This document shows positions 1-64,000 of a stretch of 64,000 nt of DNA, piece by piece; within the stretch, counting starts at the first letter, position 1; the number at the start of each line of letters is the position of its first letter. Under the pieces are notes generated by a model. It did not search any database and was not told the DNA's origin. It saw nothing but the letters and a program-made list of their open reading frames with translations. A program made the translations under genes and the position numbers. Source of the DNA: Pontibacter indicus (lineage in GTDB: Bacteria > Bacteroidota > Bacteroidia > Cytophagales > Hymenobacteraceae); assembly GCF_900156345.1 (NCBI RefSeq), contig NZ_FTPP01000003.1, positions 186,001 to 250,000 on the forward strand. Direction: 5' to 3'.

Positions 1-19
1 CGCAAACGGAATAAGCACG

Positions 20-27
20 TAATTTTG
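20..27 (+). promoter_or_regulatory. Bacteroidota -7 promoter box TAATTTTG
   Basis: TAATTTTG matches the TAnnTTTG consensus and ends only 4 bases before the ATG at 32. Transcription would then begin at or within a few bases of the start codon. The -33 part would lie outside the window. Confidence 0.5.
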
Positions 28-31
28 CGGC

Positions 32-934
32 ATGAATAAACAGGTACAGGTGCACGCCTCTCTTTTTCTGGTGGCACTGATCTATGGAAGCAATTACAGC
101 ATCGCCAAAGAGGTGATGCCCGCATACGTGGGCCCCTTCGGACTGATTCTGATTCGGGTGGTGTCGGCGGCACTGTTTTTTGGCCTGTTTGCCCGCCTGG
201 TGGTGAAGGAGAAAATAGTAGGAAGAGCCGACAACATCCGGGTGATCCTTTGCGGGGTGACCGGCGTGGCCATCAACCAGCTGTGCTTTTTTGCCGGCCT
301 CAACCTGACTGCCCCGATCAATGCAGCGCTTCTGATGGTGATTGTGCCCGTGGTGGTACTGGTCTTTTCGGCCCTGCTGCTGCGGGAGCGCATCGGTAAG
401 CGCAAGGTGTCAGGTATAGCGATGGCCTGCGCGGGCGCTTTTCTGCTAATCTATACCTCGCAAGGAGGCAACGCGACCGGCAACGTGTGGGGCGACTTGC
501 TCATCATTCTCAACGCCACTTCCTTTGGCCTATACCTGGTGTTGGTGAAGCCGCTGATGCAGAAGTATAAGGCCATTACGGTCGTGAGCCGCATCTTCAC
601 GGTGGGCGCCGTGCTCGTGATTCCATTCGGCTGGCAGCAGCTCATGGCGCCTGACTACAGCACCTTTCCGGTGTCTATCTGGCTGGCTATTCTGTTCATG
701 GTCTTTGCCGTCACCATCATTGCCTATTTGCTCAACACCTGGGCGCTGCGCTATGCCAACCCCTCGCTGGTAGGGGCCTACATTTACCTACAGCCGGTGA
801 TGGCTATTCTGATCGCGATCGCGGCGGGTAAAGATGTGTTTACTGTACAGAAAGCGGCCTATGCGCTGCTGATCTTTGCGGGGGTATACCTGGTGAGTCA
901 AACCAGGCAAAAGGCGATTAGCAAAGCAGCCTAA
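32..934 (+). CDS. EamA/DMT-family transporter, 10 membrane segments
   Basis: This 300-residue protein has the two tandem five-helix EamA (DUF6) repeats of the drug/metabolite transporter superfamily and would sit in the inner membrane. It starts with a short hydrophilic leader, then a helix containing YGSNYSIAK, a typical first-helix signature. The second repeat starts near residue 150 with LLIILNATSFGLYLVLVKPL. Length matches the family norm of about 300. Substrates are usually amino acids, nucleotide metabolites or drugs, and nothing here narrows that. The ATG is supported by the promoter box just upstream. Its TAA overlaps the TAG of the convergent neighbour within the four bases CTAA. Confidence 0.85.
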   Translation: MNKQVQVHASLFLVALIYGSNYSIAKEVMPAYVGPFGLILIRVVSAALFFGLFARLVVKEKIVGRADNIRVILCGVTGVAINQLCFFAGLNLTAPINAALLMVIVPVVVLVFSALLLRERIGKRKVSGIAMACAGAFLLIYTSQGGNATGNVWGDLLIILNATSFGLYLVLVKPLMQKYKAITVVSRIFTVGAVLVIPFGWQQLMAPDYSTFPVSIWLAILFMVFAVTIIAYLLNTWALRYANPSLVGAYIYLQPVMAILIAIAAGKDVFTVQKAAYALLIFAGVYLVSQTRQKAISKAA

Positions 935-1410
935 GGCGTGTAGCTTTCTTCGGGCAGGTCGGTGCTGTTGTGCGATATCGGCATGCGACGCAGCAAAGTA
1001 TACTGAAAGTCGACGGTGTCACTCTGGATAGGCTGGGCGTGCATCACGGAAATGCTGTCGCCTTCGTGCAGGGTATAGTAGAACTTGCCCCGGCCGCCCC
1101 ACCAGCCACCGCAGGCCGACAGCGCATGGCGCGGCACGCCAAAGGAGTTGAACATTTGCGACGAAATGACGGAGCAGGTATAAACGGTGTCGATCACATA
1201 CTGCATTTCCACCTGGCTCAGGTATACGACTGCCAGCGGATCATCCTCGTCTGCGTTCTGGATCTCTTCGCACTGCAGGTCCGCTCTCACCCAACTGTTC
1301 ACATCTGCCAGGTCGGTTTCCTGATCGAGTCGCTCGTACTGCTCTTCTTCTTTCTGGCTGCAGGCCACGAGCGTGAAGAGGTATAAGGCAAATAACAGAC
1401 GAAGCTTCAT
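931..1410 (-). CDS. Small lipoprotein of unknown function
   Basis: The 159-residue product starts with MKLRLLFALYLFTLVAC, a lipoprotein signal with lipobox LVAC, so it is probably anchored in the envelope. I chose the ATG at 1410 over one 24 bases upstream because the upstream start would put a proline-rich stretch (SPPKPHH) before the signal peptide. The mature part is acidic near its N-terminus (EEEQYE) and carries several cysteines and an SACGGWWGGRGKFYY segment. I do not recognise the family. It is convergent with the EamA gene and ends inside its stop codon. A GNAT gene lies just upstream on the same strand, so the two may be cotranscribed. Confidence 0.7.
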   Translation of the reverse strand: MKLRLLFALYLFTLVACSQKEEEQYERLDQETDLADVNSWVRADLQCEEIQNADEDDPLAVVYLSQVEMQYVIDTVYTCSVISSQMFNSFGVPRHALSACGGWWGGRGKFYYTLHEGDSISVMHAQPIQSDTVDFQYTLLRRMPISHNSTDLPEESYTP

Positions 1411-1461
1411 GTGGTGCGGTTTTGGCGGACTCAAAGGTATAAAGAGAAACGGTTCAGCGCA

Positions 1462-1986
1462 TCAGGCAATATCTCGTTTCATGATGACCATGCCCCGGTA
1501 AATGTCCTTCATCTGTTCGTAGTCGAGTTCGTCGGTTCCCCAGCGCACAAAACCGTTCTGCTCATAAAAGTCTACGGAGCGGCTGCTGTCCATGGCCCGG
1601 AGCCAAACGAGGCGCTTGCCACTTTCCAGAGCGTATTGCACCGCAAAATCCACCGCCCACTTGCCGATGCCCATGCCGGAGGCGCGGTCCACCAGGTATA
1701 GCCGCTCTAGTTCTAGGCATTCGGCGTCGGTGTAACCCTCCAGGGCCTTGTCTTTGTTAAGCTTCATAAAGCCCACCGGCTCGTCCTGGTACTGAATCAT
1801 AAAGTAAACGGCATTCGGATTGGCCATGTCGTTGCGCAGCGCCTCCTCCGAGAAGCAGCGCTCCAGGTACCAGGCACCGCCGTCGTGCCAGAGGTAGGTA
1901 TAGTGGTCGTTGTAAGCCTCCACGGCTATGTTTCGCAGGTCGGTCAGGTCTGCAAGTAAGCAAGGTGAGATGGCAATGTCGGTCAT
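1462..1986 (-). CDS. GNAT-family N-acetyltransferase
   Basis: This 174-residue protein has the GNAT fold. The acetyl-CoA pyrophosphate-binding motif A is DRASGMGIGKWA near residue 115, preceded by a strand with LERLYLV and followed by LVWLRAMDSSRSVDFYEQNGF, the usual motif B ending in a Y/F-x-x-x-GF element. The substrate is unknown; the family acylates small amines, antibiotics or protein N-termini. It lies 51 bases upstream of the lipoprotein gene on the same strand and is divergent from the glycine-zipper lipoprotein. The length is normal for a stand-alone GNAT enzyme. Confidence 0.85.
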   Translation of the reverse strand: MTDIAISPCLLADLTDLRNIAVEAYNDHYTYLWHDGGAWYLERCFSEEALRNDMANPNAVYFMIQYQDEPVGFMKLNKDKALEGYTDAECLELERLYLVDRASGMGIGKWAVDFAVQYALESGKRLVWLRAMDSSRSVDFYEQNGFVRWGTDELDYEQMKDIYRGMVIMKRDIA

Positions 1987-2202
1987 GTAAGGTCAGAACT
2001 AGAGATTGGACTAGCCAATATACTACGCAGCGGCTATTTTTTTGCTGCAAGAAGGCCGAAATTTTCATTCCGCCGACAGACGACTTTGTTTACCCTCCCG
2101 GAGCGGACCTCACTTATGGTCATGAATTGCACTGTTTTAAAACGCACCCAGAACCACAATAAGGCACAATGCGTATAACACTCACTTGAAAATCAATGAA
2201 CT

Positions 2203-2481
2203 ATGAAAAACTTAAGAATATTAACGTTTGCATTAATGTCGGCATTTCTACTAGGTGGTTGTGCCGGCTCTGACAATTGGAGTAGTAAGAAAAAAGGTGC
2301 CGTGATAGGCGGCGCGGCAGGTGCGGCCACTGGTGCTGCCGTAGGTGGCACTTCCGGTGCCGTGATTGGTGGCGCGGCGGGTGCCGTAGGTGGTGGCGCT
2401 ATTGGCCGCAAGAAAGACAAGAAGAAGCGCGAACGCCAGCGTAATCAGGATTATCAGCAGCAACCGCAAGAAGAACGCTAG
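2203..2481 (+). CDS. Glycine-zipper lipoprotein
   Basis: The 92-residue product begins with a lipoprotein signal ending in the lipobox LLGGC at about residue 19. Residues 30-67 are a run of GxxxG repeats (AVIGGAAGAATGAAVGG, then AVIGGAAGAVGGGAIG), the glycine-zipper pattern of small outer-membrane or envelope proteins. A Lys/Arg-rich then Gln-rich tail ends the protein. The two AVIGGAAGA halves look like an internal duplication and are similar at the DNA level too. The role is probably structural or stress-related in the envelope, by analogy only. A strong terminator follows within 30 bases, so it is likely monocistronic. Confidence 0.8.
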   Translation: MKNLRILTFALMSAFLLGGCAGSDNWSSKKKGAVIGGAAGAATGAAVGGTSGAVIGGAAGAVGGGAIGRKKDKKKRERQRNQDYQQQPQEER

Positions 2482-2505
2482 GCTATACCTGTCGTTAAGT
2501 TAAGC

Positions 2506-2539
2506 AAAACAGGCCGTTGGGAAACCGACGGCCTGTTTT
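2506..2539 (+). terminator. Rho-independent terminator, GAAA tetraloop
   Basis: Arms AAAACAGGCCGT and ACGGCCTGTTTT, extended by TGG/CCG pairs, close on a GAAA loop. The A-run and T-run on either side let it serve both the lipoprotein gene and the convergent helicase gene. Confidence 0.85.
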
Positions 2540-2565
2540 AGTTTGATAGTTGCTATACCTGCCCC

Positions 2566-2599
2566 AGACCTCGTGGTTTCTTCAGACCCACGAGCGTCT
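2566..2599. repeat. Degenerate AGACCTCGTGG hairpin
   Basis: AGACCTCGTGG pairs with CCACGAG-C-GTCT across an 11-base loop. A related sequence, AGACACTCGTAGGTCT, is at about 10050. It resembles the AGACCTCACAGG-type hairpins that I recall scattered between Bacteroidota genes, so it is probably a decayed member. Confidence 0.4.
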
Positions 2600-2621
2600 A
2601 ACCAACCTGCAGTGGCTAAGC

Positions 2622-2645
2622 AGGTATAGGTATAGGTATAGGTAC
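2622..2645. repeat. Four tandem AGGTAT hexamers
   Basis: Three AGGTAT units followed by AGGTAC lie between the convergent lipoprotein and helicase genes. This is a tandem form of the window-wide AGGTATAG word. Confidence 0.8.
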
Positions 2646-2695
2646 GGTTAACTGGTGAACATTCGCGCGAGCTGCGTACATCCAGAAGTCCTTTG

Positions 2696-3919
2696 CTACC
2701 TCCTTCCCCTTTTTCCTTTGCCGCCCCTGCCCTTCTTGTTTCCGTTTTTAGATGATGACGAGGCTGCAGCTTCCATAAAATCCTGGGCTGTGAGCGGGTA
2801 CGGGTGCTGATCCACTACAGGAATCGCCTTGCCGGTGAGTTGCTGGATGGCTAGGAGCAGCGGCGTCTCGGTGGCACCGCAGAAGGTAATGGCTATACCT
2901 GCCACCCCTGCCCTACCCGTGCGGCCGATGCGGTGCACGTACGTCTCGGCCTCAAAAGGCAGCTCGTAGTTGATCACATGCGAAAGCTCCTCCACATCAA
3001 TGCCACGGGCGGCTACATCGGTTGCCACTAGCACGCGGGTTTCGCTGTTCTTGAAGCTCTCCAGTACACGCTCCCGGTCGCGCTGGGCACGGTCGGCGTG
3101 AATGGCCTCGGCGGCTATACCTGCGGCATTGAGTTCTTTGGCCAGTTTGTCGGCCCCCTCTTTGGTGCGCATGAACACCAGCGTGCGGTCTATACCTAAG
3201 TGCTGCAGCAGGTGCAGCAGCAAAGGCGTTTTATTCGCCTTCTTCACGTAGTACAGCTCCTGCCTAATGGTACCTGCCGTAGACGAAACGGGCGTGACTT
3301 CCACCGACACAGGCTCTGCTAAAATCTTCTTTGCCAGCTTGCTCACCTCAAACGCCATAGTGGCCGAGAAGAAAAGCGTCTGCCGTTTTTCAGGTATAGC
3401 CTGGAGCACCCGCCTGATGTCCGGCAGAAAACCCATATCGAGCATGCGGTCTGCCTCGTCGATCACCAAGATCTGCACCTGATCCAGCTTCACAAAACCC
3501 TGGTCGAGCAGGTCGAGCAGGCGGCCGGGCGTGGCAACGAGGATGTCTATACCTGCCTGCAGCGCCTCGGTTTGCACCTTGTATGGCACGCCGCCATATA
3601 CCACCAGATGCTTCAAGCCAGTATACCTGCCGTAAGCCGCAAAGCTATCGCCCACCTGACTGGCCAGTTCGCGGGTGGGCGTAAGCACAAGCGCCCGGAT
3701 ATTTTGCGAAGCAGTTATAGCCTGGCCGTGCAGCAGTTGCAGCACAGGTATAGCGAAGGCGGCCGTTTTGCCTGTACCTGTCTGGGCGGTAGCCAGCAGG
3801 TCGCGGCGCTGCAGCACTTCAGGTATAGCCTGCTGCTGGATGGGCGTAGGCTGGGTGTAGCCCTCCTCTTCCAACGCCTGCAGAATGGGCGAAATCAGGT
3901 GTAAGTCTTCGAAAGTCAT
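2696..3919 (-). CDS. DEAD-box ATP-dependent RNA helicase, RhlE-like
   Basis: All helicase motifs are present in order: Q-motif (TPIQQQAIP, residue 25), motif I AQTGTGKT (45), Ia PTRELA (82), Ib TPGR (132), II DEAD (155), III SAT (187), then RecA domain 2 with ARGID and motif VI HRIGRTGRAG near 333. A basic tail (KNGNKKGRGGKGKRGRR) ends the 407 residues and should help RNA binding. This class unwinds RNA duplexes in ribosome assembly or mRNA decay and is often cold-induced. The gene carries many in-frame copies of the AGGTATAG word. An array of GACAAAAG words sits just upstream. RhlE is a family assignment and I would not separate it from other short DEAD-box paralogs. Confidence 0.92.
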   Translation of the reverse strand: MTFEDLHLISPILQALEEEGYTQPTPIQQQAIPEVLQRRDLLATAQTGTGKTAAFAIPVLQLLHGQAITASQNIRALVLTPTRELASQVGDSFAAYGRYTGLKHLVVYGGVPYKVQTEALQAGIDILVATPGRLLDLLDQGFVKLDQVQILVIDEADRMLDMGFLPDIRRVLQAIPEKRQTLFFSATMAFEVSKLAKKILAEPVSVEVTPVSSTAGTIRQELYYVKKANKTPLLLHLLQHLGIDRTLVFMRTKEGADKLAKELNAAGIAAEAIHADRAQRDRERVLESFKNSETRVLVATDVAARGIDVEELSHVINYELPFEAETYVHRIGRTGRAGVAGIAITFCGATETPLLLAIQQLTGKAIPVVDQHPYPLTAQDFMEAAASSSSKNGNKKGRGGKGKRGRR

Positions 3920-4192
3920 TACGGCAGCGGTTTGTTTGACAAAAGGTATTTAACAAAGGACGGTTGGACAAAAGATTTCTAGACAAAGGATGAGTAGACA
4001 AAAGACATAGGACTTTGACCAAATTTCTTTCTGGAGCGAATCAATCTGATAAGAGGCAACAGGCTAATTCCCGTTGACACTTTTATCAACTTCAACTCAA
4101 AGAAATCATCCAAACTATTTTAAGCCAGCCCCAAGATTTCTCTCCTGCAAAGGTATATCGAACGGGCACAAGCGGCTATTGTTCCAACAAAA
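3920..4192. other. Intergenic stretch between helicase and desaturase genes
   Basis: It holds the GACAAAAG array at 3938-4004, one AGGTATA word near 4151 and the approach to the desaturase terminator. I see no credible gene or RNA here. Confidence 0.5.
3938..4004. repeat. Micro-array of GACAAAAG-like words, about 15-base period
   Basis: (G/A)ACAAA(A/G)G starts at 3938, 3952, 3967, 3982 and 3997, so five copies with a 14-15 base period. Related words recur at 4240-4262 and 53687-53709, the latter upstream of purK. Confidence 0.7.
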
Positions 4193-4220
4193 AAACGGCG
4201 GAAATTTCTTCCCGCCGTTT
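4193..4220 (-). terminator. Terminator of the first desaturase gene
   Basis: Arms AAACGGCGG and CCGCCGTTT enclose a 10-base loop. On the minus strand the stem is followed by a run of T, about 45 bases after the desaturase stop. Confidence 0.85.
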
Positions 4221-4266
4221 CTTGATTCAATATAACCAAAAGGTCTTTTGTCCTTTATCAAAAGCA

Positions 4267-5385
4267 CTACGCCATTACTTCGTTCAGATTCGGCAGTTGC
4301 AGTCGGCCGAAGCGGTGGAGGGTGTGCAGGTGCGAGCGTACGGCCTGGAGGAAGGTTTTACTCTCGATGTAGGTAAGGTTAAACTCTGAGGCGGTCTGCT
4401 TCACGATTTCCGCTATGGCCGGGTAGTGCACGTGGCTGATGCGCGGGAACAAATGGTGCTCGATCTGGAAGTTCAACCCACCCACATACCACGACAACAG
4501 CCTGCTTTTGCGCGAAAAATTGGCGGTGGTGCTCAGTTGATGGATGGCCCAGTCATTCTCGATCACCCCAGTCTCGCTTGGCAGCGGATGGCTGGTGCCT
4601 TCCACCGTGTGCGCCAGCTGAAACACCGTCGACAGGATGATGCCCGTCACAAAATGCATCAGCAGAAAGCCAAGCAGCACTTCCCAGAAAGGTATGCCAA
4701 AAATAAGCGTAGGCGCTACCAGCAACGAGAAGAAGTATAAAATCTTAAAGGCCACTATTTTAGAAAAAGCGACTGCGTTGGCAGATTTGGAATTGGCGTT
4801 GACACCGCTTTTAATATACTTAAAGAACTGCACAAAATCTTTCAGAATAACCCAGTAAAGCGTGAGCAGGCCATAAAAGAACAGCGCGTAAGCCCACTGC
4901 AGCCTGTGGATGAACTTTACCTTGGTATGCGGGGAAAAGCGCAGGAACACAATGTCGTCGATGTCCTCGTCCATCTCCACCACATTGGTGTAGGTATGAT
5001 GCAGGATGTTGTGCTGCAGCTTCCAGTTAAAGGCAGAGGCTCCCAGCAGATTCACGGAGTGGGCCATCAGGTAGTTCACTGTCTTATTCTTGGAAAAAGC
5101 ACCGTGGTTGGCATCGTGCATCACGCTCATGGCCACGCCCGCCACGCCTATGCCCATCACAAGCCAGAGCAGCAGGCTAAGGCCTATACCTGGCGTAAAG
5201 GCAAGCAGCGCTGCAAACGGCACGATGTAGAGCAACAGCAGGATGATGCTTTTGATCAGCAGGCCGGAGTCGCCCGATTTGGCCAGGTTGTTCTCAGAAA
5301 AATAAGCGTCCACACGTTTGCGGAGCGTCGGGAAAAACAGGCTTTTGTCTTTGTTAACGAATTTTACTTTGCCTTTAAGCTTCAT
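4267..5385 (-). CDS. Membrane fatty acid desaturase (acyl-lipid/acyl-CoA type), copy 1
   Basis: This 372-residue integral membrane di-iron enzyme introduces a double bond into acyl chains. The three histidine boxes are visible: HDANHG near residue 90, HNILHH near 125 and QIEHHLFP near 310. The third box begins with Q, as in front-end (delta-6/linoleoyl-CoA) desaturases. Hydrophobic helix pairs lie at about 47-90 and 160-245. The N-terminus shares MKL-KVKFVNKDKSLFFPTLRKR with the neighbouring desaturase, so the two are tandem duplicates of about 60% identity by eye. No cytochrome b5 domain is fused, so a separate electron donor is needed. Membrane-fluidity adjustment is the likely role. Confidence 0.9.
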   Translation of the reverse strand: MKLKGKVKFVNKDKSLFFPTLRKRVDAYFSENNLAKSGDSGLLIKSIILLLLYIVPFAALLAFTPGIGLSLLLWLVMGIGVAGVAMSVMHDANHGAFSKNKTVNYLMAHSVNLLGASAFNWKLQHNILHHTYTNVVEMDEDIDDIVFLRFSPHTKVKFIHRLQWAYALFFYGLLTLYWVILKDFVQFFKYIKSGVNANSKSANAVAFSKIVAFKILYFFSLLVAPTLIFGIPFWEVLLGFLLMHFVTGIILSTVFQLAHTVEGTSHPLPSETGVIENDWAIHQLSTTANFSRKSRLLSWYVGGLNFQIEHHLFPRISHVHYPAIAEIVKQTASEFNLTYIESKTFLQAVRSHLHTLHRFGRLQLPNLNEVMA

Positions 5386-5598
5386 GTAATTTAATGGTAT
5401 TCTTTATTCAAAGCCCATACGGCGGATTTGAACCCTGTGTCTGGACTGCATATGTGTTTATAGTTTACCGCTAGGGCTTGTACTTTGTCGTGCTTGTGTA
5501 CATCCAGCTTCTATACCCGGGTGAGCAGGCACAAAATGGAGGCTACAAATATAACGGGGAATTGTGGGAGTTTAAGCTGTTGGGCGTAATTTGATTTT

Positions 5599-6711
5599 TT
5601 ACCCGATGGCATCATTCAGTCCTGGCAACCTGCCAAAACGGTGCAGTGTCTCGATGTGGGAGCGCAGGGCCTGCCCAAATGTTTTGTTCTCGAGATAAGG
5701 TATACCAAACTCAGCTGCTGTTTCCTTCACAATCTCAGCAATCGCCGGATAATGCACATGGCAAACGCGCGGAAACAGGTGATGCTCAACCTGGAAGTTC
5801 AGTCCGCCCACGTACCACGAGAGGATCTTGTTGTGGCGCGAAAAGTTAACGGTCGTGTTCATCTGGTGAATGGCCCAGTCGTTCTCAATCACACCATGCT
5901 CGTCCGGCCTGGGATGGCTTGTTCCCTCTACCGTATGGGCCAGTTGGAATACCACCGTGAGGACGATACCCGCCACGAAGTGCATCAGCAAAAAGCCCAG
6001 CAATACCTCCAGAAAAGGAATGCCGAAAAACAGCGAAGGCACGCCCAGCACGGCAAAAAAGTAGAGGCCTTTCATGGCAAGCAGCTTCATCAACCATGTT
6101 CTGTTCTCCGCTGGTGTGTTGTTGTTCACGCCATTCCGCTTGAAGAGCGCATACTGCACAAAGTCTTTGGCCACCACCCAGTATAGCGTGAGCAGGCCAT
6201 AGAACACAAAGGCGTACACCCACTGCAGCTGATGGAAGAACTTCACCTTAGAATGAGGGTTGAAACGCAGCACCAGCCGGTCCTGAATGTCCTCATCCAT
6301 CTCCACCACGTTGGTATAGGTATGGTGCAGGATGTTGTGCTGTAGTTTCCAGTTAAAGGCCGAGCCGCCCACCAAGTTCAAGGTATAACCCATTAGGTCA
6401 TTGACCCGCTTGCTGCCCGAGTAGGCCCCATGGTTGGCGTCGTGCATCACGCTCATACCTATACCAGCCAGGCCCAAACCCATCACAAGCCACAGCAGCA
6501 GACTAAGCGGCCACGCTGGCTGGAAGGCAAGAAGTGCGATGAAGGGCAGCACGTAGCCGGCAATCAGCACAATGCTTTTCACGATCATGGTACCGTTGGC
6601 CGTTCTGGGGATGTTATTCTCGGTAAAGTAGGCGTCGACGCGCTTGCGCAGCGTTGGGAAGAAGAGGCTTTTGTCCTTGTTGACAAACTTAACTTTGCTT
6701 TGCAGCTTCAT
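5599..6711 (-). CDS. Membrane fatty acid desaturase, copy 2
   Basis: The 370-residue paralog of the downstream desaturase keeps all three histidine boxes (HDANHG, HNILHH, QVEHHLFP) and the same N-terminal KVKFVNKDKSLFFPTLRKR block. Differences cluster in the first membrane helices and in residues 195-215, which could change regiospecificity or chain-length choice. The gap to copy 1 is 213 bases with no terminator that I can see, so readthrough is possible. Upstream there is an 8-base inverted repeat, ATGTGTGA/TCACACAT, placed like an operator. Copy 1 has no matching site. Confidence 0.9.
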   Translation of the reverse strand: MKLQSKVKFVNKDKSLFFPTLRKRVDAYFTENNIPRTANGTMIVKSIVLIAGYVLPFIALLAFQPAWPLSLLLWLVMGLGLAGIGMSVMHDANHGAYSGSKRVNDLMGYTLNLVGGSAFNWKLQHNILHHTYTNVVEMDEDIQDRLVLRFNPHSKVKFFHQLQWVYAFVFYGLLTLYWVVAKDFVQYALFKRNGVNNNTPAENRTWLMKLLAMKGLYFFAVLGVPSLFFGIPFLEVLLGFLLMHFVAGIVLTVVFQLAHTVEGTSHPRPDEHGVIENDWAIHQMNTTVNFSRHNKILSWYVGGLNFQVEHHLFPRVCHVHYPAIAEIVKETAAEFGIPYLENKTFGQALRSHIETLHRFGRLPGLNDAIG

Positions 6712-6723
6712 AGTTTACGGGTG

Positions 6724-6751
6724 ATGTGTGAAAAGATCAAAACTCACACAT
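6724..6751. promoter_or_regulatory. Operator-like dyad ATGTGTGA-N12-TCACACAT
   Basis: A perfect 8-base inverted repeat with a 12-base spacer begins 13 bases upstream of the copy-2 desaturase ATG. The spacer contains GAGTTTTG on the coding strand, close to a -7 box, so a dimeric regulator bound here could block transcription. No regulator gene is adjacent. Confidence 0.4.
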
Positions 6752-7112
6752 AGCGGCAAAAAAGCACAAAGCATGAATCAAGGGAATACTATATAAAAGC
6801 GAATCCGGTGTTTTAAAGTTCAGATGCCCATGTGAAGACACGAAACTTAAAGCCTAAGTTGGTAATACACAGAACACTTAGAAAACGCGCTTACAACCGC
6901 CTTTATTGAGTTATTCAGGTTTGCAATATACTTAATTTATCACGAAAAATGACAATCCCTTTCTGCAACCTGAGTTTATAAAAAAATCCGCCCCGATGCT
7001 TTAACCATTGAGCATCAGCCACCTACACATTTCTCAAATGAATAAAGAAACAGACAGCAGTTTCGTTGACAACTTGGATCTGAGCTTTTGTCGGGCAGCA
7101 TCTGAAACAAAA
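6752..7112. other. AT-rich intergenic stretch, no gene seen
   Basis: This lies between the desaturase promoter region and the lpd terminator. It is AT-rich with no conserved reading frame, RNA gene or repeat that I can recognise. Confidence 0.5.
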
Positions 7113-7143
7113 AAGCCTGACCAGAATTTCTCCGGCCAGGCTT
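7113..7143 (-). terminator. Terminator of the dihydrolipoyl dehydrogenase gene
   Basis: Arms AAGCCTGACC and GGCCAGGCTT (one mismatch) close an 11-base loop. A T-run follows on the minus strand, 23 bases beyond the lpd stop. Confidence 0.8.
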
Positions 7144-7165
7144 CTTATGGCTATACCTGAAAAAA

Positions 7166-8560
7166 TTACAGGTGAATCACTTCGTCGTAAGCAGCGGCGG
7201 CCGCTTCCATCACAGCCTCGCTCATGGTTGGGTGCGGGTGCACCGCCTTGATGATCTCATGGCCAGTGGTCTCCAGCTTGCGGGCTACTACCACTTCGGC
7301 GATCATCTCCGTTACGTTGGCACCGATCATGTGCGCGCCCAGGAACTCGCCGTATTTCGCATCGAAGATCACCTTCACAAAGCCATCCTTAGCGCCGGCG
7401 GCACTTGCCTTGCCAGAAGCTGAGAATGGGAACTTGCCTACTTTGATGTCCAGACCTTGCTCACGAGCGGCTTTCTCCGTCAGACCTACAGAGGCGATTT
7501 CTGGAGAGCAATACGTACAGCCCGGGATGTTGCCATAGTTCAACGGCTCTGGGTCGTGACCCGTGATGGCCTCCACGCAGATGATACCCTCGGCAGACGC
7601 TACGTGCGCCAGCGCAGGGCCCGGCACGATGTCGCCGATAGCATAAATGCCGTCCACGTTGGTTTTGTAGTACTCGTCCACGATCACGCGACCTTTGTCT
7701 ACCTTAATGCCCAGTTCTTCAATGCCGATGTTCTCAAGGTTGGTCTGTATACCTACCGCCGAAAGCACCACTTCTGCTTCCAGTGTCTGCTCGCCCTTAG
7801 CGGTCTTTACAGTCACTTTGCACAGGTCGCCTTTCGTGTCCACAGCCTCTACAGAAGCCTCCGTCATGATGTCGATGCCCGACTTGCGGAAAGACTTCGA
7901 CAGCTGACGCGATACCTCTTCGTCCTCAACCGGCACGATGTTCGGCATGTACTCCACGATGGTTACTTTCGTGCCCATGGCGTTGTAGAAGTAAGCGAAC
8001 TCCACACCGATCGCACCAGAACCTACCACTACCATGCTCGCCGGCTGCTTGTCCAGCGCCATGGCCTGACGGTAACCAATGATCTTCTTGCCGTCGATTG
8101 GCAGGTTAGGCAGCTCGCGCGAACGGGCACCTGTTGCCAGAATGATGTGGTCGGCCTCTACTGTATTTTTATTTCCATCAGCATCAGTCACTTCGATTTT
8201 GCCTTTGGCCACCACTTTGCCGTTGCCCATGATGGCGTCGATCTTGTTTTTGCGGAACAGGAACTGGATGCCCTTGCTCATGCCGTCGGCCACTCCGCGG
8301 CTACGCTTGATCACGGCGTTGAAGTCTACAGAGGCCTCACCGATCGTAATGCCGTAGTCAGCTGCGTGGTTGATGTACTCGAACACGTTTGCGCTTTTCA
8401 GCAGTGCCTTGGTTGGGATACAGCCCCAGTTCAAACAGATGCCGCCCAGCGACTCACGCTCGATCACACCTACTTTCAAACCCAGTTGCGACGCGCGGAT
8501 GGCCGCCACGTAACCGCCCGGGCCACTACCCAGCACTACTAAATCGTATTTTGATGCCAT
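7166..8560 (-). CDS. lpdA: Dihydrolipoyl dehydrogenase (E3)
   Basis: This FAD enzyme reoxidises the dihydrolipoyl groups of pyruvate, 2-oxoglutarate or branched-chain dehydrogenase complexes and the glycine cleavage system, passing electrons to NAD. The FAD site GSGPGGYVAA is at residue 11. The redox-active disulfide is in GGICLNWGCIPTKALL near 40-55. The NAD site VVGSGAIGVEFA is near 180, and the C-terminal active-site HPHPTMSEAVMEAA near 440 supplies the catalytic His and Glu. The length of 464 is normal. No E1 or E2 gene is nearby. A near-consensus promoter precedes it and a terminator follows, so it is probably transcribed alone. Confidence 0.96.
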   Translation of the reverse strand: MASKYDLVVLGSGPGGYVAAIRASQLGLKVGVIERESLGGICLNWGCIPTKALLKSANVFEYINHAADYGITIGEASVDFNAVIKRSRGVADGMSKGIQFLFRKNKIDAIMGNGKVVAKGKIEVTDADGNKNTVEADHIILATGARSRELPNLPIDGKKIIGYRQAMALDKQPASMVVVGSGAIGVEFAYFYNAMGTKVTIVEYMPNIVPVEDEEVSRQLSKSFRKSGIDIMTEASVEAVDTKGDLCKVTVKTAKGEQTLEAEVVLSAVGIQTNLENIGIEELGIKVDKGRVIVDEYYKTNVDGIYAIGDIVPGPALAHVASAEGIICVEAITGHDPEPLNYGNIPGCTYCSPEIASVGLTEKAAREQGLDIKVGKFPFSASGKASAAGAKDGFVKVIFDAKYGEFLGAHMIGANVTEMIAEVVVARKLETTGHEIIKAVHPHPTMSEAVMEAAAAAYDEVIHL

Positions 8561-8584
8561 AGTTTCTCTTTTTTAAATGTTGAG

Positions 8585-8615
8585 CAAAATTAAGCGATAA
8601 TCCCAACTTCACAAA
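8585..8615 (-). promoter_or_regulatory. Consensus Bacteroidota promoter of lpdA
   Basis: On the minus strand TTTG (8612-8615) is followed by exactly 19 bases and TAATTTTG (8585-8592). This is a full match to the TTTG-N19-TAnnTTTG primary sigma promoter. The implied 5' leader is about 20 bases. Confidence 0.75.
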
Positions 8616-8772
8616 ACCACTTCTATATCACTATCACCCACCCGATTAGTAGTACTTTACAAAGCCCGCACCTCCACTATACAAAGAATCGCTTCAAAAA
8701 ATGACATGCCTATTCCGTATTGGGCTGAACTGTTGTATTTTGCGCACCATAACATGAGCTAACCCCTGCTGC

Positions 8773-9438
8773 ATGAGAAAAATTTTACTTCTGATCATCC
8801 CTGTACTTTTCGCATTACCGGCTTTTTCGCAAAAGGCTGCGACACAGGCTGCCCCGCAGAAAACGGCGCTGCAGCACTTTAATGCAGGTAACCAAAAGTT
8901 TAAGTCTGGCAAGTACTCCGAGGCCATCAAAGAATACAGCGAAGTGCTGAAGCAGGAGCCCGAGCACATCGTCACGATCACGAACCGGGGCATCGCCCGC
9001 GACCGCCTGCTCGATTACCGAGGCGCCATCTCTGACTTCACCAAAGCCCTCGAGCTCGACCCCAAACACATCGAAGCCTGGAACAGCCGCGGCCTCTCGA
9101 AATACAACCTGCAGGATTACAAAGGCGCGCTGATCGACTTCAACACTGCTGTTTCGATTGATCAGAAGCAGGCGCGCACTTATAATAACCGCGGCCTGGT
9201 ACGCTTCGCCCTGAAAGACTACCGCAGTGCCATCATCGACTATGGTCGCGCCATTACCCTGCAACCCGACTTTGCTGATGCCTACTACAACCGCGGTGGC
9301 CTCCGCTATACCAGCGGCGACGTGAGCGGCGCCTGCGAGGATTGGGTGAAAGCCGAGCAGTTGGGTCTAAAAGAAGCCGCGCAGTACCTGAAGCAGTTCT
9401 GCGATCAGAATTCTACTGCTACTAATACAGCGAAGTAA
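8773..9438 (+). CDS. Exported tetratricopeptide-repeat protein
   Basis: The 221-residue product starts with a signal peptide, MRKILLLIIPVLFALPAFSQ, with cleavage expected after residue 19-20. From residue 35 there are about five TPR units with the W/Y-x-x-x-x-x-A pattern, for example KYSEAIKEYSEVLKQEP, DYRGAISDFTKALELDP and DYKGALIDFNTAVSID. TPR arrays are protein-protein scaffolds, and the last repeat ends in the GACEDWVKAEQLG motif common to periplasmic Bacteroidota TPR proteins. No partner gene is adjacent, so its role stays unknown. It is divergent from lpdA and is followed by a long repeat-filled gap. Confidence 0.85.
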   Translation: MRKILLLIIPVLFALPAFSQKAATQAAPQKTALQHFNAGNQKFKSGKYSEAIKEYSEVLKQEPEHIVTITNRGIARDRLLDYRGAISDFTKALELDPKHIEAWNSRGLSKYNLQDYKGALIDFNTAVSIDQKQARTYNNRGLVRFALKDYRSAIIDYGRAITLQPDFADAYYNRGGLRYTSGDVSGACEDWVKAEQLGLKEAAQYLKQFCDQNSTATNTAK

Positions 9439-10173
9439 ACTAAACTCTTGCTCGCGCTAGGTATAGCGCAAACGTCCGCACTCGTGTCTACTATCGTGGG
9501 GCCTCTGGCCCCGTTGGCGGGTATAGGTATAGCTGGCATTTAGTATACCACTGTGCCCTCGCTCGCGTCCCGCGAGTGTGAGCTAGCGGGCGGACTCTGG
9601 CCGCTGGTGCATAGTACCGGTATACTTGTATCTGGTGTAGTTGCAGGTATAGCAACCGGTCTTGTTTCATAGCTTGCCCTAGCCGGGCGGGCTGCTGTTT
9701 CGCCTGTGCGGCGGGCACTCACTTTTTGTCTTGACACAAAAAGTAAGCAAAAAAGTCAAGACCCTCCAAATCGAGGGCCCCTACCCCCACTCGCTGACCG
9801 CTCGAACAGTGGAGTGTCATTTGGTGCACCTGGCACCGCTAGCTGTTTTATAGTTCGAGTGCAAGTTAGTCTTACTATACCTGCCAGTGGTTTTTGTGGT
9901 CTTTGTTGCAGTGCTTATACCTTGAATTGGCAGCAGCAGAAAGTCCCACTTGGGGGTAGGGTCCCTCGACAAAGAAGGGGGCAGGGGGATGTTAATCGTG
10001 CACAAGAATCCTGAAAATTCTGATTCTGACAACTGCTCCCGCATAGCAAACAAGACACTCGTAGGTCTAAAGACGCTGCGAGGTCTATGCACCACCACTG
10101 GCTATCTATAATATCTCTCCTGTTTTGGGTGTAAGGCTCTCAAAAAAAGGAGGGTAGAGGGATTACAGATAAA
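9439..10173. repeat. Composite intergenic repeat, copy A (inverted relative to B and C)
   Basis: Bases 9661-9836 are the reverse complement of the cores at 55678-55808 and 63487-63617. They include the 9-base-arm hairpin ACTTTTTGT-N6-ACAAAAAGT. The homology continues to about 10003 with a GTGCACGATT end module and CCCTGCCCCCTTCTTTGTCGA. It continues on the other side with a CGTGGGGCCTCTGG module near 9496. Relative to B and C this copy has two insertions in its core, one of which repeats the CGAGGGxCCCTACCCCCA module present elsewhere in the element. Short open frames in it (containing FCLDTKSKQKSQD) are probably not genes. Confidence 0.8.
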
Positions 10174-10201
10174 AAAAGGGACGCTTTGCGGCGTCCCTTT
10201 T
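10174..10201 (-). terminator. Terminator between repeat copy A and the M23 peptidase gene
   Basis: An 11-base perfect stem AAAAGGGACGC/GCGTCCCTTTT with loop TTTGCG. It is A- and T-flanked and lies 20 bases beyond the peptidase stop, so it mainly serves the minus-strand gene. Confidence 0.88.
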
Positions 10202-10221
10202 CGTTTCACATTTAATAAACG

Positions 10222-11559
10222 TTATACCTCATCCTCCTCCAGCTTCTTGCCTGACTGATCAGCCGCCAGCAATTCCTGCTGCACGCCTTTGGGTTCGATC
10301 GCCATCAGCTTGTCTTCCAACTCGGACTTCACTTCCTCAAAAGCGTCCATATACTTCTTTTCGATCGGGTGGGCAGATGGCAGCTTCACTTTCAGGGCGT
10401 CTACCTGTCTGCCGTTTTTCCAGAAGCGGTAACACAGGTGCGGCCCTGTCGCCAGGCCGGTGCTGCCTACGTAGCCGATGGTCTGGCCCTGGCTCACGCG
10501 GGTTCCTTTCCGGATGCCTTTCGCGAACTTGGACATGTGCAGGTATTGGGTGGTATAGGTCTTGTTGTGTTTGATTTTCACATAGTAACCGTTGCCTCTG
10601 GTGAAAGCGGCCTCTAGCACCACGCCGTCACCTACCGTCCGGATCGGGGTGCCGCGCGGGGCGGCGAAGTCAGTGCCCAGGTGCGGCTTGTAGCGCTTCT
10701 GCACCGGGTGGAAACGGTTCATGGTATAGCGGGAACTGATGCGGCTATATTCGAGGGGCTCTCTCAGAAAAGCTTTTTTGAGACTCTTGCCGTCCTGGTC
10801 GTAATAACCGCTTTTCTGCCCGTCCTGCTCAAAAGCGATGGCATACAGCGGCTTGCCTTCGTGCTCAAAGTAGGCGGCTTTTATCTTGCCAAAACCGATC
10901 ACGTCGCCGTTCACCTGCTTTTCGTCATAAATTAGCTTGAAATGATCGCCGGGCTGCAGGCGGCTCAGGTTGAGGCGCCAGGCGTAGATGTCGGCAAAGT
11001 GGTTGACCAGTTGGGGCGAACCCCCGGCCGCCAGAATAGACTCAAACAGGGAGCTCTCGATAAATCCGGCTATGGCACGCTCTACTACTTCCACCTCGCG
11101 TTTCTCCAGGCGCACGTCCAGTTCCCCGTTCAGGTCGTAGATCACGTACTCCACCTCATTTGGCTCATAAATAAAGTAGCGGGCTGTCTGGGCTGAGTCC
11201 TGCGCGTGCAGGATGATGTAGTTGCGCTTGGCGTTGATGCGGCGTACGTCGAATATTTTCTTCGACTTGCGGGCCAGTTGGTCGATGGTGACAGGCGAGA
11301 TATTGAAGCTGGCCAGGATCTCGGACAGGTTCTCCCCTCTTTCCACGGTACCTTCTACAATTTCGAGTGTGTCGGTGGGGATGCCGAAGATGATCGGGGC
11401 GGGCTTTTTGACTTTCACCACTGGCTCGGGTTCAGGCTCAGGGGCTTCTTCCTCGGTTGGGAAATTGAAGTTTTTGAAGCTGATTGTTTGCGCAGCCGTG
11501 ATAAACACGAACAACGACACCGCGATCAGGATGGCTAGTCCGACACTACGTTTGAACAT
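10222..11559 (-). CDS. M23-family peptidoglycan endopeptidase, membrane anchored
   Basis: The 445-residue protein has an N-terminal anchor (GLAILIAVSLFVFITAA), a Pro/Glu/Lys linker and an OapA/LysM-like region with VERGENLSEILASFNI. The LytM-type M23 domain spans residues 285-395. The zinc-site motif HLGTDFAAPRGTPI is at about 292. The last active-site motif reads TGPHLCYRFWKNG where the classical form is GPHLHFE, so the usual second His (a zinc ligand) is Cys. Cys can bind zinc, and I recall similar GPHxC forms in Bacteroidota, but loss of activity cannot be excluded. An acidic, coiled C-terminal tail follows. It probably cuts cell-wall cross-links or regulates an amidase in the periplasm. 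Confidence 0.88.
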   Translation of the reverse strand: MFKRSVGLAILIAVSLFVFITAAQTISFKNFNFPTEEEAPEPEPEPVVKVKKPAPIIFGIPTDTLEIVEGTVERGENLSEILASFNISPVTIDQLARKSKKIFDVRRINAKRNYIILHAQDSAQTARYFIYEPNEVEYVIYDLNGELDVRLEKREVEVVERAIAGFIESSLFESILAAGGSPQLVNHFADIYAWRLNLSRLQPGDHFKLIYDEKQVNGDVIGFGKIKAAYFEHEGKPLYAIAFEQDGQKSGYYDQDGKSLKKAFLREPLEYSRISSRYTMNRFHPVQKRYKPHLGTDFAAPRGTPIRTVGDGVVLEAAFTRGNGYYVKIKHNKTYTTQYLHMSKFAKGIRKGTRVSQGQTIGYVGSTGLATGPHLCYRFWKNGRQVDALKVKLPSAHPIEKKYMDAFEEVKSELEDKLMAIEPKGVQQELLAADQSGKKLEEDEV

Positions 11560-11822
11560 TACGGGGTACCTTTGGTTGAAAGAATGGCACGAAAATATGG
11601 TTTAACCGATAGAAATAAAAATATTTTACAACACAATATTCAGATTATAAATATGTTGCAAACTATATACAAGGCCAAGGTATAGCATCAAACACTTTTT
11701 AAAGCGGCAGCACCAATTGTACATTTTCATACAGGTGGCAATACAAATAACTCGCAATCAGAAAATTAGAGCTAAATAAAACAGGAGGATGCGGCGGCTC
11801 TTCTGAATAAAAAAATCTTTTA

Positions 11823-11830
11823 TAACTTTG
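11823..11830 (+). promoter_or_regulatory. -7 promoter box TAACTTTG of fabG
   Basis: TAACTTTG fits TAnnTTTG and ends 6 bases before the ATG at 11837, which implies a leaderless or nearly leaderless fabG mRNA. No clear -33 TTTG is seen. The box overlaps a possible upstream TTG codon, which argues against that TTG as the start. Confidence 0.55.
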
Positions 11831-11836
11831 ACCCTT

Positions 11837-12583
11837 ATGAAAGCACTAGAAGGAAAAGTAGCCCTCGTAACCGGGGCATCAAAAGGTATAGGTCGCGCCA
11901 TCGCCGAGAAATTGGTAGTCATGGGCGCACAGGTAGCATTCACCTACCTCTCAAGCGTTGAAAAAGGCCAGGCCCTGGAGCAGGAACTTACTGCAAACGG
12001 TGGCAAAGCCAAAGGTTTCCGATCTGACGCCTCTGACATGGCGCAAGCCGAGAAACTGATCGAGGATGTGGTAGCCGAGTTTGGCAAGATCGACATCCTG
12101 GTGAACAACGCCGGTATCACGCGCGACGGACTGCTGATGCGCATGACAGAAGAGCAGTGGGATGCGGTGATCAACACCAACCTGAAATCTGTATTTGCTT
12201 TGACCAAAGGTGCCACCAAGCACATGATGCGCGCCAAAAGCGGCTCGATCATCAACATCACGTCCGTGGTAGGTATAAAAGGTAACGCCGGACAGGCCAA
12301 CTACTCGGCTTCCAAAGCAGGCATCATCGGCTTCACCAAGTCGGTAGCGCTGGAACTGGGTTCGCGCAACATCCGCTGCAACGCTGTAGCCCCAGGCTTC
12401 ATCGAAACGGAAATGACAGGCGAACTCGACCAGAAAGTGGTAGACGAGTGGAGAAAAGCCATCCCATTGAAGCGTGGCGGTACGCCGGAGGACGTGGCCA
12501 ACGCCGTAGCCTTCCTGGCATCAGACCAGTCGGCCTACATCTCCGGCCAGGTGCTGCAGGTAGACGGCGGCATGCTGACATAA
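11837..12583 (+). CDS. fabG: 3-oxoacyl-[ACP] reductase
   Basis: FabG reduces 3-oxoacyl-ACP to 3-hydroxyacyl-ACP with NADPH in each round of fatty acid elongation. The cofactor motif GASKGIGRA is at residue 12 and NNAG near 90. The catalytic triad is visible as ITSVVG (Ser near 140) and YSASKAG (Tyr and Lys near 153/157). The C-terminus VLQVDGGML is typical of true FabG rather than a general SDR. I start it at the ATG at 11837, giving 248 residues, because an upstream TTG lies inside the promoter box. No other fab or acp genes are adjacent, which is common in this phylum. Confidence 0.94.
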   Translation: MKALEGKVALVTGASKGIGRAIAEKLVVMGAQVAFTYLSSVEKGQALEQELTANGGKAKGFRSDASDMAQAEKLIEDVVAEFGKIDILVNNAGITRDGLLMRMTEEQWDAVINTNLKSVFALTKGATKHMMRAKSGSIINITSVVGIKGNAGQANYSASKAGIIGFTKSVALELGSRNIRCNAVAPGFIETEMTGELDQKVVDEWRKAIPLKRGGTPEDVANAVAFLASDQSAYISGQVLQVDGGMLT

Positions 12584-12585
12584 TA

Positions 12586-12665
12586 GTGAGTGATTTTTGA
12601 TTGAGTGAATGAGTGAATAATTGAGACACTAAAAATTAATCATTATTCATTCCTCATTAGTCATT
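12586..12665. repeat. TGAATGAG-type micro-array with inverted tail
   Basis: Words such as GAGTGAATGAGTGAATAATTG are followed by their approximate reverse complement, ATTATTCATTCCTCATT. The whole lies between the fabG stop and its terminator. It could fold into a weak AT-rich hairpin. Confidence 0.5.
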
Positions 12666-12668
12666 AAC

Positions 12669-12715
12669 AAAAAGACCAATGCTGTGGCGTTTACGTTAGT
12701 AGCATTGGTCTTTTT
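12669..12715 (+). terminator. Terminator of fabG with 15-base perfect stem
   Basis: AAAAAGACCAATGCT and AGCATTGGTCTTTTT pair perfectly around a 17-base loop and are followed by more T. This is a strong bidirectional terminator. Confidence 0.9.
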
Positions 12716-12761
12716 GTTTTATATTTAGAATGGAAAACATTTATACCTGCTAAACAAACTG

Positions 12762-12769
12762 AAAGGAGG
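12762..12769 (+). promoter_or_regulatory. Strong Shine-Dalgarno AAAGGAGG fixing a TTG start
   Basis: AAAGGAGG lies 6 bases before the TTG at 12776. Such strong sites are uncommon in this phylum, and no in-frame ATG exists upstream before a stop. The pair therefore decides the start of the next gene. Confidence 0.7.
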
Positions 12770-12775
12770 CTGGAA

Positions 12776-13300
12776 TTGGAACTTGCCCTTACGAAGCATC
12801 GTCCGCAACTGAAGCATTTTGCATTGGTTCTCGCACTGAGCATATTGTTTTACGCTATAGTTTTGATGCTCGTATACCTGGTATTCTGGTTAGTAGCCTC
12901 CAGCGCAACGCTTAACGAATTCCGGCAGGATGTGTCTTCTTCAGCGGGTCTCTGGCTTTTTCCGGTGGCCGGAGGTATCATCCATGCGTTTTCTTTCCAA
13001 AAACATACCTTGACCATAACAGGTATAGCAGAACCAGAGCAAGTGGCAGAATGGGCTGTTAGATTCCTGCAGAAAGAAGGCCGTGAGACTATTTCAGAGC
13101 GCGATGCCGAAACAGTGCTGGCATCTCCGAACAAGTTTTTCCGGCTCTTCCACTATTGGCTGGGAGCAGAACTCGTTCATGTCAGGTATACGCCTGATCA
13201 TGTCGCTGTAACGGGCCATTACCGTCACATCGATCTGATCGAGTCGAAGATAAAATTCGGTAAACTAGATTTCAGTTTTCAGAATGCCAAGACGTCCTAA
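12776..13300 (+). CDS. Small two-helix membrane protein, unknown family
   Basis: The 174-residue product uses a TTG start behind a strong ribosome-binding site. Two hydrophobic helices lie at about residues 15-42 (FALVLALSILFYAIVLMLVYLVFWLV) and about 58-70 (GLWLFPVAGGIIHAF). A soluble alpha/beta domain of about 100 residues follows, with charged helices (EQVAEWAVRFLQKEG) and paired strands (LVHVRYTPDHVAVTGHYRHIDLIES). That layout resembles membrane-tethered PH-like or sensor domains, but I recognise no family. It stands between two terminator/array regions and upstream of a VWA-like gene on the same strand. I see no clear operon link. Confidence 0.7.
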   Translation: MELALTKHRPQLKHFALVLALSILFYAIVLMLVYLVFWLVASSATLNEFRQDVSSSAGLWLFPVAGGIIHAFSFQKHTLTITGIAEPEQVAEWAVRFLQKEGRETISERDAETVLASPNKFFRLFHYWLGAELVHVRYTPDHVAVTGHYRHIDLIESKIKFGKLDFSFQNAKTS

Positions 13301-13371
13301 CTTCGTGAGCAGGTTTACGTCTAGGTATACTGATGTTCCCAAACCAAAAAGCGGCATCGCCCCTGTTTCAA

Positions 13372-13408
13372 CTTTTTAACTCCTAAACTTTCTAACCTTT
13401 TAACTTCC
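13372..13408. repeat. Pyrimidine-rich TAACTTT micro-array before a TTG start
   Basis: Imperfect copies of CTAACTTT/TTAACTCC run directly into the TTG start at 13409. A similar array (TTAACTC words) runs into the TTG start at 16438. Confidence 0.55.
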
Positions 13409-15490
13409 TTGGATTCCTTCCGCCTCATAACGACCTATTCGCCCTGGCTGATCCTGGCCTGTCTGGCTGCAGGTGCGCTCTACGCCTGGCTGCTGTATAG
13501 CAAGCGCACGCCCTGGTCGGCAGGTATAAACTATACCCTGGCGGCGGTGCGCTTTGTGGTGGTGAGTTTTCTGTGCTTCCTGCTGCTCGGCCCGCTGGTG
13601 CGCTACGTCAAGAACAGCACGCAGGCGCCCACCATCGTGTTTGCCGTGGATAACTCGGAGTCGGTAGAGTTGTTTTCGGACTCGGTGCAGCTCAGGCAGG
13701 CGCAGCAGGGTTTGCAGGGTTTGCGCGACAAACTGCAGGAACAAGGTATACAGACCGAGGTTCGGGTGCTGGGTGCATCCGATGCCCCTCAAAACTTGAG
13801 CGACTTGCAGTATGAGGCACAAAGCACTAACCTGAGCGAATTGCTCCGCAACGTGCAGCTCGACTTCGAGCAGCAGAACCTGGCTGGTGTCGTGTTGCTC
13901 TCGGACGGCATTGTAAACCAGGGCACCTCTCCTACCTACAGTAATTACAATTATATCATCTACCCCGTAGCCGTTGGTGATACTGTGCCCAAGAAAGACA
14001 TTGTGATGGCTTCGCTGCGCTACAACAAGGTAAACTACAGCGGCAACCGCTTCCCGTTGGAGGCTGAGGTGCAACAGCAGGGCTTCGACGGCACGACTGT
14101 GACGGTGCAACTGAAGGAGAACAAGAAGGTGATCGACCGTAAAACGATTACCCTCAGAGCAGGCCAGCCGCTGCAGCAGGTGCCCTTTCAGGTGATGGCA
14201 GGCGGATTGGGCAAGCGTCACTACGAGGTGGAAGTGCTGCCGCAGCAGGGTGAGTTCACGGAACTGAACAACTCGCGGAGCGCGTACATCGATGTAGTGA
14301 AAGGCAAGATCAAAGTGCTGGTGGCCGCCGCCTCTCCGCATCCGGATATAAAGGCGCTGCGTGCTGCCATTGAGTCGAATGAGAACTACGAGACAGAGCT
14401 GTTTATACCTGGCCTGACCACCCTGAAGCAACAGGATTACGACGTAGCCGTGCTGCACCAGTTGCCGGGCCGCACAGCCGGTGGTGATGCGGCGCTCAAT
14501 TTGGTGCGCCAGAAGAACCTGCCCGCCCTCTACATTGTGGGCCCACAAAGCGACATCGGCAATTTCAACCGTCTCAACGTAGGTATAAGAATCAACACGC
14601 CAGGGCAGTCCGACGAGGTAACCAGTGTTATCAACCCCAGCTTCAGCACCTTTAAAGTAGCCGAAGAAGCCACCGAGCGACTGCAGCAGTACCCGCCTGC
14701 TACCGTGCCGTACGGCGATTACCAGCTCACGCCAAACACCGAAACGGTGCTCTACCAGCAGGTAGGCCGTGTGCGTACAAACAAGCCGCTGCTCACGGTG
14801 CAAACCGTAGGCGACAGGCGCAATGCGGCTTTGCTGGCATCAGGCACCTGGCAATGGCGCCTCACCGAAACGGCCACCCACGAAAACGCCGCCGTGTATG
14901 ACAAGCTGATCACCAACCTGGTGCAACTGCTCACGGCGCCGCGCAACAAAAAGCGCCTAAACGTATACCCGCAGCTAAACGAGTACACCAGTTCCGACGA
15001 GATCCGCTTCGCTGCCGAGGCCTACAACGAGGCACTCGAGCCGATCTACGGGCAGAACATCACCCTCAAGATTCAGGATACGGAAGGGGCCGAAAAGTCT
15101 TTTGAGTTTGCCAATGGCGAGAACCAGTCCGGGGTGAACATCGGCACTTTGCCGGGCGGCCGCTATACCTATAATGCCTCGGCCCGCATCAACGGTTCGC
15201 TGCAGCAGGACAAAGGTGAGTTTGTGGTAGAGGAGCAACAACTAGAAGCCCTGCATGCCGTGGCCGACCACAACCTGCTCTACCAACTCGGCGCCAATAC
15301 CGGCTCCAGACTCTACTACCCGGCCCAATTGCAACAGCTCGAGCAAGACATCCTGAAGGCAGAACACAAAGACCTGATCTACAGCTCTGAGTCGCTCAAT
15401 GATTTGGTAGATCTAAAGTGGCTCTTTTTCGTGATCCTGGCGCTGGTATGTGGCGAATGGTTTGTGCGGAAATACAATGGAAGTTATTAG
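13409..15490 (+). CDS. Membrane-anchored VWA-like domain protein
   Basis: The 693-residue protein has two N-terminal helices (WLILACLAAGALYAWLLY, then VRFVVVSFLCFLLLGPLV). A von Willebrand A-like domain begins near 80, and one helix closes the C-terminus (WLFFVILALVCGEWFV). The metal-site motif is VDNSES near 88, a DxSxS form, followed by VVLLSDGIVNQG near 160, the second acidic element. The middle (TIVFA to about residue 430) matches the layout of Bacteroidota VWA/glutamine-amidotransferase-like membrane proteins related to the Bat aerotolerance family. The start must be TTG, since the frame has a stop at 13331 and no ATG before residue 1. Function is unknown; it may organise a periplasmic complex. 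Confidence 0.75.
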   Translation: MDSFRLITTYSPWLILACLAAGALYAWLLYSKRTPWSAGINYTLAAVRFVVVSFLCFLLLGPLVRYVKNSTQAPTIVFAVDNSESVELFSDSVQLRQAQQGLQGLRDKLQEQGIQTEVRVLGASDAPQNLSDLQYEAQSTNLSELLRNVQLDFEQQNLAGVVLLSDGIVNQGTSPTYSNYNYIIYPVAVGDTVPKKDIVMASLRYNKVNYSGNRFPLEAEVQQQGFDGTTVTVQLKENKKVIDRKTITLRAGQPLQQVPFQVMAGGLGKRHYEVEVLPQQGEFTELNNSRSAYIDVVKGKIKVLVAAASPHPDIKALRAAIESNENYETELFIPGLTTLKQQDYDVAVLHQLPGRTAGGDAALNLVRQKNLPALYIVGPQSDIGNFNRLNVGIRINTPGQSDEVTSVINPSFSTFKVAEEATERLQQYPPATVPYGDYQLTPNTETVLYQQVGRVRTNKPLLTVQTVGDRRNAALLASGTWQWRLTETATHENAAVYDKLITNLVQLLTAPRNKKRLNVYPQLNEYTSSDEIRFAAEAYNEALEPIYGQNITLKIQDTEGAEKSFEFANGENQSGVNIGTLPGGRYTYNASARINGSLQQDKGEFVVEEQQLEALHAVADHNLLYQLGANTGSRLYYPAQLQQLEQDILKAEHKDLIYSSESLNDLVDLKWLFFVILALVCGEWFVRKYNGSY

Positions 15491-15505
15491 TTTTGATGCA
15501 GCACT

Positions 15506-16117
15506 ATGAAAGACTCCAAATATCCCCAGCCTGTTGTACTCGAAACCGAGCGCCTATACCTGAGCGAGCTCACGCCTGCCATCTACCAGCACCTGTTCAC
15601 CGCCTGCAGCGATGCAGAAATAAGCGCATACCTTGGGCTGAAGAACGCGGCTGAGCTGGCCGAGGAAAAGGACAAGTTCAGCAAAGGCCTGACCACTTAT
15701 TTCCACTCCTTCAAAAACTTCAGAATCCTGCACAAGGAAAACGGCACGGTACTAGGCCGCTGCGGCTACCATACCTGGATTGTGAGTCACCGGCGGGCCG
15801 AAGTTGGCTATGCCCTGCTCGATGACAGTTACAAACAGAAGGGATACATGAAGGAGGCCCTGGGTCCCGTCATTGCCTATGGGTTCGAGGAGATGGGGCT
15901 GCGCCGCATCGAAGCGCTGGCCGCCGACTACAACACGCCCTCCATCAAACTGCTCAAACGGTTCGGGATGCAACTGGAAGGCGTGATCCGGGAGCATTAT
16001 GTAGTGGACGGCGTGAACGAAGACTCGGTGCTCTACTCCATCATCCGCCCGGATTATGATTTATTGAAAAATTCTTGGAATCTGCAGTTTCAGATTCGTC
16101 ATCCGGAGAAGGTGTAG
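15506..16117 (+). CDS. RimJ/RimL-type GNAT acetyltransferase
   Basis: The 203-residue protein begins with VLETERLYLSELTPA, the N-terminal strand typical of the RimJ/RimL subgroup, which acetylates ribosomal-protein N-termini or related amines. The acetyl-CoA loop is YKQKGYMKEALGPV near 117-125, and motif B is NTPSIKLLKRFGMQLEGVIREH near 150-170, ending in the usual GF/GM-x-x-EG element. It is 15 bases downstream of the VWA-like gene, so the two are probably cotranscribed, although no functional link is obvious. Confidence 0.85.
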   Translation: MKDSKYPQPVVLETERLYLSELTPAIYQHLFTACSDAEISAYLGLKNAAELAEEKDKFSKGLTTYFHSFKNFRILHKENGTVLGRCGYHTWIVSHRRAEVGYALLDDSYKQKGYMKEALGPVIAYGFEEMGLRRIEALAADYNTPSIKLLKRFGMQLEGVIREHYVVDGVNEDSVLYSIIRPDYDLLKNSWNLQFQIRHPEKV

Positions 16118-16437
16118 GTGACTGAATTGTTGATTGCTGATTGTTAATTGTTGTTTGTGCACGATTTGGACAAGCGCTACCCAACGATGTCAACTTAAGC
16201 ATTTTCTGTCATTTCGACCATCGGGAGAAATCTGAAATCATGCCATTGCTCTAAACTAATCCAGATCTCTCCATGCTGTCGAGATGACATATAGCGTCTG
16301 TAGTCTTTTAATAAAAAGGAATTAAGTCGCGACCTGTCCTTACAGAAAGACTGCAGGGCTACGTAACTCACGACGCTACGATGTAACGTCGTCGCATCGC
16401 CAACTCTTAACTCAACACTTTTAACTCTTAACTCAAC
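16118..16437. other. Gene-free stretch carrying three kinds of repeat
   Basis: From left to right it holds a TTGTTGATTGCTGATTG word run at 16128-16156, a long imperfect hairpin at 16207-16289 and a TTAACTC array at 16402-16437. No gene is apparent. Confidence 0.6.
16207..16289. repeat. Long imperfect inverted repeat with TGTCAT/ATGACA ends
   Basis: TGTCATTTCGAC-GGGAGAAATCT on the left pairs with AGATCTCTCC-GTCGAGATGACA on the right over an 83-base unit. I recall the TCATTTCGACCGAAGGGAGAAATCT type of repeat being scattered between genes in Bacteroidota. It looks like a member of that miniature-element family. Confidence 0.65.
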
Positions 16438-17145
16438 TTGAAATACATCCTCGTTAACAAGCCTTACGAAGTCCTAACGCAGTTTACCGACGAAAGCGGC
16501 CGCGCTACGCTGAAAGACTTTGTGCCTATACCTGGTATTTATCCCGTCGGCCGGTTGGATTACGACAGCGAAGGGCTTGTGCTGCTCACCGATGATAAAA
16601 CGCTCCAGCACCGTTTGTCTGACCCGAAATTCAAGATTGAGAAAACTTATTGGGTGCAGGTGGATGGTATACCTACCGAAGAAGCCCTAGAAGAACTGCG
16701 ACGCGGGGTCGTGATTAAGGAAGTCAAAACAGCACCTGCCAAGGCTATGCTTTTGGAGGCCGAACCGCAGGTATGGGAGCGCTCCAAACCGATCCGTTTC
16801 CGGAAAGAAATACCGACAAGTTGGGTAGAGATCAAAATTTCGCAGGGCATGAACCGGCAGGTGCGCCGCATGACGGCCGTGGTGGGCTTCCCAACGCTGC
16901 GTCTGATTCGTCCGGCTATTGGCCCGTTGAGCCTGGGCGAGCTGCAGCCAGGGGAGTACCGCGAACTAACCGAGGCGGAAGTCGCTAAACTCAAAAGCCT
17001 GACCGCTGGCAGTAGCTTCGGCACTGGCAGCAGGCCCCAAAGACCGGGCGGCGCTCCAAAAAAACCAGGCGGTGCTGGACCTAAAAATAATGGCGGCAGG
17101 CATTACGACAGTCGCAACAATTCCAGCCGGAAGAAACGGTTTTAG
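16438..17145 (+). CDS. 23S rRNA pseudouridine synthase, RluE/RsuA family
   Basis: The 235-residue enzyme isomerises a specific uridine in rRNA. The opening [14 protein letters not shown] and the catalytic loop [18 protein letters not shown] (Asp near residue 41) are the RsuA/RluE signature. No N-terminal S4 domain is present, which points to RluE rather than RluB/RluF. The C-terminal 50 residues are Gly/Pro/Lys/Asn-rich ([13 protein letters not shown]), a disordered basic tail beyond the usual domain. The start is TTG: a stop lies at 16429 and the next Met is far inside the conserved core. A TTAACTC micro-array sits directly before it. Confidence 0.88.
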
Positions 17146-17258
17146 AAATATTTTTAGATCGCCTTACAACCATTACGATTATTTCGGGGTCCTGTAAGTA
17201 AGTGGCATTTTGTAGCATATGATCATAACAGTTCACGCTCACTTTAGAATCAGCGCTT

Positions 17259-18542
17259 ATGAGAAAAGGACTTCTACCCGTTGTGCGACAGACGATTGCC
17301 CTGTTGCTTTTCCTGCCGGCCCTGCTGCTCAGCTCCTGCGCCGACGAATGTGAATCGACCACCACTTATACCGTGTTCGAGCCGGTATACATGCTGCGGG
17401 CAGACCTGCAGCAGGCTGTGAAGGTAGCGCCTGCCCAAACCCTGCGCGAGCCTGGAAAGATCTACGCCAAGGGCCATTACCTTTTCATCAACGAAGTGGA
17501 CAAAGGTGTTCACATTGTAGATAACTCCAACCCAAGCGCTCCCCGCTTCCTGAGCTTCATCACCATACCGGGCAACCTGGATATGGCCGTGAAGGGCAAT
17601 ATCCTGTATGCCGACAGCTACATCGACCTGGTGGCCCTGGACATCAGCAACCCACTTGATGTGAGACTGGTCAACCGCGTAGAAAACGTATTCCCGACTT
17701 ATTTTGGCATGCTGGTCAACGACACGGCTTCTGTGTTCATCTCTGAGTTTGTAGAAACACAGATCACGCAGCCACCCGGCACCGACTGCAACAGCGCTGG
17801 CCCGGGCTGGCTTAATGGCTGGATGACGATGGACGGACGGTCCTTCGCTTCAGCCTCCGTAGTGCAGCCCAGCAACTCAACTGGCAAAGGCGGCTCGATG
17901 GCCAGATTTACTATTTCAGGCGACCACCTCTATACCGTCAGCAATTCCGATTTGCAGGTGCTTGACATCAGCAACACAGCCGATCCGAAGAAAGGCGAGA
18001 AAATCAGGCTGGGCTGGGGCATCGAAACGATCTTCCCTTACGCTGACAAGCTGTTCATCGGCTCCACCACCGGCATGCACATCTACGACAACAGCAACCC
18101 GACAAAGCCGGTGCACCTGTCCACCTACGCGCACGTCAACAGCTGCGACCCGGTGGTGGTGGAAGGTAACCTGGCCTGGGTGACGTTGCGCTCAGGCAAT
18201 GCCTGCGCCGGCTTCACCAACCAGCTCGAAGTGATCGACATCAGCAACCCGCGCAGCCCACAGCTTCTCAAAACCTACCCGATGCAAAATCCGCACGGGC
18301 TGGGTATAGACCACTCGACCCTCTTCCTGTGTGAGGGCAAATATGGCCTGAAGATTTTTGATGCGAAGGATCATCTGAAAGTGAGTGACAACCTGATCTC
18401 CCATTTCAAAGGGCACGATGCCTTTGATGTGATTCCGCTGGGCAGTAACCTGTTGCTGATCGGCCAGGACGGCCTCTACCAGTATGACTACAGCAACGTG
18501 AAAGACATCAGGCTGCTCAGCAAACTCCCTGTATCCCGCTAA
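17259..18542 (+). CDS. LVIVD-repeat beta-propeller lipoprotein
   Basis: The 427-residue protein starts with a lipoprotein signal ending in LLSSC near residue 27, so it should be lipid-anchored in the outer membrane or periplasm. The mature part holds repeated blades with the pattern GVHIVDNSNPSAPRF, LVALDISNPLDVRLV, LQVLDISNTADPKKG, MHIYDNSNPTKPVHL and LEVIDISNPRSPQLL. This is the LVIVD repeat. These form a seven-bladed propeller of unknown ligand, and similar proteins are frequent on Bacteroidota surfaces. The next gene starts 28 bases later on the same strand and probably belongs to the same transcript. Confidence 0.85.
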   Translation: MRKGLLPVVRQTIALLLFLPALLLSSCADECESTTTYTVFEPVYMLRADLQQAVKVAPAQTLREPGKIYAKGHYLFINEVDKGVHIVDNSNPSAPRFLSFITIPGNLDMAVKGNILYADSYIDLVALDISNPLDVRLVNRVENVFPTYFGMLVNDTASVFISEFVETQITQPPGTDCNSAGPGWLNGWMTMDGRSFASASVVQPSNSTGKGGSMARFTISGDHLYTVSNSDLQVLDISNTADPKKGEKIRLGWGIETIFPYADKLFIGSTTGMHIYDNSNPTKPVHLSTYAHVNSCDPVVVEGNLAWVTLRSGNACAGFTNQLEVIDISNPRSPQLLKTYPMQNPHGLGIDHSTLFLCEGKYGLKIFDAKDHLKVSDNLISHFKGHDAFDVIPLGSNLLLIGQDGLYQYDYSNVKDIRLLSKLPVSR

Positions 18543-18570
18543 ACCCTTCTAACTCCCCTATCGCCCTGAC

Positions 18571-19128
18571 ATGAAGCTGCTATACCTGCTCACCCTGTTT
18601 CTTTTCACTTCCGGAATAACGATGGCACAGTCTGAGGAACAGCCTCTGAAGCGCTACATGGGCACCGTAGAACTCGGCTACCTGTATGGAAACAACAAGC
18701 AGAACGATATAGACAACTTTGTAGCGGCGCCCTCTGTGGAGATCTTCAACGGTTTCCGCCTGCACAGGCTGCTGACCATTGGCGCCACCACCGGCTTCGA
18801 CTTTTACAATAACCTCCTGATCACGCCTTTTGCCCTGGGTATTCGGGGTGAGGTTTTTAACTCACGCATCAGCCCGATCTACAGCATCGATGCCGGGTAT
18901 GGCTCCTCATTTCTTAGTCATGAAGCTGACATGGAGGAAAAGAAGGGCGGCTGGATGTTCAACCCGGCCTTGGGCATCCGTGTCAGGAGCGGCCATAGCA
19001 CTGCCTATACCTTTGCAGCCGGCTACAAAACCCAGGAAGCCGAAACCAGCACGTTCTGGGGCCGCGGCATGACGGATCAAAAGATAACCTACAAGCGGCT
19101 CTCGCTGCAATTGGGCTTTATGTTTTAG
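18571..19128 (+). CDS. Small outer-membrane beta-barrel-like protein
   Basis: The 185-residue product has a signal peptide (MKLLYLLTLFLFTSGITMAQ). Alternating amphipathic strands follow, such as YMGTVELGYLYGN, LLTIGATTGFDFY, FALGIRGEVFNS and STAYTFAAGYKTQ, and it ends in LSLQLGFMF, a terminal strand with a final Phe as outer-membrane barrels have. I do not recognise a named family. It follows the LVIVD lipoprotein closely, so the two may act together at the surface. Its last 11 bases overlap the 3' end of the convergent ypdA-like gene. Confidence 0.7.
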   Translation: MKLLYLLTLFLFTSGITMAQSEEQPLKRYMGTVELGYLYGNNKQNDIDNFVAAPSVEIFNGFRLHRLLTIGATTGFDFYNNLLITPFALGIRGEVFNSRISPIYSIDAGYGSSFLSHEADMEEKKGGWMFNPALGIRVRSGHSTAYTFAAGYKTQEAETSTFWGRGMTDQKITYKRLSLQLGFMF

Positions 19129-20095
19129 CCTGCTGCTCCCCCACTATATGCTTTACGATCTTCACGGCGTGCTCACGGGAGTTCTCGATGAACCAAATGT
19201 GCGTTTCCATGCCGCCGCACACCACTCCTGCCAGGTATAGCCCCGGCATGTTGGTTTCCATGGTTTCGGGGTTGTGGAAGGGGTGCCGGTAGATGTCGTC
19301 CGACAGCTTCACGCCCACCTTCTCCAGAAAAGCGAAATTCGGTTGGTAACCGGTCATGGCCATCACGTAATCATTGGCGATCGTGACTTTCCCCTCCGGC
19401 GTCTGGATATCCACTTCGGTTTCCCGCACCTCGGTGAGGCGGGACTTAAAATAGGCCTTGATGCAGCCTTCGGCAATGCGGTTCTCCAGGTCGGGTTTGG
19501 TCCAGTACTTGATGCGGCCCAGTTCTCCGTCGCGCACCACCATCGTCACCTCGGCCCCTTTGCGCCAGGTCTCCAGCGCCACGTCCGCCGACGAGTTGTT
19601 GGCCCCGATGACCACCACCTTCTGCTTGTAGTAAAAATGCGGATCGTAGTAGTAATGCCGTACCTTGTCAAGCTCCTCGCCCGGTATACCGAGCCTGTTT
19701 GGGATGTCGTAAAAACCAGTCGCGATGATCACGTGCCTTGCCCTGTAGCGGCCCTTGCTGGTGCTGATCAGGTATAGCCCATCCTCCGGTACAATTTCCG
19801 TTACTTCTTCAAACAAGTTGATGTTTAGCGCACCTGTATCTGCCACCCGGCGGTAATACTCCAGCGCCTCGTTCCGGTTCGGTTTGGCGTGGATCGAAGG
19901 GAACGGATAGCCGCCAATCTCCAGCCGGTCGGAAGTGGAGAAAAAGGTCATGTGAAGGGGATAGTTAAAAAGAGAATTCACCAGCGTGCCCTTCTCCACG
20001 ATCAGGTATGTCAAGCCGGCTTTCTTAGCCTCCAGACCACAGGCCAGCCCGATGGGGCCTCCGCCTACGATCAGTATATCAAGTGTATTATTCAC
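19118..20095 (-). CDS. ypdA: YpdA-family bacillithiol disulfide reductase
   Basis: The 325-residue flavoprotein has an N-terminal FAD motif GGGPIGLACGLEAK (residue 10) and a central NAD(P)H motif VVIGANNSSADVALE near 160. It also carries the segment NYPLHMTFFSTSDRLEIGG, which I associate with YpdA. In Firmicutes, YpdA regenerates bacillithiol from its oxidised disulfide using NADPH. Its presence suggests that this Bacteroidota lineage uses bacillithiol, although no biosynthesis genes (bshA, bshB, bshC) are in the window. The C-terminus runs into the convergent barrel gene by 11 bases. A less specific alternative is another thioredoxin-reductase-like flavoprotein. Confidence 0.85.
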   Translation of the reverse strand: MNNTLDILIVGGGPIGLACGLEAKKAGLTYLIVEKGTLVNSLFNYPLHMTFFSTSDRLEIGGYPFPSIHAKPNRNEALEYYRRVADTGALNINLFEEVTEIVPEDGLYLISTSKGRYRARHVIIATGFYDIPNRLGIPGEELDKVRHYYYDPHFYYKQKVVVIGANNSSADVALETWRKGAEVTMVVRDGELGRIKYWTKPDLENRIAEGCIKAYFKSRLTEVRETEVDIQTPEGKVTIANDYVMAMTGYQPNFAFLEKVGVKLSDDIYRHPFHNPETMETNMPGLYLAGVVCGGMETHIWFIENSREHAVKIVKHIVGEQQAKT

Positions 20096-20167
20096 TATAT
20101 GGTATCTTATAAAAACGAATGCTGTCTGCCCAAGCCTGTGAAAGTGTAGTACGCAAGTGGCTCGATT

Positions 20168-20929
20168 TTACTCAAGCTCTTTTCCCATGGCATAGGCAAT
20201 GCCTCCCCAGATGTGCTCCAGAAACGCTGGCTCGCTGTAACTTTCTACGGTGTGGCCAAGACCGGTATAGAATGCCCTGCCACCATCATAGCTATGAAAC
20301 CAAGCGATCGGATGGTGCTCTCCATTCTTGCCTCCTTCATAAGTTGATTCGTCCAGTTTGGCCAATACCTGCACATCCGGGTTCAAGCTTTTAAAGTTAT
20401 ACCATTCATCGGTGCGCTCCCACCTGGCTGGGAGTCCTTTCGTTGCAGGATGATCTTTGTCAACCACAGCAACGGTTGCCTGCTGCACCTTAGGGTGGCT
20501 CTCGAACTGGGCGCCAACGAGCTTGGTATACCAGGGCCAGTCGTACTCTGTATCTGAGGCGGAATGTATGCCTGCAAAGCCACCGCCGTTTCGAATATAA
20601 TTTTCGAATGCCATTTGCTGCTCGGGGTTCAGCACATCCAGGGTAGTGTTCAGAAAGATAACCGCCTGGTATCGCTGCAGGGAGTCAGCCACAAAATAAG
20701 CTGCATTTTCTGTCGTATCCACCTTCACCTGATGCTCACGCCCCAGCTTCAGGAGCGCCGCCTTGCCGTGAGGTATAGACGCGTGCCGGAACCCTGCTGT
20801 TTTGGAGAAGACGAGGATGCGGTGTGTTGCTTCATCGGCATGTGGGGACAATGGATTGATTGTTTGGTCGCAGGCTTGAAAAGTGCCTGTCAGCAGCAGT
20901 AGACCATATACCAGCAGATTGATTTTCAT
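20168..20929 (-). CDS. ThuA-domain lipoprotein
   Basis: The 253-residue product has a lipoprotein signal (LLTGTFQAC, lipobox near residue 20) and then a ThuA domain: RILVFSKTAGFRHASIPHG at 38, LNTTLDVLNPEQQMAFENYI near 95, and GGGFAGIHSASDTEYDWPWY near 112. ThuA is a class-I glutamine-amidotransferase-like fold, and in Bacteroidota such proteins are often linked to sugar or trehalose-type metabolism, though the activity is unproven. The nucleophile position in this family is degenerate, and here it reads GIHSASD. It lies on the same strand as ypdA, 72 bases upstream, and may be cotranscribed with it. Confidence 0.82.
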   Translation of the reverse strand: MKINLLVYGLLLLTGTFQACDQTINPLSPHADEATHRILVFSKTAGFRHASIPHGKAALLKLGREHQVKVDTTENAAYFVADSLQRYQAVIFLNTTLDVLNPEQQMAFENYIRNGGGFAGIHSASDTEYDWPWYTKLVGAQFESHPKVQQATVAVVDKDHPATKGLPARWERTDEWYNFKSLNPDVQVLAKLDESTYEGGKNGEHHPIAWFHSYDGGRAFYTGLGHTVESYSEPAFLEHIWGGIAYAMGKELE

Positions 20930-21306
20930 TTTATATGCAATTTATAGCGCTCCTTTTTCAGGTATAGCTTTCCCGAATTCAGGAAAATCTGATTGATCGA
21001 CTTTCTCAGGACCAAGCCCTGCTTCAAGTTAACCTTTCTTTTTTTAAGTCTTTCCAAACCAACACACTGTTGTCAGGCGTAATCACAGTCCTTCTTTCAA
21101 CGAGGGGAATCTGCTATTGGTGTCGAAAAATGAGGTCCTGTTATGCCTGTGGAAACAACTACAATCCTACATGTCCTGGGTCAATAATATCCAGGATCCA
21201 ATATAACAAATGTTTTACATCTCTTCGGCTCCTTCCAAAATCCGGTACAATTCCTTAGCTTTAGAAGCTTAAACCAAACTAATCTACTTATACCTACATC
21301 TACAAA
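20930..21306. other. Divergent intergenic region, no gene seen
   Basis: This lies between the divergent ThuA and Asp-box genes and must hold both promoters. One AGGTATAG copy lies near 20961. I see no convincing -7 box (the best is TAGCTTTA near 21258) and no RNA or repeat. Confidence 0.45.
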
Positions 21307-24243
21307 ATGCAAAAACGTATACTTTCTGTCGCGCTGCTGGTGGCCCTGAGCGGGGGCGCTGTGCAGGCACAGAAGAAAGCACCCAAGCAGCCGGCCTACA
21401 CACCCGCCAAAGAAAGGCTGCAGGCATTCGAGAAGCGCCAGCAACTCGACCAGAACTCCCTTGTCAGAAACGTGGCCTTCCGAAACGTAGGCCCTACTGT
21501 GCAAAGCGGTCGCATCACCGACCTGGATGTAAACCCGAAGGACCCGACTGTTTTCTACGCAGCCTATGCCTCAGGCGGTCTTTGGAGAACCGCCAACAAC
21601 GGCATTTCCTTTGAGCCACTCTTCGATAACGAGGCGGTGATGACGATCGGCGACATTGCCGTGGACTGGAACAACGGCGAGACCATCTGGATCGGCACCG
21701 GCGAGAGCAACTCCAGCCGCTCTTCTTACTCCGGCGTGGGCGTGTACAAGAGCACCGACGGAGGCAAGACCTGGCAGCACATGGGCCTCGACGACACGCA
21801 CCACATCGGTCGCATCGTCCTCCACCCGACCGACCCGAACACGCTTTGGGTAGCGGCGGTGGGGCACCTGTACTCGCCCAACAAAGATCGCGGCGTGTAC
21901 AAAACGACCGATGGCGGCAAGACCTGGAAGAAAACCCTCTTCATCGATGATAATACCGGCGCCATTGACCTGGTGATCGACCCGAAGAACCCGAACAACG
22001 TGTACGCGGCCATGTGGCACCGCGAGCGCCGTGCCTGGGACTTTGTGGAGGGCGGCAAGACCTCCGGCGTCCATAAGTCAACGGACGGCGGCAACACCTG
22101 GACCCGCGTGACCACTGAAGGCAGCGGCTTCCCAACTTCAGAAGGCGTAGGCCGTATCGGTCTCGACATTCACCCGGGCAACCCGAACATCCTCTACGCT
22201 TTCCTGGACAACCAGGAACTGCGTCCGATAGAGAAGAAGGCACCAAAAGCCGGCGAGCTGCAGAAAGACCAGTTCAAAGGCATGAGCACAGAGGCTTTCC
22301 TGGCCCTCAACGATAAGGCGCTGAATGAATTCCTCGACAACAATCGTTTTCCTTCTAAATACTCTGCCAAATCGGTGAAGGCAGATGTGAAGAGCGGCAA
22401 GCTCAAACCTGCTGCCCTGGCCGAGTACCTTGAGGACCCGCTGGCGGTGACCACCGAAGCTCCGGTGAAAGGCGCTGAACTGTACCGTTCCGACGACGGC
22501 GGCAAATCCTGGAAGAAAACGCACGAGCAGCCGATCGACGACATGTACTCGAGCTACGGCTACTACTTTGGCGTAGTGCGCGTGGCGCCGCACAACCCGG
22601 ACAAGGTATACCTGCTGGGCGTGCCGCTCCTGACTTCCGATGACGGGGGCAAGACTTTCCGCAACATCGAGGGCGAGAACGTGCACTCCGACCACCAGGC
22701 CCTGTGGGTGAGTCCCGACAAACCCGGCTATGTCATCAACGGCAACGACGGTGGTCTGAACATCACCTACGACGATGGCAAGACCTGGGCAATTGCCAAC
22801 TCGCCTTCTGTGGGCCAGTTCTACGCCATTGCCGTGGACATGGAGAAGCCTTATAACATCTATGGTGGTCTGCAGGACAACGGTACCTGGTATGGCCCGA
22901 GCAACTACAAGGCCAGCGCCGCCTGGACGCAGAACGGCCGCTATCCGTACCAGCGCATTGGCGGTGGCGACGGCATGATGGTGCAGATCGATACTCGCGA
23001 CAACAACACGGTATACCTGGGTTCGCAATACGGCAACTACACCCGCCTGAACAAGCGCACCGGGGAACGTACTTCGATCAAACCAACACACGAGTTGGGT
23101 GAGCGTCCGCTGCGTTTCAACTGGGAAAGCCCGATTCACCTGAGCCGCCACAACCAGGATATCCTGTACTTCGGCTCCAACAAGTTTCACCGCTCCATGA
23201 AGCGTGGCGAGGAGATGCAGACCCTCTCCGGCGACCTGACCAACGGCGGCCTGAGAGGCGACGTGGGCTTCGGAACCCTGACCTCCATTGACGAGTCGCC
23301 GCTGAAGTTTGGCCTGCTCTACACCGGCTCCGACGATGGCACGATCCACGTGTCGAAAGACGGCGGGTATAACTGGGAAAACATCTCTAAGAAGCTGCCA
23401 CAAAACATGTGGGTATCAACGGTAGTGGCCTCTAACCACAGCGAGAACCGCATCTATACCTCCCTGAACGGTTACCGCTGGGATGACTTCACGCCATACC
23501 TGTACGTGTCGGAAGACAACGGCAAGAAATGGGAGCGCCTGGGCACCAACCTGCCTGCCGAAGCCATCAACGTGGTGAAAGAAGATCCGAAGAACCCGAA
23601 CCTGCTCTACGTGGGCACGGATCATGGTCTGTATATCTCGCTCGACAAAGGCAAGTCCTTCATGCAGATGCGCAACGGCATGCCGGCCGTAGCCGTGCAC
23701 GACCTGGTGGTACATCCGCGCGAAAATGACCTGGTGGTAGGCACGCATGGCCGCTCCATCTACATCGCCAATGTGGAGCAGCTGCAGCAGCTCACGCCGG
23801 AGATTCAGAACCAGAAACTGCACCTGTTCGCTTTCAATCCAGTGCAGTACAGCCCACGTTGGGGACAGAAGTGGGGCGCCTGGGGCGAGCCGATGGAGTC
23901 CACACTGGATATTCCGTTCTATACCGCTCAGGCCGGCACCACGACCATCCGCATCAAGACCGACAAAGGGCAGGTGCTGAAAGAGCTCAAAGACGAGAAC
24001 GAGCGCGGCCTGAACTTCGTGCGCTACAACTTCTCGGTGGACGAGGCGAATACCAAAGCCTACGAAGCTGCACTGAACAGCGGCAAGAAAGATGGTGAGG
24101 AAGCGGTAAAAGTAACAGCCGCCGATAACAAGGTGATCTACCTGCAGCCAGGCAAGTACACAGTAGAAGTTGAAACCGCCGATGGCGGCAAGGCTACTTC
24201 TGAGTTTACCCTGAAGGCGCCGGAAAGAAGAACCAGAAGCTAA
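21307..24243 (+). CDS. Exported Asp-box (BNR/sortilin-like) beta-propeller protein, copy 1
   Basis: The 978-residue protein has a signal peptide (MQKRILSVALLVALSGGAVQAQ) and about nine Asp-box motifs of the S-x-D-x-G-x-T-W type. Examples are STDGGKTWQH, TTDGGKTWKK, STDGGNTWTR, SDDGGKSWKK, SKDGGYNWEN and SEDNGKKWER. These make one or two beta-propellers of the sialidase/VPS10-sortilin kind. Such proteins are often annotated as glycosyl hydrolases, but I see no catalytic residues that prove this. The last 130 residues form a beta-rich C-terminal domain without a T9SS sorting motif, so it is probably periplasmic. A paralog is encoded at 28717-31902. Confidence 0.85.
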   Translation: MQKRILSVALLVALSGGAVQAQKKAPKQPAYTPAKERLQAFEKRQQLDQNSLVRNVAFRNVGPTVQSGRITDLDVNPKDPTVFYAAYASGGLWRTANNGISFEPLFDNEAVMTIGDIAVDWNNGETIWIGTGESNSSRSSYSGVGVYKSTDGGKTWQHMGLDDTHHIGRIVLHPTDPNTLWVAAVGHLYSPNKDRGVYKTTDGGKTWKKTLFIDDNTGAIDLVIDPKNPNNVYAAMWHRERRAWDFVEGGKTSGVHKSTDGGNTWTRVTTEGSGFPTSEGVGRIGLDIHPGNPNILYAFLDNQELRPIEKKAPKAGELQKDQFKGMSTEAFLALNDKALNEFLDNNRFPSKYSAKSVKADVKSGKLKPAALAEYLEDPLAVTTEAPVKGAELYRSDDGGKSWKKTHEQPIDDMYSSYGYYFGVVRVAPHNPDKVYLLGVPLLTSDDGGKTFRNIEGENVHSDHQALWVSPDKPGYVINGNDGGLNITYDDGKTWAIANSPSVGQFYAIAVDMEKPYNIYGGLQDNGTWYGPSNYKASAAWTQNGRYPYQRIGGGDGMMVQIDTRDNNTVYLGSQYGNYTRLNKRTGERTSIKPTHELGERPLRFNWESPIHLSRHNQDILYFGSNKFHRSMKRGEEMQTLSGDLTNGGLRGDVGFGTLTSIDESPLKFGLLYTGSDDGTIHVSKDGGYNWENISKKLPQNMWVSTVVASNHSENRIYTSLNGYRWDDFTPYLYVSEDNGKKWERLGTNLPAEAINVVKEDPKNPNLLYVGTDHGLYISLDKGKSFMQMRNGMPAVAVHDLVVHPRENDLVVGTHGRSIYIANVEQLQQLTPEIQNQKLHLFAFNPVQYSPRWGQKWGAWGEPMESTLDIPFYTAQAGTTTIRIKTDKGQVLKELKDENERGLNFVRYNFSVDEANTKAYEAALNSGKKDGEEAVKVTAADNKVIYLQPGKYTVEVETADGGKATSEFTLKAPERRTRS

Positions 24244-24269
24244 TCGCGGCTTCGGCCATACCTGTAACA

Positions 24270-24300
24270 AAAAAGGCAGTCCCAACCGGGCTGCCTTTTT
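24270..24300 (+). terminator. Terminator of Asp-box gene 1
   Basis: AAAAAGGCAG pairs with CTGCCTTTTT around an inner CCC/GGG-like extension, 26 bases after the stop. Two tandem AGGTATAG-type words follow at once. Confidence 0.85.
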
Positions 24301-24336
24301 TATTTTATACCTATACCTTAAAAATAGACAAGATAA

Positions 24337-24351
24337 TGGCACACATATTGT
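24337..24351 (+). promoter_or_regulatory. Possible sigma-54-like site TGGCAC-N5-TTGT
   Basis: TGGCAC, five bases, then TTGT resembles the -24/-12 sigma-54 consensus (TGGCAC-N5-TTGC) except for the last base. The implied start is about 65 bases before the ATG at 24427. A similar site lies before dnaK. Confidence 0.25.
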
Positions 24352-24426
24352 TATAAAATATTTCATATATTAGATAGGCATACTCCCATTATTATCATCT
24401 TTTAACGCTTACCTAAACCAAAGCTT

Positions 24427-25008
24427 ATGAGAACAAAAATTCTACTGCTCGCTCTATTCTTAAGCCTTTCCTTCACTGCCATGGCACAGGATAAGTGGAA
24501 TCCAAAAGTTGGCTACGGCACTGTTTACTCTGGCAACGGAGACATACCCGGCCACTGGTTCATAGGAGGCATACAGACGCAGATCTCGAAACGATCCGGA
24601 TTCGAGATCCTGGCAACCGGCACCTACATCGAGGAAACCCGCCGCTACGGACAGGGATATGAGATATTTCAAAAATCGAACGGCGTGGCGCTTGAAGGAA
24701 CTTATAACCTGTTCGTCAATGCCGGGCCTGTGCAACTCTATCCGGCTGTGGGCCCGGTTTTGCGGTATGCCAGTGAGCGCGACCTTTACGGACTTTCAAT
24801 TCAATATGATGGGCAGGGCGGTATTACGGAGTTCAGACCTGAAGTGCGGTCCCGGAATGGCTTGCAGGCCGGCTATGTGTTGGCGCTGAACCTGGACGTG
24901 AAGGTTAAGCAACACCTGACTTTCGGGTTAAGAGGATCTGTGCAGAGCTTCCATGACGGGCAGCGCCTGGCTGGCCTGGGCATCACCCTGAAAAATGCAA
25001 GGTGGTAA
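24427..25008 (+). CDS. Exported barrel-like protein of unknown function
   Basis: The 193-residue product has a signal peptide (MRTKILLLALFLSLSFTAMAQ). A series of amphipathic strands follows: NPKVGYGTVYSG, WFIGGIQTQIS, GFEILATGTYIE, GVALEGTYNLFVN, GYVLALNLDVKV and HLTFGLRGSVQS. It ends at NARW, so the terminal aromatic residue is Trp. An eight-stranded outer-membrane barrel is the best guess. It is convergent with the TonB-receptor gene with only 14 bases between stops. No terminator is visible in that gap. Confidence 0.68.
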   Translation: MRTKILLLALFLSLSFTAMAQDKWNPKVGYGTVYSGNGDIPGHWFIGGIQTQISKRSGFEILATGTYIEETRRYGQGYEIFQKSNGVALEGTYNLFVNAGPVQLYPAVGPVLRYASERDLYGLSIQYDGQGGITEFRPEVRSRNGLQAGYVLALNLDVKVKQHLTFGLRGSVQSFHDGQRLAGLGITLKNARW

Positions 25009-25022
25009 GGTATAGCCCTAAC

Positions 25023-27434
25023 CTAGAAATTGCCTCTCACTGACAGCACAAAGTTACGTCCCGGTGCGGCTATACCTGATGAGTAAGGACGGTAACGCTG
25101 ATCGGTGATATTCTCTATACCTGCACTCAGGCTCAGGTGCTGGCTCAGTTGGTAAAGCGCCTTTAGGTTAAGCGTCACCCAGGCAGGGCTGTAAGGTTTC
25201 CCGTTTGAATCACTCGCATAGAGATAGGCTTTGTCCTGCTCTTCCGGCGCCAGGTTTTCGTGCTTCACCTCCCCGTTATATATGGCATAAAGATCGGCTT
25301 TAAAACGGCTCCGGGTATACGTCAGGCGGGTGGTACCATAGGCCGGAGCGGCATGACGCAAAGGAGCCTCCGAGCCATTGTCCAGTTCTTCCCGGCCGCG
25401 CTGCAGGTTATACCGGGAGGCTAGCCCGAAACCAGCAGGAAGTTTTACTTCTATACCTGCCTGCACACCCCAAACAGTCGCGTAGGCCGCGTTCTGGATC
25501 GCCTGCACCTGGCTCAGTTCCCCTTCGTATTCGATGCTGCTCTGGCCGTTCAAGGTATAGCTACGCCGCACCAACGCATCCTGCAGGTGAGTATAGAAAG
25601 CTGTAGCGTCGAGTTTTATGATCTCCCCAAAAGTTTTGGCGGCACCCAAGTCAGCATTGTAAGCATACTCCGGCTTGAGATCGGGATTGGGTACTACCAC
25701 CAGTCCCGGTGCCGAGTCGAAGATCTTACCGATGTCATCCACATTCGGGGAGCGGAAGCCTGTGGACAAGTTGGTGCTCAGTTGCCAGCTGGCCTCCGGG
25801 CTGTAGACTATACCTGCACTCCCGGTCAAAGCGCCAGTATTGATGTCGGCTGAGGCGAAAGGGAAGTCAAAAAAGCGATCATCGAAGCTGGCGTTAAGCA
25901 GGATGTGGTTATACCTGGCCCCAGTCAGCACAGTGAACTTTTCGGAGGGTTTGAAGCGGTAAGTCAGTAAAGCGGCATAGGAGCTCCAGTCGGCGCCATC
26001 GGGGTAGCGGGACGATCCTGCCACTGTAAGGCCGGTGCTAATGTTCTCATCGGTGCCTGTTGAGCCGACCTGATTGTAAATCGCCTCCAGACCATAGAAC
26101 AGGTGGTGCCGCGGGTCCAGCGCCTTTTCAAAATCAAGGTTGGCAGAGTAGGCGTTTACCTTTTCGTAGCGGTTATACCGGATCGGCTTGCCCAGGTCGC
26201 GGTTGTGGCGGCTCTCTTCGAACAACTGATGCGCCAGCCCAATGTTGAGCTGATCGAAAAGCCTGTTGCCTGCCTGGTGCGTCGCCTGCAGGTTGTTCAT
26301 CGCCCATACCTGCGGACCATAATACCACTCCGCCGAGCGTAATTTGTCGTTGCGGTAGTTGATCAGGCGGTCGTAGCGGGGCACGTCGTTGGTAGTGGAG
26401 TAATGGAAGCCGTAATTCAGGTCCCATTTTTCGTTGGGGCTATACCGGATCTTCTGCATCAGGTTCAGCTGGTCGTAGCCGGTGTATACCTGTCGCTCCG
26501 GGTCTGAGTTAGGCACTACCTCGTCATGGCCGCTTAAGTGCTGCACATACTCGTGCCGTAGGTAATCGTCCGGTCCGCGCGTGCCCATTTTCAAGTCGCC
26601 GTAGTCGCTGAAGGTGGCGCTGGTCAGGAAAGCCCACTTTTTCAGCCCCACGCTCACATCCACATGACCCGTCTTCTCCTGGTTGGCAGACGACCAGCGG
26701 GCGGCGGCGCTTCCCCGAACGAGTGGCGCATCGCCAGCGGCAAACTTAGGCAAGAGGGTATAAAAGCTCATCACGCCCCCGATGGCGTCGCTGCCATACA
26801 TCACCGAGCCGGGTCCAAAAAGCACTTCTGTCCGTTCAGTGGCAAAGGGATCAAGAGAAATGACGTTCTGCAGGTTGCCGCTCCGGAAAATGGTCGTGTT
26901 CATCCGTACGCCGTCCACCGCGATCAGCACCCGGTTCGTGGCAAAACCCCGGATCATGGGGCTGCCGCCGCCACCCTGGCTCTTCTGGATAAACACCTCC
27001 CCCGACTGGCCCAGCATGTCAGCAGCTGTCTGCGGCTGTTGTAGCAGCACATCGTTGGGCCGGATGGTGCTCACTTTCTGAGGCACCTCTTTCGCGTCCT
27101 GCTGCCAGCGCGTAACCGACACCACCACAGCCTGCAGCGACACAGTGCTTTCCTGCAGGTATAGCCTGAACTTCCGCTGCTGCAGCTGCTCATAGCTCTG
27201 CACCACCGGCTCGTATCCCACCAGGCGCACCACAATGCTATCCATCCCCTGGAGTGAAGTAATATCAACCTGCCCTCTTTGGTTGGTTGTGAGAACCTGC
27301 GCCAGCCTACCGGAGTATAGCTGCACCATCTCCAGGGGCTGCTGCGTTACCTGGTCCCGCACGGTCAACACCTGCCCAACCGCTGTTTGCGCGGTCAGGA
27401 TAATTAACGCCACAAAGCCTAAGAGTTTATGCAT
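25023..27434 (-). CDS. TonB-dependent outer-membrane receptor, haem/siderophore type
   Basis: The 803-residue receptor has a signal peptide (MHKLLGFVALIILTAQTAVGQ) and a carboxypeptidase-regulatory-like domain at 22-100. The plug spans 115-235, with GGGGSPMIRGFATNRVLIAVDG and VEVLFGPGSVMYGSDAIGGV-like sequences, and a 22-strand barrel ends in the outer-membrane signal NFVLSVRGNF. The plug and barrel resemble hemoglobin/transferrin/colicin-type receptors rather than SusC, since there is no long SusC-type N-terminus and no SusD gene beside it. The PepSY membrane protein gene immediately upstream supports a role in iron or haem uptake. The gene is rich in AGGTATAG words. Confidence 0.9.
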   Translation of the reverse strand: MHKLLGFVALIILTAQTAVGQVLTVRDQVTQQPLEMVQLYSGRLAQVLTTNQRGQVDITSLQGMDSIVVRLVGYEPVVQSYEQLQQRKFRLYLQESTVSLQAVVVSVTRWQQDAKEVPQKVSTIRPNDVLLQQPQTAADMLGQSGEVFIQKSQGGGGSPMIRGFATNRVLIAVDGVRMNTTIFRSGNLQNVISLDPFATERTEVLFGPGSVMYGSDAIGGVMSFYTLLPKFAAGDAPLVRGSAAARWSSANQEKTGHVDVSVGLKKWAFLTSATFSDYGDLKMGTRGPDDYLRHEYVQHLSGHDEVVPNSDPERQVYTGYDQLNLMQKIRYSPNEKWDLNYGFHYSTTNDVPRYDRLINYRNDKLRSAEWYYGPQVWAMNNLQATHQAGNRLFDQLNIGLAHQLFEESRHNRDLGKPIRYNRYEKVNAYSANLDFEKALDPRHHLFYGLEAIYNQVGSTGTDENISTGLTVAGSSRYPDGADWSSYAALLTYRFKPSEKFTVLTGARYNHILLNASFDDRFFDFPFASADINTGALTGSAGIVYSPEASWQLSTNLSTGFRSPNVDDIGKIFDSAPGLVVVPNPDLKPEYAYNADLGAAKTFGEIIKLDATAFYTHLQDALVRRSYTLNGQSSIEYEGELSQVQAIQNAAYATVWGVQAGIEVKLPAGFGLASRYNLQRGREELDNGSEAPLRHAAPAYGTTRLTYTRSRFKADLYAIYNGEVKHENLAPEEQDKAYLYASDSNGKPYSPAWVTLNLKALYQLSQHLSLSAGIENITDQRYRPYSSGIAAPGRNFVLSVRGNF

Positions 27435-27442
27435 CGCAGGGG

Positions 27443-28039
27443 CTACTCACTCTTGATCTGGCGGATCTTTCTGGGGTAAAACCACAGGAAGAAGCCCGTA
27501 ACGGTTAGCACCAGCAAGCCAAAACCCAGCACGTTCATGGAAATCAGCTTGAACAGGTCGCTGATGATGGAGCCGTCGTGGATTTTCTCGATCCAGTCGG
27601 AGTGGCGCCGGGCGACGGAGAGCACCTGGCCGGTGCTGGCGTCGAGCTGTACTTCCCAGCTGCCTTCTTTGAAAATGGTCTTGACGATGCCTTTGTCCAG
27701 GCGGGCCTCAATGCGGTCGATCGGGTTATTTTGCACAGCAGCTGCTGAGTCCAGCCCGGCAATGGAAAGCGTTGCCAGATCAGCGAGCGGCAGCCACTGC
27801 TGCAGGTCCGTAGAGACTCCTTTCTGGGTAGGCGGCTGCAATAGGTCCACATCTTTTTTCCAGCCCAATAGTATGCCCGTCACGCTGCTGATCAGCACAA
27901 AAGCCCCTATCACCAGCCCCAGGTAGCGGTGGTACACCCGAAAATTTCGCAGCCGGTCGGTAAGGGTTCTGACTTTTTGTTTGACGAGGGTTGTCGTACT
28001 GGTACTCACTAATTTGGGTTGGTATAGGGATGAAAGCAC
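27443..28039 (-). CDS. PepSY-associated membrane protein
   Basis: The 198-residue protein has a cytosolic basic start, one helix at about 38-58 (YLGLVIGAFVLISSVTGILLGW) and a periplasmic PepSY-like domain with ATLSIAGLDSAA and LDASTGQVLSV. A C-terminal helix (NVLGFGLLVLTVTGFFLWFYP) ends in KIRQIKSE. Such proteins go with ferric-siderophore reductases and TonB receptors. The start appears to be GTG at 28039; the first 30 residues are unconvincing and the true start could lie closer to RNFRVYHRYLG. It is 8 bases upstream of the TonB-receptor gene, which implies one operon. Confidence 0.8.
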   Translation of the reverse strand: MLSSLYQPKLVSTSTTTLVKQKVRTLTDRLRNFRVYHRYLGLVIGAFVLISSVTGILLGWKKDVDLLQPPTQKGVSTDLQQWLPLADLATLSIAGLDSAAAVQNNPIDRIEARLDKGIVKTIFKEGSWEVQLDASTGQVLSVARRHSDWIEKIHDGSIISDLFKLISMNVLGFGLLVLTVTGFFLWFYPRKIRQIKSE

Positions 28040-28159
28040 AATATCCTATAAAAGCGGCAGATAAACAATGTGTAGCCATTGGTCTGCTAAAATTTAAATA
28101 CCAGATGCAACCAACGCACGTTATAGAGGCTCTTACGATTGAATTAACGCTTACAGATT

Positions 28160-28630
28160 ATGCTTAAATTGATTTATCCATTACTCGGCCTGGCCCTCTT
28201 CACCCAGTGCCAGCCGGAAGAGACGGAAGTGCCAACAACGGTAGCAAAAGAATCAAATGAACTGAAATTCGGGCAGGAAGTGCCGGTTAAATACCTGGAA
28301 CAAGTGACGCTCGCGGGCGGCGACGTTCCCCGCAGGCTGATCGTTGCCGTGAAGAACATCCAGGATTCGCGCTGCCCGGAGAACACCAACTGCATCACCG
28401 CCGGCAATGCAACAGTAGTAGTAAGAGCCTCTAATAGCCAGGGTAGCAACGAGAACATCGAACTTTGCCTCGGCGACTGTGAAACCGGTGTTCCCCAGGA
28501 GACTGACGCCGTGACAGCCGAAGTAGGCGATGTCAATTACCGTTTCACGCTGAAACAAGTTGGGCCATACCCTGGACTGGAGCATGACGGCGAAGAGCAA
28601 AAGGCACGGCTAATAGTGGAAAAAATCTGA
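28160..28630 (+). CDS. Small lipoprotein with SRCP motif
   Basis: The 156-residue product starts with a lipoprotein signal (LLGLALFTQC, lipobox near residue 17). The mature part carries NIQDSRCPENTNCITAGNATV, close to the DSRCPxGVxCVWAG pattern that I know from many small Bacteroidota lipoproteins. It also has a second cysteine pair, LCLGDC, so two disulfides are likely. The rest is beta-rich. Function is unknown. It is divergent from the PepSY gene and followed by a strong terminator, and the convergent neighbour is the second Asp-box protein. Confidence 0.75.
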   Translation: MLKLIYPLLGLALFTQCQPEETEVPTTVAKESNELKFGQEVPVKYLEQVTLAGGDVPRRLIVAVKNIQDSRCPENTNCITAGNATVVVRASNSQGSNENIELCLGDCETGVPQETDAVTAEVGDVNYRFTLKQVGPYPGLEHDGEEQKARLIVEKI

Positions 28631-28662
28631 TCATCGTGTCTTAGCTAACAGCCAAAAAACAG

Positions 28663-28690
28663 AAAGCCCTGCCAACGATAGCAGGGCTTT
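28663..28690. terminator. Bidirectional terminator
   Basis: AAAGCCCTGC/GCAGGGCTTT with an 8-base loop, followed by a T-run, lies between the convergent lipoprotein and Asp-box genes and serves both. Confidence 0.88.
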
Positions 28691-28716
28691 TTGTTTTTTG
28701 AATGCTCAAGCGATTC

Positions 28717-31700
28717 CTACAAAGATCCCGTGGCCGGGGCAGCCTCTGCTTTCTTCACCGTGATAGCATCTACTCCTTTTTCCTTCACCAATCGGTTCAG
28801 CGCCGGCACATCCTGCGACTGCACCTGCCGGAACAGGTTCAACTGCTCGTCGATCTGGGCGGTGATTTCCTTTTTGAAGGCATAGGCCTGATCGGTTGGA
28901 CGGAAGTCGCCGGTGCTCACCTGCCCGACCAGGTTCGCCAGTTTGTTGTTGAGGCGGATCGGGTAGTTGAGCGGGTCCTGGCCACTGCGGTTCTTTGTCT
29001 GGTACAGGGACTCTTCAATGGCGGTGATCTTCTTGTCGATGGCGGTGGCAGACTCTACCACATCCTTATAGCTCTCCTGCCCCTTCAGGTTGCCCTTGAG
29101 CGTGTTGAGCTGTGCACGCATGGTGCGGATGTCTTTGATCACATCATGGGTCTCGGTCAGTTTGTCGCGCACCTCCATTAGGAAAGTAAACTGCGCCGCG
29201 CGGTCTTGCGTTGTCGCCTTGGTACGCGGATCCGGCAGAATGGTGAATTCGGTTTCCTGACTTTCTTTGTTCACGGTTAGCTTCGCCTTATACCTGCCAG
29301 GTATAGCTTTTGGTCCCTGCGTGCCGCCGCCCCACAGGATCAGTCCGTCAAACTTGCTGGCCTCCGGGTAGCGCATGTCCCACACGAAGCGGTTCAGGCC
29401 TTCCTTCGCGGTCAGCTTATCCTTGTTTTCTTTGGCATTGCTGGCGTAGCTGCGGATCAGCTTGCCGTTCTGGTCCAGGATCTCCAACTGTACCACGGTA
29501 GCCGAGTCCGGTTTCTGCGGCAGGTAAAAGTGCACCATCACGCCGCCCGGGTGGTTCTCGCCGGCTGTTTTGGAAAGCCCCCGGTTGCCGCCATCCATTT
29601 TGTAGCTGTCGAGCGGCTTGTAGAGGTGGAATTTGCTGCCCGCTATACCTGCGTTCAGTTGGTGCAGCGGCGTCAGGTCGTCGATGATCCAGAAGCTGCG
29701 GCCCTGTGTGGCAGCGATCAGGTTGTCGTTTTTAATAGTCAGATCGGTAATAGAAACGATGGGTAGGTTCATCTGGAACGGTTGCCAGCTCTCCCCGTCG
29801 TTGAAGGACACATACATGCCATACTCCGTACCGGCATACAAAAGGCCCTGGCGCTTCGGATCGGCGCGCACCACGCGGGTGAAGTGATGGCCTTCTATAC
29901 CCTTGGTGATCTTCGTCCAGGTCTTGCCATAGTCGGTCGTTTTGTAGAGGTATGGGCTGAAGTCGCCCGACTTATACATGGTGGCTGCCACGTAAGCAGC
30001 GCCTTTTTGCGTCGGGTGTGCCTCCAGGCTGTTGATCTGGATCCACTCCGGCATACGTTTCGGCTGTACTTTAGTCCAGTTCTTGCCATTGTCGCGCGTC
30101 ACGTGGATCAGGCCATCGTCTGATCCTGTCCAAATCACGCCTGGCTCCACTGGAGACTCACTAATGGCGAAGATGGTGCCGTAGTACTCCACACTGGTAT
30201 TGTCCTTGGTGATCGGTCCGCCCGATGGTCCCAGTTTCGTGGAGTCGTTGCGGGTCAGGTCCGGGCTGAGCAGCTCCCAGGTCTGGCCCTCGTTGTAGGT
30301 GACGTGCACGTGGTTGGAGGTAGTGTAGAGTTTCTTCGGATCGTTGGGTGAGAACATGATCGGAAAATTCCACTGGAAGCGGTACTTCATCCCTTCTGCG
30401 CCGTGGCCCATCGGATTATCCGGCCATACGTTGATCACGCGCTCCTGCCCGTTGCTGTGGTCCACGCGCGAAAGAAAGCCACCGTAGTTGCCGCCATACA
30501 CAATCTCCGGGTTTTCCGGGTTCACGGCCAAGTGCGCACTCTCCGATCCGGCCGTTTCCTCCCAGTCATTTTCGGTGATGCTATACCCCGTGGAGCGGTG
30601 GCTGATGCGCACGGTCGAGTTGTCCTGCTGCGCGCCGTAAATGCGGTATGGGAAATGGTTATCCGTCACCACGCGGTAGAATTGGCCAGTGGGCTGGTTG
30701 TCCATGGTGCTCCAGTTCATGCCGCCATCGGTTGTCACTTGTGCGCCACCGTCGTCGGCAATCACCATGCGAGATGGATTCTCCGGTGCAATCCAGAGGT
30801 CGTGGTGGTCGCTGTGACCGGCGTAGGCCGAGGTAAAGGTCTTGCCGCCGTCCTTGCTGCGGTGATAGGCCACGTTCAGCACGTAGACCACGTCCTCGTC
30901 TTTCGGATCGGCATACACGCGGGTATAGTACCAGGCCCGTTGGCGCAGGTTGCGGTCGTCGTTCATCTTCTTCCAGGTCACGCCGCTGTCGTCGGAGCGG
31001 AAAAGCCCGCCCTCGTCCGCCTCCACCATGGCGTACACCCTGCTAGAGTTCACCGGCGACACGGCTACGCCAATGATGCCCAGCGTCCCTTTTGGCAGGC
31101 CTTCGCTCTTCGAGATGTCTTTCCAGGTATCACCGCCATCGGTGCTCTTCCAGATGCCGGAGCCCGGCCCGCCTGAGGACAGGCTGTACGGAGTGCGGCG
31201 CACATTCCAGGTCGTGGCATATAGGTGACGCGGGTTATTCGGATCAAAAGTTAGGTCCACAGCGCCGGCATCCTTGTTGGCAAAGAGCGTTTTCTTCCAG
31301 GTCTTGCCGCCGTCGGTGCTTTTGTATACCCCGCGCTCCTCGTGCGATTTGTACAGATCGCCCATTACGGCTACGTACACGATGTCCGGGTTAGTCGGAT
31401 GGATGCGGATACGGCCGATGTGCTTCGAATACTTCAGGCCGATGTGCTGCCAGGTCTTGCCCGCGTCTACTGATTTCCACATGCCAAAGCCCGAGGACAC
31501 GTTGCCGCGCACCGTCTTCTCTCCTTCTCCTACATAGATTACGTTCGGGTCGGCCTCGCTCACCGCCACTGCCCCGATGGAGCCGCCAAAGAAGCCATCG
31601 GAGATATTCTCCCAGGTAGCGCCGCCGTCAGTGGTGCGCCATACGCCGCCGCCCACGGTGCCCATGTAATAGAGGTTAGGTTTACCCGGCACGCCCGTTA

Positions 31701-31902
31701 CCGTGGCAGAGCGGCCTCCACGGAACGGACCAATGGAGCGCCAGGTCAGGCCGTTATAAAGTTTCGGGTCAAAAGTCGCAGTTGTTTCTTTATGCTTGCT
31801 GCTGCGCGGCTTTTGCTTCTGGGCCACTGCCTCCGGGGAGGCCAGCGCCAGCGCCAGCAACAGACAAGCCGCTGATCCTGCTTTGTAGAAGGTTCTTTTC
31901 AT
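28717..31902 (-). CDS. Exported Asp-box (BNR/sortilin-like) beta-propeller protein, copy 2
   Basis: The product is 1061 residues when started at 31902, where MKRTFYKAGSAACLLLALALA gives a clean signal peptide. A start 93 bases upstream would bury that signal. About eleven Asp-box motifs follow, for example TTDGGATWEN, SVDAGKTWQH, STDGGKTWKK, STDGGDTWKD, SDDSGVTWKK and TTDYGKTWTK. The C-terminal 200 residues include a helical, Lys/Glu-rich part (SYKDVVESATAIDKKITAIEESL) absent from copy 1. Family knowledge suggests an extracytoplasmic propeller that binds sugars or proteins, and catalysis is unproven. No T9SS sorting domain is seen. Confidence 0.85.
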   Translation of the reverse strand: MKRTFYKAGSAACLLLALALASPEAVAQKQKPRSSKHKETTATFDPKLYNGLTWRSIGPFRGGRSATVTGVPGKPNLYYMGTVGGGVWRTTDGGATWENISDGFFGGSIGAVAVSEADPNVIYVGEGEKTVRGNVSSGFGMWKSVDAGKTWQHIGLKYSKHIGRIRIHPTNPDIVYVAVMGDLYKSHEERGVYKSTDGGKTWKKTLFANKDAGAVDLTFDPNNPRHLYATTWNVRRTPYSLSSGGPGSGIWKSTDGGDTWKDISKSEGLPKGTLGIIGVAVSPVNSSRVYAMVEADEGGLFRSDDSGVTWKKMNDDRNLRQRAWYYTRVYADPKDEDVVYVLNVAYHRSKDGGKTFTSAYAGHSDHHDLWIAPENPSRMVIADDGGAQVTTDGGMNWSTMDNQPTGQFYRVVTDNHFPYRIYGAQQDNSTVRISHRSTGYSITENDWEETAGSESAHLAVNPENPEIVYGGNYGGFLSRVDHSNGQERVINVWPDNPMGHGAEGMKYRFQWNFPIMFSPNDPKKLYTTSNHVHVTYNEGQTWELLSPDLTRNDSTKLGPSGGPITKDNTSVEYYGTIFAISESPVEPGVIWTGSDDGLIHVTRDNGKNWTKVQPKRMPEWIQINSLEAHPTQKGAAYVAATMYKSGDFSPYLYKTTDYGKTWTKITKGIEGHHFTRVVRADPKRQGLLYAGTEYGMYVSFNDGESWQPFQMNLPIVSITDLTIKNDNLIAATQGRSFWIIDDLTPLHQLNAGIAGSKFHLYKPLDSYKMDGGNRGLSKTAGENHPGGVMVHFYLPQKPDSATVVQLEILDQNGKLIRSYASNAKENKDKLTAKEGLNRFVWDMRYPEASKFDGLILWGGGTQGPKAIPGRYKAKLTVNKESQETEFTILPDPRTKATTQDRAAQFTFLMEVRDKLTETHDVIKDIRTMRAQLNTLKGNLKGQESYKDVVESATAIDKKITAIEESLYQTKNRSGQDPLNYPIRLNNKLANLVGQVSTGDFRPTDQAYAFKKEITAQIDEQLNLFRQVQSQDVPALNRLVKEKGVDAITVKKAEAAPATGSL

Positions 31903-32430
31903 GTATAAGGTGAGCGATAGGTTTAGCGATTCGTTTACTTGAACAAATGATTTAGAAAAGTTTAGCCTAAAAAGCAAATGGCATAATTTGGTCATCCATG
32001 TCGTATGGACCTGCTTATACCTTGGATCGACCTAAGAGCGCAGGTTTGTACTCTGTAAAATCGAAAAATTACTCAGTATAAACCCGGGTAAACTTCAATG
32101 TGATGACTTTGATAACACAGCCTGCGCCTAGAAGCTAATCTCAATTTTATTAAATAAATTATCCAGTTTAATCACACCTAAATTAAATATTACAACTTTC
32201 TATTATATAATTTTTGTACAAATCCTAAAACTAGCATGTAATTTAAAAATACCTGAAAACAAGGTGTTTAACCATTGATAAGCGCGAAATACGTAAATCC
32301 CTATCCAAGCTCTTTTCAATAAAACCAATATAGTTCAAATAGAGTATAGAGCAAAATAATTGCAACAGGCAAGTACTCCCTTTATACCTGCCCTAATTCA
32401 GTACTATTTCTAACCAAAAACATCTCACCT
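31903..32430. other. AT-rich divergent intergenic region
   Basis: This 528-base region between the divergent Asp-box and subtilase genes is strongly AT-rich, especially 32140-32360. It must contain both promoters, but I cannot assign a clear -7/-33 pair. A TTATACCT word occurs near 32013 and TTTATACCTGCC near 32381. No gene or RNA is recognised. Confidence 0.45.
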
Positions 32431-35151
32431 ATGAACAGATTTTTTACATTGGTTGCCGCGCTATTTTTCCTTGCGAGTAGTGCGTTTGCACAGGCCACCG
32501 TCGACCCTGAGTTGCGACAGGCCTTGCGGTCCTCCCTCCTGCCACAGCAAGTGATTGTCACTTTCCATGGAGACAAGGCGCCGAGCTCTTCTAACATCTT
32601 ATCGCTTAGGCTACTGGGTATTACGAACGGGATTTCGCTGCAGTCGCTGCCGATTGTGGGGGCGCTGGCAACGAGCGCACAGGTTGATGCCCTGGCCCGA
32701 AACACACAGGTGCGCTCCATCTACCTCAACAAAAAACTGACTTACTTTAACCACCACGACACCCACCTGACAGGTGTGCAGCGGCTCCGCAACGACATGG
32801 AGATGACCTCCCGTAACGGCGGGCTTCCTGTATCTGGCAAAGGCGTGACGGTAGTGATCAATGACAGTGGCGTGGATGGCACACACGAAGACCTGAAACT
32901 GGGCAAAAACCTGAAGCAGAACGTGCTGGGCACGCTTAATCTGAATGGACTTTTATCCTTTCTGCCGCCTATCTGGTTAGAGAATGTACCGAATACCGAC
33001 AACAATTCAGGCCACGGCACACATTGCGCGGGCACAGTAGGTGGCCTGGGCACGATGTCGAATGGCAAATACGCCGGTGTGGCCCCAGGAGCCGATTTGA
33101 TTGGCTATGGCTCGGGCGCTGCCCTGTTTATTTTGGACGCGATCGGAGCATACGACTGGGTGATGCTGAACCAGGCCCGCTATGGTATCCGCGTTATCAG
33201 TAATTCCTGGGGCACCTCAGGGGCCTTCGACCCGAACCACCCCGTGAACGTTGCTTCGTTGGCAGCTTATAAAAGGAACATCATCTCCGTATTCGCGGCC
33301 GGCAACGAAGGGCCTGGCTCTGACACGCACAATCCGTACGCCATTGCTCCCTGGGTTATTTCAGTAGGCGCGGGCGACCGCTATGGCAGACTCGCCGACT
33401 TTTCTTCCAGAGGTGTCAGAAACCACAAAGAGACGCTGAGCTTTGATGGCAAAACCTGGACTGTGGAAAACAGACCGACCGTTGTAGGCCCTGGTGTGGA
33501 TGTGGTGTCTACGAGGGTGATCGGCCCTGTCGCTTCTCTTGCAGCGCAACAGGACATCGAGACGCTGGAACCTGCCGAGGTGCCTTTCTATACCCACATG
33601 AACGGTACTTCCATGGCTACCCCACATGTGGCGGGCATCGTTGCCCTGATGCTGGAAGCGAACCCAGCCCTGACACCCGACCAGGTAAAATCGATCCTGC
33701 AGCAGACCGCCACCAACATACCAGGCCGCGAGCCCTGGGAAGTGGGTGCAGGCTATGTGAATGCCTACGCCGCCATCGACCATATCTTCCGCAACACGAC
33801 ATTCGGTTCTCAGCTCAACATTACCCGGAAGTTCAACAGCAGCATCAACTCTTCTGCCACGGAGCAAGTTCTGCCCATCAACTACAATCCGGCTACCGCC
33901 GCCACAAACGAGAGCACATTTAACGTGGCGGCCGGCGTGACAGGTATAGAGGCGAAGATGTTTGCGTCCGGCCTTCTCGGCGAAACAGGCAACCCGGTTG
34001 GCCTACGCCTGGTGGCCCCGGACGGAACGACCTACAGTTCGGGGATTTCTGCCTTGTTTACTTTGTATACTGATCGTACCGTTGCTGTTGCCAACCCCAT
34101 GGCAGGCCAGTGGAAAGCCGTTGTGTATGGCTTGCAGGGGGCAGGCTTCCCGGAGGCGATTGACGTGAAAGTGACGCAAACGCAGATCCTGGGCACCTCG
34201 GGATTGAACGACATTGCCAGCCACCCGGCCAGAACAGCGATAGAACTGGCAGTTGGCGAGCGCTTAGTGGATGGATTCAGCGACGGCACCTATAAGCCCG
34301 ATGCTCCGCTGAAGCGCATAGAGCTGGCCGATTACCTGATGATGGGCCAGGGTGTTCGTCAGCATATACCTACAAACGGGGCGGTTTCTTTCTCAGACGT
34401 GTCAGCAGGACAGAAGCTACTGGCGGAATCGGTTACCGCGAAAGGTGCCGCCCTGCGCGACGGATTCCATGCTGCCAATGGCCTGATGACGCCAGCATCG
34501 GCAGGCAAGTTCAGCCCGACTGGCACTGTAAGCCGGGCAAGCCTCGCCTACTCGCTGGTGCAGGCGCTGGGCCAGGAAGCCGAGGCACTGAAACGCAATG
34601 GCACCGCCCCGACTGTCACCCTCAACGGCACCACCTACCCGATTGAAGACGCCAAAGATATACCTGCCGGGCTGGAGGGCTACGTGAGTGTGGCGTTGGA
34701 ACTGAACCTGATCAATGCCTTCTATAACGTGACGCAGGGACCATATGACCTGCAGCCTGTGGTGCATGCTACCTTTAAGCCAAAAGCAAACGTAACCCGC
34801 GCCGAGTTTGCCGTTATCGTGACGCGCACCTTCAACGGCTGGAACGAACTGGCCGCCGCAAGTACTTCAGCCGTGCAAATGGCAGAGGCAGCCAGTACAA
34901 AGGCCATTGCCTATCCAAATCCTTTCGCTGAGACCACGACCATCCAGTACAGTCTGGAAAATGAAGGTCTTGTGACAGTCGAGGTACTGGACATCATGGG
35001 TAAGAAAATCAGAACGCTTGTCTCTGAGACGAAGCGATCCGGCAACCACGAAGTGCAGTTCGATGGCAGCACGCTACCGAGCGGAACATACCTGTACCGC
35101 ATCAACACAAACGGGAAAACAGCCACTATGAAAATGGTGATCGCACGCTAG
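32431..35151 (+). CDS. Secreted subtilisin-like (S8) protease with SLH-type and T9SS sorting domains
   Basis: The 906-residue protein has a signal peptide (MNRFFTLVAALFFLASSAFAQ), an inhibitor-like propeptide (about 25-105) and an S8 domain with all catalytic motifs: VVINDSGVDGTHED (Asp, near 148), SGHGTHCAGTVGG (His, near 193) and MNGTSMATPHVAG (Ser, near 393). After a beta domain, residues 590-720 and 730-800 contain S-layer-homology-like units (LVDGFSDGTYKPDAPLKRIE; YDLQPVVHATFKPKANVTRAE). The last 80 residues are a type-A T9SS sorting domain (YPNPF near 829, ending MKMVIAR). It should be exported to the surface by T9SS. SLH repeats together with a T9SS signal are unusual. Confidence 0.9.
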   Translation: MNRFFTLVAALFFLASSAFAQATVDPELRQALRSSLLPQQVIVTFHGDKAPSSSNILSLRLLGITNGISLQSLPIVGALATSAQVDALARNTQVRSIYLNKKLTYFNHHDTHLTGVQRLRNDMEMTSRNGGLPVSGKGVTVVINDSGVDGTHEDLKLGKNLKQNVLGTLNLNGLLSFLPPIWLENVPNTDNNSGHGTHCAGTVGGLGTMSNGKYAGVAPGADLIGYGSGAALFILDAIGAYDWVMLNQARYGIRVISNSWGTSGAFDPNHPVNVASLAAYKRNIISVFAAGNEGPGSDTHNPYAIAPWVISVGAGDRYGRLADFSSRGVRNHKETLSFDGKTWTVENRPTVVGPGVDVVSTRVIGPVASLAAQQDIETLEPAEVPFYTHMNGTSMATPHVAGIVALMLEANPALTPDQVKSILQQTATNIPGREPWEVGAGYVNAYAAIDHIFRNTTFGSQLNITRKFNSSINSSATEQVLPINYNPATAATNESTFNVAAGVTGIEAKMFASGLLGETGNPVGLRLVAPDGTTYSSGISALFTLYTDRTVAVANPMAGQWKAVVYGLQGAGFPEAIDVKVTQTQILGTSGLNDIASHPARTAIELAVGERLVDGFSDGTYKPDAPLKRIELADYLMMGQGVRQHIPTNGAVSFSDVSAGQKLLAESVTAKGAALRDGFHAANGLMTPASAGKFSPTGTVSRASLAYSLVQALGQEAEALKRNGTAPTVTLNGTTYPIEDAKDIPAGLEGYVSVALELNLINAFYNVTQGPYDLQPVVHATFKPKANVTRAEFAVIVTRTFNGWNELAAASTSAVQMAEAASTKAIAYPNPFAETTTIQYSLENEGLVTVEVLDIMGKKIRTLVSETKRSGNHEVQFDGSTLPSGTYLYRINTNGKTATMKMVIAR

Positions 35152-35171
35152 TATCCTCTAATCGGTTCATA

Positions 35172-35201
35172 AAAAAAGCCCTCCGATGCGAGGGCTTTTT
35201 T
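35172..35201 (+). terminator. Terminator of the subtilase gene
   Basis: A 12-base perfect stem AAAAAAGCCCTC/GAGGGCTTTTTT with loop CGATGC, 20 bases after the stop. Confidence 0.9.
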
Positions 35202-35342
35202 TATGCATCCGCCGCATCAATCAAACAGGTATACAGTAACCACGTATGCGGCTATACCTGTTCAGTTGCAGGCAAATGTGTCCTGATTTCATAAAGGCTG
35301 TTCAGCTAAAAATGACAAAAAGAATTTTACCAGCGCCACTTG

Positions 35343-35395
35343 TGACAGAATGACAGGCAAAACAGCTGCAAAACGCCTTGGCACATACCTTGATA
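35343..35395 (+). promoter_or_regulatory. dnaK upstream region: TGACA repeats and sigma-54-like promoter
   Basis: TTGGCAC-N5-TTGATA at 35378-35395 has sigma-54 spacing (GG to the downstream G is right), although the -12 element is GA, not GC. Just upstream, TGACAGAATGACAG (35343-35356) is a direct repeat of TGACA, with a third TGACA at 35313. The predicted start is about 50 bases before dnaK. It could be a heat-shock-specific control region. Confidence 0.4.
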
Positions 35396-35454
35396 GAATG
35401 CTAGCAACAGTAGAAAAGAAATTATAATCGAATCATAAATAATAAAACTATAGA

Positions 35455-37386
35455 ATGGGAAAGATAATTGGTATTGACTTAGGTACAACCAACTCTTGCG
35501 TTGCCGTAATGGAAGGTAACGAGCCAGTGGTTATTCCTAACAGCGAAGGCCGTAGAACCACTCCGTCTATCGTTGCGTTCCTGGACGGCGGTAAGGGCGA
35601 GCGTAAAGTAGGTGACCCTGCCAAGCGTCAGGCTATCACAAACCCTCAGAACACGATCGCCTCTATCAAGCGCTTCATGGGCCACAGCTACAACGAGGTG
35701 AGCGAAGAGGCCAAGCAGGTGTCCTACAAAGTGGTGCAGGGTGGCAACAACACCATCCGCGTGGAGATCGGCGATCGCCAGTACACACCACAGGAAATCT
35801 CAGCGATGGTGCTTCAGAAAATGAAGGCTACTGCCGAAGATTACCTGGGCACTACAGTAACAGAAGCGGTTATTACCGTACCTGCATACTTCAACGACGC
35901 GCAGCGCCAGGCTACGAAAGAGGCTGGTCAGATTGCAGGTCTTGAAGTGAAGCGTATCATCAACGAGCCAACAGCCGCAGCGCTTGCCTACGGCCTAGAC
36001 AAGAAACACAAAGACCAGAAAATCGCGGTATTCGACCTTGGTGGCGGTACCTTCGATATCTCGATCTTGGAGCTGGGTGACGGCGTGTTCGAAGTGCTCT
36101 CTACCAACGGTGACACACACCTAGGTGGTGACGACTTCGACGCTAAAATCATCAACTGGCTGGCAGACGAGTTCAAGAACGACGAAGGTGTGGATCTGCG
36201 CAAGGACCCTATGGCCCTGCAGCGTCTGAAGGAAGCGGCTGAGAAAGCAAAAGTGGAGCTCTCTTCTTCGAATGAAACTGAGATCAACCTACCCTACATC
36301 ATGCCAGTGGACGGCGTGCCGAAGCACTTAGTGCGCAAACTGACAAGAGCTAAGTTCGAGCAGCTGACAGACGACCTGATCCGTCGCTCGATGGAGCCAT
36401 GCCGCAAGGCCCTTCAGGATGCCGGTCTGTCTACTTCTGACATCGACGAAGTGATTCTGGTAGGTGGTTCTACCCGTATCCCGAGAGTGCAGGAAGAAGT
36501 GGAGAAGTTCTTCGGCAAGAAGCCTTCTAAAGGCGTGAACCCGGATGAGGTAGTGGCCATCGGTGCTGCGATTCAGGGTGGTGTACTGACAGGTGAAGTA
36601 AAAGACGTGCTTCTGCTGGACGTAACGCCGCTTTCACTGGGTATCGAGACCATGGGTGGTGTGATGACCAAGCTGATTGAGTCTAACACGACTATACCTA
36701 CGAAGAAGTCCGAGACTTTCTCGACTGCATCGGACAACCAGCCGTCGGTAGAGATTCACGTACTGCAGGGTGAGCGCCCTATGGCGAAAGACAACCGCAC
36801 GATCGGTCGCTTCCACCTCGACGGTATTCCACCAGCACCACGCGGTGTTCCTCAAATCGAAGTAATCTTCGACATCGACGCCAACGGTATCCTGCACGTA
36901 ACGGCGAAGGATAAAGCCACTGGCAAAGAGCAAAAGATCCGCATTGAAGCTTCTTCTGGTCTGAGCGAGCAGGAAATCGAGAAAATGCGTCAGGAAGCGG
37001 AAGCCAATGCCGAAGCTGACAAGAAGGCGAAGGAAGAGATCGAGAAGCTGAACGCAGCCGACTCCATGATCTTCCAGACCGAGAAGCAGCTGAAAGAGTA
37101 TGGCGAGAAATTGTCGGAAGGCAACAAGTCTAACATCGAAAGCGCGCTGGGTCAGCTGAAAACAGCACACGGCGCGAAGGACATCGCTGGTATTGACGCA
37201 GCGATCGAAAGCCTGAACAATGCCTGGCAGGCAGCCTCCCAGGAAATGTACGCCGCTACACAAGGTGCCCCAGGTGCTGAAGCCAATGGCCAGGCCGGTG
37301 GCCCGGGTGCAGGCCCTCAAGGCGCAGCTACCGACGACGGTGGTGTAACCGACGTAGACTACGAAGAAGTAGACGGTAAGAAATAA
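35455..37386 (+). CDS. dnaK: Chaperone protein DnaK (Hsp70)
   Basis: The 643-residue Hsp70 folds and protects proteins with DnaJ and GrpE. The start [18 protein letters not shown] is the ATPase phosphate-1 signature. [12 protein letters not shown] near 199 and [15 protein letters not shown] near 340 are the other two Hsp70 signatures. The substrate domain begins near 390 ([18 protein letters not shown]). The C-terminal lid ends in a disordered Gly/Ala stretch and EEVDGKK, close to the EEVD-like end. Length is normal. dnaJ and grpE are not next to it, and it lies between terminators, so it is monocistronic. It has only one TATACC word, unlike its neighbours. Confidence 0.98.
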
Positions 37387-37407
37387 GATTTAACTCAAAC
37401 TATACTG

Positions 37408-37440
37408 AAATCCCCTGTCAGGACTCCTGGCAGGGGATTT
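37408..37440 (+). terminator. Terminator of dnaK
   Basis: AAATCCCCTG/CAGGGGATTT with an inner CAGG/CTCCTG extension, followed by eight T. It starts 22 bases after the stop. Confidence 0.9.
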
Positions 37441-37556
37441 TTTTTGTACCAGGCTGATAACCAACAGGGAGCCCCAATCATCTTTAAAAAGATTTGGCTG
37501 GCGGACTGCTTGAAAATATTTATTTATTTCTATATTTCATGGACAATCTACTACCC

Positions 37557-38204
37557 ATGAAAACAATCTACCTCTTCCTCCTGGCCATGCTGGTAGCCGG
37601 CAGCGCCTTTGCTCAACTTCAAACAGGTACCCGATTCTCCGGCATCAGCGCAGGTATCGGATTCAAAAAGCCCGCCGAGGGCAACAAGACTTTCTCTTAC
37701 GAGGTGAGGCCAGCAGCCGGAATCTTCACAACAGACAACCTGATGCTTGGTCTGAGTACCGGCTACTACTATTCCATACACACGCAAAGAAAGACAGAAT
37801 CCTTACCAGACAACAACTACTACCGCGCTGAAAGCGAAACAATTACCCGGGTTTACAACCTGGGCCCTATGGCCCGCTATCACCTCCCCCTGGGCAACCG
37901 GTTCGCACTTTTTGCGGAAGGTGCAGCGGGTGTACAGGCCGCAAAAGTCAAATCAGAAAGTTATTTCTCAGGGGCCAGGTATCCGGGAGATCCGGGCGGG
38001 GATTATGCTTCAAAATCCGAATCGAAACAGGTTTCGCTGTACGCCGGTGTCTCACCTGGCCTGGTTTTCTTCCCGAGCACCCATATAGGTATAGACCTGA
38101 AGGTGAATCTACTGCGCTACCAGCATGATTTAGGAAGGGGCAGCCATACCAATGTAGACTTCAGCCTCAGCAGGGCGAATCTGGGTATAGGCCTTTATTT
38201 TTAA
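37557..38204 (+). CDS. Porin-family small outer-membrane beta-barrel, copy 1
   Basis: Started at the ATG at 37557 the product is 215 residues, with signal peptide MKTIYLFLLAMLVAGSAFAQ; an upstream start would add 21 unhelpful residues. The mature part has barrel strands: GISAGIGFKKP, TFSYEVRPAAGIF, LMLGLSTGYYYS, NLGPMARYHLPLG, RFALFAEGAAGVQ, QVSLYAGVSPGLVFF and GIDLKVNLLRYQ. It ends NLGIGLYF with a terminal Phe. The layout is like the PF13568-type barrels. It shares strand motifs (PMARYHLP, LFAEG, GIDLK/GIELK) with the gene at 39562, so the two are paralogs. Confidence 0.8.
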   Translation: MKTIYLFLLAMLVAGSAFAQLQTGTRFSGISAGIGFKKPAEGNKTFSYEVRPAAGIFTTDNLMLGLSTGYYYSIHTQRKTESLPDNNYYRAESETITRVYNLGPMARYHLPLGNRFALFAEGAAGVQAAKVKSESYFSGARYPGDPGGDYASKSESKQVSLYAGVSPGLVFFPSTHIGIDLKVNLLRYQHDLGRGSHTNVDFSLSRANLGIGLYF

Positions 38205-38278
38205 ATCCTTTTACTTCTTCCAGGTATAGGCTTTATATTTGTTTGTCTATATAGTATCAATTCTCTGAAAACAGCTTG

Positions 38279-39514
38279 ATGAAACAGCTTTACATTACTT
38301 TCCTGCTCACCTTTTTAGTCATTACAACAGCCTCCGCCCAAAAAGATTTCCGGTCGGGCTTCATCGTTCAGAACACCGACACACTGCGCGGCTACGTCGA
38401 TTACCGGGGTGCCGTCCGCAGCTCTAAAATAACCACCTTTAAGGCGAACCTGGGCGCTCCGGAGCAGGAGTTTGACCCTTCGCAGCTGGCGGCTTACGGT
38501 TTTGTGAAAGAGAACAAGGTATACGAGGCGCAGGCTATACCTGCCGATACGGCACAACCCGCGCAACGCTTATTTGTGCAGGTGCTGGCAAAGGGCAAGG
38601 CCTCTGTTTATGCGTATCGGGATGGTTCGGATCAGGATCACTTTTACCTGTCAAAGGAAGGAGGAGAGCTGATAGAACTCAAACAGAAAGTTTACAATAA
38701 GAAAGACCCTAAGACCGGCAAAACCTTCCGGATGGTGGACGATCTATACCTGAGCGTGCTGAGGTCCTCTTTCTACGACTGTCCGGCTATGACAGACGAG
38801 CGACTCAGAAACGTAGCGCTCCGTCACAACTCCCTGGCCAAAGCAGCCAACGATTACAACGAATGCATGGGTGGTAGCCAGTATGTGCAGCCATCCAAGA
38901 AAACTAGTGTGAAGGTGTCCCCGGTGATTGTTTTCTCGAAGCCTACGCTGGAAACGTCGGGTGAGCATCCTTATTCAGAAGTACCGTTCCGCAATACCGG
39001 CCTGGGTTTGGGCGGCGGGTTGGCCCTGGAGGTTGCCAATCCGGCCATCAGCGAAAAGCTGTCGCTGGTGCTGGAACTGCTCTATGCTCCGTATCGATAC
39101 GAAGGCGAAATCAAGGTAAATAACTTGGGCAGAACCACGGACTACGACCTGCTGCTTGACCTGCATTACCTGAAAGTGCCCGCTCAACTGCGCTATACCT
39201 TCCCCAAAGGCAGGGTCAGGCCATTTGTGAACGCCGGTGCCTCCTACTCTTATGCCTTCAGCACCGACCGCGTGGAAACCAAAAACAGCACGTTTCACAA
39301 CACCAGCTACACCGAGGTAACGGAAGCCTTGCCAGGCAGTGCTTTCAAGCAGTACATGTTCGGTGTGCAGGCAGGCATTGGGCTCCTATACCCAATAGGT
39401 GAACGGACGCTTCACATTGAGACCAGGTATGAGACGACAGAAGGAGTTTCGAACGTCAGAACCCTTTCCAGTAGCATTGCCGGATTAAGTGTCCTGGCAG
39501 GGTATAGATTCTAG
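38279..39514 (+). CDS. Outer-membrane barrel protein with long N-terminal domain
   Basis: The 411-residue protein has a signal peptide (MKQLYITFLLTFLVITTASAQ) and an N-terminal domain of about 190 residues beginning FRSGFIVQNTDTLRGYVDYR. A C-terminal barrel (strands such as LGLGGGLALEVANP, LSLVLELLYAPYRYEG, VPAQLRYTFPKGRVRPFVNAG, QYMFGVQAGIGLLYPIG) ends in GLSVLAGYRF. I start at the ATG at 38279; a TTG codon immediately before it is also in frame. The N-terminal domain matches no family I know by name, but this two-part layout is common in Cytophagales. It sits between two small barrel paralogs on the same strand. Confidence 0.78.
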   Translation: MKQLYITFLLTFLVITTASAQKDFRSGFIVQNTDTLRGYVDYRGAVRSSKITTFKANLGAPEQEFDPSQLAAYGFVKENKVYEAQAIPADTAQPAQRLFVQVLAKGKASVYAYRDGSDQDHFYLSKEGGELIELKQKVYNKKDPKTGKTFRMVDDLYLSVLRSSFYDCPAMTDERLRNVALRHNSLAKAANDYNECMGGSQYVQPSKKTSVKVSPVIVFSKPTLETSGEHPYSEVPFRNTGLGLGGGLALEVANPAISEKLSLVLELLYAPYRYEGEIKVNNLGRTTDYDLLLDLHYLKVPAQLRYTFPKGRVRPFVNAGASYSYAFSTDRVETKNSTFHNTSYTEVTEALPGSAFKQYMFGVQAGIGLLYPIGERTLHIETRYETTEGVSNVRTLSSSIAGLSVLAGYRF

Positions 39515-39561
39515 TGTCAGTAAACTGATCAAAACAAATTCAGCCCGCAAAAGGCCCCCTT

Positions 39562-40257
39562 ATGAAACAACTCCTACTTCTCTTTATCTGCAGCCTGGCA
39601 TTTAACCTGGCTCAGGCGCAAATGCAATCCAGCACAAGCTACGTGGGCGGTACGCTCGGCGGCAGCTACAGCGAGCCCAATTCACTTAAAGTCAGCTCTT
39701 TCCATATAAAGCCTATAGTGGGCCGGTTTGTGACCGACAACTGGCTAATAGGTATAAGCGCTTCTTATCAATCAAATTACAGGAGCAGTAACAGCCACAC
39801 AGTCTATACCATAGGTGAAAACACATACCACATGGCGCTTAAGTTTACCCGTGAGCGAAGTGTAGGTATAGGCCCCGTTGCGCGCTACTACCAGGAAGTG
39901 GGTCCGAAGCTGGCATTTTTCGCGGAAGGAACAGCCGGCTATGCCAAAAAGGATACCAAGCAAGAGTATACGATACACTCCACCGACGCCAACGGAACAC
40001 CCACGCTCGAGTCGTATGACCTGAGAAGTGTCAGAACCCAACACCTGTACGCAGGTTTTGCGCCGGGCATTGTGTTCTTCCCAAAACCGAAGCTAGGTAT
40101 AGAGCTGAAGGCAAACGTGATTAGCTATACCCACGGCATCGGCAATGGACCAAACCAGGATCCTCTTACGTTTATGTTTGACCAGAACACCCAGAAGAAC
40201 CTGAATGTTAACTTCAGCCTGGCTTCGACAAGTATCGGGGTAGGTTATTACTTCTAG
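39562..40257 (+). CDS. Porin-family small outer-membrane beta-barrel, copy 2
   Basis: The 231-residue paralog of the gene at 37557 has signal peptide MKQLLLLFICSLAFNLAQAQ and strands TSYVGGTLGGSYSEP, FHIKPIVGRFVTDN, LIGISASYQSNY, SVGIGPVARYYQEVG, LAFFAEGTAGYAKK, LYAGFAPGIVFFP and GIELKANVISYTH, ending TSIGVGYYF. Terminal Phe is again present. Three barrel genes in a row on one strand with 47-74 base gaps probably form an operon. Their cargo or role is unknown. A strong hairpin follows the stop. Confidence 0.8.
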   Translation: MKQLLLLFICSLAFNLAQAQMQSSTSYVGGTLGGSYSEPNSLKVSSFHIKPIVGRFVTDNWLIGISASYQSNYRSSNSHTVYTIGENTYHMALKFTRERSVGIGPVARYYQEVGPKLAFFAEGTAGYAKKDTKQEYTIHSTDANGTPTLESYDLRSVRTQHLYAGFAPGIVFFPKPKLGIELKANVISYTHGIGNGPNQDPLTFMFDQNTQKNLNVNFSLASTSIGVGYYF

Positions 40258-40294
40258 TCGGTATAGCTGGCTGAAGTTATACCTTTTTAATGTA

Positions 40295-40332
40295 GAAGGC
40301 CCGCAGTTGTGAAACTGTGGGCCTTCTTTGTT
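40295..40332 (+). terminator. Terminator hairpin; left copy of an island-flanking direct repeat
   Basis: GAAGGCCCGCAGTT/AACTGTGGGCCTTC with loop GTGA, then TTTGTT. The 38 bases are nearly identical to 51925-51963 in the same orientation, with one indel and two substitutions that keep the stem paired. It terminates the barrel operon. Confidence 0.85.
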
Positions 40333-41091
40333 TAGGGAAGCTTGCACCTGCGGAACCTCAGCTATCAAGGCCATGTGTATAGCTTCTCCGAAAGTTCCCA
40401 GTATGACTATCACCCACAAGAACTACTCAGCAAAAAAATTGGTCAAATAATTAGCAAACTGGGTAGTTAACACAAAATTGTTCAAAAACAGAAAAATACA
40501 AACTGAAATTACAATTTGTATAAAATTAACATATAGTTAATACAATTATTTGATATTAAATTTTATAAAACATAATTATACCAATAATTCAGATACAATA
40601 AGACCTTCTATTTGATATTCAACCCAACCTACACCATTTGCTTTACATCACTAATAACCATATAATTGCTACCGAATTCAAATTATTTCAATCACTCATT
40701 AACGAACTGAGCATCTTTGCATTTTTAAGACATTAAGATTAGATACACTAATAATAAACCATTGCCATTATTGAAAAACACACCTACAAAAAACAGATAG
40801 CACAGCACATTTTTTTTATATTTCACCAATACCAGCCTGCTTATGTCAAAAATTTACTCCTCCCGGGGCGTTGAACCAAACTTATTTCTGTATCCCCCCT
40901 TTTCAAGCATAGCTTTTTTTAGAGCCATACTGCGTTCTGTTATCCGGCACATCGCCATAACAGGACATGCAACACACTCCATCGGCATCTCAAACCCTGA
41001 CCAACATAAGGACTGGGCCTTGTCTATTACCCTACCTGTAACAACAGCTGCACTACATAGGTCTTCCATCCTTCTTTAGACGCAGAGGTAT
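40333..41091. other. Long AT-rich stretch left of the polysaccharide island
   Basis: Bases 40430-40830 are strongly AT-rich (long runs of A/T, few GC pairs) and differ in composition from the flanking genes. No reading frame here looks real; a 78-codon frame at 40843 has no family resemblance. It may be a promoter-rich or recently acquired border. Confidence 0.5.
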
Positions 41092-44000
41092 ATGAAAGCT
41101 ATTACAAAAGCTGCTACGCTGCTTTTGCTTCTTCTCAGTTTTTATGCACAAGCTACCAGCTACTACATCAGCCCTGCAGGAGCCGACAGTAACTCTGGCC
41201 TTGAAAAAAATACAGCCTGGGCTACTATTGCAAAAGTGAACTCCACCGCCTTTCAACCAGGCGATTCTATCCTTTTTGAAGGAGGTACCACCTTTTCAGG
41301 TGCTATTGAATTTAACTCAAATGTAAAGGGCACTCCCGATGCTCCTATCTATATTGGATCTTATGGAGCAGGCAGAGCCACTATCAGCAGTGGGGATGTA
41401 TCCGGGCTGTTTGTTTATAACTCGGCCGGCTTTAAGGTACAGAACCTGATTTTTAAAGGTTCCGGACGGGAAACCAACAAGGGCTGCGGAGTGGATTTCT
41501 ACATGGATCTCCCTAATACGAGACTTGCCTACATCGCCATAGATAATGTGGAAGCTTTTGGCTACGGTGAGGTGGGCATCACTGTCGGCAGCTACAATGG
41601 CACAAGTGGTTTCGACGATGTTTCCATTACCTACTGCTCTGCGCACGATAATGGCGACAAAGGCATTGGCACTTATGCTTTTGATTATAAAATAGGCCAC
41701 AGGAATGTATACATCGCGCACTCCAAAGCCTACAACAATGCGGGTATACTTGATAGGGATTGGCTGCACAGCGGCAATGGCATCGTAATGGGGGGCGTAG
41801 ATGGCGGTATGATCGAGTACTGCGAAGCCTATAACAATGGCTGGCTCAATGGCTGGGCCTCAGGAGGGCCTGTTGGCATCTGGGGGTACATGTGCAACAA
41901 CCTGATCATCCAGTATAACGAATCCCACCACAACAAAACAGGTACCTCAAAAGACGGCGGGGGTTTTGATATTGACGGGGGAAGCACCAACTCGATCATG
42001 CAGTACAATTACTCCCATAATAACGAGGGAGCAGGCTTTTTGCTGGCGCAGTTCGACTATGCCCCTCCCATGAAAAACATCACCGTACGCTACAACATAA
42101 GCGAAAACGATGGCAGGAAGAATGGGTATGGGGCTATCCATGTGTGGTCATCCTCAGCCAGGAACACAACACCCATCCAGAATGCACAGATCTACAACAA
42201 CACCGTATACCTGACCCCGGCTAGCAGCGGGAGCCCGAAGGCGGTTTGGGTGCAGGCCGGAGGCGCTTCGCAGGTTATGTTCCGCAACAACCTGTTTGTA
42301 ACGACCGGTGGTGTCCACCTAATGAACGTAGAGGTGCCTTCTAATGTCCGTTTTGAAGGTAATAACTATTGGACTTCGGGCAGCGCCCCTGTATTCCGTT
42401 GGAATAAGGTCAACCACGCTTCGCTCTCTTCCTGGCAAACTGCGACAGGACAAGAGATGATCAACGCGGTGTCAGCAGGCTACTTCCAGGACCCAAAGCT
42501 TAAGGACCCAGGCAAAGATGTCACCATTTCCAACCCGCGAAAACTGTACACGCTCAAAGGCTACGAACTCCAGCACGACTCCCCTCTAGTTGGCAAAGGA
42601 CTGGATTTGAAAAAGAGCTTTGCTCTTGATTCCGGCGAAACCGACTTCTGGGGAAACAGCATTACACAGCGCCAGGACCTTTGTATCGGAGCACATCAGT
42701 TAACAGACAACAGCACTGCTTGCGAACAGGGAGGCGTGGTTCCGCTGGCCTTTGGATTAGCTGACGGTGGCCTATATTCTGGCCGTGGTGTTATCAATCA
42801 AAGATTGTTCGACCCTACACTGGCCGGAGTTGGAAACCACGCTTTGCGCTATACCTACCAGGACGCAGCAGGTCTATCACAAGTGGTACACCATACCGTG
42901 ACCGTGCTGGATACCACCAAGTCTGTATGGACAGGAGGCACCGGAACGTCTGATTGGTTTACTGCCGACAACTGGAGCACCTGCGTGCCGGGCACGGGTG
43001 TCGATGTGCAAATCCCATCTGCCCTCGCCGAAGGAAGTCAATGGCCTGTCATCAGAGCCAATGAACATGCCATTACGCGCGATTTGGCCGCAGAAGGTAT
43101 GCTGATGATCGATCAATCCGGTGTGCTGGAAATCAGGCATGATCTTCTGGCTGGTAATCTGTCCACAGATCCACTTTCCCAGATTAAACTACACAGCGAG
43201 TCACTTCAGCAAATAGCTGCTGCATCATTTGGAAGGCTACATTTAGCTGGAACCGGCAAGAAGCAATTGACTGGGTCTGTTACGGTGAGCAATCAGTTAG
43301 AATTAGGCCAAACGCTACTTTTGTTGGGCGAGCATGACCTCTCGATAAAAAACACAGGAAGCATTTCAAATTATAGTCCGAGTAGCTACATCGTTACCAA
43401 CGGCGACGGCTCACTGAACCTGCAGCAATTAGGGCCCGGAAAAACAGGGATTTTTCCGGTGGGCACCGAGGTCAGCTATGCACCTGTTCGGCTCAGGAAT
43501 GAAGGAGTTCCGGATAACTTCAGTGTACGTGTAGAGGAAAGGATCAAGGCTTTAGGCGTATCAGAGGACATCGCCGACGAGGTCCCAATAAACAAGACCT
43601 GGCATATTTCAGAAGATGTGGAAGGAGGATCGAACGTGACCATGAACCTGCAGTGGAATTCCGCTGATGAGCTCCCTTACTTTAACAGGGAGGAGAGTTA
43701 TGTGAGCCACTACGATGGCGGGGAATGGGAACTGATGGAAAACAGCATTGGGAAGATTTCCTACGGGGCTTTACCCAACACCTACTCCATCCAGTTGGCA
43801 GGGGTAAGCACTTTCTCTCCTTTCAGCGTGGCTAGTCCAAGCAGGTCTCCTGTACCTTTGCCGGTCACGCTCGTAGCATTCACGGCGGTTCAGCGCGAGT
43901 TTGATGTATTGCTGGAATGGGCAACTGCCTCCGAGGATAACAACCACGGTTTTGAAGTAGAAGTGTCTGAAGACGCCAGGAATTTCAGAAAAATTGGTTT

Positions 44001-44415
44001 TGTAGAAAGCAAGGCGGTAAACACCCAGTTAAAACAATACTATCGCTTCCGCGATACAGGTATAAACGAGGCAGGTACACGCTACTACAGACTGAGGCAG
44101 CTGGACCTGGACGGTACCAGCACTTATTCAGATAGTAAAGCCGTCTCGTTCAACAAACCCAATGTAAAACTCTCGGCCTACCCGAATCCGTTTGCCGATG
44201 TTGTTACCCTAGAGTTAGAGGCGTTGAAAGCGCAGGATCTTCTGCTCACAATAACCGACAGTCAGGGCAAGAGGCTCTATGAAAGAAAAGTGCGGTTGGA
44301 GAAAGGGTTTGTAAAAATGCATCTGGACTTGAGCACACTGTCCGCTTCGTCGGTTTATTTCCTGACGGTTTACTATAACAACAAGCCGCATTACCTCAAA
44401 CTAATGCGGAAATAG
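41092..44415 (+). CDS. T9SS-secreted right-handed parallel beta-helix protein
   Basis: The 1107-residue protein has a signal peptide (MKAITKAATLLLLLLSFYAQA). The first domain (about 24-540) opens with SYYISPAGADSNSGLEKNTAW and contains many right-handed beta-helix turns (VSITYCSAHDNGDKGIGTY, MIEYCEAYNNGWLNG, LIIQYNESHHNKTG), as in pectate-lyase-like or alginate-lyase-like proteins. A beta region follows (VWTGGTGTSDWFTADNW near 617). The last 85 residues are a T9SS type-A sorting domain (AYPNPF near 1026, ending YLKLMRK). Polysaccharide lyase or epimerase activity is possible but unproven. Its position beside an exporter suggests it acts on the exported polymer. Confidence 0.85.
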   Translation: MKAITKAATLLLLLLSFYAQATSYYISPAGADSNSGLEKNTAWATIAKVNSTAFQPGDSILFEGGTTFSGAIEFNSNVKGTPDAPIYIGSYGAGRATISSGDVSGLFVYNSAGFKVQNLIFKGSGRETNKGCGVDFYMDLPNTRLAYIAIDNVEAFGYGEVGITVGSYNGTSGFDDVSITYCSAHDNGDKGIGTYAFDYKIGHRNVYIAHSKAYNNAGILDRDWLHSGNGIVMGGVDGGMIEYCEAYNNGWLNGWASGGPVGIWGYMCNNLIIQYNESHHNKTGTSKDGGGFDIDGGSTNSIMQYNYSHNNEGAGFLLAQFDYAPPMKNITVRYNISENDGRKNGYGAIHVWSSSARNTTPIQNAQIYNNTVYLTPASSGSPKAVWVQAGGASQVMFRNNLFVTTGGVHLMNVEVPSNVRFEGNNYWTSGSAPVFRWNKVNHASLSSWQTATGQEMINAVSAGYFQDPKLKDPGKDVTISNPRKLYTLKGYELQHDSPLVGKGLDLKKSFALDSGETDFWGNSITQRQDLCIGAHQLTDNSTACEQGGVVPLAFGLADGGLYSGRGVINQRLFDPTLAGVGNHALRYTYQDAAGLSQVVHHTVTVLDTTKSVWTGGTGTSDWFTADNWSTCVPGTGVDVQIPSALAEGSQWPVIRANEHAITRDLAAEGMLMIDQSGVLEIRHDLLAGNLSTDPLSQIKLHSESLQQIAAASFGRLHLAGTGKKQLTGSVTVSNQLELGQTLLLLGEHDLSIKNTGSISNYSPSSYIVTNGDGSLNLQQLGPGKTGIFPVGTEVSYAPVRLRNEGVPDNFSVRVEERIKALGVSEDIADEVPINKTWHISEDVEGGSNVTMNLQWNSADELPYFNREESYVSHYDGGEWELMENSIGKISYGALPNTYSIQLAGVSTFSPFSVASPSRSPVPLPVTLVAFTAVQREFDVLLEWATASEDNNHGFEVEVSEDARNFRKIGFVESKAVNTQLKQYYRFRDTGINEAGTRYYRLRQLDLDGTSTYSDSKAVSFNKPNVKLSAYPNPFADVVTLELEALKAQDLLLTITDSQGKRLYERKVRLEKGFVKMHLDLSTLSASSVYFLTVYYNNKPHYLKLMRK

Positions 44416-44730
44416 CACGTGCCATACCTGCAGCATTCATCTTCGCTGGCCGGATAGAGCAGTACCCCACTATTTTAAGCCATCAGCACTTAGCATACCA
44501 ACTAAGTACTGGTGGCTTTTTGCATTTAGCGGCTGGGGTTCTACTCCTATTTTTTACTTGCCAGAAGACCGATTTAATCAAAATTTTTACGGTAAAATAC
44601 ATCTATCATTTACCTAATCGAAAAACACTCGTATAATGTACCATTAATTATGAAAATTATTTTATAAAATAACCAAGAGCTATACTGCTCGCTCTCTCAG
44701 CATAACAGCCCTGCTAGCTCCATTACCCTT
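44416..44730. other. Gap holding a terminator and the exporter promoter region
   Basis: The terminator at 44477-44518 is followed by about 210 AT-rich bases up to the permease start. No clear -7/-33 pair was found, and nothing else is recognised. Confidence 0.5.
44477..44518 (+). terminator. Terminator of the beta-helix gene
   Basis: A 17-base arm with one C-A mismatch (AAGCCATCAG...ACTTAG pairing with CTAAGT...CTGGTGGCTT), an 8-base loop and a following T-run. Confidence 0.9.
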
Positions 44731-45585
44731 ATGACCGAAACAAAAACTGCGTGGGAATGGGAGATTTCCAGCAAAACAAGTTACTGGGGAGCATCTCTGA
44801 AGGAAATGTGGACTTTCCGTCACTTGCTTATAGGCCTGGTAAAGCGAAATTTCCTGCTAAAATATCAGCAGACGGTGTTAGGCCCCTTCTGGATTCTTTT
44901 TCCGCCCTTGCTGACCTTGTTAACCTACATATTGGTGTTCAACAAGTTCATCGGTATACCTACTGGAACGCTCCCTCCTGCTCTGTTTTACTTCGCAGGC
45001 ATTATTCTCTGGAGCTTCTTCAGCGATAGTTTCTCGGGCACAGCTTCAACGTTTAAAGACAATGCGCACCTTTTCAGCAAGGTATACTTCCCGCGCATCA
45101 TCATGCCCCTGTCAGTTATCAGCACCCAGCTTTATAACTTCGGCATACAGCTCTTTCTGCTGTTGCTGCTGGTGGCTTATTTCTGGTTGTTTGAGGACTT
45201 GGCCCTGCCTGTAGGTATAGGCATTCTCTGGCTTCCGGTAGCTGTTATAACAACAGCAGTACTGGCCATGGCAATGGGATTGTTCTTTTCTGTGCTCACT
45301 GCGAAATACCGCGACTTCAGCTATGTGATTGGTCTGGGTATTCGGCTGTTTATGTATATCACCCCCGTCATTTATCCGCTGTCTGCTGTTCCTGAAAAAG
45401 TACGCTGGGTCGTCACTTTAAACCCCTTGTCTCCTTTATTTGAAGTGTTCCGCCTTTCCTTGCTTGGCGAAGGAACCGTTTCGCTCTGGCAATTGGGGTA
45501 TAGCCTCGTCTTCGCGGCGTTACTGTTCACCGCATCTTTGCTTTTGTTCAACAAGCAAGGAGATAAACTTATCGACGTTGTATAA
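44731..45585 (+). CDS. ABC-2 polysaccharide export permease, Wzm-like
   Basis: The 284-residue inner-membrane permease has about six helices. It begins with a cytosolic stretch and the conserved amphipathic segment LLIGLVKRNFLLKYQQTVLGPFWIL, typical of the TagG/Wzm ABC-2 family. Later motifs are FSKVYFPRIIMPLSVI near 115 and YRDFSYVIGLGIRLFMYITPVIYP near 195-215. The ATP-binding partner starts 5 bases after its stop, so they form one transcript and one transporter. Such pairs move undecaprenol-linked O-antigen or capsule chains from cytosol to periplasm. The length is normal for the family. Confidence 0.93.
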   Translation: MTETKTAWEWEISSKTSYWGASLKEMWTFRHLLIGLVKRNFLLKYQQTVLGPFWILFPPLLTLLTYILVFNKFIGIPTGTLPPALFYFAGIILWSFFSDSFSGTASTFKDNAHLFSKVYFPRIIMPLSVISTQLYNFGIQLFLLLLLVAYFWLFEDLALPVGIGILWLPVAVITTAVLAMAMGLFFSVLTAKYRDFSYVIGLGIRLFMYITPVIYPLSAVPEKVRWVVTLNPLSPLFEVFRLSLLGEGTVSLWQLGYSLVFAALLFTASLLLFNKQGDKLIDVV

Positions 45586-45590
45586 CCGGC

Positions 45591-46871
45591 ATGACAGCTA
45601 AAACCATACAGGTAGAGAATATCTCCAAGCTATACCGCCTAGGCACGATAGGAACAGGCTCCTTCAGGCAGGACCTGCAGCAATGGTGGAACCACTACAT
45701 TCTGCGCAAAAAGGACCCTTTTTTCCAATTGGATAGATGCACCTCTATAAATGGTGGGCAGGACCAAATCTGGGCATTGCGTGATATTAGTTTCGATGTG
45801 ATGCAAGGTGAATCGCTGGGTATTATTGGCAGTAACGGATCCGGCAAGTCAACACTACTAAAAATCATTTCCCGCATCGTGAAGCCGACAAGTGGAACCA
45901 TAAAAGGTCGTGGCACTGTCAGCAGCCTCCTTGAGGTGGGAACAGGTTTCAACAAAGAGTTGACAGGGCGGGAAAACATTTACATAAGTGGTTACATACT
46001 GGGGATGAGCAAACCCGAAGTAACAGCCAAGTTTGACGAGATAGTGGCCTTTTCAGGTATAGAGGAGTTTATTGAAACACCCGTCAAGCGCTATTCGTCG
46101 GGTATGTATGTGCGCCTGGCATTTGCAGTAGCTGCACATTTGGAGCCGGATATACTAATTGTAGATGAGGTGTTGGCGGTTGGTGATGCGGACTTTCAGA
46201 AAAAGTGCCTGGGTAAAATGAAGGAGGTTTCCCAGTCGGAAGGCCGAACGATTCTCTTTGTGAGCCATAACATGCAAGCCATCAACACCCTCTGCGACAG
46301 GGCGATCTGGTTAGATAAGGGCGTTATGAAGGAAATAGGTCCTTCTTCAGTCGTCATTAACAAGTATATCGCCAGTATGCAGAAGTTCCAACTTAAACAG
46401 CAATGGCCTACTATCAGCGAAGCTCCCGGAAATGATCACATACGCTTTGAGTACGTTGAGCTCGTTCCACATACAGAATATTCCGATGGGATTATCGATG
46501 TACGAACCCCCCTCACGGTGAAATTCAGGTTCTGGAATCTATCGGATGATGTGAATATTAGGGTTAGCCTAGTCTTGTTCTCGTACAGTGGGGATTGTAT
46601 TTTCGATTTGCTTTCACCAGCCACCCATTGTCAAAAAGGTATAGTAGAAGGTGAGTGTAACATAACAGGCAATTTTCTAAACGATGGTTCCTATTACATC
46701 AGTCTGCATATTGCCAGGGACGTATCCATACAGTTGTATTACTTTGAAGAGTGCCTCTCTTTCGATGTAGAAGATTATAGAGGAGGCATTAATTACTTTG
46801 ACAAATGGTGGGGCGTTGTACGTCCCAATTTTCCTTTTTTACTTAAGCAGAAAGAGGTCGCCATCCAATAG
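45591..46871 (+). CDS. ABC exporter ATPase with C-terminal substrate-binding domain, Wzt-like
   Basis: The 426-residue ATPase has Walker A GSNGSGKST near 83, the ABC signature RYSSGMYVRL near 165 and Walker B DILIVDEVLAVGD near 190. The switch His is in ILFVSHNMQ near 222. From about 265 a separate beta-sandwich-like domain (NDHIRFEYVELVPHTEYSD to the end) matches the C-terminal carbohydrate-recognition domain of Wzt, which checks the capped end of the O-antigen chain before export in the E. coli O8/O9a system. That implies chain-end modification by another enzyme, and the next gene encodes a methyltransferase domain. Confidence 0.92.
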   Translation: MTAKTIQVENISKLYRLGTIGTGSFRQDLQQWWNHYILRKKDPFFQLDRCTSINGGQDQIWALRDISFDVMQGESLGIIGSNGSGKSTLLKIISRIVKPTSGTIKGRGTVSSLLEVGTGFNKELTGRENIYISGYILGMSKPEVTAKFDEIVAFSGIEEFIETPVKRYSSGMYVRLAFAVAAHLEPDILIVDEVLAVGDADFQKKCLGKMKEVSQSEGRTILFVSHNMQAINTLCDRAIWLDKGVMKEIGPSSVVINKYIASMQKFQLKQQWPTISEAPGNDHIRFEYVELVPHTEYSDGIIDVRTPLTVKFRFWNLSDDVNIRVSLVLFSYSGDCIFDLLSPATHCQKGIVEGECNITGNFLNDGSYYISLHIARDVSIQLYYFEECLSFDVEDYRGGINYFDKWWGVVRPNFPFLLKQKEVAIQ

Positions 46872-46890
46872 CAAACAGTCATCACCCGCC

Positions 46891-48501
46891 ATGCACAACC
46901 CGCTGATATCAGTTATCATACCCTGTTATAACTTAGGCCACCTGCTCCAGGATGCTCTCGACAGCGTTTTCAGGCAAACCTACGAAAACACAGAAATTAT
47001 AGTAATAGATGATGGCTCGACGGATGACACCAAAACAGTAGCCTTACGCAACACAGGGGTACGTTATTTTTATCAGCACAACCAAGGCCCTTCGGCTGCC
47101 AGAAATGTAGGACTTCAGCATTTCAAAGGCGAGTGTGTCGTGTTCTTGGATGCTGATGACTACCTCTACGATGATGCGCTCGCTATCAATTACAGCTATC
47201 TGGCTAAAAACGAGCAACTGGCCTTTGTATCGGGAAGCCACGACAAAGTCTTTGTTCAAAGCGGGGACATAGTGCCGGTTGTCAAAACAGTACCTGCGCA
47301 CCACTACTTAAACTTGCTAAAAGGAAATTACATCGGTATGCATGCTGCTGTCATGTATAGAAGGTGGGTGTTCGACGAGTTCAAATTCGATTCGTCTATA
47401 AGGGGCTGTGAGGAATATGACCTATACCTTAAGATAGCCAGAAAATACCTAGTGCTGCACCATCCACACAAAATAGCTGCTTATCGTTTTCACAAGAAAA
47501 ATTCCTCTCACAACATACCGCTTATGCTGAACACCGCTATCAGGGTGTTGGAGAGTCAGGAGCCTCATTTAAGAAACAGCGCTGAAAAATCTGCATACAC
47601 TGAGGGACTAAGAAACTGGAAGCAATACTATGTGCAGGAATTGTATGCTAACATACAGGGCAACAGTAAATTTTCGGCCACTGACTACTATACTCTGCTG
47701 AAAAACCTGAATGGCACGGCTTCAAACTCACAAATGCTTAGTTCTGTGCTGATCACTTTCACTAAGCATGTTATCAAAAAGATTCCTTCCGGTAGAGTCA
47801 GGAAAAAGCTGATATCACTTCTACCTGCAGAAGGTACGCCCCCGTTCGGAAAAGTAAAACTGGGCGATTTCCATCAGTCAGTTCCTTTTAGCACGCAGTT
47901 CGGATACGACAGGGGCGGGCCTGTAGACCGCTATTACATCGAAAACTTTTTAAGCAACGAGTCTCTTAGTGTGCGGGGCAGAGTTTTGGAAATCGGAGAT
48001 AACTCCTATACCATGTTCTATGGAAGTGATAGGATTACAAAGAGTGATATTCTGCATGTAAATGATTCGAACCCACACGCTACCATCATAGGCGATATCA
48101 GTAATGCTCCTCACATACCCGATAATGCATTCGACTGTATCATTTTGACACAGACCCTGCACCTGATTTACAACTTTAAGGACGCACTCCATACCTGCCA
48201 CCGCATACTTAAGCCAGGCGGTACACTGCTCCTCACCGTGCCAGGCATCACGCCAATTGACCATGGCGAGTGGGAAGATGTATGGTACTGGTCATTTACC
48301 GACAAGTCTATGAAGCGGCTAATGGAGGAGACGTTCCCTGGAAGCAATGCAGAGGTATACCCATACGGCAATGTACTTACGGCAAGCGCTTTCTTGTATG
48401 GCATGGGTCTTCCTGAGCTATCCCATACCCAACTCGATTTTAACGACCCGCACTTTCAGGTGACAATTACCGTGAAAGCAACTAAAGCTATACCTCATTG
48501 A
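46891..48501 (+). CDS. Glycosyltransferase family 2 - SAM methyltransferase fusion
   Basis: Started at the ATG at 46891 (an upstream start would place 31 spurious residues inside the wzt end), the product is 536 residues. Residues 1-230 are a GT2 domain: PLISVIIPCYNLGHLLQDAL, DDGSTDDT and a DADDYLYDD metal-binding DxD near 90. After a helical linker, residues 340-530 are a class I methyltransferase: GRVLEIGDNSY (motif I), ITLTQTLHLIY-like motif IV (CIILTQTLHLIYNF) and LKPGGTLLLTVPG. One protein could thus add a sugar and methylate it, or cap the chain. It is 19 bases after wzt. Confidence 0.88.
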   Translation: MHNPLISVIIPCYNLGHLLQDALDSVFRQTYENTEIIVIDDGSTDDTKTVALRNTGVRYFYQHNQGPSAARNVGLQHFKGECVVFLDADDYLYDDALAINYSYLAKNEQLAFVSGSHDKVFVQSGDIVPVVKTVPAHHYLNLLKGNYIGMHAAVMYRRWVFDEFKFDSSIRGCEEYDLYLKIARKYLVLHHPHKIAAYRFHKKNSSHNIPLMLNTAIRVLESQEPHLRNSAEKSAYTEGLRNWKQYYVQELYANIQGNSKFSATDYYTLLKNLNGTASNSQMLSSVLITFTKHVIKKIPSGRVRKKLISLLPAEGTPPFGKVKLGDFHQSVPFSTQFGYDRGGPVDRYYIENFLSNESLSVRGRVLEIGDNSYTMFYGSDRITKSDILHVNDSNPHATIIGDISNAPHIPDNAFDCIILTQTLHLIYNFKDALHTCHRILKPGGTLLLTVPGITPIDHGEWEDVWYWSFTDKSMKRLMEETFPGSNAEVYPYGNVLTASAFLYGMGLPELSHTQLDFNDPHFQVTITVKATKAIPH

Positions 48502-49514
48502 TCAGAGACCTCATATATAGCCTTAAACACCGAAAAGAGCCTAAAGCCATTGTGCTCATGTACCACCGTGTGGCTGCATTGGAGACTGACATCTGGCGGT
48601 TGGCAGTGAGTCCAACCCACTTTGAGGAGCACTTACAGATTTTGAGCAGGAACTGGCGGGTAATCCCCCTTTCAGAACTGGCGGAGGACCTCAAAAACAA
48701 GAAGCTAAAGAAGAACAGTGTCGCGATCACCTTCGACGATGGGTATGCCGACAACTACCTGGCTGCAAAGCCGCTTTTGGAAAAATACCAGCTACCAGCC
48801 ACTTTTTTCGTCACTTCAGCTACCATTGGTCAACAAGTGGAATTCTGGTGGGATGAGCTGGAAAATATCATACTACAGACAGAAGAGCTGCCAAAGAACC
48901 TGAAATTGGAGATGGGCAGCACGATGCTAGCATATGACCTAGGGCCGGAAAGCCGCCTGACTACAGCTTTACAGCAACGACAAAACCAGTGGAAGGCTTA
49001 CGTGAACGAACCTCCTACGCTACGATGCGAGCTCTATCTAAAAATTTGGCAGGCATTGCGCCCGCTTGCACAGTATGAGCAACAAAAGTGCTTACAGTAC
49101 CTGAGAAACTGGGCAGGGATCGATCAGCCTAAAGTTCGCCGCTCATATCTCAGCATGGGCCTAGAGCAACTGCAGTGTCTCAGTCAAAGCCGCTATTGCG
49201 AGATAGGGGCACATACTGTATCACACCCGGATCTTACTGGTCTCAGCTTGCAGGCCCAGACGAAGGAAATACGTGATAACAGGCATTTTCTGGAAAAGGC
49301 AACTGGCAGGAAAGTGACGCTGTTCGCGTACCCCTACGGACGCTATAACAATGACACCTTTAGCGTGGTAGTTAGCGAAAACATAGCTGCTGCTGTGACG
49401 ACAAATGGCGATTTGGTAAAACCAACTTCCCATTCCATGCTCCTGGGCAGGTTTCTAGTAGATAACTGGACAGGCCAGGAGTTTGAGGGCTTTTTGAAAA
49501 CGTGGCTAAAATGA
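48498..49514 (+). CDS. Polysaccharide deacetylase (NodB/CE4-like)
   Basis: The 338-residue enzyme uses a TTG start that overlaps the previous TGA in the four bases TTGA, so translation is probably coupled. Motif 1 is VAITFDDGYADNY near 75 (catalytic Asp and metal Asp), motif 2 is GAHTVSHPDL near 238 (metal His pair) and motif 3 is LFAYPYGRYNNDTF near 277. An insertion of about 100 residues between motifs 1 and 2 (KLEMGSTMLAYDLGPESR and LYLKIWQALRPLAQ) is longer than in NodB. It probably removes N-acetyl or O-acetyl groups from the exported polymer or its precursor. No signal peptide is seen, so it is probably cytosolic. Confidence 0.88.
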   Translation: MIRDLIYSLKHRKEPKAIVLMYHRVAALETDIWRLAVSPTHFEEHLQILSRNWRVIPLSELAEDLKNKKLKKNSVAITFDDGYADNYLAAKPLLEKYQLPATFFVTSATIGQQVEFWWDELENIILQTEELPKNLKLEMGSTMLAYDLGPESRLTTALQQRQNQWKAYVNEPPTLRCELYLKIWQALRPLAQYEQQKCLQYLRNWAGIDQPKVRRSYLSMGLEQLQCLSQSRYCEIGAHTVSHPDLTGLSLQAQTKEIRDNRHFLEKATGRKVTLFAYPYGRYNNDTFSVVVSENIAAAVTTNGDLVKPTSHSMLLGRFLVDNWTGQEFEGFLKTWLK

Positions 49515-49565
49515 CACGGCACTAGAATAAAACTGGCTATACCTATCGACTAAGCTTTTACTCCT

Positions 49566-50549
49566 ATGGAACGTATACCTTCCTCCCCTCCAGTCATTAA
49601 ACCGCTACCTCCCATAACCAAACGTCCTCTTTGGTCAGTGATGATACCTGTTTACAATTGCGCTGAATTCCTGAAGTATACCCTGGAAAGCGTATTGGCG
49701 CAGAATATTCCGCAGGAGCAGATGCAGATAGAGGTGGTGGATGACGCCAGTATTGATGCCGATGTAGCAAATATCGTCAGAGTAATAGGAAAAGGCAGGA
49801 TCGGATATTTCAGACAGCAGCAAAACATGGGCAGCTTGCGAAACTTCGAAACTTGCATCAATCGGGCGCAAGGGCACTTTGTTCACATACTCCACGGCGA
49901 TGATAGAGTGAAGCCAGGTTATTACCAAGCGATACAGCGTCTATTTGAAGCCCATCCTGAAGCCGGTGCCGCCTTTTGCCGTTACCACCACATCGACGAA
50001 AACAACAATCTTCTGAGACCTCACATCACCAATGATGTAGAGAAAAGCGGCCTGTTCAAAGACTTCTTATTGCACATTGCAGAAAGACAGCATATTCAGT
50101 ATGCCACGATTACCGTAAAACGAGAGGTTTACGAGAAACTCGGTTCGTTCTACGCAGTTACCTATGGCGAAGACTGGGAAATGTGGGCCCGAATCGCCAA
50201 ACATTATCCTGTTGCTTATACCTCGGCAATCCTGGCGGAATACCGCAAGCATACCAGTTCCATTTCAGGAGTAAAGTTCTTAACCGGGGAATATCTGGCA
50301 GACACAGCCTATGTTTTTCAACTGATTCAACAGCACCTGCCACCAGAACATCGCCAGCAGATCCTTAAAAAGGCAAAGAAAAATTTCGCACATTACGGAC
50401 TTGGAGTCACACAGGTTCTATGGAAAAAGTACAGAAATAAGGACTATGTTTTGGCCAATCTCAGGCAAATATTTAAGATGCATATAGACACTACAATTTG
50501 TCTCAAAGCTGCTAAAATTGTAGCGAAAATGACTATCAGCAGGCCTTAA
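49566..50549 (+). CDS. Family 2 glycosyltransferase
   Basis: The 327-residue protein opens with PLWSVMIPVYNCAEFLKYTLESVLAQ, the GT-A nucleotide-binding start. It has VVDDASID near 57 and HILHGDDRVKPG near 105, the DxD metal site. The segment YGEDWEMWARIAKHYPVAYT near 205 is the catalytic-base region (EDWE). No transmembrane anchor is present. It is the last plus-strand gene of the island, 51 bases after the deacetylase, and presumably adds one sugar to the repeat unit. Confidence 0.92.
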   Translation: MERIPSSPPVIKPLPPITKRPLWSVMIPVYNCAEFLKYTLESVLAQNIPQEQMQIEVVDDASIDADVANIVRVIGKGRIGYFRQQQNMGSLRNFETCINRAQGHFVHILHGDDRVKPGYYQAIQRLFEAHPEAGAAFCRYHHIDENNNLLRPHITNDVEKSGLFKDFLLHIAERQHIQYATITVKREVYEKLGSFYAVTYGEDWEMWARIAKHYPVAYTSAILAEYRKHTSSISGVKFLTGEYLADTAYVFQLIQQHLPPEHRQQILKKAKKNFAHYGLGVTQVLWKKYRNKDYVLANLRQIFKMHIDTTICLKAAKIVAKMTISRP

Positions 50550-50578
50550 ATCCATGTAACAATGATCTTGGATTCAAC

Positions 50579-51583
50579 TTAGTAATGCCTTTCTAATAAG
50601 TCCAATACATCGCCATTGTTTCTTGCATGGTAGATTTCTGCCCCAGACAGGGCCGGGAATATGGTCTGGAACTCGTTATATCTGTGCTCATGGCCGCGCT
50701 TTGAAAGTATGATGTTCTTTCCGCCGAAATAACTTGCCAAGGCTGCGGTGCCTCCGTGTACAGACAAAAAGCGCTCACAATTAGCGTACAGCATTAATTG
50801 AAAGTGATTGTAATTATTTACCTGCTCCCTGTGCTTCAGGTATAGGTCTTCAGCCAGCAGCACATCCGGAAAATTTTCTCTAATGTGCTCCTCTTCATTT
50901 AGCTCGTAGATATCGCTGTTATCCATCACGATATAGTTTGCGCCGGGTCGATTGTATACAATCTGATACTTATGTCTATACTTATTTAAAATCCGGTCCA
51001 ATGTACCTATACCGAAGTAGTTGATCGGGCCTTGTCCCCACTCATTATTATACTTATTAGCAATGATAAGCAGAGGCTTCTGGTAGGTAAATAATGAATT
51101 CCTATAGTGCTCTTTCAATGGAACCTGTGCCCATTTTTCGAAATGTACATCCCGGCAATGGTACATATTAGGTATATTAAAACTCTCCTGTTGAGACCGC
51201 CAAACCCGTTTATTATACCGTTCTTCGTGTTGTTCGCTAAAAAAGTAGAGTTCATTCGTGTATTTCGAGGATATGGTGTTGGCTAAAGTTCCATTTAGGA
51301 AATGCCAGTATGCAAATGGTAGTACAAAAGTCAGTTCCTGCTGGAACTCCTGTCTATAGTCTATGGATTTATACTTGGGTCTTGTAATGTAATCTTTTAT
51401 TACATACTTCGATTGTAGCAAACGAGCATAGGTGTTTGCGCCGGCAAAAAACTCGGGGGTACCATAACTGAAGGAACCTCTCAGGCGGTTTATGACGCGC
51501 CTGAAAAGAACAAGTAAAGAACCAGGTTCAGACGCTCTGATTGGTTCGGAGACTTTGTGGGAAGTTACTACACTTTTCTTCAA
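50579..51583 (-). CDS. Unrecognised protein at the island's right end, glycosyltransferase-like
   Basis: This 334-residue protein is of a family I cannot name. It is soluble, rich in Tyr, Asn and His, and has an aromatic N-terminal half (FAYWHFLNGTL, YFFSEQHEERYNKRVWRS). A Rossmann-like second half ends with FLSVHGGTAALASYFGGKNIIL and then ALSGAEIYHARNNGDVLDLL. The SVHGGTAALASYFGGK segment resembles the donor-binding loop of GT-B or fucosyltransferase-like enzymes, where a protein recognises the nucleotide sugar. It is transcribed opposite to the rest of the island, converging on the GT2 gene with 29 bases between stops, and lies in AT-rich DNA. Confidence 0.6.
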   Translation of the reverse strand: MKKSVVTSHKVSEPIRASEPGSLLVLFRRVINRLRGSFSYGTPEFFAGANTYARLLQSKYVIKDYITRPKYKSIDYRQEFQQELTFVLPFAYWHFLNGTLANTISSKYTNELYFFSEQHEERYNKRVWRSQQESFNIPNMYHCRDVHFEKWAQVPLKEHYRNSLFTYQKPLLIIANKYNNEWGQGPINYFGIGTLDRILNKYRHKYQIVYNRPGANYIVMDNSDIYELNEEEHIRENFPDVLLAEDLYLKHREQVNNYNHFQLMLYANCERFLSVHGGTAALASYFGGKNIILSKRGHEHRYNEFQTIFPALSGAEIYHARNNGDVLDLLERHY

Positions 51584-51924
51584 AGTAGGGCTAGCTGTAA
51601 TTTCCTAACTTTTACGTCTCTACGAATCTCTTACTCGGTCAACTAAGGATATATTTAGTGAAACAATCTAATTAAATGGTAAAAACATTACATTATTTAG
51701 TAAGAGATAGCAAAGGGATATTTATTCCGCGATATTAAACGTACATCAGTATTTTCCTAAGTAGGTTATTAAAGCTTTAACCGCGTTTGTGCGGACGTCT
51801 CCATAGGTCTACAACAGATTTTATACAGCCTATGTTTATAACTGAAAGAAACCTTAACGTACTCCTGTACAGTCCGTTATACAATCCAGCAATTACTACC
51901 CTAAATTAGACACCCCTGAAAGCA
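51584..51924. other. AT-rich gap at the right edge of the island
   Basis: It contains the presumed promoter of the minus-strand orphan gene (start 51583). No gene, RNA or clear promoter motif is recognised. It leads into the right-hand copy of the flanking hairpin. Confidence 0.5.
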
Positions 51925-51963
51925 GAACGGCCCGCAGTTGTGAAGCTGCGGGCCTTCTTTGTT
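51925..51963 (-). terminator. Terminator hairpin; right copy of the island-flanking direct repeat
   Basis: GGCCCGCAG/CTGCGGGCC with loop TTGTGAAG ends 25 bases before the purE stop. The 39 bases match 40295-40332 in direct orientation. For purE the T-rich side lies on the wrong side of the stem, so termination of purE may not be its original purpose. Confidence 0.75.
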
Positions 51964-51978
51964 CCATAAAGCTATACC

Positions 51979-52503
51979 TTAATCCAAATCTCTATCCCCT
52001 CTTCTCAGTTCCTCTACTGAACGCATCACCTTGTCTTTCAGACCAACCTTGTACTTCTCCAGCTTGTCGGCCACGGCAGCATTGGAGGTACCGATGATTT
52101 GCGCGGCCAGTATACCTGCATTCAGGGCGCCATCGAGGGCAACAGTAGCTACCGGTACGCCGCCCGGCATCTGTAGGATCGAGAGTACTGAGTCCCAACC
52201 ATCAATGGAGTTGCTTGACTTAACAGGCACGCCGATTACAGGCAGGGTCGTGATGGAGGCAACCATACCGGGCAGGTGCGCGGCGCCACCGGCTCCGGCG
52301 ATAATCACCTTCAAGCCTTTTTTGCGGGCCTGCTCAGCGTATTCAAACATGCGGTGCGGGGTGCGGTGCGCCGATACGATCGTGATCTCAAAAGGCACGC
52401 CCAGGGTTTCCAGGATCTCAGCTGCCGCTTCCATCACTTTCATGTCAGACTGGCTGCCCATGATGATGCCTACCAGCGGCTGCGTTGTTGTTTCATTAGC
52501 CAT
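51979..52503 (-). CDS. purE: N5-carboxyaminoimidazole ribonucleotide mutase
   Basis: PurE converts N5-CAIR to CAIR in de novo purine synthesis. The 174-residue protein has GIIMGSQSDMKVM at residue 13, the active-site SAHRTPHRM near 45 (catalytic His) and GAGGAAHLPGMVAS near 75. GVPVKSS and LLSILQMPGGVPVATVA-like sequences follow. This is the class I bacterial form, which needs PurK; purK is 1 base upstream on the same strand. The length is normal and the pair forms an operon. Confidence 0.96.
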   Translation of the reverse strand: MANETTTQPLVGIIMGSQSDMKVMEAAAEILETLGVPFEITIVSAHRTPHRMFEYAEQARKKGLKVIIAGAGGAAHLPGMVASITTLPVIGVPVKSSNSIDGWDSVLSILQMPGGVPVATVALDGALNAGILAAQIIGTSNAAVADKLEKYKVGLKDKVMRSVEELRRGDRDLD

Positions 52504-52504
52504 A

Positions 52505-53635
52505 TTATGCGATTACTTTGATTACGTTTTTGATTGATTCTGCCCGCTGCTGTGCTTCTTGCAGATCTGCGCCCAGCACGGTAATGTGGCCCATCTTGCG
52601 GGCAGCACGGGTGTATTTCTTGCCGTAAAGGTGAATGTACACACCCGGCACGGCCAACGCTTCCTGCAGACCTTCGTACTTTGCTTCTCCGTCGTAGCCT
52701 GGCTCGCCCAAGAGATTGAGCATCACAGCGGCGCTCTGGATATCGGTGCTGCCGAGTGGCAGGTCGAGGATGGCGCGCAGGTGCTGCTCGTACTGTGAGG
52801 TATAGTTCGCTTTGATGGTATGGTGGCCGCTGTTGTGCGGACGCGGTGCTACTTCGTTCACCAGTATTTGCCCGTCTTTGGTCAGAAACATTTCCACGGC
52901 CAGTATACCGACCATGTTGAATGACTCGATTACGCGGGTGGCGATTTCGATGGCCAGACGCTGCAGTTTGTAGGGTACGTTGGCTGGCGCGAAAAGAGAG
53001 TCCACCAGGTTGTGCTCCGGATGGAAACTCAACTCCACAACCGGGAAAGCCGTCACCTGTCCGCTGGCGTTGCGGGCCACGATCACAGAAATCTCCTTCT
53101 CGAAATCTACTAGCTTTTCCAGCACCGACGGTTCCGTGAAGCCCTTGCCCAGATCGGCTTCGCTTTGCAGACGGGTTACGCCGCGACCGTCGTAGCCTTC
53201 GCGGCGCAGCTTCTGGAAAGCCGGCAAAAATTCCGTGTTGGCTTTCAGTTCTTCCACGTCTTTCAGAATTCTGAAGTCGGCGGTAGGTATAGCATGTTGT
53301 TTGTAAAACTCCTTTTGCAGGCCTTTATCCTGAATGGTGCGCACAGTCTTGGCATCGGGGTATACCTTTACTCCCTCCTGCTCCAGTTTCTCCAACGCAT
53401 CGGCATTTACATGCTCGATCTCGATGGTAAGGATGTCGCAGTTCTTGCCGAATTCATATACTGTGTCAAAATCGCGGAAGCTGCCCACGAAGAACTCGTT
53501 GCACACATCCTTGCAAGGCGCGTTCTCGTCCGGATCGAGCACCAAGGTATAAATATTAAAATCGAGCCCGGCCTGAATCAGCATGCGGCCCAGCTGCCCG
53601 CCGCCCAGTATCCCGAGCTTTACCTCTCCTTTCAT
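52505..53635 (-). CDS. purK: N5-carboxyaminoimidazole ribonucleotide synthase
   Basis: PurK uses ATP and bicarbonate to make N5-CAIR from AIR. The 376-residue ATP-grasp enzyme begins LGILGGGQLGRMLIQAG, the PurK hallmark, and has KLRREGYDGRGVTRL near 145 (ATP-grasp glycine loop). The metal-binding stretch VEMFLTKDGQILVNEVAPRPHNSGHHT is near 245-270. It precedes purE with a single base between stop and start. A GACAAAAG-type array lies about 50 bases upstream of its ATG. Confidence 0.96.
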   Translation of the reverse strand: MKGEVKLGILGGGQLGRMLIQAGLDFNIYTLVLDPDENAPCKDVCNEFFVGSFRDFDTVYEFGKNCDILTIEIEHVNADALEKLEQEGVKVYPDAKTVRTIQDKGLQKEFYKQHAIPTADFRILKDVEELKANTEFLPAFQKLRREGYDGRGVTRLQSEADLGKGFTEPSVLEKLVDFEKEISVIVARNASGQVTAFPVVELSFHPEHNLVDSLFAPANVPYKLQRLAIEIATRVIESFNMVGILAVEMFLTKDGQILVNEVAPRPHNSGHHTIKANYTSQYEQHLRAILDLPLGSTDIQSAAVMLNLLGEPGYDGEAKYEGLQEALAVPGVYIHLYGKKYTRAARKMGHITVLGADLQEAQQRAESIKNVIKVIA

Positions 53636-53686
53636 GGTATTGTTGCTTAGCTTGTTTTATACCCAAAATTAAGGATAAAGTGTGGA

Positions 53687-53709
53687 GACAAAAGATAAAA
53701 CACAAAAGA
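53687..53709. repeat. Short GACAAAAG micro-array upstream of purK
   Basis: GACAAAAG at 53687 and ACACAAAAG at 53700, of the same type as the array upstream of the helicase gene at 3938-4004. Confidence 0.5.
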
Positions 53710-53870
53710 AGTACCTCCGATTACGGCAAATACCCGAATTCTGATGCAACAGCGTGCATAGCGGCCGCCTGGGCAGCAAGAATAGTTGCCCCATTCAGTA
53801 CAAAATTAATTTATGCTTTGCACATATATTGATTAAAAACTATATTGGAGGTTCTACGTTTACTGCTCCC

Positions 53871-54488
53871 ATGGAAATCATTCTCGCCACGCTTTCTGCC
53901 CTCTTCTCGGTTGTGAACCCTTTCGGGGCCATGCCGGTCTTCCTGACGCTTACCCAGAACGACACACCCGTTCAGCGCAACCAACAGGCGCTCAAGGCCT
54001 GCCTCTACATGGTCGGTATCCTGGCCGTGTTCTTCCTGGCGGGTCAGTACGTGCTCAACTTCTTCGGTATCCGCATCCATGACCTGCGCATTGCGGGCGG
54101 ACTCATGATCATGAAAGCTGGGTTTGACCTCCTCACACCGGGCGGTAGCAATAAAAAAGTGTCACCGGATGTGGTAGAAGAGGCACAGCTAAAAGAAGAC
54201 ATCTCCTTTACGCCGCTGGCCATGCCGATGCTTTCAGGCCCGGGAGCCATTGCCGTGAGCATCGGCCTGTTCACCACCTCCCTCTCCTACCTCGACATGG
54301 TGCTGATCCTGATCGGCATTATCCTGCTGGCCGTGATCAGCTACGTCATCCTCCGCTTCTCGACACAGCTGACACGCTTTATGGGCAAAGCCGGCCTGTC
54401 AGCACTGTCGCGCATCATGGGCTTTATCGTGCTCTCGATTGGCGTGAACTTCATCGTGTCGGCAATTTATGCGCTCTTCTTATCGTAA
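53871..54488 (+). CDS. MarC-family integral membrane protein, copy 1
   Basis: The 205-residue protein has about six helices. It is started at the ATG at 53871, because an upstream start would add 39 residues that do not match the family. It opens MEIILATLSALFSVVNPFGAMPVF, the UPF0056/MarC signature with NPxGxxP. Helix 3 contains RIAGGLMIMKAGFDLL, and the SPLAMPMLSGPGAIAV-type motif is near 115. MarC proteins are inner-membrane proteins of unsettled function, and the old link to multiple antibiotic resistance was not upheld. The next gene is a paralog 279 bases away. The two look like a tandem duplication. Confidence 0.88.
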   Translation: MEIILATLSALFSVVNPFGAMPVFLTLTQNDTPVQRNQQALKACLYMVGILAVFFLAGQYVLNFFGIRIHDLRIAGGLMIMKAGFDLLTPGGSNKKVSPDVVEEAQLKEDISFTPLAMPMLSGPGAIAVSIGLFTTSLSYLDMVLILIGIILLAVISYVILRFSTQLTRFMGKAGLSALSRIMGFIVLSIGVNFIVSAIYALFLS

Positions 54489-54734
54489 CCGTACCGCATG
54501 GAGCCGGTTCGCATCCGTGAAGTAAACAGATAGCACCGGGCAACTGAGCTATACCTGCATTTCCCATTTTACGCCTAATAACTCAGGTATAGGCGCCAAA
54601 AATGAAGCTGGATTTGAGGTCTAAACGTCAGTCAAGTGTTTCATCCGCACTCCTGAGTTACACAACTGATTGCTCTGGCAACACACTTAATAATCTCACA
54701 ACACGGTCTTTACACAGGCATAATTTTCGGCCCA

Positions 54735-54742
54735 TAGCTTTG
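54735..54742 (+). promoter_or_regulatory. -7 promoter box TAGCTTTG of MarC copy 2
   Basis: TAGCTTTG matches TAnnTTTG and lies 25 bases before the ATG at 54768, giving a short leader. The expected -33 TTTG is not seen. Confidence 0.4.
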
Positions 54743-54767
54743 CCATTACAAACAACCCTACCAAGCT

Positions 54768-55388
54768 ATGGAAATGATGCTGGCCACTTTTTCGGCCCTT
54801 TTTAGTGTGGTGAATCCCTTCGGAGCCATGCCCGTTTTTCTGACCCTCACCCAGGACGACACCCCATCCAACCAGAAGCAACAGGCGTTTCGGGCCTGTA
54901 TCTACATGGCGCTCATCCTGGCGGTGTTTTTCCTGGCGGGCCAATATGTGCTCAACTTTTTTGGCATCCGGCTGCACGATATCCGCATCGCGGGCGGACT
55001 GATGATCATGAAAGCAGGCTTCGAGTTACTGTCCAGCAAGGCACATCGGGGCAAAAAAGTATCGAAGGGCGTAATGAAAGAGAGCCTGCAGAAGGAGGAT
55101 ATTTCATTCGCACCACTGGCCATGCCCATGCTCTCCGGACCAGGGGCCATCGCTGTGAGCATCAGCCTCTACTCCGACGCCCTGCAACTTGCTGACCTGG
55201 GATTGGTGATAGCCGCTATTGTTGCCCTGGCCGTGGTCGCCTACCTCATCCTGATTTCCTCCCACCAGTTGCTGCAGTTCATGGGAAAAGCCGGTCTGTC
55301 GGCGCTCTCACGCATTATGGGCTTTATCGTGCTTTCGATCGGCGTGAACTTCATTGTGACAGGTATACAGGGGCTGTTTTTTGTCTGA
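54768..55388 (+). CDS. MarC-family integral membrane protein, copy 2
   Basis: The 206-residue paralog of the preceding gene opens MEMMLATFSALFSVVNPFGAMPVF and keeps LAMPMLSGPGAIAVSISL and GKAGLSALSRIMGFIVLSIGVNFIV. By eye about 65-70% of residues are shared, and the most divergent part is the cytosolic loop (KAHRGKKVSKGVMKESLQ) and helices 4-5. It has its own promoter box, so the two copies may be regulated separately. Function is unknown as for all MarC members. Composite repeat copy B begins about 40 bases downstream. Confidence 0.88.
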   Translation: MEMMLATFSALFSVVNPFGAMPVFLTLTQDDTPSNQKQQAFRACIYMALILAVFFLAGQYVLNFFGIRLHDIRIAGGLMIMKAGFELLSSKAHRGKKVSKGVMKESLQKEDISFAPLAMPMLSGPGAIAVSISLYSDALQLADLGLVIAAIVALAVVAYLILISSHQLLQFMGKAGLSALSRIMGFIVLSIGVNFIVTGIQGLFFV

Positions 55389-55427
55389 GTCTATACCTAG
55401 AGCACTTGCCCGAAATTTGAGGGGAGT

Positions 55428-55808
55428 GTGCACGATTGTCATCCCCTGCCCCTTCTTTGTCGAGCCCCCTACCCCCATCTGTAGTTACCTGTTCACAGGT
55501 ACAGCTTCGTAGTTGAAGCAGTTTGGCACTCCCACTGGTTGAACACACCCCTGCCCCTCTCAAGAGGGGAATTCTAGCTACTACCAAACTACAAGCACAA
55601 GCTTCGTTGCTCTTGTTACAACCCCTTGGCACGCATTGAAAGACATCCTTGCCCCGGAAGCGATGAAACAGGTAGCTGTGCCAGGTGCACCAAATGACAC
55701 TCCACTGTTTGAGCGTTCAGCGAGTTTGGAGGGTCTTGACTTTTTTGCCTACTTTTTGTGTCAAGACAAAAAGTAGGGCCCGCCCGGCCAGGGCAAGCTA
55801 TGAAACAA
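55428..55808 (+). repeat. Composite intergenic repeat, copy B
   Basis: It starts with GTGCACGATT and a CCTTCTTTGTCGA module and ends with the 131-base core at 55678-55808. The core runs from GTGCCAGGTGCAC to GGGCAAGCTATGAAACAAG and includes a hairpin with 9-base arms at 55751-55774. GTCTTGAC also occurs twice as an inverted pair. Copies A (inverted) and C share these modules with different insertions. It lies between MarC copy 2 and hemE. Frames in it containing AYFLCQDKK are probably spurious. Confidence 0.82.
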
Positions 55809-56080
55809 GTCAGGTTGCTATACCTGCGACAATGGTTGTAATATGATATACCTATACCTATATCTGAACACGGGGATGTGGACATCCCCACTAGATTGCT
55901 TTCGGATCTGGAGATCCAAAAGAGCCTTCTGGCAGTTTGCTATACCTGCATAACTGAGGCCAGGCAAAAACAAACTCCAACATTCCACTACGAGCAAGAG
56001 TAAAACGTCTTTAACCGACAGGTATAGCCCTTGTCTTTTTGATGATAACAATCATCTTCTGACAGTCGGTATTTTTAACG

Positions 56081-56088
56081 TATCTTTG
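56081..56088 (+). promoter_or_regulatory. -7 promoter box TATCTTTG of hemE, with TCTG at -33
   Basis: TCTG (56058-56061), then exactly 19 bases, then TATCTTTG. The box ends 4 bases before the ATG at 56093, so the message is probably leaderless. Confidence 0.6.
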
Positions 56089-56092
56089 TACC

Positions 56093-57133
56093 ATGCAACT
56101 GAAGAATGACCTGCTTATAAGAGCCGCCAAAGGGGAAACCGTAGAACGTACTCCGGTGTGGCTGATGCGCCAGGCCGGACGCATCCTACCTGAATACAGA
56201 GCCGTACGCGAAAGCCTGAGTGGATTTAAGGAACTGGTGGAGACACCGGACCTGGCCGCTGAAGTGACCATCCAACCCGTTGACATCCTCGATGTGGATG
56301 CCGCCATCATTTTCTCTGACATCTTGGTGGTGCCCGAGGCAATGGGCTGCACCTACGAAATGGTGGAAAAGCGCGGTCCGTGGTTCCCGAAAACCATCCG
56401 CACCGAGGCTGACCTGGCACGCCTGCGCGTAGCCGACCCGCACGAGCACCTGGGTTATGTGCTGGAGGCCATCAAAGTGACCAAGAAAGCCCTGAATGGC
56501 CGCGTGCCACTGATCGGTTTTGCTGGTGCTCCCTGGACGATCCTGGCCTACATGGTGGAAGGAAGCGGCTCCAAGACATTCTCGCACGCACGCGGGCTGC
56601 TCTATACCAACCCGGTATTGGCGCACCAAATGCTGCGCATGATCACCGATACCACCATCGCTTACCTGAAAGCACAGGTAGAAGCCGGTGCTAACCTGAT
56701 CCAGGTATTCGACTCATGGGCAGGTATCCTCACGCCGGCGCACTACCGCGAGTTCTCCCTGCCTTATATCACTGAGATCTGCAACGCGATCAACAATGTA
56801 CCAGTGACTGTGTTTGCAAAAGGCGCTTTCTTTGCGCTGGAAGATTTCAGCAAACTGAACTGCGAAACCATCGGCCTCGACTGGAACATGGACATCAAGA
56901 CCTCCAGAGCACAGGTTGGTCCGAACAAGACCCTGCAGGGCAACATGGACCCATGCCTGCTTTACAGCTCGTTCGAAACCATCCAGCACGAGACGATCAA
57001 AATGCTTAAAGAGTTCGGTCCACAGCGCCACATCGCCAACCTCGGCCACGGCGTATACCCTGACACGGATCCGGAAAAAGTAAAATGCTTTATACAGACC
57101 GTGAAGGAGTACAGTGGAGCATTGAGAAGTTAG
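56093..57133 (+). CDS. hemE: Uroporphyrinogen decarboxylase
   Basis: HemE removes four carboxyl groups from uroporphyrinogen III to give coproporphyrinogen III in haem synthesis. The 346-residue cytosolic enzyme has the first family signature [16 protein letters not shown] near 20-35 and the second [16 protein letters not shown] near 140. The DSWAG segment near 205 carries substrate-contacting residues, and the terminal Gly-His motif is [10 protein letters not shown] near 325. Length is normal. It stands alone, with a box-like promoter immediately before it and a long perfect palindrome after it. Confidence 0.97.
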
Positions 57134-57216
57134 AGAGTTTAGAAGGTAGAAAGTTAAGAAGCGAAGCGTATACCTAAACTCTGACTTAGAACTTTCAACT
57201 ACTTACTTAATATTTG

Positions 57217-57258
57217 AAACAGCGAAGGTCCGCCAAATTTGGCGGACCTTCGCTGTTT
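57217..57258. terminator. 42-base perfect palindrome between hemE and the TrkH genes
   Basis: Two 21-base arms beginning AAACAGCGAAGG meet with no spacer at the centre (AAATTT). It lies 84 bases after hemE and 77 bases from the convergent TrkH stop and should act as a terminator in both directions. On the DNA level it is a perfect palindrome, which is unusual. Confidence 0.85.
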
Positions 57259-57334
57259 ATAAATGCTTTTGTTTCTTGGCACTAAAGGCCCGCTTACCTT
57301 ACTACCTTTCCACCTTCTAAACTTCCTAACTTTC

Positions 57335-59134
57335 TTAGCCGACCGGCAACTGGGTTTCCGGGTATTTGTAAGCAGTGGTGGTGGCGCGGGTGCTTAGCGC
57401 GACGGCCAGCGTGAGTGTACCGACACGCCCAATAAACATAGAAAGGATCAACACGCCTTTCCCAGTGTCAGATATGCCGGCCGTTATACCTGTGCTGAGC
57501 CCCACGGTGGCAAAAGCCGACACCTGTTCGACGGCTAAGCGCATGATGTCGAACTGCGAGTCGGTGATGGAGAGGACAAACAGGAAAAAGAGGTTCAGCA
57601 TTGCTGCAAAGGCAAAGACAGAAAAGGCCTTGTAAGACACAGCGTGAGGAATCGTTCTATTGCTAATCTCCACATGGCGCTTGCCTCGGATAGTGGTCCA
57701 TACCGTGAGTAGGATGATCAGGAAGGTGGTCGTCTTGATACCTCCCCCCGTAGAGCCAGGCGATGCCCCAATAAACATCAGGAAAATGAACATCAATAGC
57801 GTTGGCATGGTGAGAGCCGACATATCGACGGTGTTATAGCCCGCCGTTCGGGTTGTCACCGATTGAAAAAAGGACGTAACGATGGCTTCAGCAAAGTTCA
57901 GGTGCGCCAGTGTGTTGAAGTACTCCAACAAAAAGAAACCGACTGTACCTAATATGATGAGAGCGGCTGAGGTATAGATGGTGATGCGGGAAAGCAGTTT
58001 CCAATTTTTCCAGGGCGTACCGAGTCGTGTCCGCATTGACTTTGGCGACAGCACATCCATGATGGTCGGAAAGCCAATGCCTCCCAGAATGATCAAAAAC
58101 GCAATAACCAGGTGCAGCACGTATGAATGACGCACAGGCAGTGTATACAGGCCCTCTGGAAACAGCGAGATACCGGCATTACAAAAGGCCGAGACAGAGT
58201 GAAAGATGGAGTAGAATATTTTACTGCCCAGACTGACAAACTCAACGTCGTTGCCCCAGGTCATGAAAAGCACAAGCGCTCCAATGCCCTCAATTGTGAA
58301 TGTCATCAAGACCAGGCTGCGCAACAGACTTTGGGTGGAGAAAAGCGTATCGCTTTCCAGGATCTCGTACATGGCCAGGTGCTGCTTAATACCCATCCGC
58401 TGTCGCATGAGCGAAACAAAGAACGTAGCGAAGGTCAGGATGCCCAAGCCTCCCAGCTGTATCAGCATCAGCAGCACCAACTGCCCCGAAAAAGTAAAGT
58501 AAGTACCCGGGTCCACCACCACCAGACCTGTCACGCAGGATGCCGTGGTCGCCATAAAGAGCGCATCGATGAAGCGCATACTGCCCGGCGAGGTGATCAT
58601 GTTCGGCATCATGAGCAGACCAGCCCCTATCAGCACCAGGCCCAGAAAGCTCAGCAGGAAAATAACCGTAGGCTTAAGCTGCAAAACCTTGAAATAAACC
58701 CGGGTTTCCAGCAGCTCGATGATCAGCAGCACCAGCATGTAAATAGAAACCACCAACCGGTACAGCTCCACCGAAAGCATAATGCCGGTGCTGTCAAACA
58801 GGTTATACACAACGGGTAGCTGCAGGATGTAGGTACCCACCAGGTTTAGGAAGACGATTGCCATCAGCACACCTTCAAACCAGGTCCGGCGGAGAAACCT
58901 CTTCCGCTCAAAGGTATAGAGGATCCGGAGCAGGTAGATGAGTACAAAGACCGCAAAAATTCCATCAATGGCATGAAACAGTCTTTGCACAACGACCGGG
59001 TCCTGTGCCATGCCGTGGGCGTACACCAGCAGCGTGATCGAAAGCAGGGTAAGCAGGTACGTAGTGCGGCGCATCAGGGCGTATGCCTGCAGTTTGCTAC
59101 CGTATAAAAGCCTATTGAGCCTTTCTGTACTCAT
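57335..59134 (-). CDS. TrkH/KtrB-family potassium transporter with extra N-terminal membrane domain, copy 1
   Basis: The 599-residue protein carries the four-fold K+ pore signature: TASCVTGL near 195, SAFCNAGIS near 315, TRTAGYNT near 430 and ATVGLSTGIT near 550. Each has the filter Gly. About 155 residues with four extra helices precede the usual TrkH start. The second and third of these (IDGIFAVFVLIYLLRIL, then RTWFEGVLMAI) faintly resemble S2-S3 of voltage-sensor-like domains, though S4-type arginines are lacking. No ktrA/trkA RCK gene is next to it. It is the tandem duplicate of the gene at 59191, probably in one operon with it. Confidence 0.88.
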   Translation of the reverse strand: MSTERLNRLLYGSKLQAYALMRRTTYLLTLLSITLLVYAHGMAQDPVVVQRLFHAIDGIFAVFVLIYLLRILYTFERKRFLRRTWFEGVLMAIVFLNLVGTYILQLPVVYNLFDSTGIMLSVELYRLVVSIYMLVLLIIELLETRVYFKVLQLKPTVIFLLSFLGLVLIGAGLLMMPNMITSPGSMRFIDALFMATTASCVTGLVVVDPGTYFTFSGQLVLLMLIQLGGLGILTFATFFVSLMRQRMGIKQHLAMYEILESDTLFSTQSLLRSLVLMTFTIEGIGALVLFMTWGNDVEFVSLGSKIFYSIFHSVSAFCNAGISLFPEGLYTLPVRHSYVLHLVIAFLIILGGIGFPTIMDVLSPKSMRTRLGTPWKNWKLLSRITIYTSAALIILGTVGFFLLEYFNTLAHLNFAEAIVTSFFQSVTTRTAGYNTVDMSALTMPTLLMFIFLMFIGASPGSTGGGIKTTTFLIILLTVWTTIRGKRHVEISNRTIPHAVSYKAFSVFAFAAMLNLFFLFVLSITDSQFDIMRLAVEQVSAFATVGLSTGITAGISDTGKGVLILSMFIGRVGTLTLAVALSTRATTTAYKYPETQLPVG

Positions 59135-59190
59135 AAAACATTACATCATTTCTGGTAAGCCTTGCAGCAGTAAACGCAGCCACACCTGTC

Positions 59191-60990
59191 TTAGCCGACT
59201 GCCAGGTGCGCATCAGGATATTTATAAGCAGTGGAGGAAGCCCGTGTACTGATAGCGAGCGCCAAAGTGAGTGTTCCAACCCTGCCGATATACATAGACA
59301 GGATTATGACCGTTTTGCCGATATCTGAAAGGCCGGCCGTTATACCTGTGCTCAGCCCCACGGTGGCAAATGCCGACACCTGCTCAAAGGCCAGCCGCAG
59401 TATGTCAAACTGGGCGTCGGTGATGGAGAGTATGATCAGGAAGAGGATGTTGAAAACCACAGCAAACGTAAAAACCGCAAAGGCTTTATACGAAACGGAG
59501 TGTGGTATAGTGCGCTTGCTGATCTCAATGTTACGCTTTCCGACTATCGTTGTCCAAACGGTTAGTATAATCACTGTAAAGGTCGTGGTTTTGATACCGC
59601 CGCCCATCGAGCCCGGGGAGGCGCCGATGAACATCAGGATCATCATGATTAGCAGGGCGGGCGACGAAATACTGGAAACATCCACGGTGTGAAAACCTGC
59701 CGAACGCGTTGTGGCCGATTGAAAGAAAGACGTAATAAGCGCCTCTGCGAAGTTCAGGCTAGACAGTGTGTTGAAGTACTCCAGCAAAAAGAAGGTAACG
59801 GTGCCAAAGGCTAGTAGCCCAGCCGAGGTATACACGGTCACACGCGTCATCAGCTTCCAGTTGCGCCAGGGCATCGCCATTCTTGTACGCATGGAATCCG
59901 GTGAAAATACATCCAGCATAGTCGGGAAGCCGATGCCCCCCAGAATAAGGAGCGCCGCAATCGTCAGGTGCATGACGTAGGCATTCTGCAGCGGATTGCT
60001 GTAGAGGCCCTCCGGGAACAGAGAAAGGCCGGCATTGCAGAAACCTGACACGGCATGAAACACCGAAAAGAAGATTTTGCTGCCCAGCCCCACAAACTCC
60101 ACCTCGTTGCTCCACGTCGCAAAAATAATCACGGCCCCGATCGCCTCGATTGAGAGCGTCATCATGATCAGTTTGCGGAGGAGGCTTTTGGTAAACGAAA
60201 TCGACTCACTCTCAAGCAGCTCGTACATGGCCACGTGCTGTTTAATACCGATACCCTGCCGCATGAGCGTGGCAAAGAACGTGGCAAAGGTCATCACACC
60301 CAGTCCGCCCAGCTGAATCAGTATTAACAGCACCACCTGCCCCGAAAAGGTAAAGTAAGTGCCCGGATCCACGACAGCCAGCCCCGTGATGCACGAGGCG
60401 CTGGTAGACATAAACAGTGCATCGATGAATCGCATGCCGGCCGGGTCGTTGGTCATTTTGGGCAGCATAAACAGGGCCGTGCCGATGGCAATGAGCGTCA
60501 GAAAGCTCATCAGGAAGGTGATGGCCGGTTTTACCTGCAGGGTTTTGAGGTGCACCCGGGTCTCGAGCAGTTCCACCACCAGCAGCATCAGCATGTAGAG
60601 CGACACCAGCACACGGTATACCTCAACCGAAAGCGGCATCCCCAGCCCCTCAAAAATATTGTAGATAACCGGATAGTTTAGCAGATAGGTCCCTACCTGG
60701 TTGACCAGGATAATACCCATCAGGGTCCCCTCGAACCAGGTACGCTGCAGGAATTTCAATCGCTCAAAGCCATAGAGAATCCGCAGCAGGTAGATCAGCA
60801 CAAAGATGGCAAGTATGCCGTCAATGCCGTAAAAAATAAGCTGGAGGATTTTAGGGTCTGTGACGACACCGTGCGCATACAGCAGCAGCCCTATCGCCAC
60901 CACCGTGAGCGTATAGGTAGTGCGGCGCATCAGCATGTATGCCCGCAGTTTGCTGCCGTATAAGAGCCTGTTAAGCTGTTCGGTGTTCAT
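59191..60990 (-). CDS. TrkH/KtrB-family potassium transporter with extra N-terminal membrane domain, copy 2
   Basis: The 599-residue duplicate of the downstream gene has exactly the same length and the same extra N-terminal helices. Filter segments are SASCITGL, SGFCNAGLS, TRSAGFHT and ATVGLSTGIT. Both proteins end YKYPxxxLxVG. The gene overlaps the 3' end of hldA by 20 bases, which indicates translational coupling. Two copies of one K+ transporter in tandem could be a heterodimer pair or have different affinities, because KtrB works as a dimer. Confidence 0.88.
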   Translation of the reverse strand: MNTEQLNRLLYGSKLRAYMLMRRTTYTLTVVAIGLLLYAHGVVTDPKILQLIFYGIDGILAIFVLIYLLRILYGFERLKFLQRTWFEGTLMGIILVNQVGTYLLNYPVIYNIFEGLGMPLSVEVYRVLVSLYMLMLLVVELLETRVHLKTLQVKPAITFLMSFLTLIAIGTALFMLPKMTNDPAGMRFIDALFMSTSASCITGLAVVDPGTYFTFSGQVVLLILIQLGGLGVMTFATFFATLMRQGIGIKQHVAMYELLESESISFTKSLLRKLIMMTLSIEAIGAVIIFATWSNEVEFVGLGSKIFFSVFHAVSGFCNAGLSLFPEGLYSNPLQNAYVMHLTIAALLILGGIGFPTMLDVFSPDSMRTRMAMPWRNWKLMTRVTVYTSAGLLAFGTVTFFLLEYFNTLSSLNFAEALITSFFQSATTRSAGFHTVDVSSISSPALLIMMILMFIGASPGSMGGGIKTTTFTVIILTVWTTIVGKRNIEISKRTIPHSVSYKAFAVFTFAVVFNILFLIILSITDAQFDILRLAFEQVSAFATVGLSTGITAGLSDIGKTVIILSMYIGRVGTLTLALAISTRASSTAYKYPDAHLAVG

Positions 60991-61990
60991 GTGTCTCGTA
61001 CAGCCTGTTCTCTTTTGCTTCCTGGAACAAGCGGTTTCTATCGACAGGCACCACGCCTACCTGCTCGCATACCAGTCCGCCGCCCAGGTTGCTGAGGCCG
61101 GCCAGAAACGGCAGCGAGGTGCGGAGCGCCATGCACAGCGCCGCAATACTGATTACGGTATCACCTGCGCCGGACACATCGGAGATGGAACGGCGATGGG
61201 CAGGTATGTAGGTCTTCTCCTCCCCCTCGGCAATGAACACGCCACGCTCTGATAAGGTTACGAGCACCTGCTGTGTCTGCAGTCGCTTCTGAAGTTGGGC
61301 TACAGCCTCTTCAAAAGCAGGCAGGTTCTCGTCGGCAAACTCCACTTTCAGCCCTTCTTTAAGTTCTTTCAGGTTCGGTTTGAAAAGCGTGCAGCCTTTA
61401 TAGCTAAGGAAGTTCTTCTTCTTTGGGTCCACCACGTTCGGTATACCCCGCTCGTTGGCCAGCTCGATGAAGCGGGCGATGTTTTGCTCGGAGAACACAC
61501 CTTTGTCATAGTCCTCAAACACAACCACATCGGCACGATCGAGCAGCTTTTGAAAATGCTCCTCCAGGTGGCGCTCTTCGTAGTCGGCCAGGTTGTGCTC
61601 GATCTCGGCGTCGACGCGCAGCAATTGCTGCCCACCCGCTATAATGCGGTGCTTGATAGTAGTCACCCGCTCCGGACTCTGCACGATGCCTTCTGTAGAG
61701 AGGCCTCGCTCTTCCATCAGGCGCAGGAAATCACCGCCGTCCGGGTCATCACCTATAACAGAGCAAAGGAGCGGCGTCGCACCCATGGCCTGTACGTTCA
61801 GGGCCACGTTGGCAGCCCCCCCCAGGCGCTTCTCGCGCTTCACTACGTTCACAATCGGCACGGGGGCCTCCGGTGAAATGCGCGTCGACTTGCCCCACAG
61901 GTATGAGTCGATCATCACATCCCCCACAATAAGCACGGTCAGGCGGTCAAACGCGCTGAAAATATCTTCTAAATTGGTAAGCTGCTTCAT
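60971..61990 (-). CDS. hldA: D-glycero-beta-D-manno-heptose-7-phosphate kinase (RfaE1/HldA type)
   Basis: The 339-residue PfkB-family kinase phosphorylates D-glycero-D-manno-heptose 7-phosphate in ADP-heptose synthesis for lipopolysaccharide core. It begins with VLIVGDVMIDSYLWGKSTRISPEAPVPIV, the HldE/RfaE N-terminal signature, and has RLGGAANVALNVQAMGA near 52. DISGAGDTVI-like DVSGAGDTVISI near 270 holds the catalytic Asp. Only the kinase domain is present; there is no fused adenylyltransferase (HldE C-terminal domain), so HldC must be elsewhere. Its start overlaps the aminotransferase stop by 1 base (TAATG). Confidence 0.9.
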   Translation of the reverse strand: MKQLTNLEDIFSAFDRLTVLIVGDVMIDSYLWGKSTRISPEAPVPIVNVVKREKRLGGAANVALNVQAMGATPLLCSVIGDDPDGGDFLRLMEERGLSTEGIVQSPERVTTIKHRIIAGGQQLLRVDAEIEHNLADYEERHLEEHFQKLLDRADVVVFEDYDKGVFSEQNIARFIELANERGIPNVVDPKKKNFLSYKGCTLFKPNLKELKEGLKVEFADENLPAFEEAVAQLQKRLQTQQVLVTLSERGVFIAEGEEKTYIPAHRRSISDVSGAGDTVISIAALCMALRTSLPFLAGLSNLGGGLVCEQVGVVPVDRNRLFQEAKENRLYETHEHRTA

Positions 61991-63198
61991 TATTGCAATT
62001 TGGCGAGGCTCTCCTTGATGCGGCGGAGCGCCTCGATTAATTTATCATCGGATGTGGCGTAAGAGAAACGGATACACTGCGGCGCGCCGAAGGCCTCGCC
62101 ACTCACCAGCGCCACATGTGCGTCGGTCAGCAGGTATAGGCTCAGGTCCAGTGCGCTGTTGATGGTGGTACCGTTGTAGCTCTTGCCGAAGTAGTGGCTC
62201 ACATCCGGAAAAATATAGAAAGCGCCGGTTGGCACATTGGTTTTAAAGCCTGGTATACCTTGCATGATCTCGAGCACCAGGTCGCGGCGGCGGCGGTAGG
62301 CGTCGCGCATTTCCAGTGCTGATTCATTCCCTCCGAGCAGCGCCGCGTGGGCCGCCTTCTGGGCGATGGAGCAGGTACCGGATGTGATCTGGCTCTGCAT
62401 TTTATCGCAGGCAGCGGCAATCTCTTTGTGCGCGGCGATGTAACCCACGCGCCAGCCCGTCATGGCGTAGCCTTTCGAAAAGCCATTCACGGTAATCACG
62501 CGGTCTTTGATAAAGTCGAAGGCAGCCATACTGGCGTGCTTGCCTCCGAAGTTGATGTACTCGTAGATCTCGTCAGCGATGACGTATACCTGCGGATGCT
62601 TCTCGAGCACCCTGGCCAGCGCCAGCAACTCCGCCTCGTCGAACACCGAACCGGTTGGGTTGCAGGGTGAGGAGTACATCACCACTTTGGTATTGGAGGT
62701 AATGGCGCTTTCCAGCTGCTCCGGCGTTACCTTGAAGTCGTTCTCCAGACGGCCCTGCAGCGGCACCGGCACCCCTTCCGCCAGCTTCACGATCTCCTCA
62801 TACGACACCCAGTAAGGCGAAAAGATGATCACTTCATCGCCCGGGTTCACCAGGCACATCACCGCGTTGGCAATGGATTGCTTGGCGCCTGTCGACACCA
62901 CGATGTTCTCCGGACCATAGTCCAGGTTGTTGTCGCGCTTGAACTTATCGGCAATGGCCTGGCGCAAGGCAGGAAAGCCCGGCACCGGGGTATAGAAGGT
63001 AAAGCCTTCGTCGATGGCCTGCTTGGCGGCATCTTTGATGTACTGGGGTGTCTGGAAATCCGGCTCCCCGAAGCTCAGGTTGATGATATCGAATCCCTGC
63101 GCCGCCAACTCACGGCCTTTCTTAGCCATGGCAATGGTCTGAGACTCCGAAAGCGAGGTGATCCGGTCGGAAAGTATATGTGAAGCGGTGTGCTGCAT
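61990..63198 (-). CDS. Pyridoxal-phosphate-dependent aminotransferase, aspartate-type
   Basis: The 402-residue class I aminotransferase (fold type I) has the substrate-Arg region NLSFGEPDFQTP near 40 and NPTGSVFDEAELLAL near 175. The PLP-binding lysine lies in VNGFSKGYAMTGWRVGYI near 235-250. The closest family seems to be AspC-like aminotransferases of subgroup I-alpha/gamma, which use 2-oxoglutarate. It is the first gene of an apparent operon with hldA and the two TrkH genes. A -7 box lies 20 bases upstream of the ATG. Confidence 0.9.
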   Translation of the reverse strand: MQHTASHILSDRITSLSESQTIAMAKKGRELAAQGFDIINLSFGEPDFQTPQYIKDAAKQAIDEGFTFYTPVPGFPALRQAIADKFKRDNNLDYGPENIVVSTGAKQSIANAVMCLVNPGDEVIIFSPYWVSYEEIVKLAEGVPVPLQGRLENDFKVTPEQLESAITSNTKVVMYSSPCNPTGSVFDEAELLALARVLEKHPQVYVIADEIYEYINFGGKHASMAAFDFIKDRVITVNGFSKGYAMTGWRVGYIAAHKEIAAACDKMQSQITSGTCSIAQKAAHAALLGGNESALEMRDAYRRRRDLVLEIMQGIPGFKTNVPTGAFYIFPDVSHYFGKSYNGTTINSALDLSLYLLTDAHVALVSGEAFGAPQCIRFSYATSDDKLIEALRRIKESLAKLQ

Positions 63199-63217
63199 GT
63201 CATTCTGAATTAAGCCC

Positions 63218-63225
63218 CAAAGTTA
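63218..63225 (-). promoter_or_regulatory. -7 promoter box TAACTTTG of the aminotransferase operon
   Basis: TAACTTTG on the minus strand, 19 bases before the ATG at 63198. The -33 position reads ACTG, a weak match. Confidence 0.45.
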
Positions 63226-63323
63226 ATATAATACAAGACATTTCCAGTGAAGTGGGGGTTGTTTTAGCTCCCCCGACTTCCTATTCAAAAATTGTAGGGC
63301 GAGTGCCTTTCACTGTCTGAAAC

Positions 63324-63617
63324 AGGATTTTCAGGATTAAAGGATTAACAGGATTTTCGTGCACGATTGGCGCCCATCAAGAGTAGGGTTTTGACACTTC
63401 CAGTTTACAGGTATAAGCTTCGTAGTCACAGACCACTGGCAGGTATAGCAAGGCTAACTTGCACGCTGACAATGAAACATAAGGTGGTGCCAGGTGCACT
63501 AAATGACACTCCACTGTTCGAGCGGTCAGCGAGTTTGGAGGGTCTTGACTTTTTTGCTTACTTTTTGTGTCAAGACAAAAAGTGAGGCCCGCCCGGCCAG
63601 GGCAAGCTATAAAACAG
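63324..63617 (+). repeat. Composite intergenic repeat, copy C, preceded by AGGATT micro-array
   Basis: Four AGGATT words with 8-9 base period (63324, 63333, 63341, 63350) lead into GTGCACGATT at 63359. The core at 63487-63617 is about 90% identical to copy B by eye. The intermediate part AAGCTTCGTAG-N-CCACTGGCAGGTATAG is shared with the reverse complement of copy A. Downstream, ACCAGAGGCCCCACGA at about 63671 also occurs inverted near copy A. Confidence 0.82.
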
Positions 63618-63734
63618 CTTAACTTAAGGTATAGGAAGGCTGAAGCTATGCAAGATATAGTTATATCTAGACCAGAGGCCCCACGAACGTAGACGTTCGC
63701 GCCATTTTATTTATACCTATACCTCCGAAAACAA

Positions 63735-63760
63735 AAAGGACATGCAGCCGCATGTCCTTT
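63735..63760 (-). terminator. Terminator of recR
   Basis: AAAGGACATGC/GCATGTCCTTT with loop AGCC, a T-run on the minus strand, 24 bases after the recR stop. Confidence 0.88.
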
Positions 63761-63784
63761 CCCAGCTATCAAAAGCCGTAAGTT

Positions 63785-64000
63785 TTAGTTCTTGCCGTAA
63801 GACGTACGCTCTACAATGCTGCGTCCCAAGGTAATTTCGTCGGTATATTCCAGCTCCCCTCCCACCGGCACGCCACGCGCAATGGTCGTGATGCGCACGT
63901 TGTGGTCACGGAGTTTGCGGGTTAAGTAGAAGGCGGTGGTATCGCCCTCCATGGTCGGGCTGATGGCCAGCAGAATCTCCTTTACCTCGGAGTTCGGCAG
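63785..64000 (-). CDS. recR: Recombination mediator protein RecR, C-terminal part (cut by window edge)
   Basis: The last 71 residues plus the stop are in the window and the gene continues beyond base 64000. The translated end includes [38 protein letters not shown] and [19 protein letters not shown], then ERTSYGKN. This is the TOPRIM end and C-terminal dimer region of RecR. With RecO, RecR helps RecA load on single-stranded DNA during gap repair. No other rec gene is visible here. Confidence 0.95.

Follow-up and report, generated by a model that had tools for sequence, protein, structure and literature searches.

A dispersed Bacteroidota repeat with a conserved RNA pseudoknot fold and a predicted triple helix

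What kind of element is the modular intergenic repeat that occurs three times within the 64,000-nt stretch of the Pontibacter indicus genome analysed here (the window)? From the letters alone it had been taken for either a mobile miniature element or a structured RNA, built around a shared hairpin core with swapped flanking modules. Sequence comparison located the three copies where they had been predicted, copy A on the minus strand and copies B and C on the plus strand (Table 1). B and C share 91% identity over 145 nt, and A matches both in inverted pieces at 86–92%. The hairpin of the repeat core is real, with an arm of 12 bp instead of the nine bases originally assigned to it, and constitutes one half of a pseudoknot. 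All flanking modules named at the outset were recovered: GTGCACGATT at A, B and C, CTTTGTCGA at A and B (and once more at 23642), and the GGCC palindrome, or CCAGAGGCCCCACGA, at A and C. The same holds for the extra blocks of copy A, comprising a 19-nt unit and a second GCCCGCCCGG block, the latter representing a doubled pseudoknot 2. The repeat is no coincidence: the 131-nt core of copy B yielded 42 BLAST matches at 40 places of the genome (the best 40 of 65 candidates). As copy A stood outside this list and was seen via the orthologous-locus search, the genome holds at least 41 copies and not, as the original prediction had named as its undoing, those of the window alone. Besides the repeat, the window contains two 35-nt terminator-like hairpins (GGCCCGCAGTTGTGAA...TTCTTTGTT; 40298–40332 and 51929–51963), 94% identical and 11.6 kb apart.

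Table 1. Positions of the three repeat copies, their structural parts and adjoining modules in the window
Feature	Position	Strand	Basis
Copy A RNA core (closing stem, pseudoknot 1 and pseudoknot 2; split by the 19-nt unit)	9700–9818	−	sequence; aligned to B and C; core hit by blastn in L303
Copy A, 5′ strand of the closing stem GACACTCC, pairing with GGAGGGTC at 9760–9767	9811–9818	−	covarying helix 1
19-nt unit TGGGGGTAGGGGCCCTCGA in the closing-stem domain of copy A	9771–9789	−	missing there in B and C; inserted in L008, L026, L039 and G014/G009 loci
Copy A linker L1, TTTTTTG, predicted third strand of the triple helix	9748–9754	−	linker rule
Copy A stem S2, 12 bp, with 6-nt loop GTCAAG	9718–9747	−	covarying helix 3
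Copy A pseudoknot 2 (TGC/GCA and CGCC/GGCG)	9700–9717	−	covarying helices 4 and 5
Additional block of copy A, resembling a second pseudoknot 2 of GCCC/GGGC type (GCCCGCCCGG block)	9672–9692	−	sequence, alignment
Copy B RNA core	55696–55795	+	sequence, BLAST, alignment
Copy B TTGAC, pairing with loop GTCAA at 55760–55764	55736–55740	+	covarying helix 2, columns 48–68
Copy B linker L1, TTTTTTG	55741–55747	+	linker rule
Copy B stem S2 (12 bp) and loop	55748–55777	+	covariation, RNAalifold
Copy B pseudoknot 2 (GCC/GGC and GCCC/GGGC)	55778–55794	+	covarying helices 4 and 5
Copy C RNA core	63505–63604	+	sequence, BLAST, alignment
Copy C linker L1, TTTTTTG	63550–63556	+	linker rule
Copy C stem S2 (12 bp) and loop	63557–63586	+	covariation, RNAalifold
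Copy C pseudoknot 2	63587–63603	+	covariation
REP-like module GGGCCTCTGGCCC beside copy A	9499–9511	+	also as CCAGAGGCCCCACGA at 63672–63686 beside copy C
GTGCACGATT, piece of another repeat, beside copy B	55428–55437	+	others at 63359 (+), 9994 (−) and 16157 (+)

We aligned 45 copies out of 51 Pontibacter loci (alignment A2; L008, L026, L050, L039, L023 and L048 were left out) and used them to test a structure of 32 pairs containing two pseudoknots. The closing stem, GACGCTCC/GGAGCGTC, covaries to GACGATTTT/AAAATTGTC-like and GATTACCC/GGGGAATC forms (L041, L019), and one of its pairs (columns 6–40) is broken in 22 of the 45 copies, mostly as A·G. Pseudoknot 1 (S1) is formed by TTGAN (UUGAN) pairing with the loop NTCAA (NUCAA) of the 12-bp hairpin S2. 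Its N-N pair (columns 48–68) is C-G in 28 copies, U-A in 16 and U-G in one, and the remaining four pairs are invariant. Changes on both sides were observed for six pairs of S2, and pseudoknot 2 switches between TGC/GCA with CGCC/GGCG and GCC/GGC with GCCC/GGGC. The fraction of paired cells was 97.6% as compared to 86.6% after shuffling, with 138 double-changed cells instead of 46. Double-sided changes that keep pairing occurred at 16 of the 32 pairs, where the shuffled mean was 10.2 and none of 500 shuffles reached as high, and the pairing score collapsed once the partners were slid by 1–3 columns. The count of further pair types (23, as against 21.0 shuffled) did not exceed the control in this alignment. 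Because the copies are related by descent, these shuffle counts are not to be read as probabilities. RNAalifold, which cannot draw pseudoknots, recovered the nested stems. G·U cells outnumbered A·C cells by 26 to 3, with 19 of the 26 located at a single pair, suggesting that the drawn strand functions in single-stranded form, RNA being the simplest case.

A second alignment of 62 sequences (A4), which admitted only rows with U- and A-runs of 3 or more, was confined to the knot core. It contained 176 double-changed cells as compared to 45 in shuffles, with no excess for double-change pairs (7 vs 7.0) or pair types (18 vs 18.8). The S2 covariation in this set was selected for, as complementarity of 6–7 bp in S2 had been demanded at parsing, and the four other S1 pairs give no support, being both invariant and required by the search. 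Pairing of N48-N68 and of L1 with S2b had not been demanded beyond the run length of A4; N48-N68 is paired in 61 of the 62 cores (UA 33, CG 16, AU 12, other 1). Relaxing the demand for CTTGA/TCAAG in viral contigs gave 20 stretches, 18 of them already matched by the CTTGA/TCAAG pattern, which tests S1 only narrowly since the linker and the A-run were fixed in the pattern; the other two stretches (L413, L414) look unrelated. The covariation test proposed with the original prediction revealed covariation in the Pontibacter copies as well as in the knot cores.

The U-rich linker between TTGAN and the hairpin follows a simple rule. Public contigs were scanned with a pattern that put no constraint on the linker, after which a hairpin stem of at least 7 bp was required, resulting in 152 distinct linker/stem pairs among the matches listed, after removal of very short fragments and of rows containing a second, nested start. 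In 145 of these 152 the U-run of the linker is as long as the A-run of the stem, where 10,000 shuffles gave a mean of 73.2 and a maximum of 92. The equal runs comprise 3 pairs of length 3, 97 of 4, 33 of 5, 11 of 6 and one of 0. The rule also extends to composition: in the first position of the register, U lies opposite a stem A in 47 cases and C in two, and a stem G has C across from it in 9 of 9 cases. The example of L131 is particularly clear, with TTTCTTTTG lying opposite AAAGAAAAG and the lone C exactly across from the lone G, and in-register C/G swaps are also seen in L040, L058 and L095. For the raw pattern in viral contigs the chance level is not small, as the reversed pattern matched 39 stretches and the real one 76; stem and linker rule together separate real from chance matches. 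The rule held for none of the 39 reversed matches, for 32 of 81 in viral contigs and for 119 of 136 in genome contigs, where the pattern scan gave at least 119 stretches, 80 of them named. Equal run lengths together with C opposite G in register lead us to predict a U•A-U/C+•G-C major-groove triple helix at S2, and linker polarity and register fit a third strand that occupies the deep groove, parallel to the purine strand. Two features of the H-type triple-helix class are found, namely upstream pairing of the loop, through N48-N68, and co-variation of third strand and stem. The full 5-bp S1 and the triple may not coexist, because the single nucleotide G73 links the S1 loop strand to S2.

The fold is not restricted to the genus. 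The Pontibacter core covariance model gave matches in at least 24 of 296 genomes of the phylum, and a 39-position knot model (A4/R2) in at least 106 of 395 genomes and at least 53 of 171 genera, with at least 16 scored matches in the richest genome; among the candidates scored, 289 of the 395 genomes yielded no knot. Within the genus, at least 17 of 24 sister species contain a core match, and for 7 of the 24 there was none among the candidates scored. Hosts among the matches listed include Pedobacter, Mucilaginibacter, Flavobacterium, Chryseobacterium, Parabacteroides, Cellulophaga, Fodinibius, Arcicella and Cardinium in addition to further Pontibacter records, and a few matches come from records labelled as other phyla, e.g. 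Propionigenium maris DSM 9537 (L237), where the linker rule holds. Some phage-like contigs carry two to four knot copies. Copy B (601 nt) had no match among plasmids and one full-form element none among phage records; another full-form element matched plasmids partially at two places, with no annotated feature there. Taken together, the fold, the strand and the breadth of the element family are well supported. In a set of phage-like contigs with related genes (L097, L139, L148, L153, L126, L131, L095), knots lie between genes at differing positions.

In many hosts the knot forms the 3′ end of a longer element. Full-form candidates, 41 in all, were picked for having G[G/A]CCT at the 5′ end plus an apical motif, and we compared their first three bases with the three preceding TTGA: these ends are GGC/GCC in 30 cases, GAC/GTC in 5, GGC/GTC in one and unpaired in 5. 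Folding of the 36 sequences selected for pairing ends, each against 60 shuffles, resulted in rods closed by exactly the end pair in 34, with a mean z of −4.5 and z < −3 in 28; for five of the 36 (z −0.9 to +0.8) folding was no better than for shuffles. Single-sequence folding was used here since a 21-sequence MAFFT alignment of the full form is not structure-aware and therefore did not enter the pair counts. The apical TGYYTGA...GAGTT module was present in 64 of 188 distinct elements with enough upstream sequence, and in 55 of these 64 it is flanked by a stem of 6 bp or more (mean of 6.9 and maximum of 15 after shuffling). Elements without the module have different 5′ parts. The rod of the full form comprises stacked stems and an apical UGUUUGAG...CGAGUU module, with asymmetric internal loops, about GCGTTAAG across from TAGC, recurring by eye. 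Pontibacter copies have a short stem instead and look like a shortened rod with an added second pseudoknot. An autonomous version with an open reading frame in the apical loop was not seen among 208 elements inspected over as much as 4 kb of upstream sequence. In 102 of them an apex could not be recognised; the flanking stem was shorter than 8 bp in 53 and 8 bp or longer in the remaining 53, whose apical segment spanned 19–89 nt apart from a single value of 262 nt, which we judged a chance match.

We compared the three window loci in 30 of 31 genomes each, with a match to the more distant flanking gene in 21, 29 and 18 of 30. At these orthologous sites some sister species have the element, which was not found in others. 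In another Pontibacter genome (G014), 12 of 22 fetched copies share both flanks with one of the 40 own loci. In the genus g70, two copy loci of G201 were looked up by a single flank in 7 sisters, matching in 3 and 4 of them, and an exact knot search at these matched sites found none. The search for empty sites suggested at the outset led to G092, in which the flanks adjoin without the element at both loci, with a possible duplication of about 10 bp seen only by eye; in G076 and G064 remnants remain at one of the two loci, likewise by eye. This presence and absence at orthologous sites supports a scatter of the element. Copies also occur in clusters and in tandem arrays with one knot per unit, the units measuring about 381–386 bp and 325–333 bp (L162 in G118:C7 and L417 in G133:C1). 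Clustering of 704 neighbouring proteins (the best 14 clusters) did not yield a shared partner, the largest cluster covering 6 of 165 loci, all in viral contigs; by eye, the biggest clusters were taken to be phage genes and one 5-locus cluster a sugar-nucleotide dehydratase. As separate observations, the knots of one genome (G308, L158) lie among surface-sugar genes according to Pfam, and the neighbours at L070, L206, L221, L249, L253 and L416 (G106) resemble sugar-nucleotide or sugar-cluster genes by eye.

The idea of swapped modules survived for the core and less so for the flanks. Helix types differ as blocks between the copies, which makes some module swapping real, whereas the flanking modules look mostly like independent repeat families sharing the same intergenic spots. 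For the CCAGAGGCCCCACGA module, the ortholog of locus C in a sister species (G016:C2, L364) points to a likely identity: the place of the element is taken by a Y1-transposase gene of RAYT type, its open frame 187 aa long, with inverted copies of a palindromic GGGGCCAGAGGCCCC...CGCTCGCGCCAT unit, to which CCAGAGGCCCCACGA belongs, on either side. The module is therefore probably a REP-type repeat, namely the REP of the L364 Y1 gene, and perhaps of the kind reported for the TnpA-REP/RAYT Bacteroidetes subclass 2.6, to which the excerpts available of PMC6006769 ascribe "atypical secondary structures". The 19-nt unit TGGGGGTAGGGGCCCTCGA, a very small and mobile-looking repeat in its own right, is inserted at differing points inside knots (L008, L026, L039 and the G014/G009 loci), with a related sequence, GGGGGTAGGG, at 9952 and 55467. 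GTGCACGATT is part of a further repeat. Near the elements, the hexamer GGTATA/TATACC is common by eye in runs of varying copy number (own L046 and L051, and other intergenic gaps). In practical terms, the element would account for some of the confusing "modular" intergenic repeats in these genomes.

Based on these data, we assign a probability of roughly one half to the reading that the repeat is a dispersed, non-autonomous element selected through its RNA fold. Of the two natures initially offered, the structured RNA is strongly supported by covariation and the linker/stem rule, a scatter of copies is supported by presence and absence at orthologous sites, and the element may be both. The sequences show that the 5′ G[G/A]C pairs with G[C/T]C just ahead of UUGA and closes the rod, and that the 3′ part is the UUGAN-NUCAA pseudoknot, its U-rich linker matching the hairpin A-run in length and in U/C composition. 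The element seems to lack a promoter of its own, as the flanks vary between copies, and would be transcribed from outside; the folded RNA would be what a trans-acting partner recognises, and copies would spread without any gene of their own. Small REP-type units and the 19-nt unit pile up at the same intergenic sites and add to the modular look. Several observations weigh against this reading: no mobilising protein, given the small neighbour clusters, no terminal inverted repeats in the 21 copies of g70 and no ORF-bearing version were seen, about half of the elements inspected having no recognisable apex; most of S1 is invariant, some covariation measures and a few rods were no better than controls, and most G·U cells sit at one pair; and whole helix types differ between species at orthologous sites, which could reflect gene conversion. 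The latter point can be quantified for Pontibacter, where 11 of 18 comparisons were parsed and, of 61 changed pairs, 47 showed a pairing-preserving change in both partners, 5 a change in one partner that preserved pairing, and 9 had broken; the blockwise nature of these helix differences suggests conversion or re-insertion as well as selection for pairing. Only tentatively, and as a clearly less probable proposition than the RNA-selected element as such, do we go further and envisage a phylum-wide, gene-less nomadic RNA whose triple-helix-pseudoknot fold would be its sole heritable machinery, hijacking a widespread cellular or phage enzyme (e.g. an RNA 3′-end enzyme or a reverse transcriptase) and spreading through chromosomes and phages.

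The 47 double-sided changes would suit an RNA that serves the host, i.e. a 3′-UTR stabiliser, a processing site or a small RNA family multiplied by duplication and gene conversion and not selfish, in which the triple helix would protect or position transcripts. Conservation of the fold across phylum-wide divergence, the tandem arrays with units of about 325–333 bp and the arrangement in the own genome, where 16 of 34 intergenic copies have a co-oriented upstream and an opposed downstream gene, are in line with it. On the other hand, orientation is not fixed (22/22/20/20 among the 84 intergenic copies with both neighbours called, out of 128 parsed in named genomes), many copies are broken by insertions, and the element is not generally essential, judged by the sister species and genomes without a match among the candidates scored, rendering a host function possible but rather doubtful. 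The same 84 copies bear on a cis-acting leader, a riboswitch or attenuator controlling the genes that follow it: co-oriented downstream genes number 42 and opposed ones 42, and no large cluster of shared neighbour proteins turned up, so that such a role is disfavoured and appears highly improbable to us, despite the four copies in G308 located 81–243 nt upstream of co-oriented ORFs. A MITE- or REP-like miniature element moved by a DNA transposase, with hairpins acting as DNA and the RNA fold as a by-product, would account for the dispersed, intergenic, multi-copy occurrence, for the G092 sites without the element and for the GGCAGGTATA-like and inverted GCTATACCTG-like pieces found on both sides of 11 of the 40 own copies. 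We nevertheless regard it as unlikely, since G·U is tolerated over A·C (mostly, as noted, at one pair) and since neither terminal inverted repeats, as sought in g70, nor a link to Y1 genes was found. Terminal inverted repeats, suspected by eye at L432, were absent from all 21 copies in genus g70, and the right-hand piece at L432 looks like part of a second, decayed and inverted copy. Y1 genes, the family that was scanned, do not track copy number: G005, G009, G010 and G014 have many element copies and no Y1 match, G011, G012 and G013, with no element among the candidates scored, have 5, 8 and 7 Y1 matches, and none of 20 Y1 loci of the genus carries a knot within 1.5 kb. We thus rejected RAYT as mobiliser of the knot and retained it for the CCAGAGGCCCCACGA module.

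If the family reading holds, Bacteroidota harbour a widespread dispersed element, often in many copies per genome, and with it a predicted bacterial triple-helix RNA of which many natural variants are available for testing. An immediate question would then be how an RNA element without genes is mobilised or maintained throughout a phylum and its phages.

The family is apparently undescribed so far. Rfam 15 gave no match in the window; in six Pontibacter-genus loci (E up to 5) it returned a true SRP RNA in L037 and otherwise weak matches, none on the element, and in eight loci of the distant form (E up to 1) two weak matches in L224, both outside the element. Among BOX and ERIC repeats, which are short, modular, palindromic, intergenic and present in many copies, the resemblance is evident in each of these properties; unlike these repeats, which are not known beyond a few genera, the fold described here occurs in at least 53 of 171 genera. 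The ωRNA (reRNA) of IS200/IS605 and HEARO are mobile-element RNAs with a pseudoknot, in which a scaffold lies beside a variable flank. The element appears to differ from them in lacking an Rfam match and in neighbour clusters of at most 6 of 165 loci. Among the papers listed from PMC full text, none was recognised as describing the element, and the excerpts of the papers on the F. psychrophilum Rfp RNA, on REPs and on the Cardinium MITE hold no description of this fold. RAYT REPtrons, according to the sections available of PMC6006769, are likewise dispersed intergenic structured repeats of Bacteroidota, and REP-type modules adjoin copies A and C; unlike them, the copy number of the element does not follow Y1, and the G·U bias and the linker rule point to RNA. 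MITECca01 of Cardinium is similar in being a small non-coding repeat in a Bacteroidota genome, described in the accessible portions of PMC9769881 as IS982-derived, bearing terminal inverted repeats and reported from one strain. The element fails the tested defining features of both RAYT repeats and MITEs.

In structural terms the affinities lie elsewhere. Telomerase RNA, SAM-II and preQ1-II, members of the triple-helix class, act with a ligand or a protein and are not known as dispersed repeats; the element differs from them by a loop that is almost fully paired, by the upstream rod and by its many copies. The nearest structural class, as far as the available descriptions of SAM-V go, is nonetheless that of the triple-helix pseudoknots, with which the element shares a hairpin loop paired upstream, a U-rich linker running along an A·U stem and the predicted U•A-U triples.
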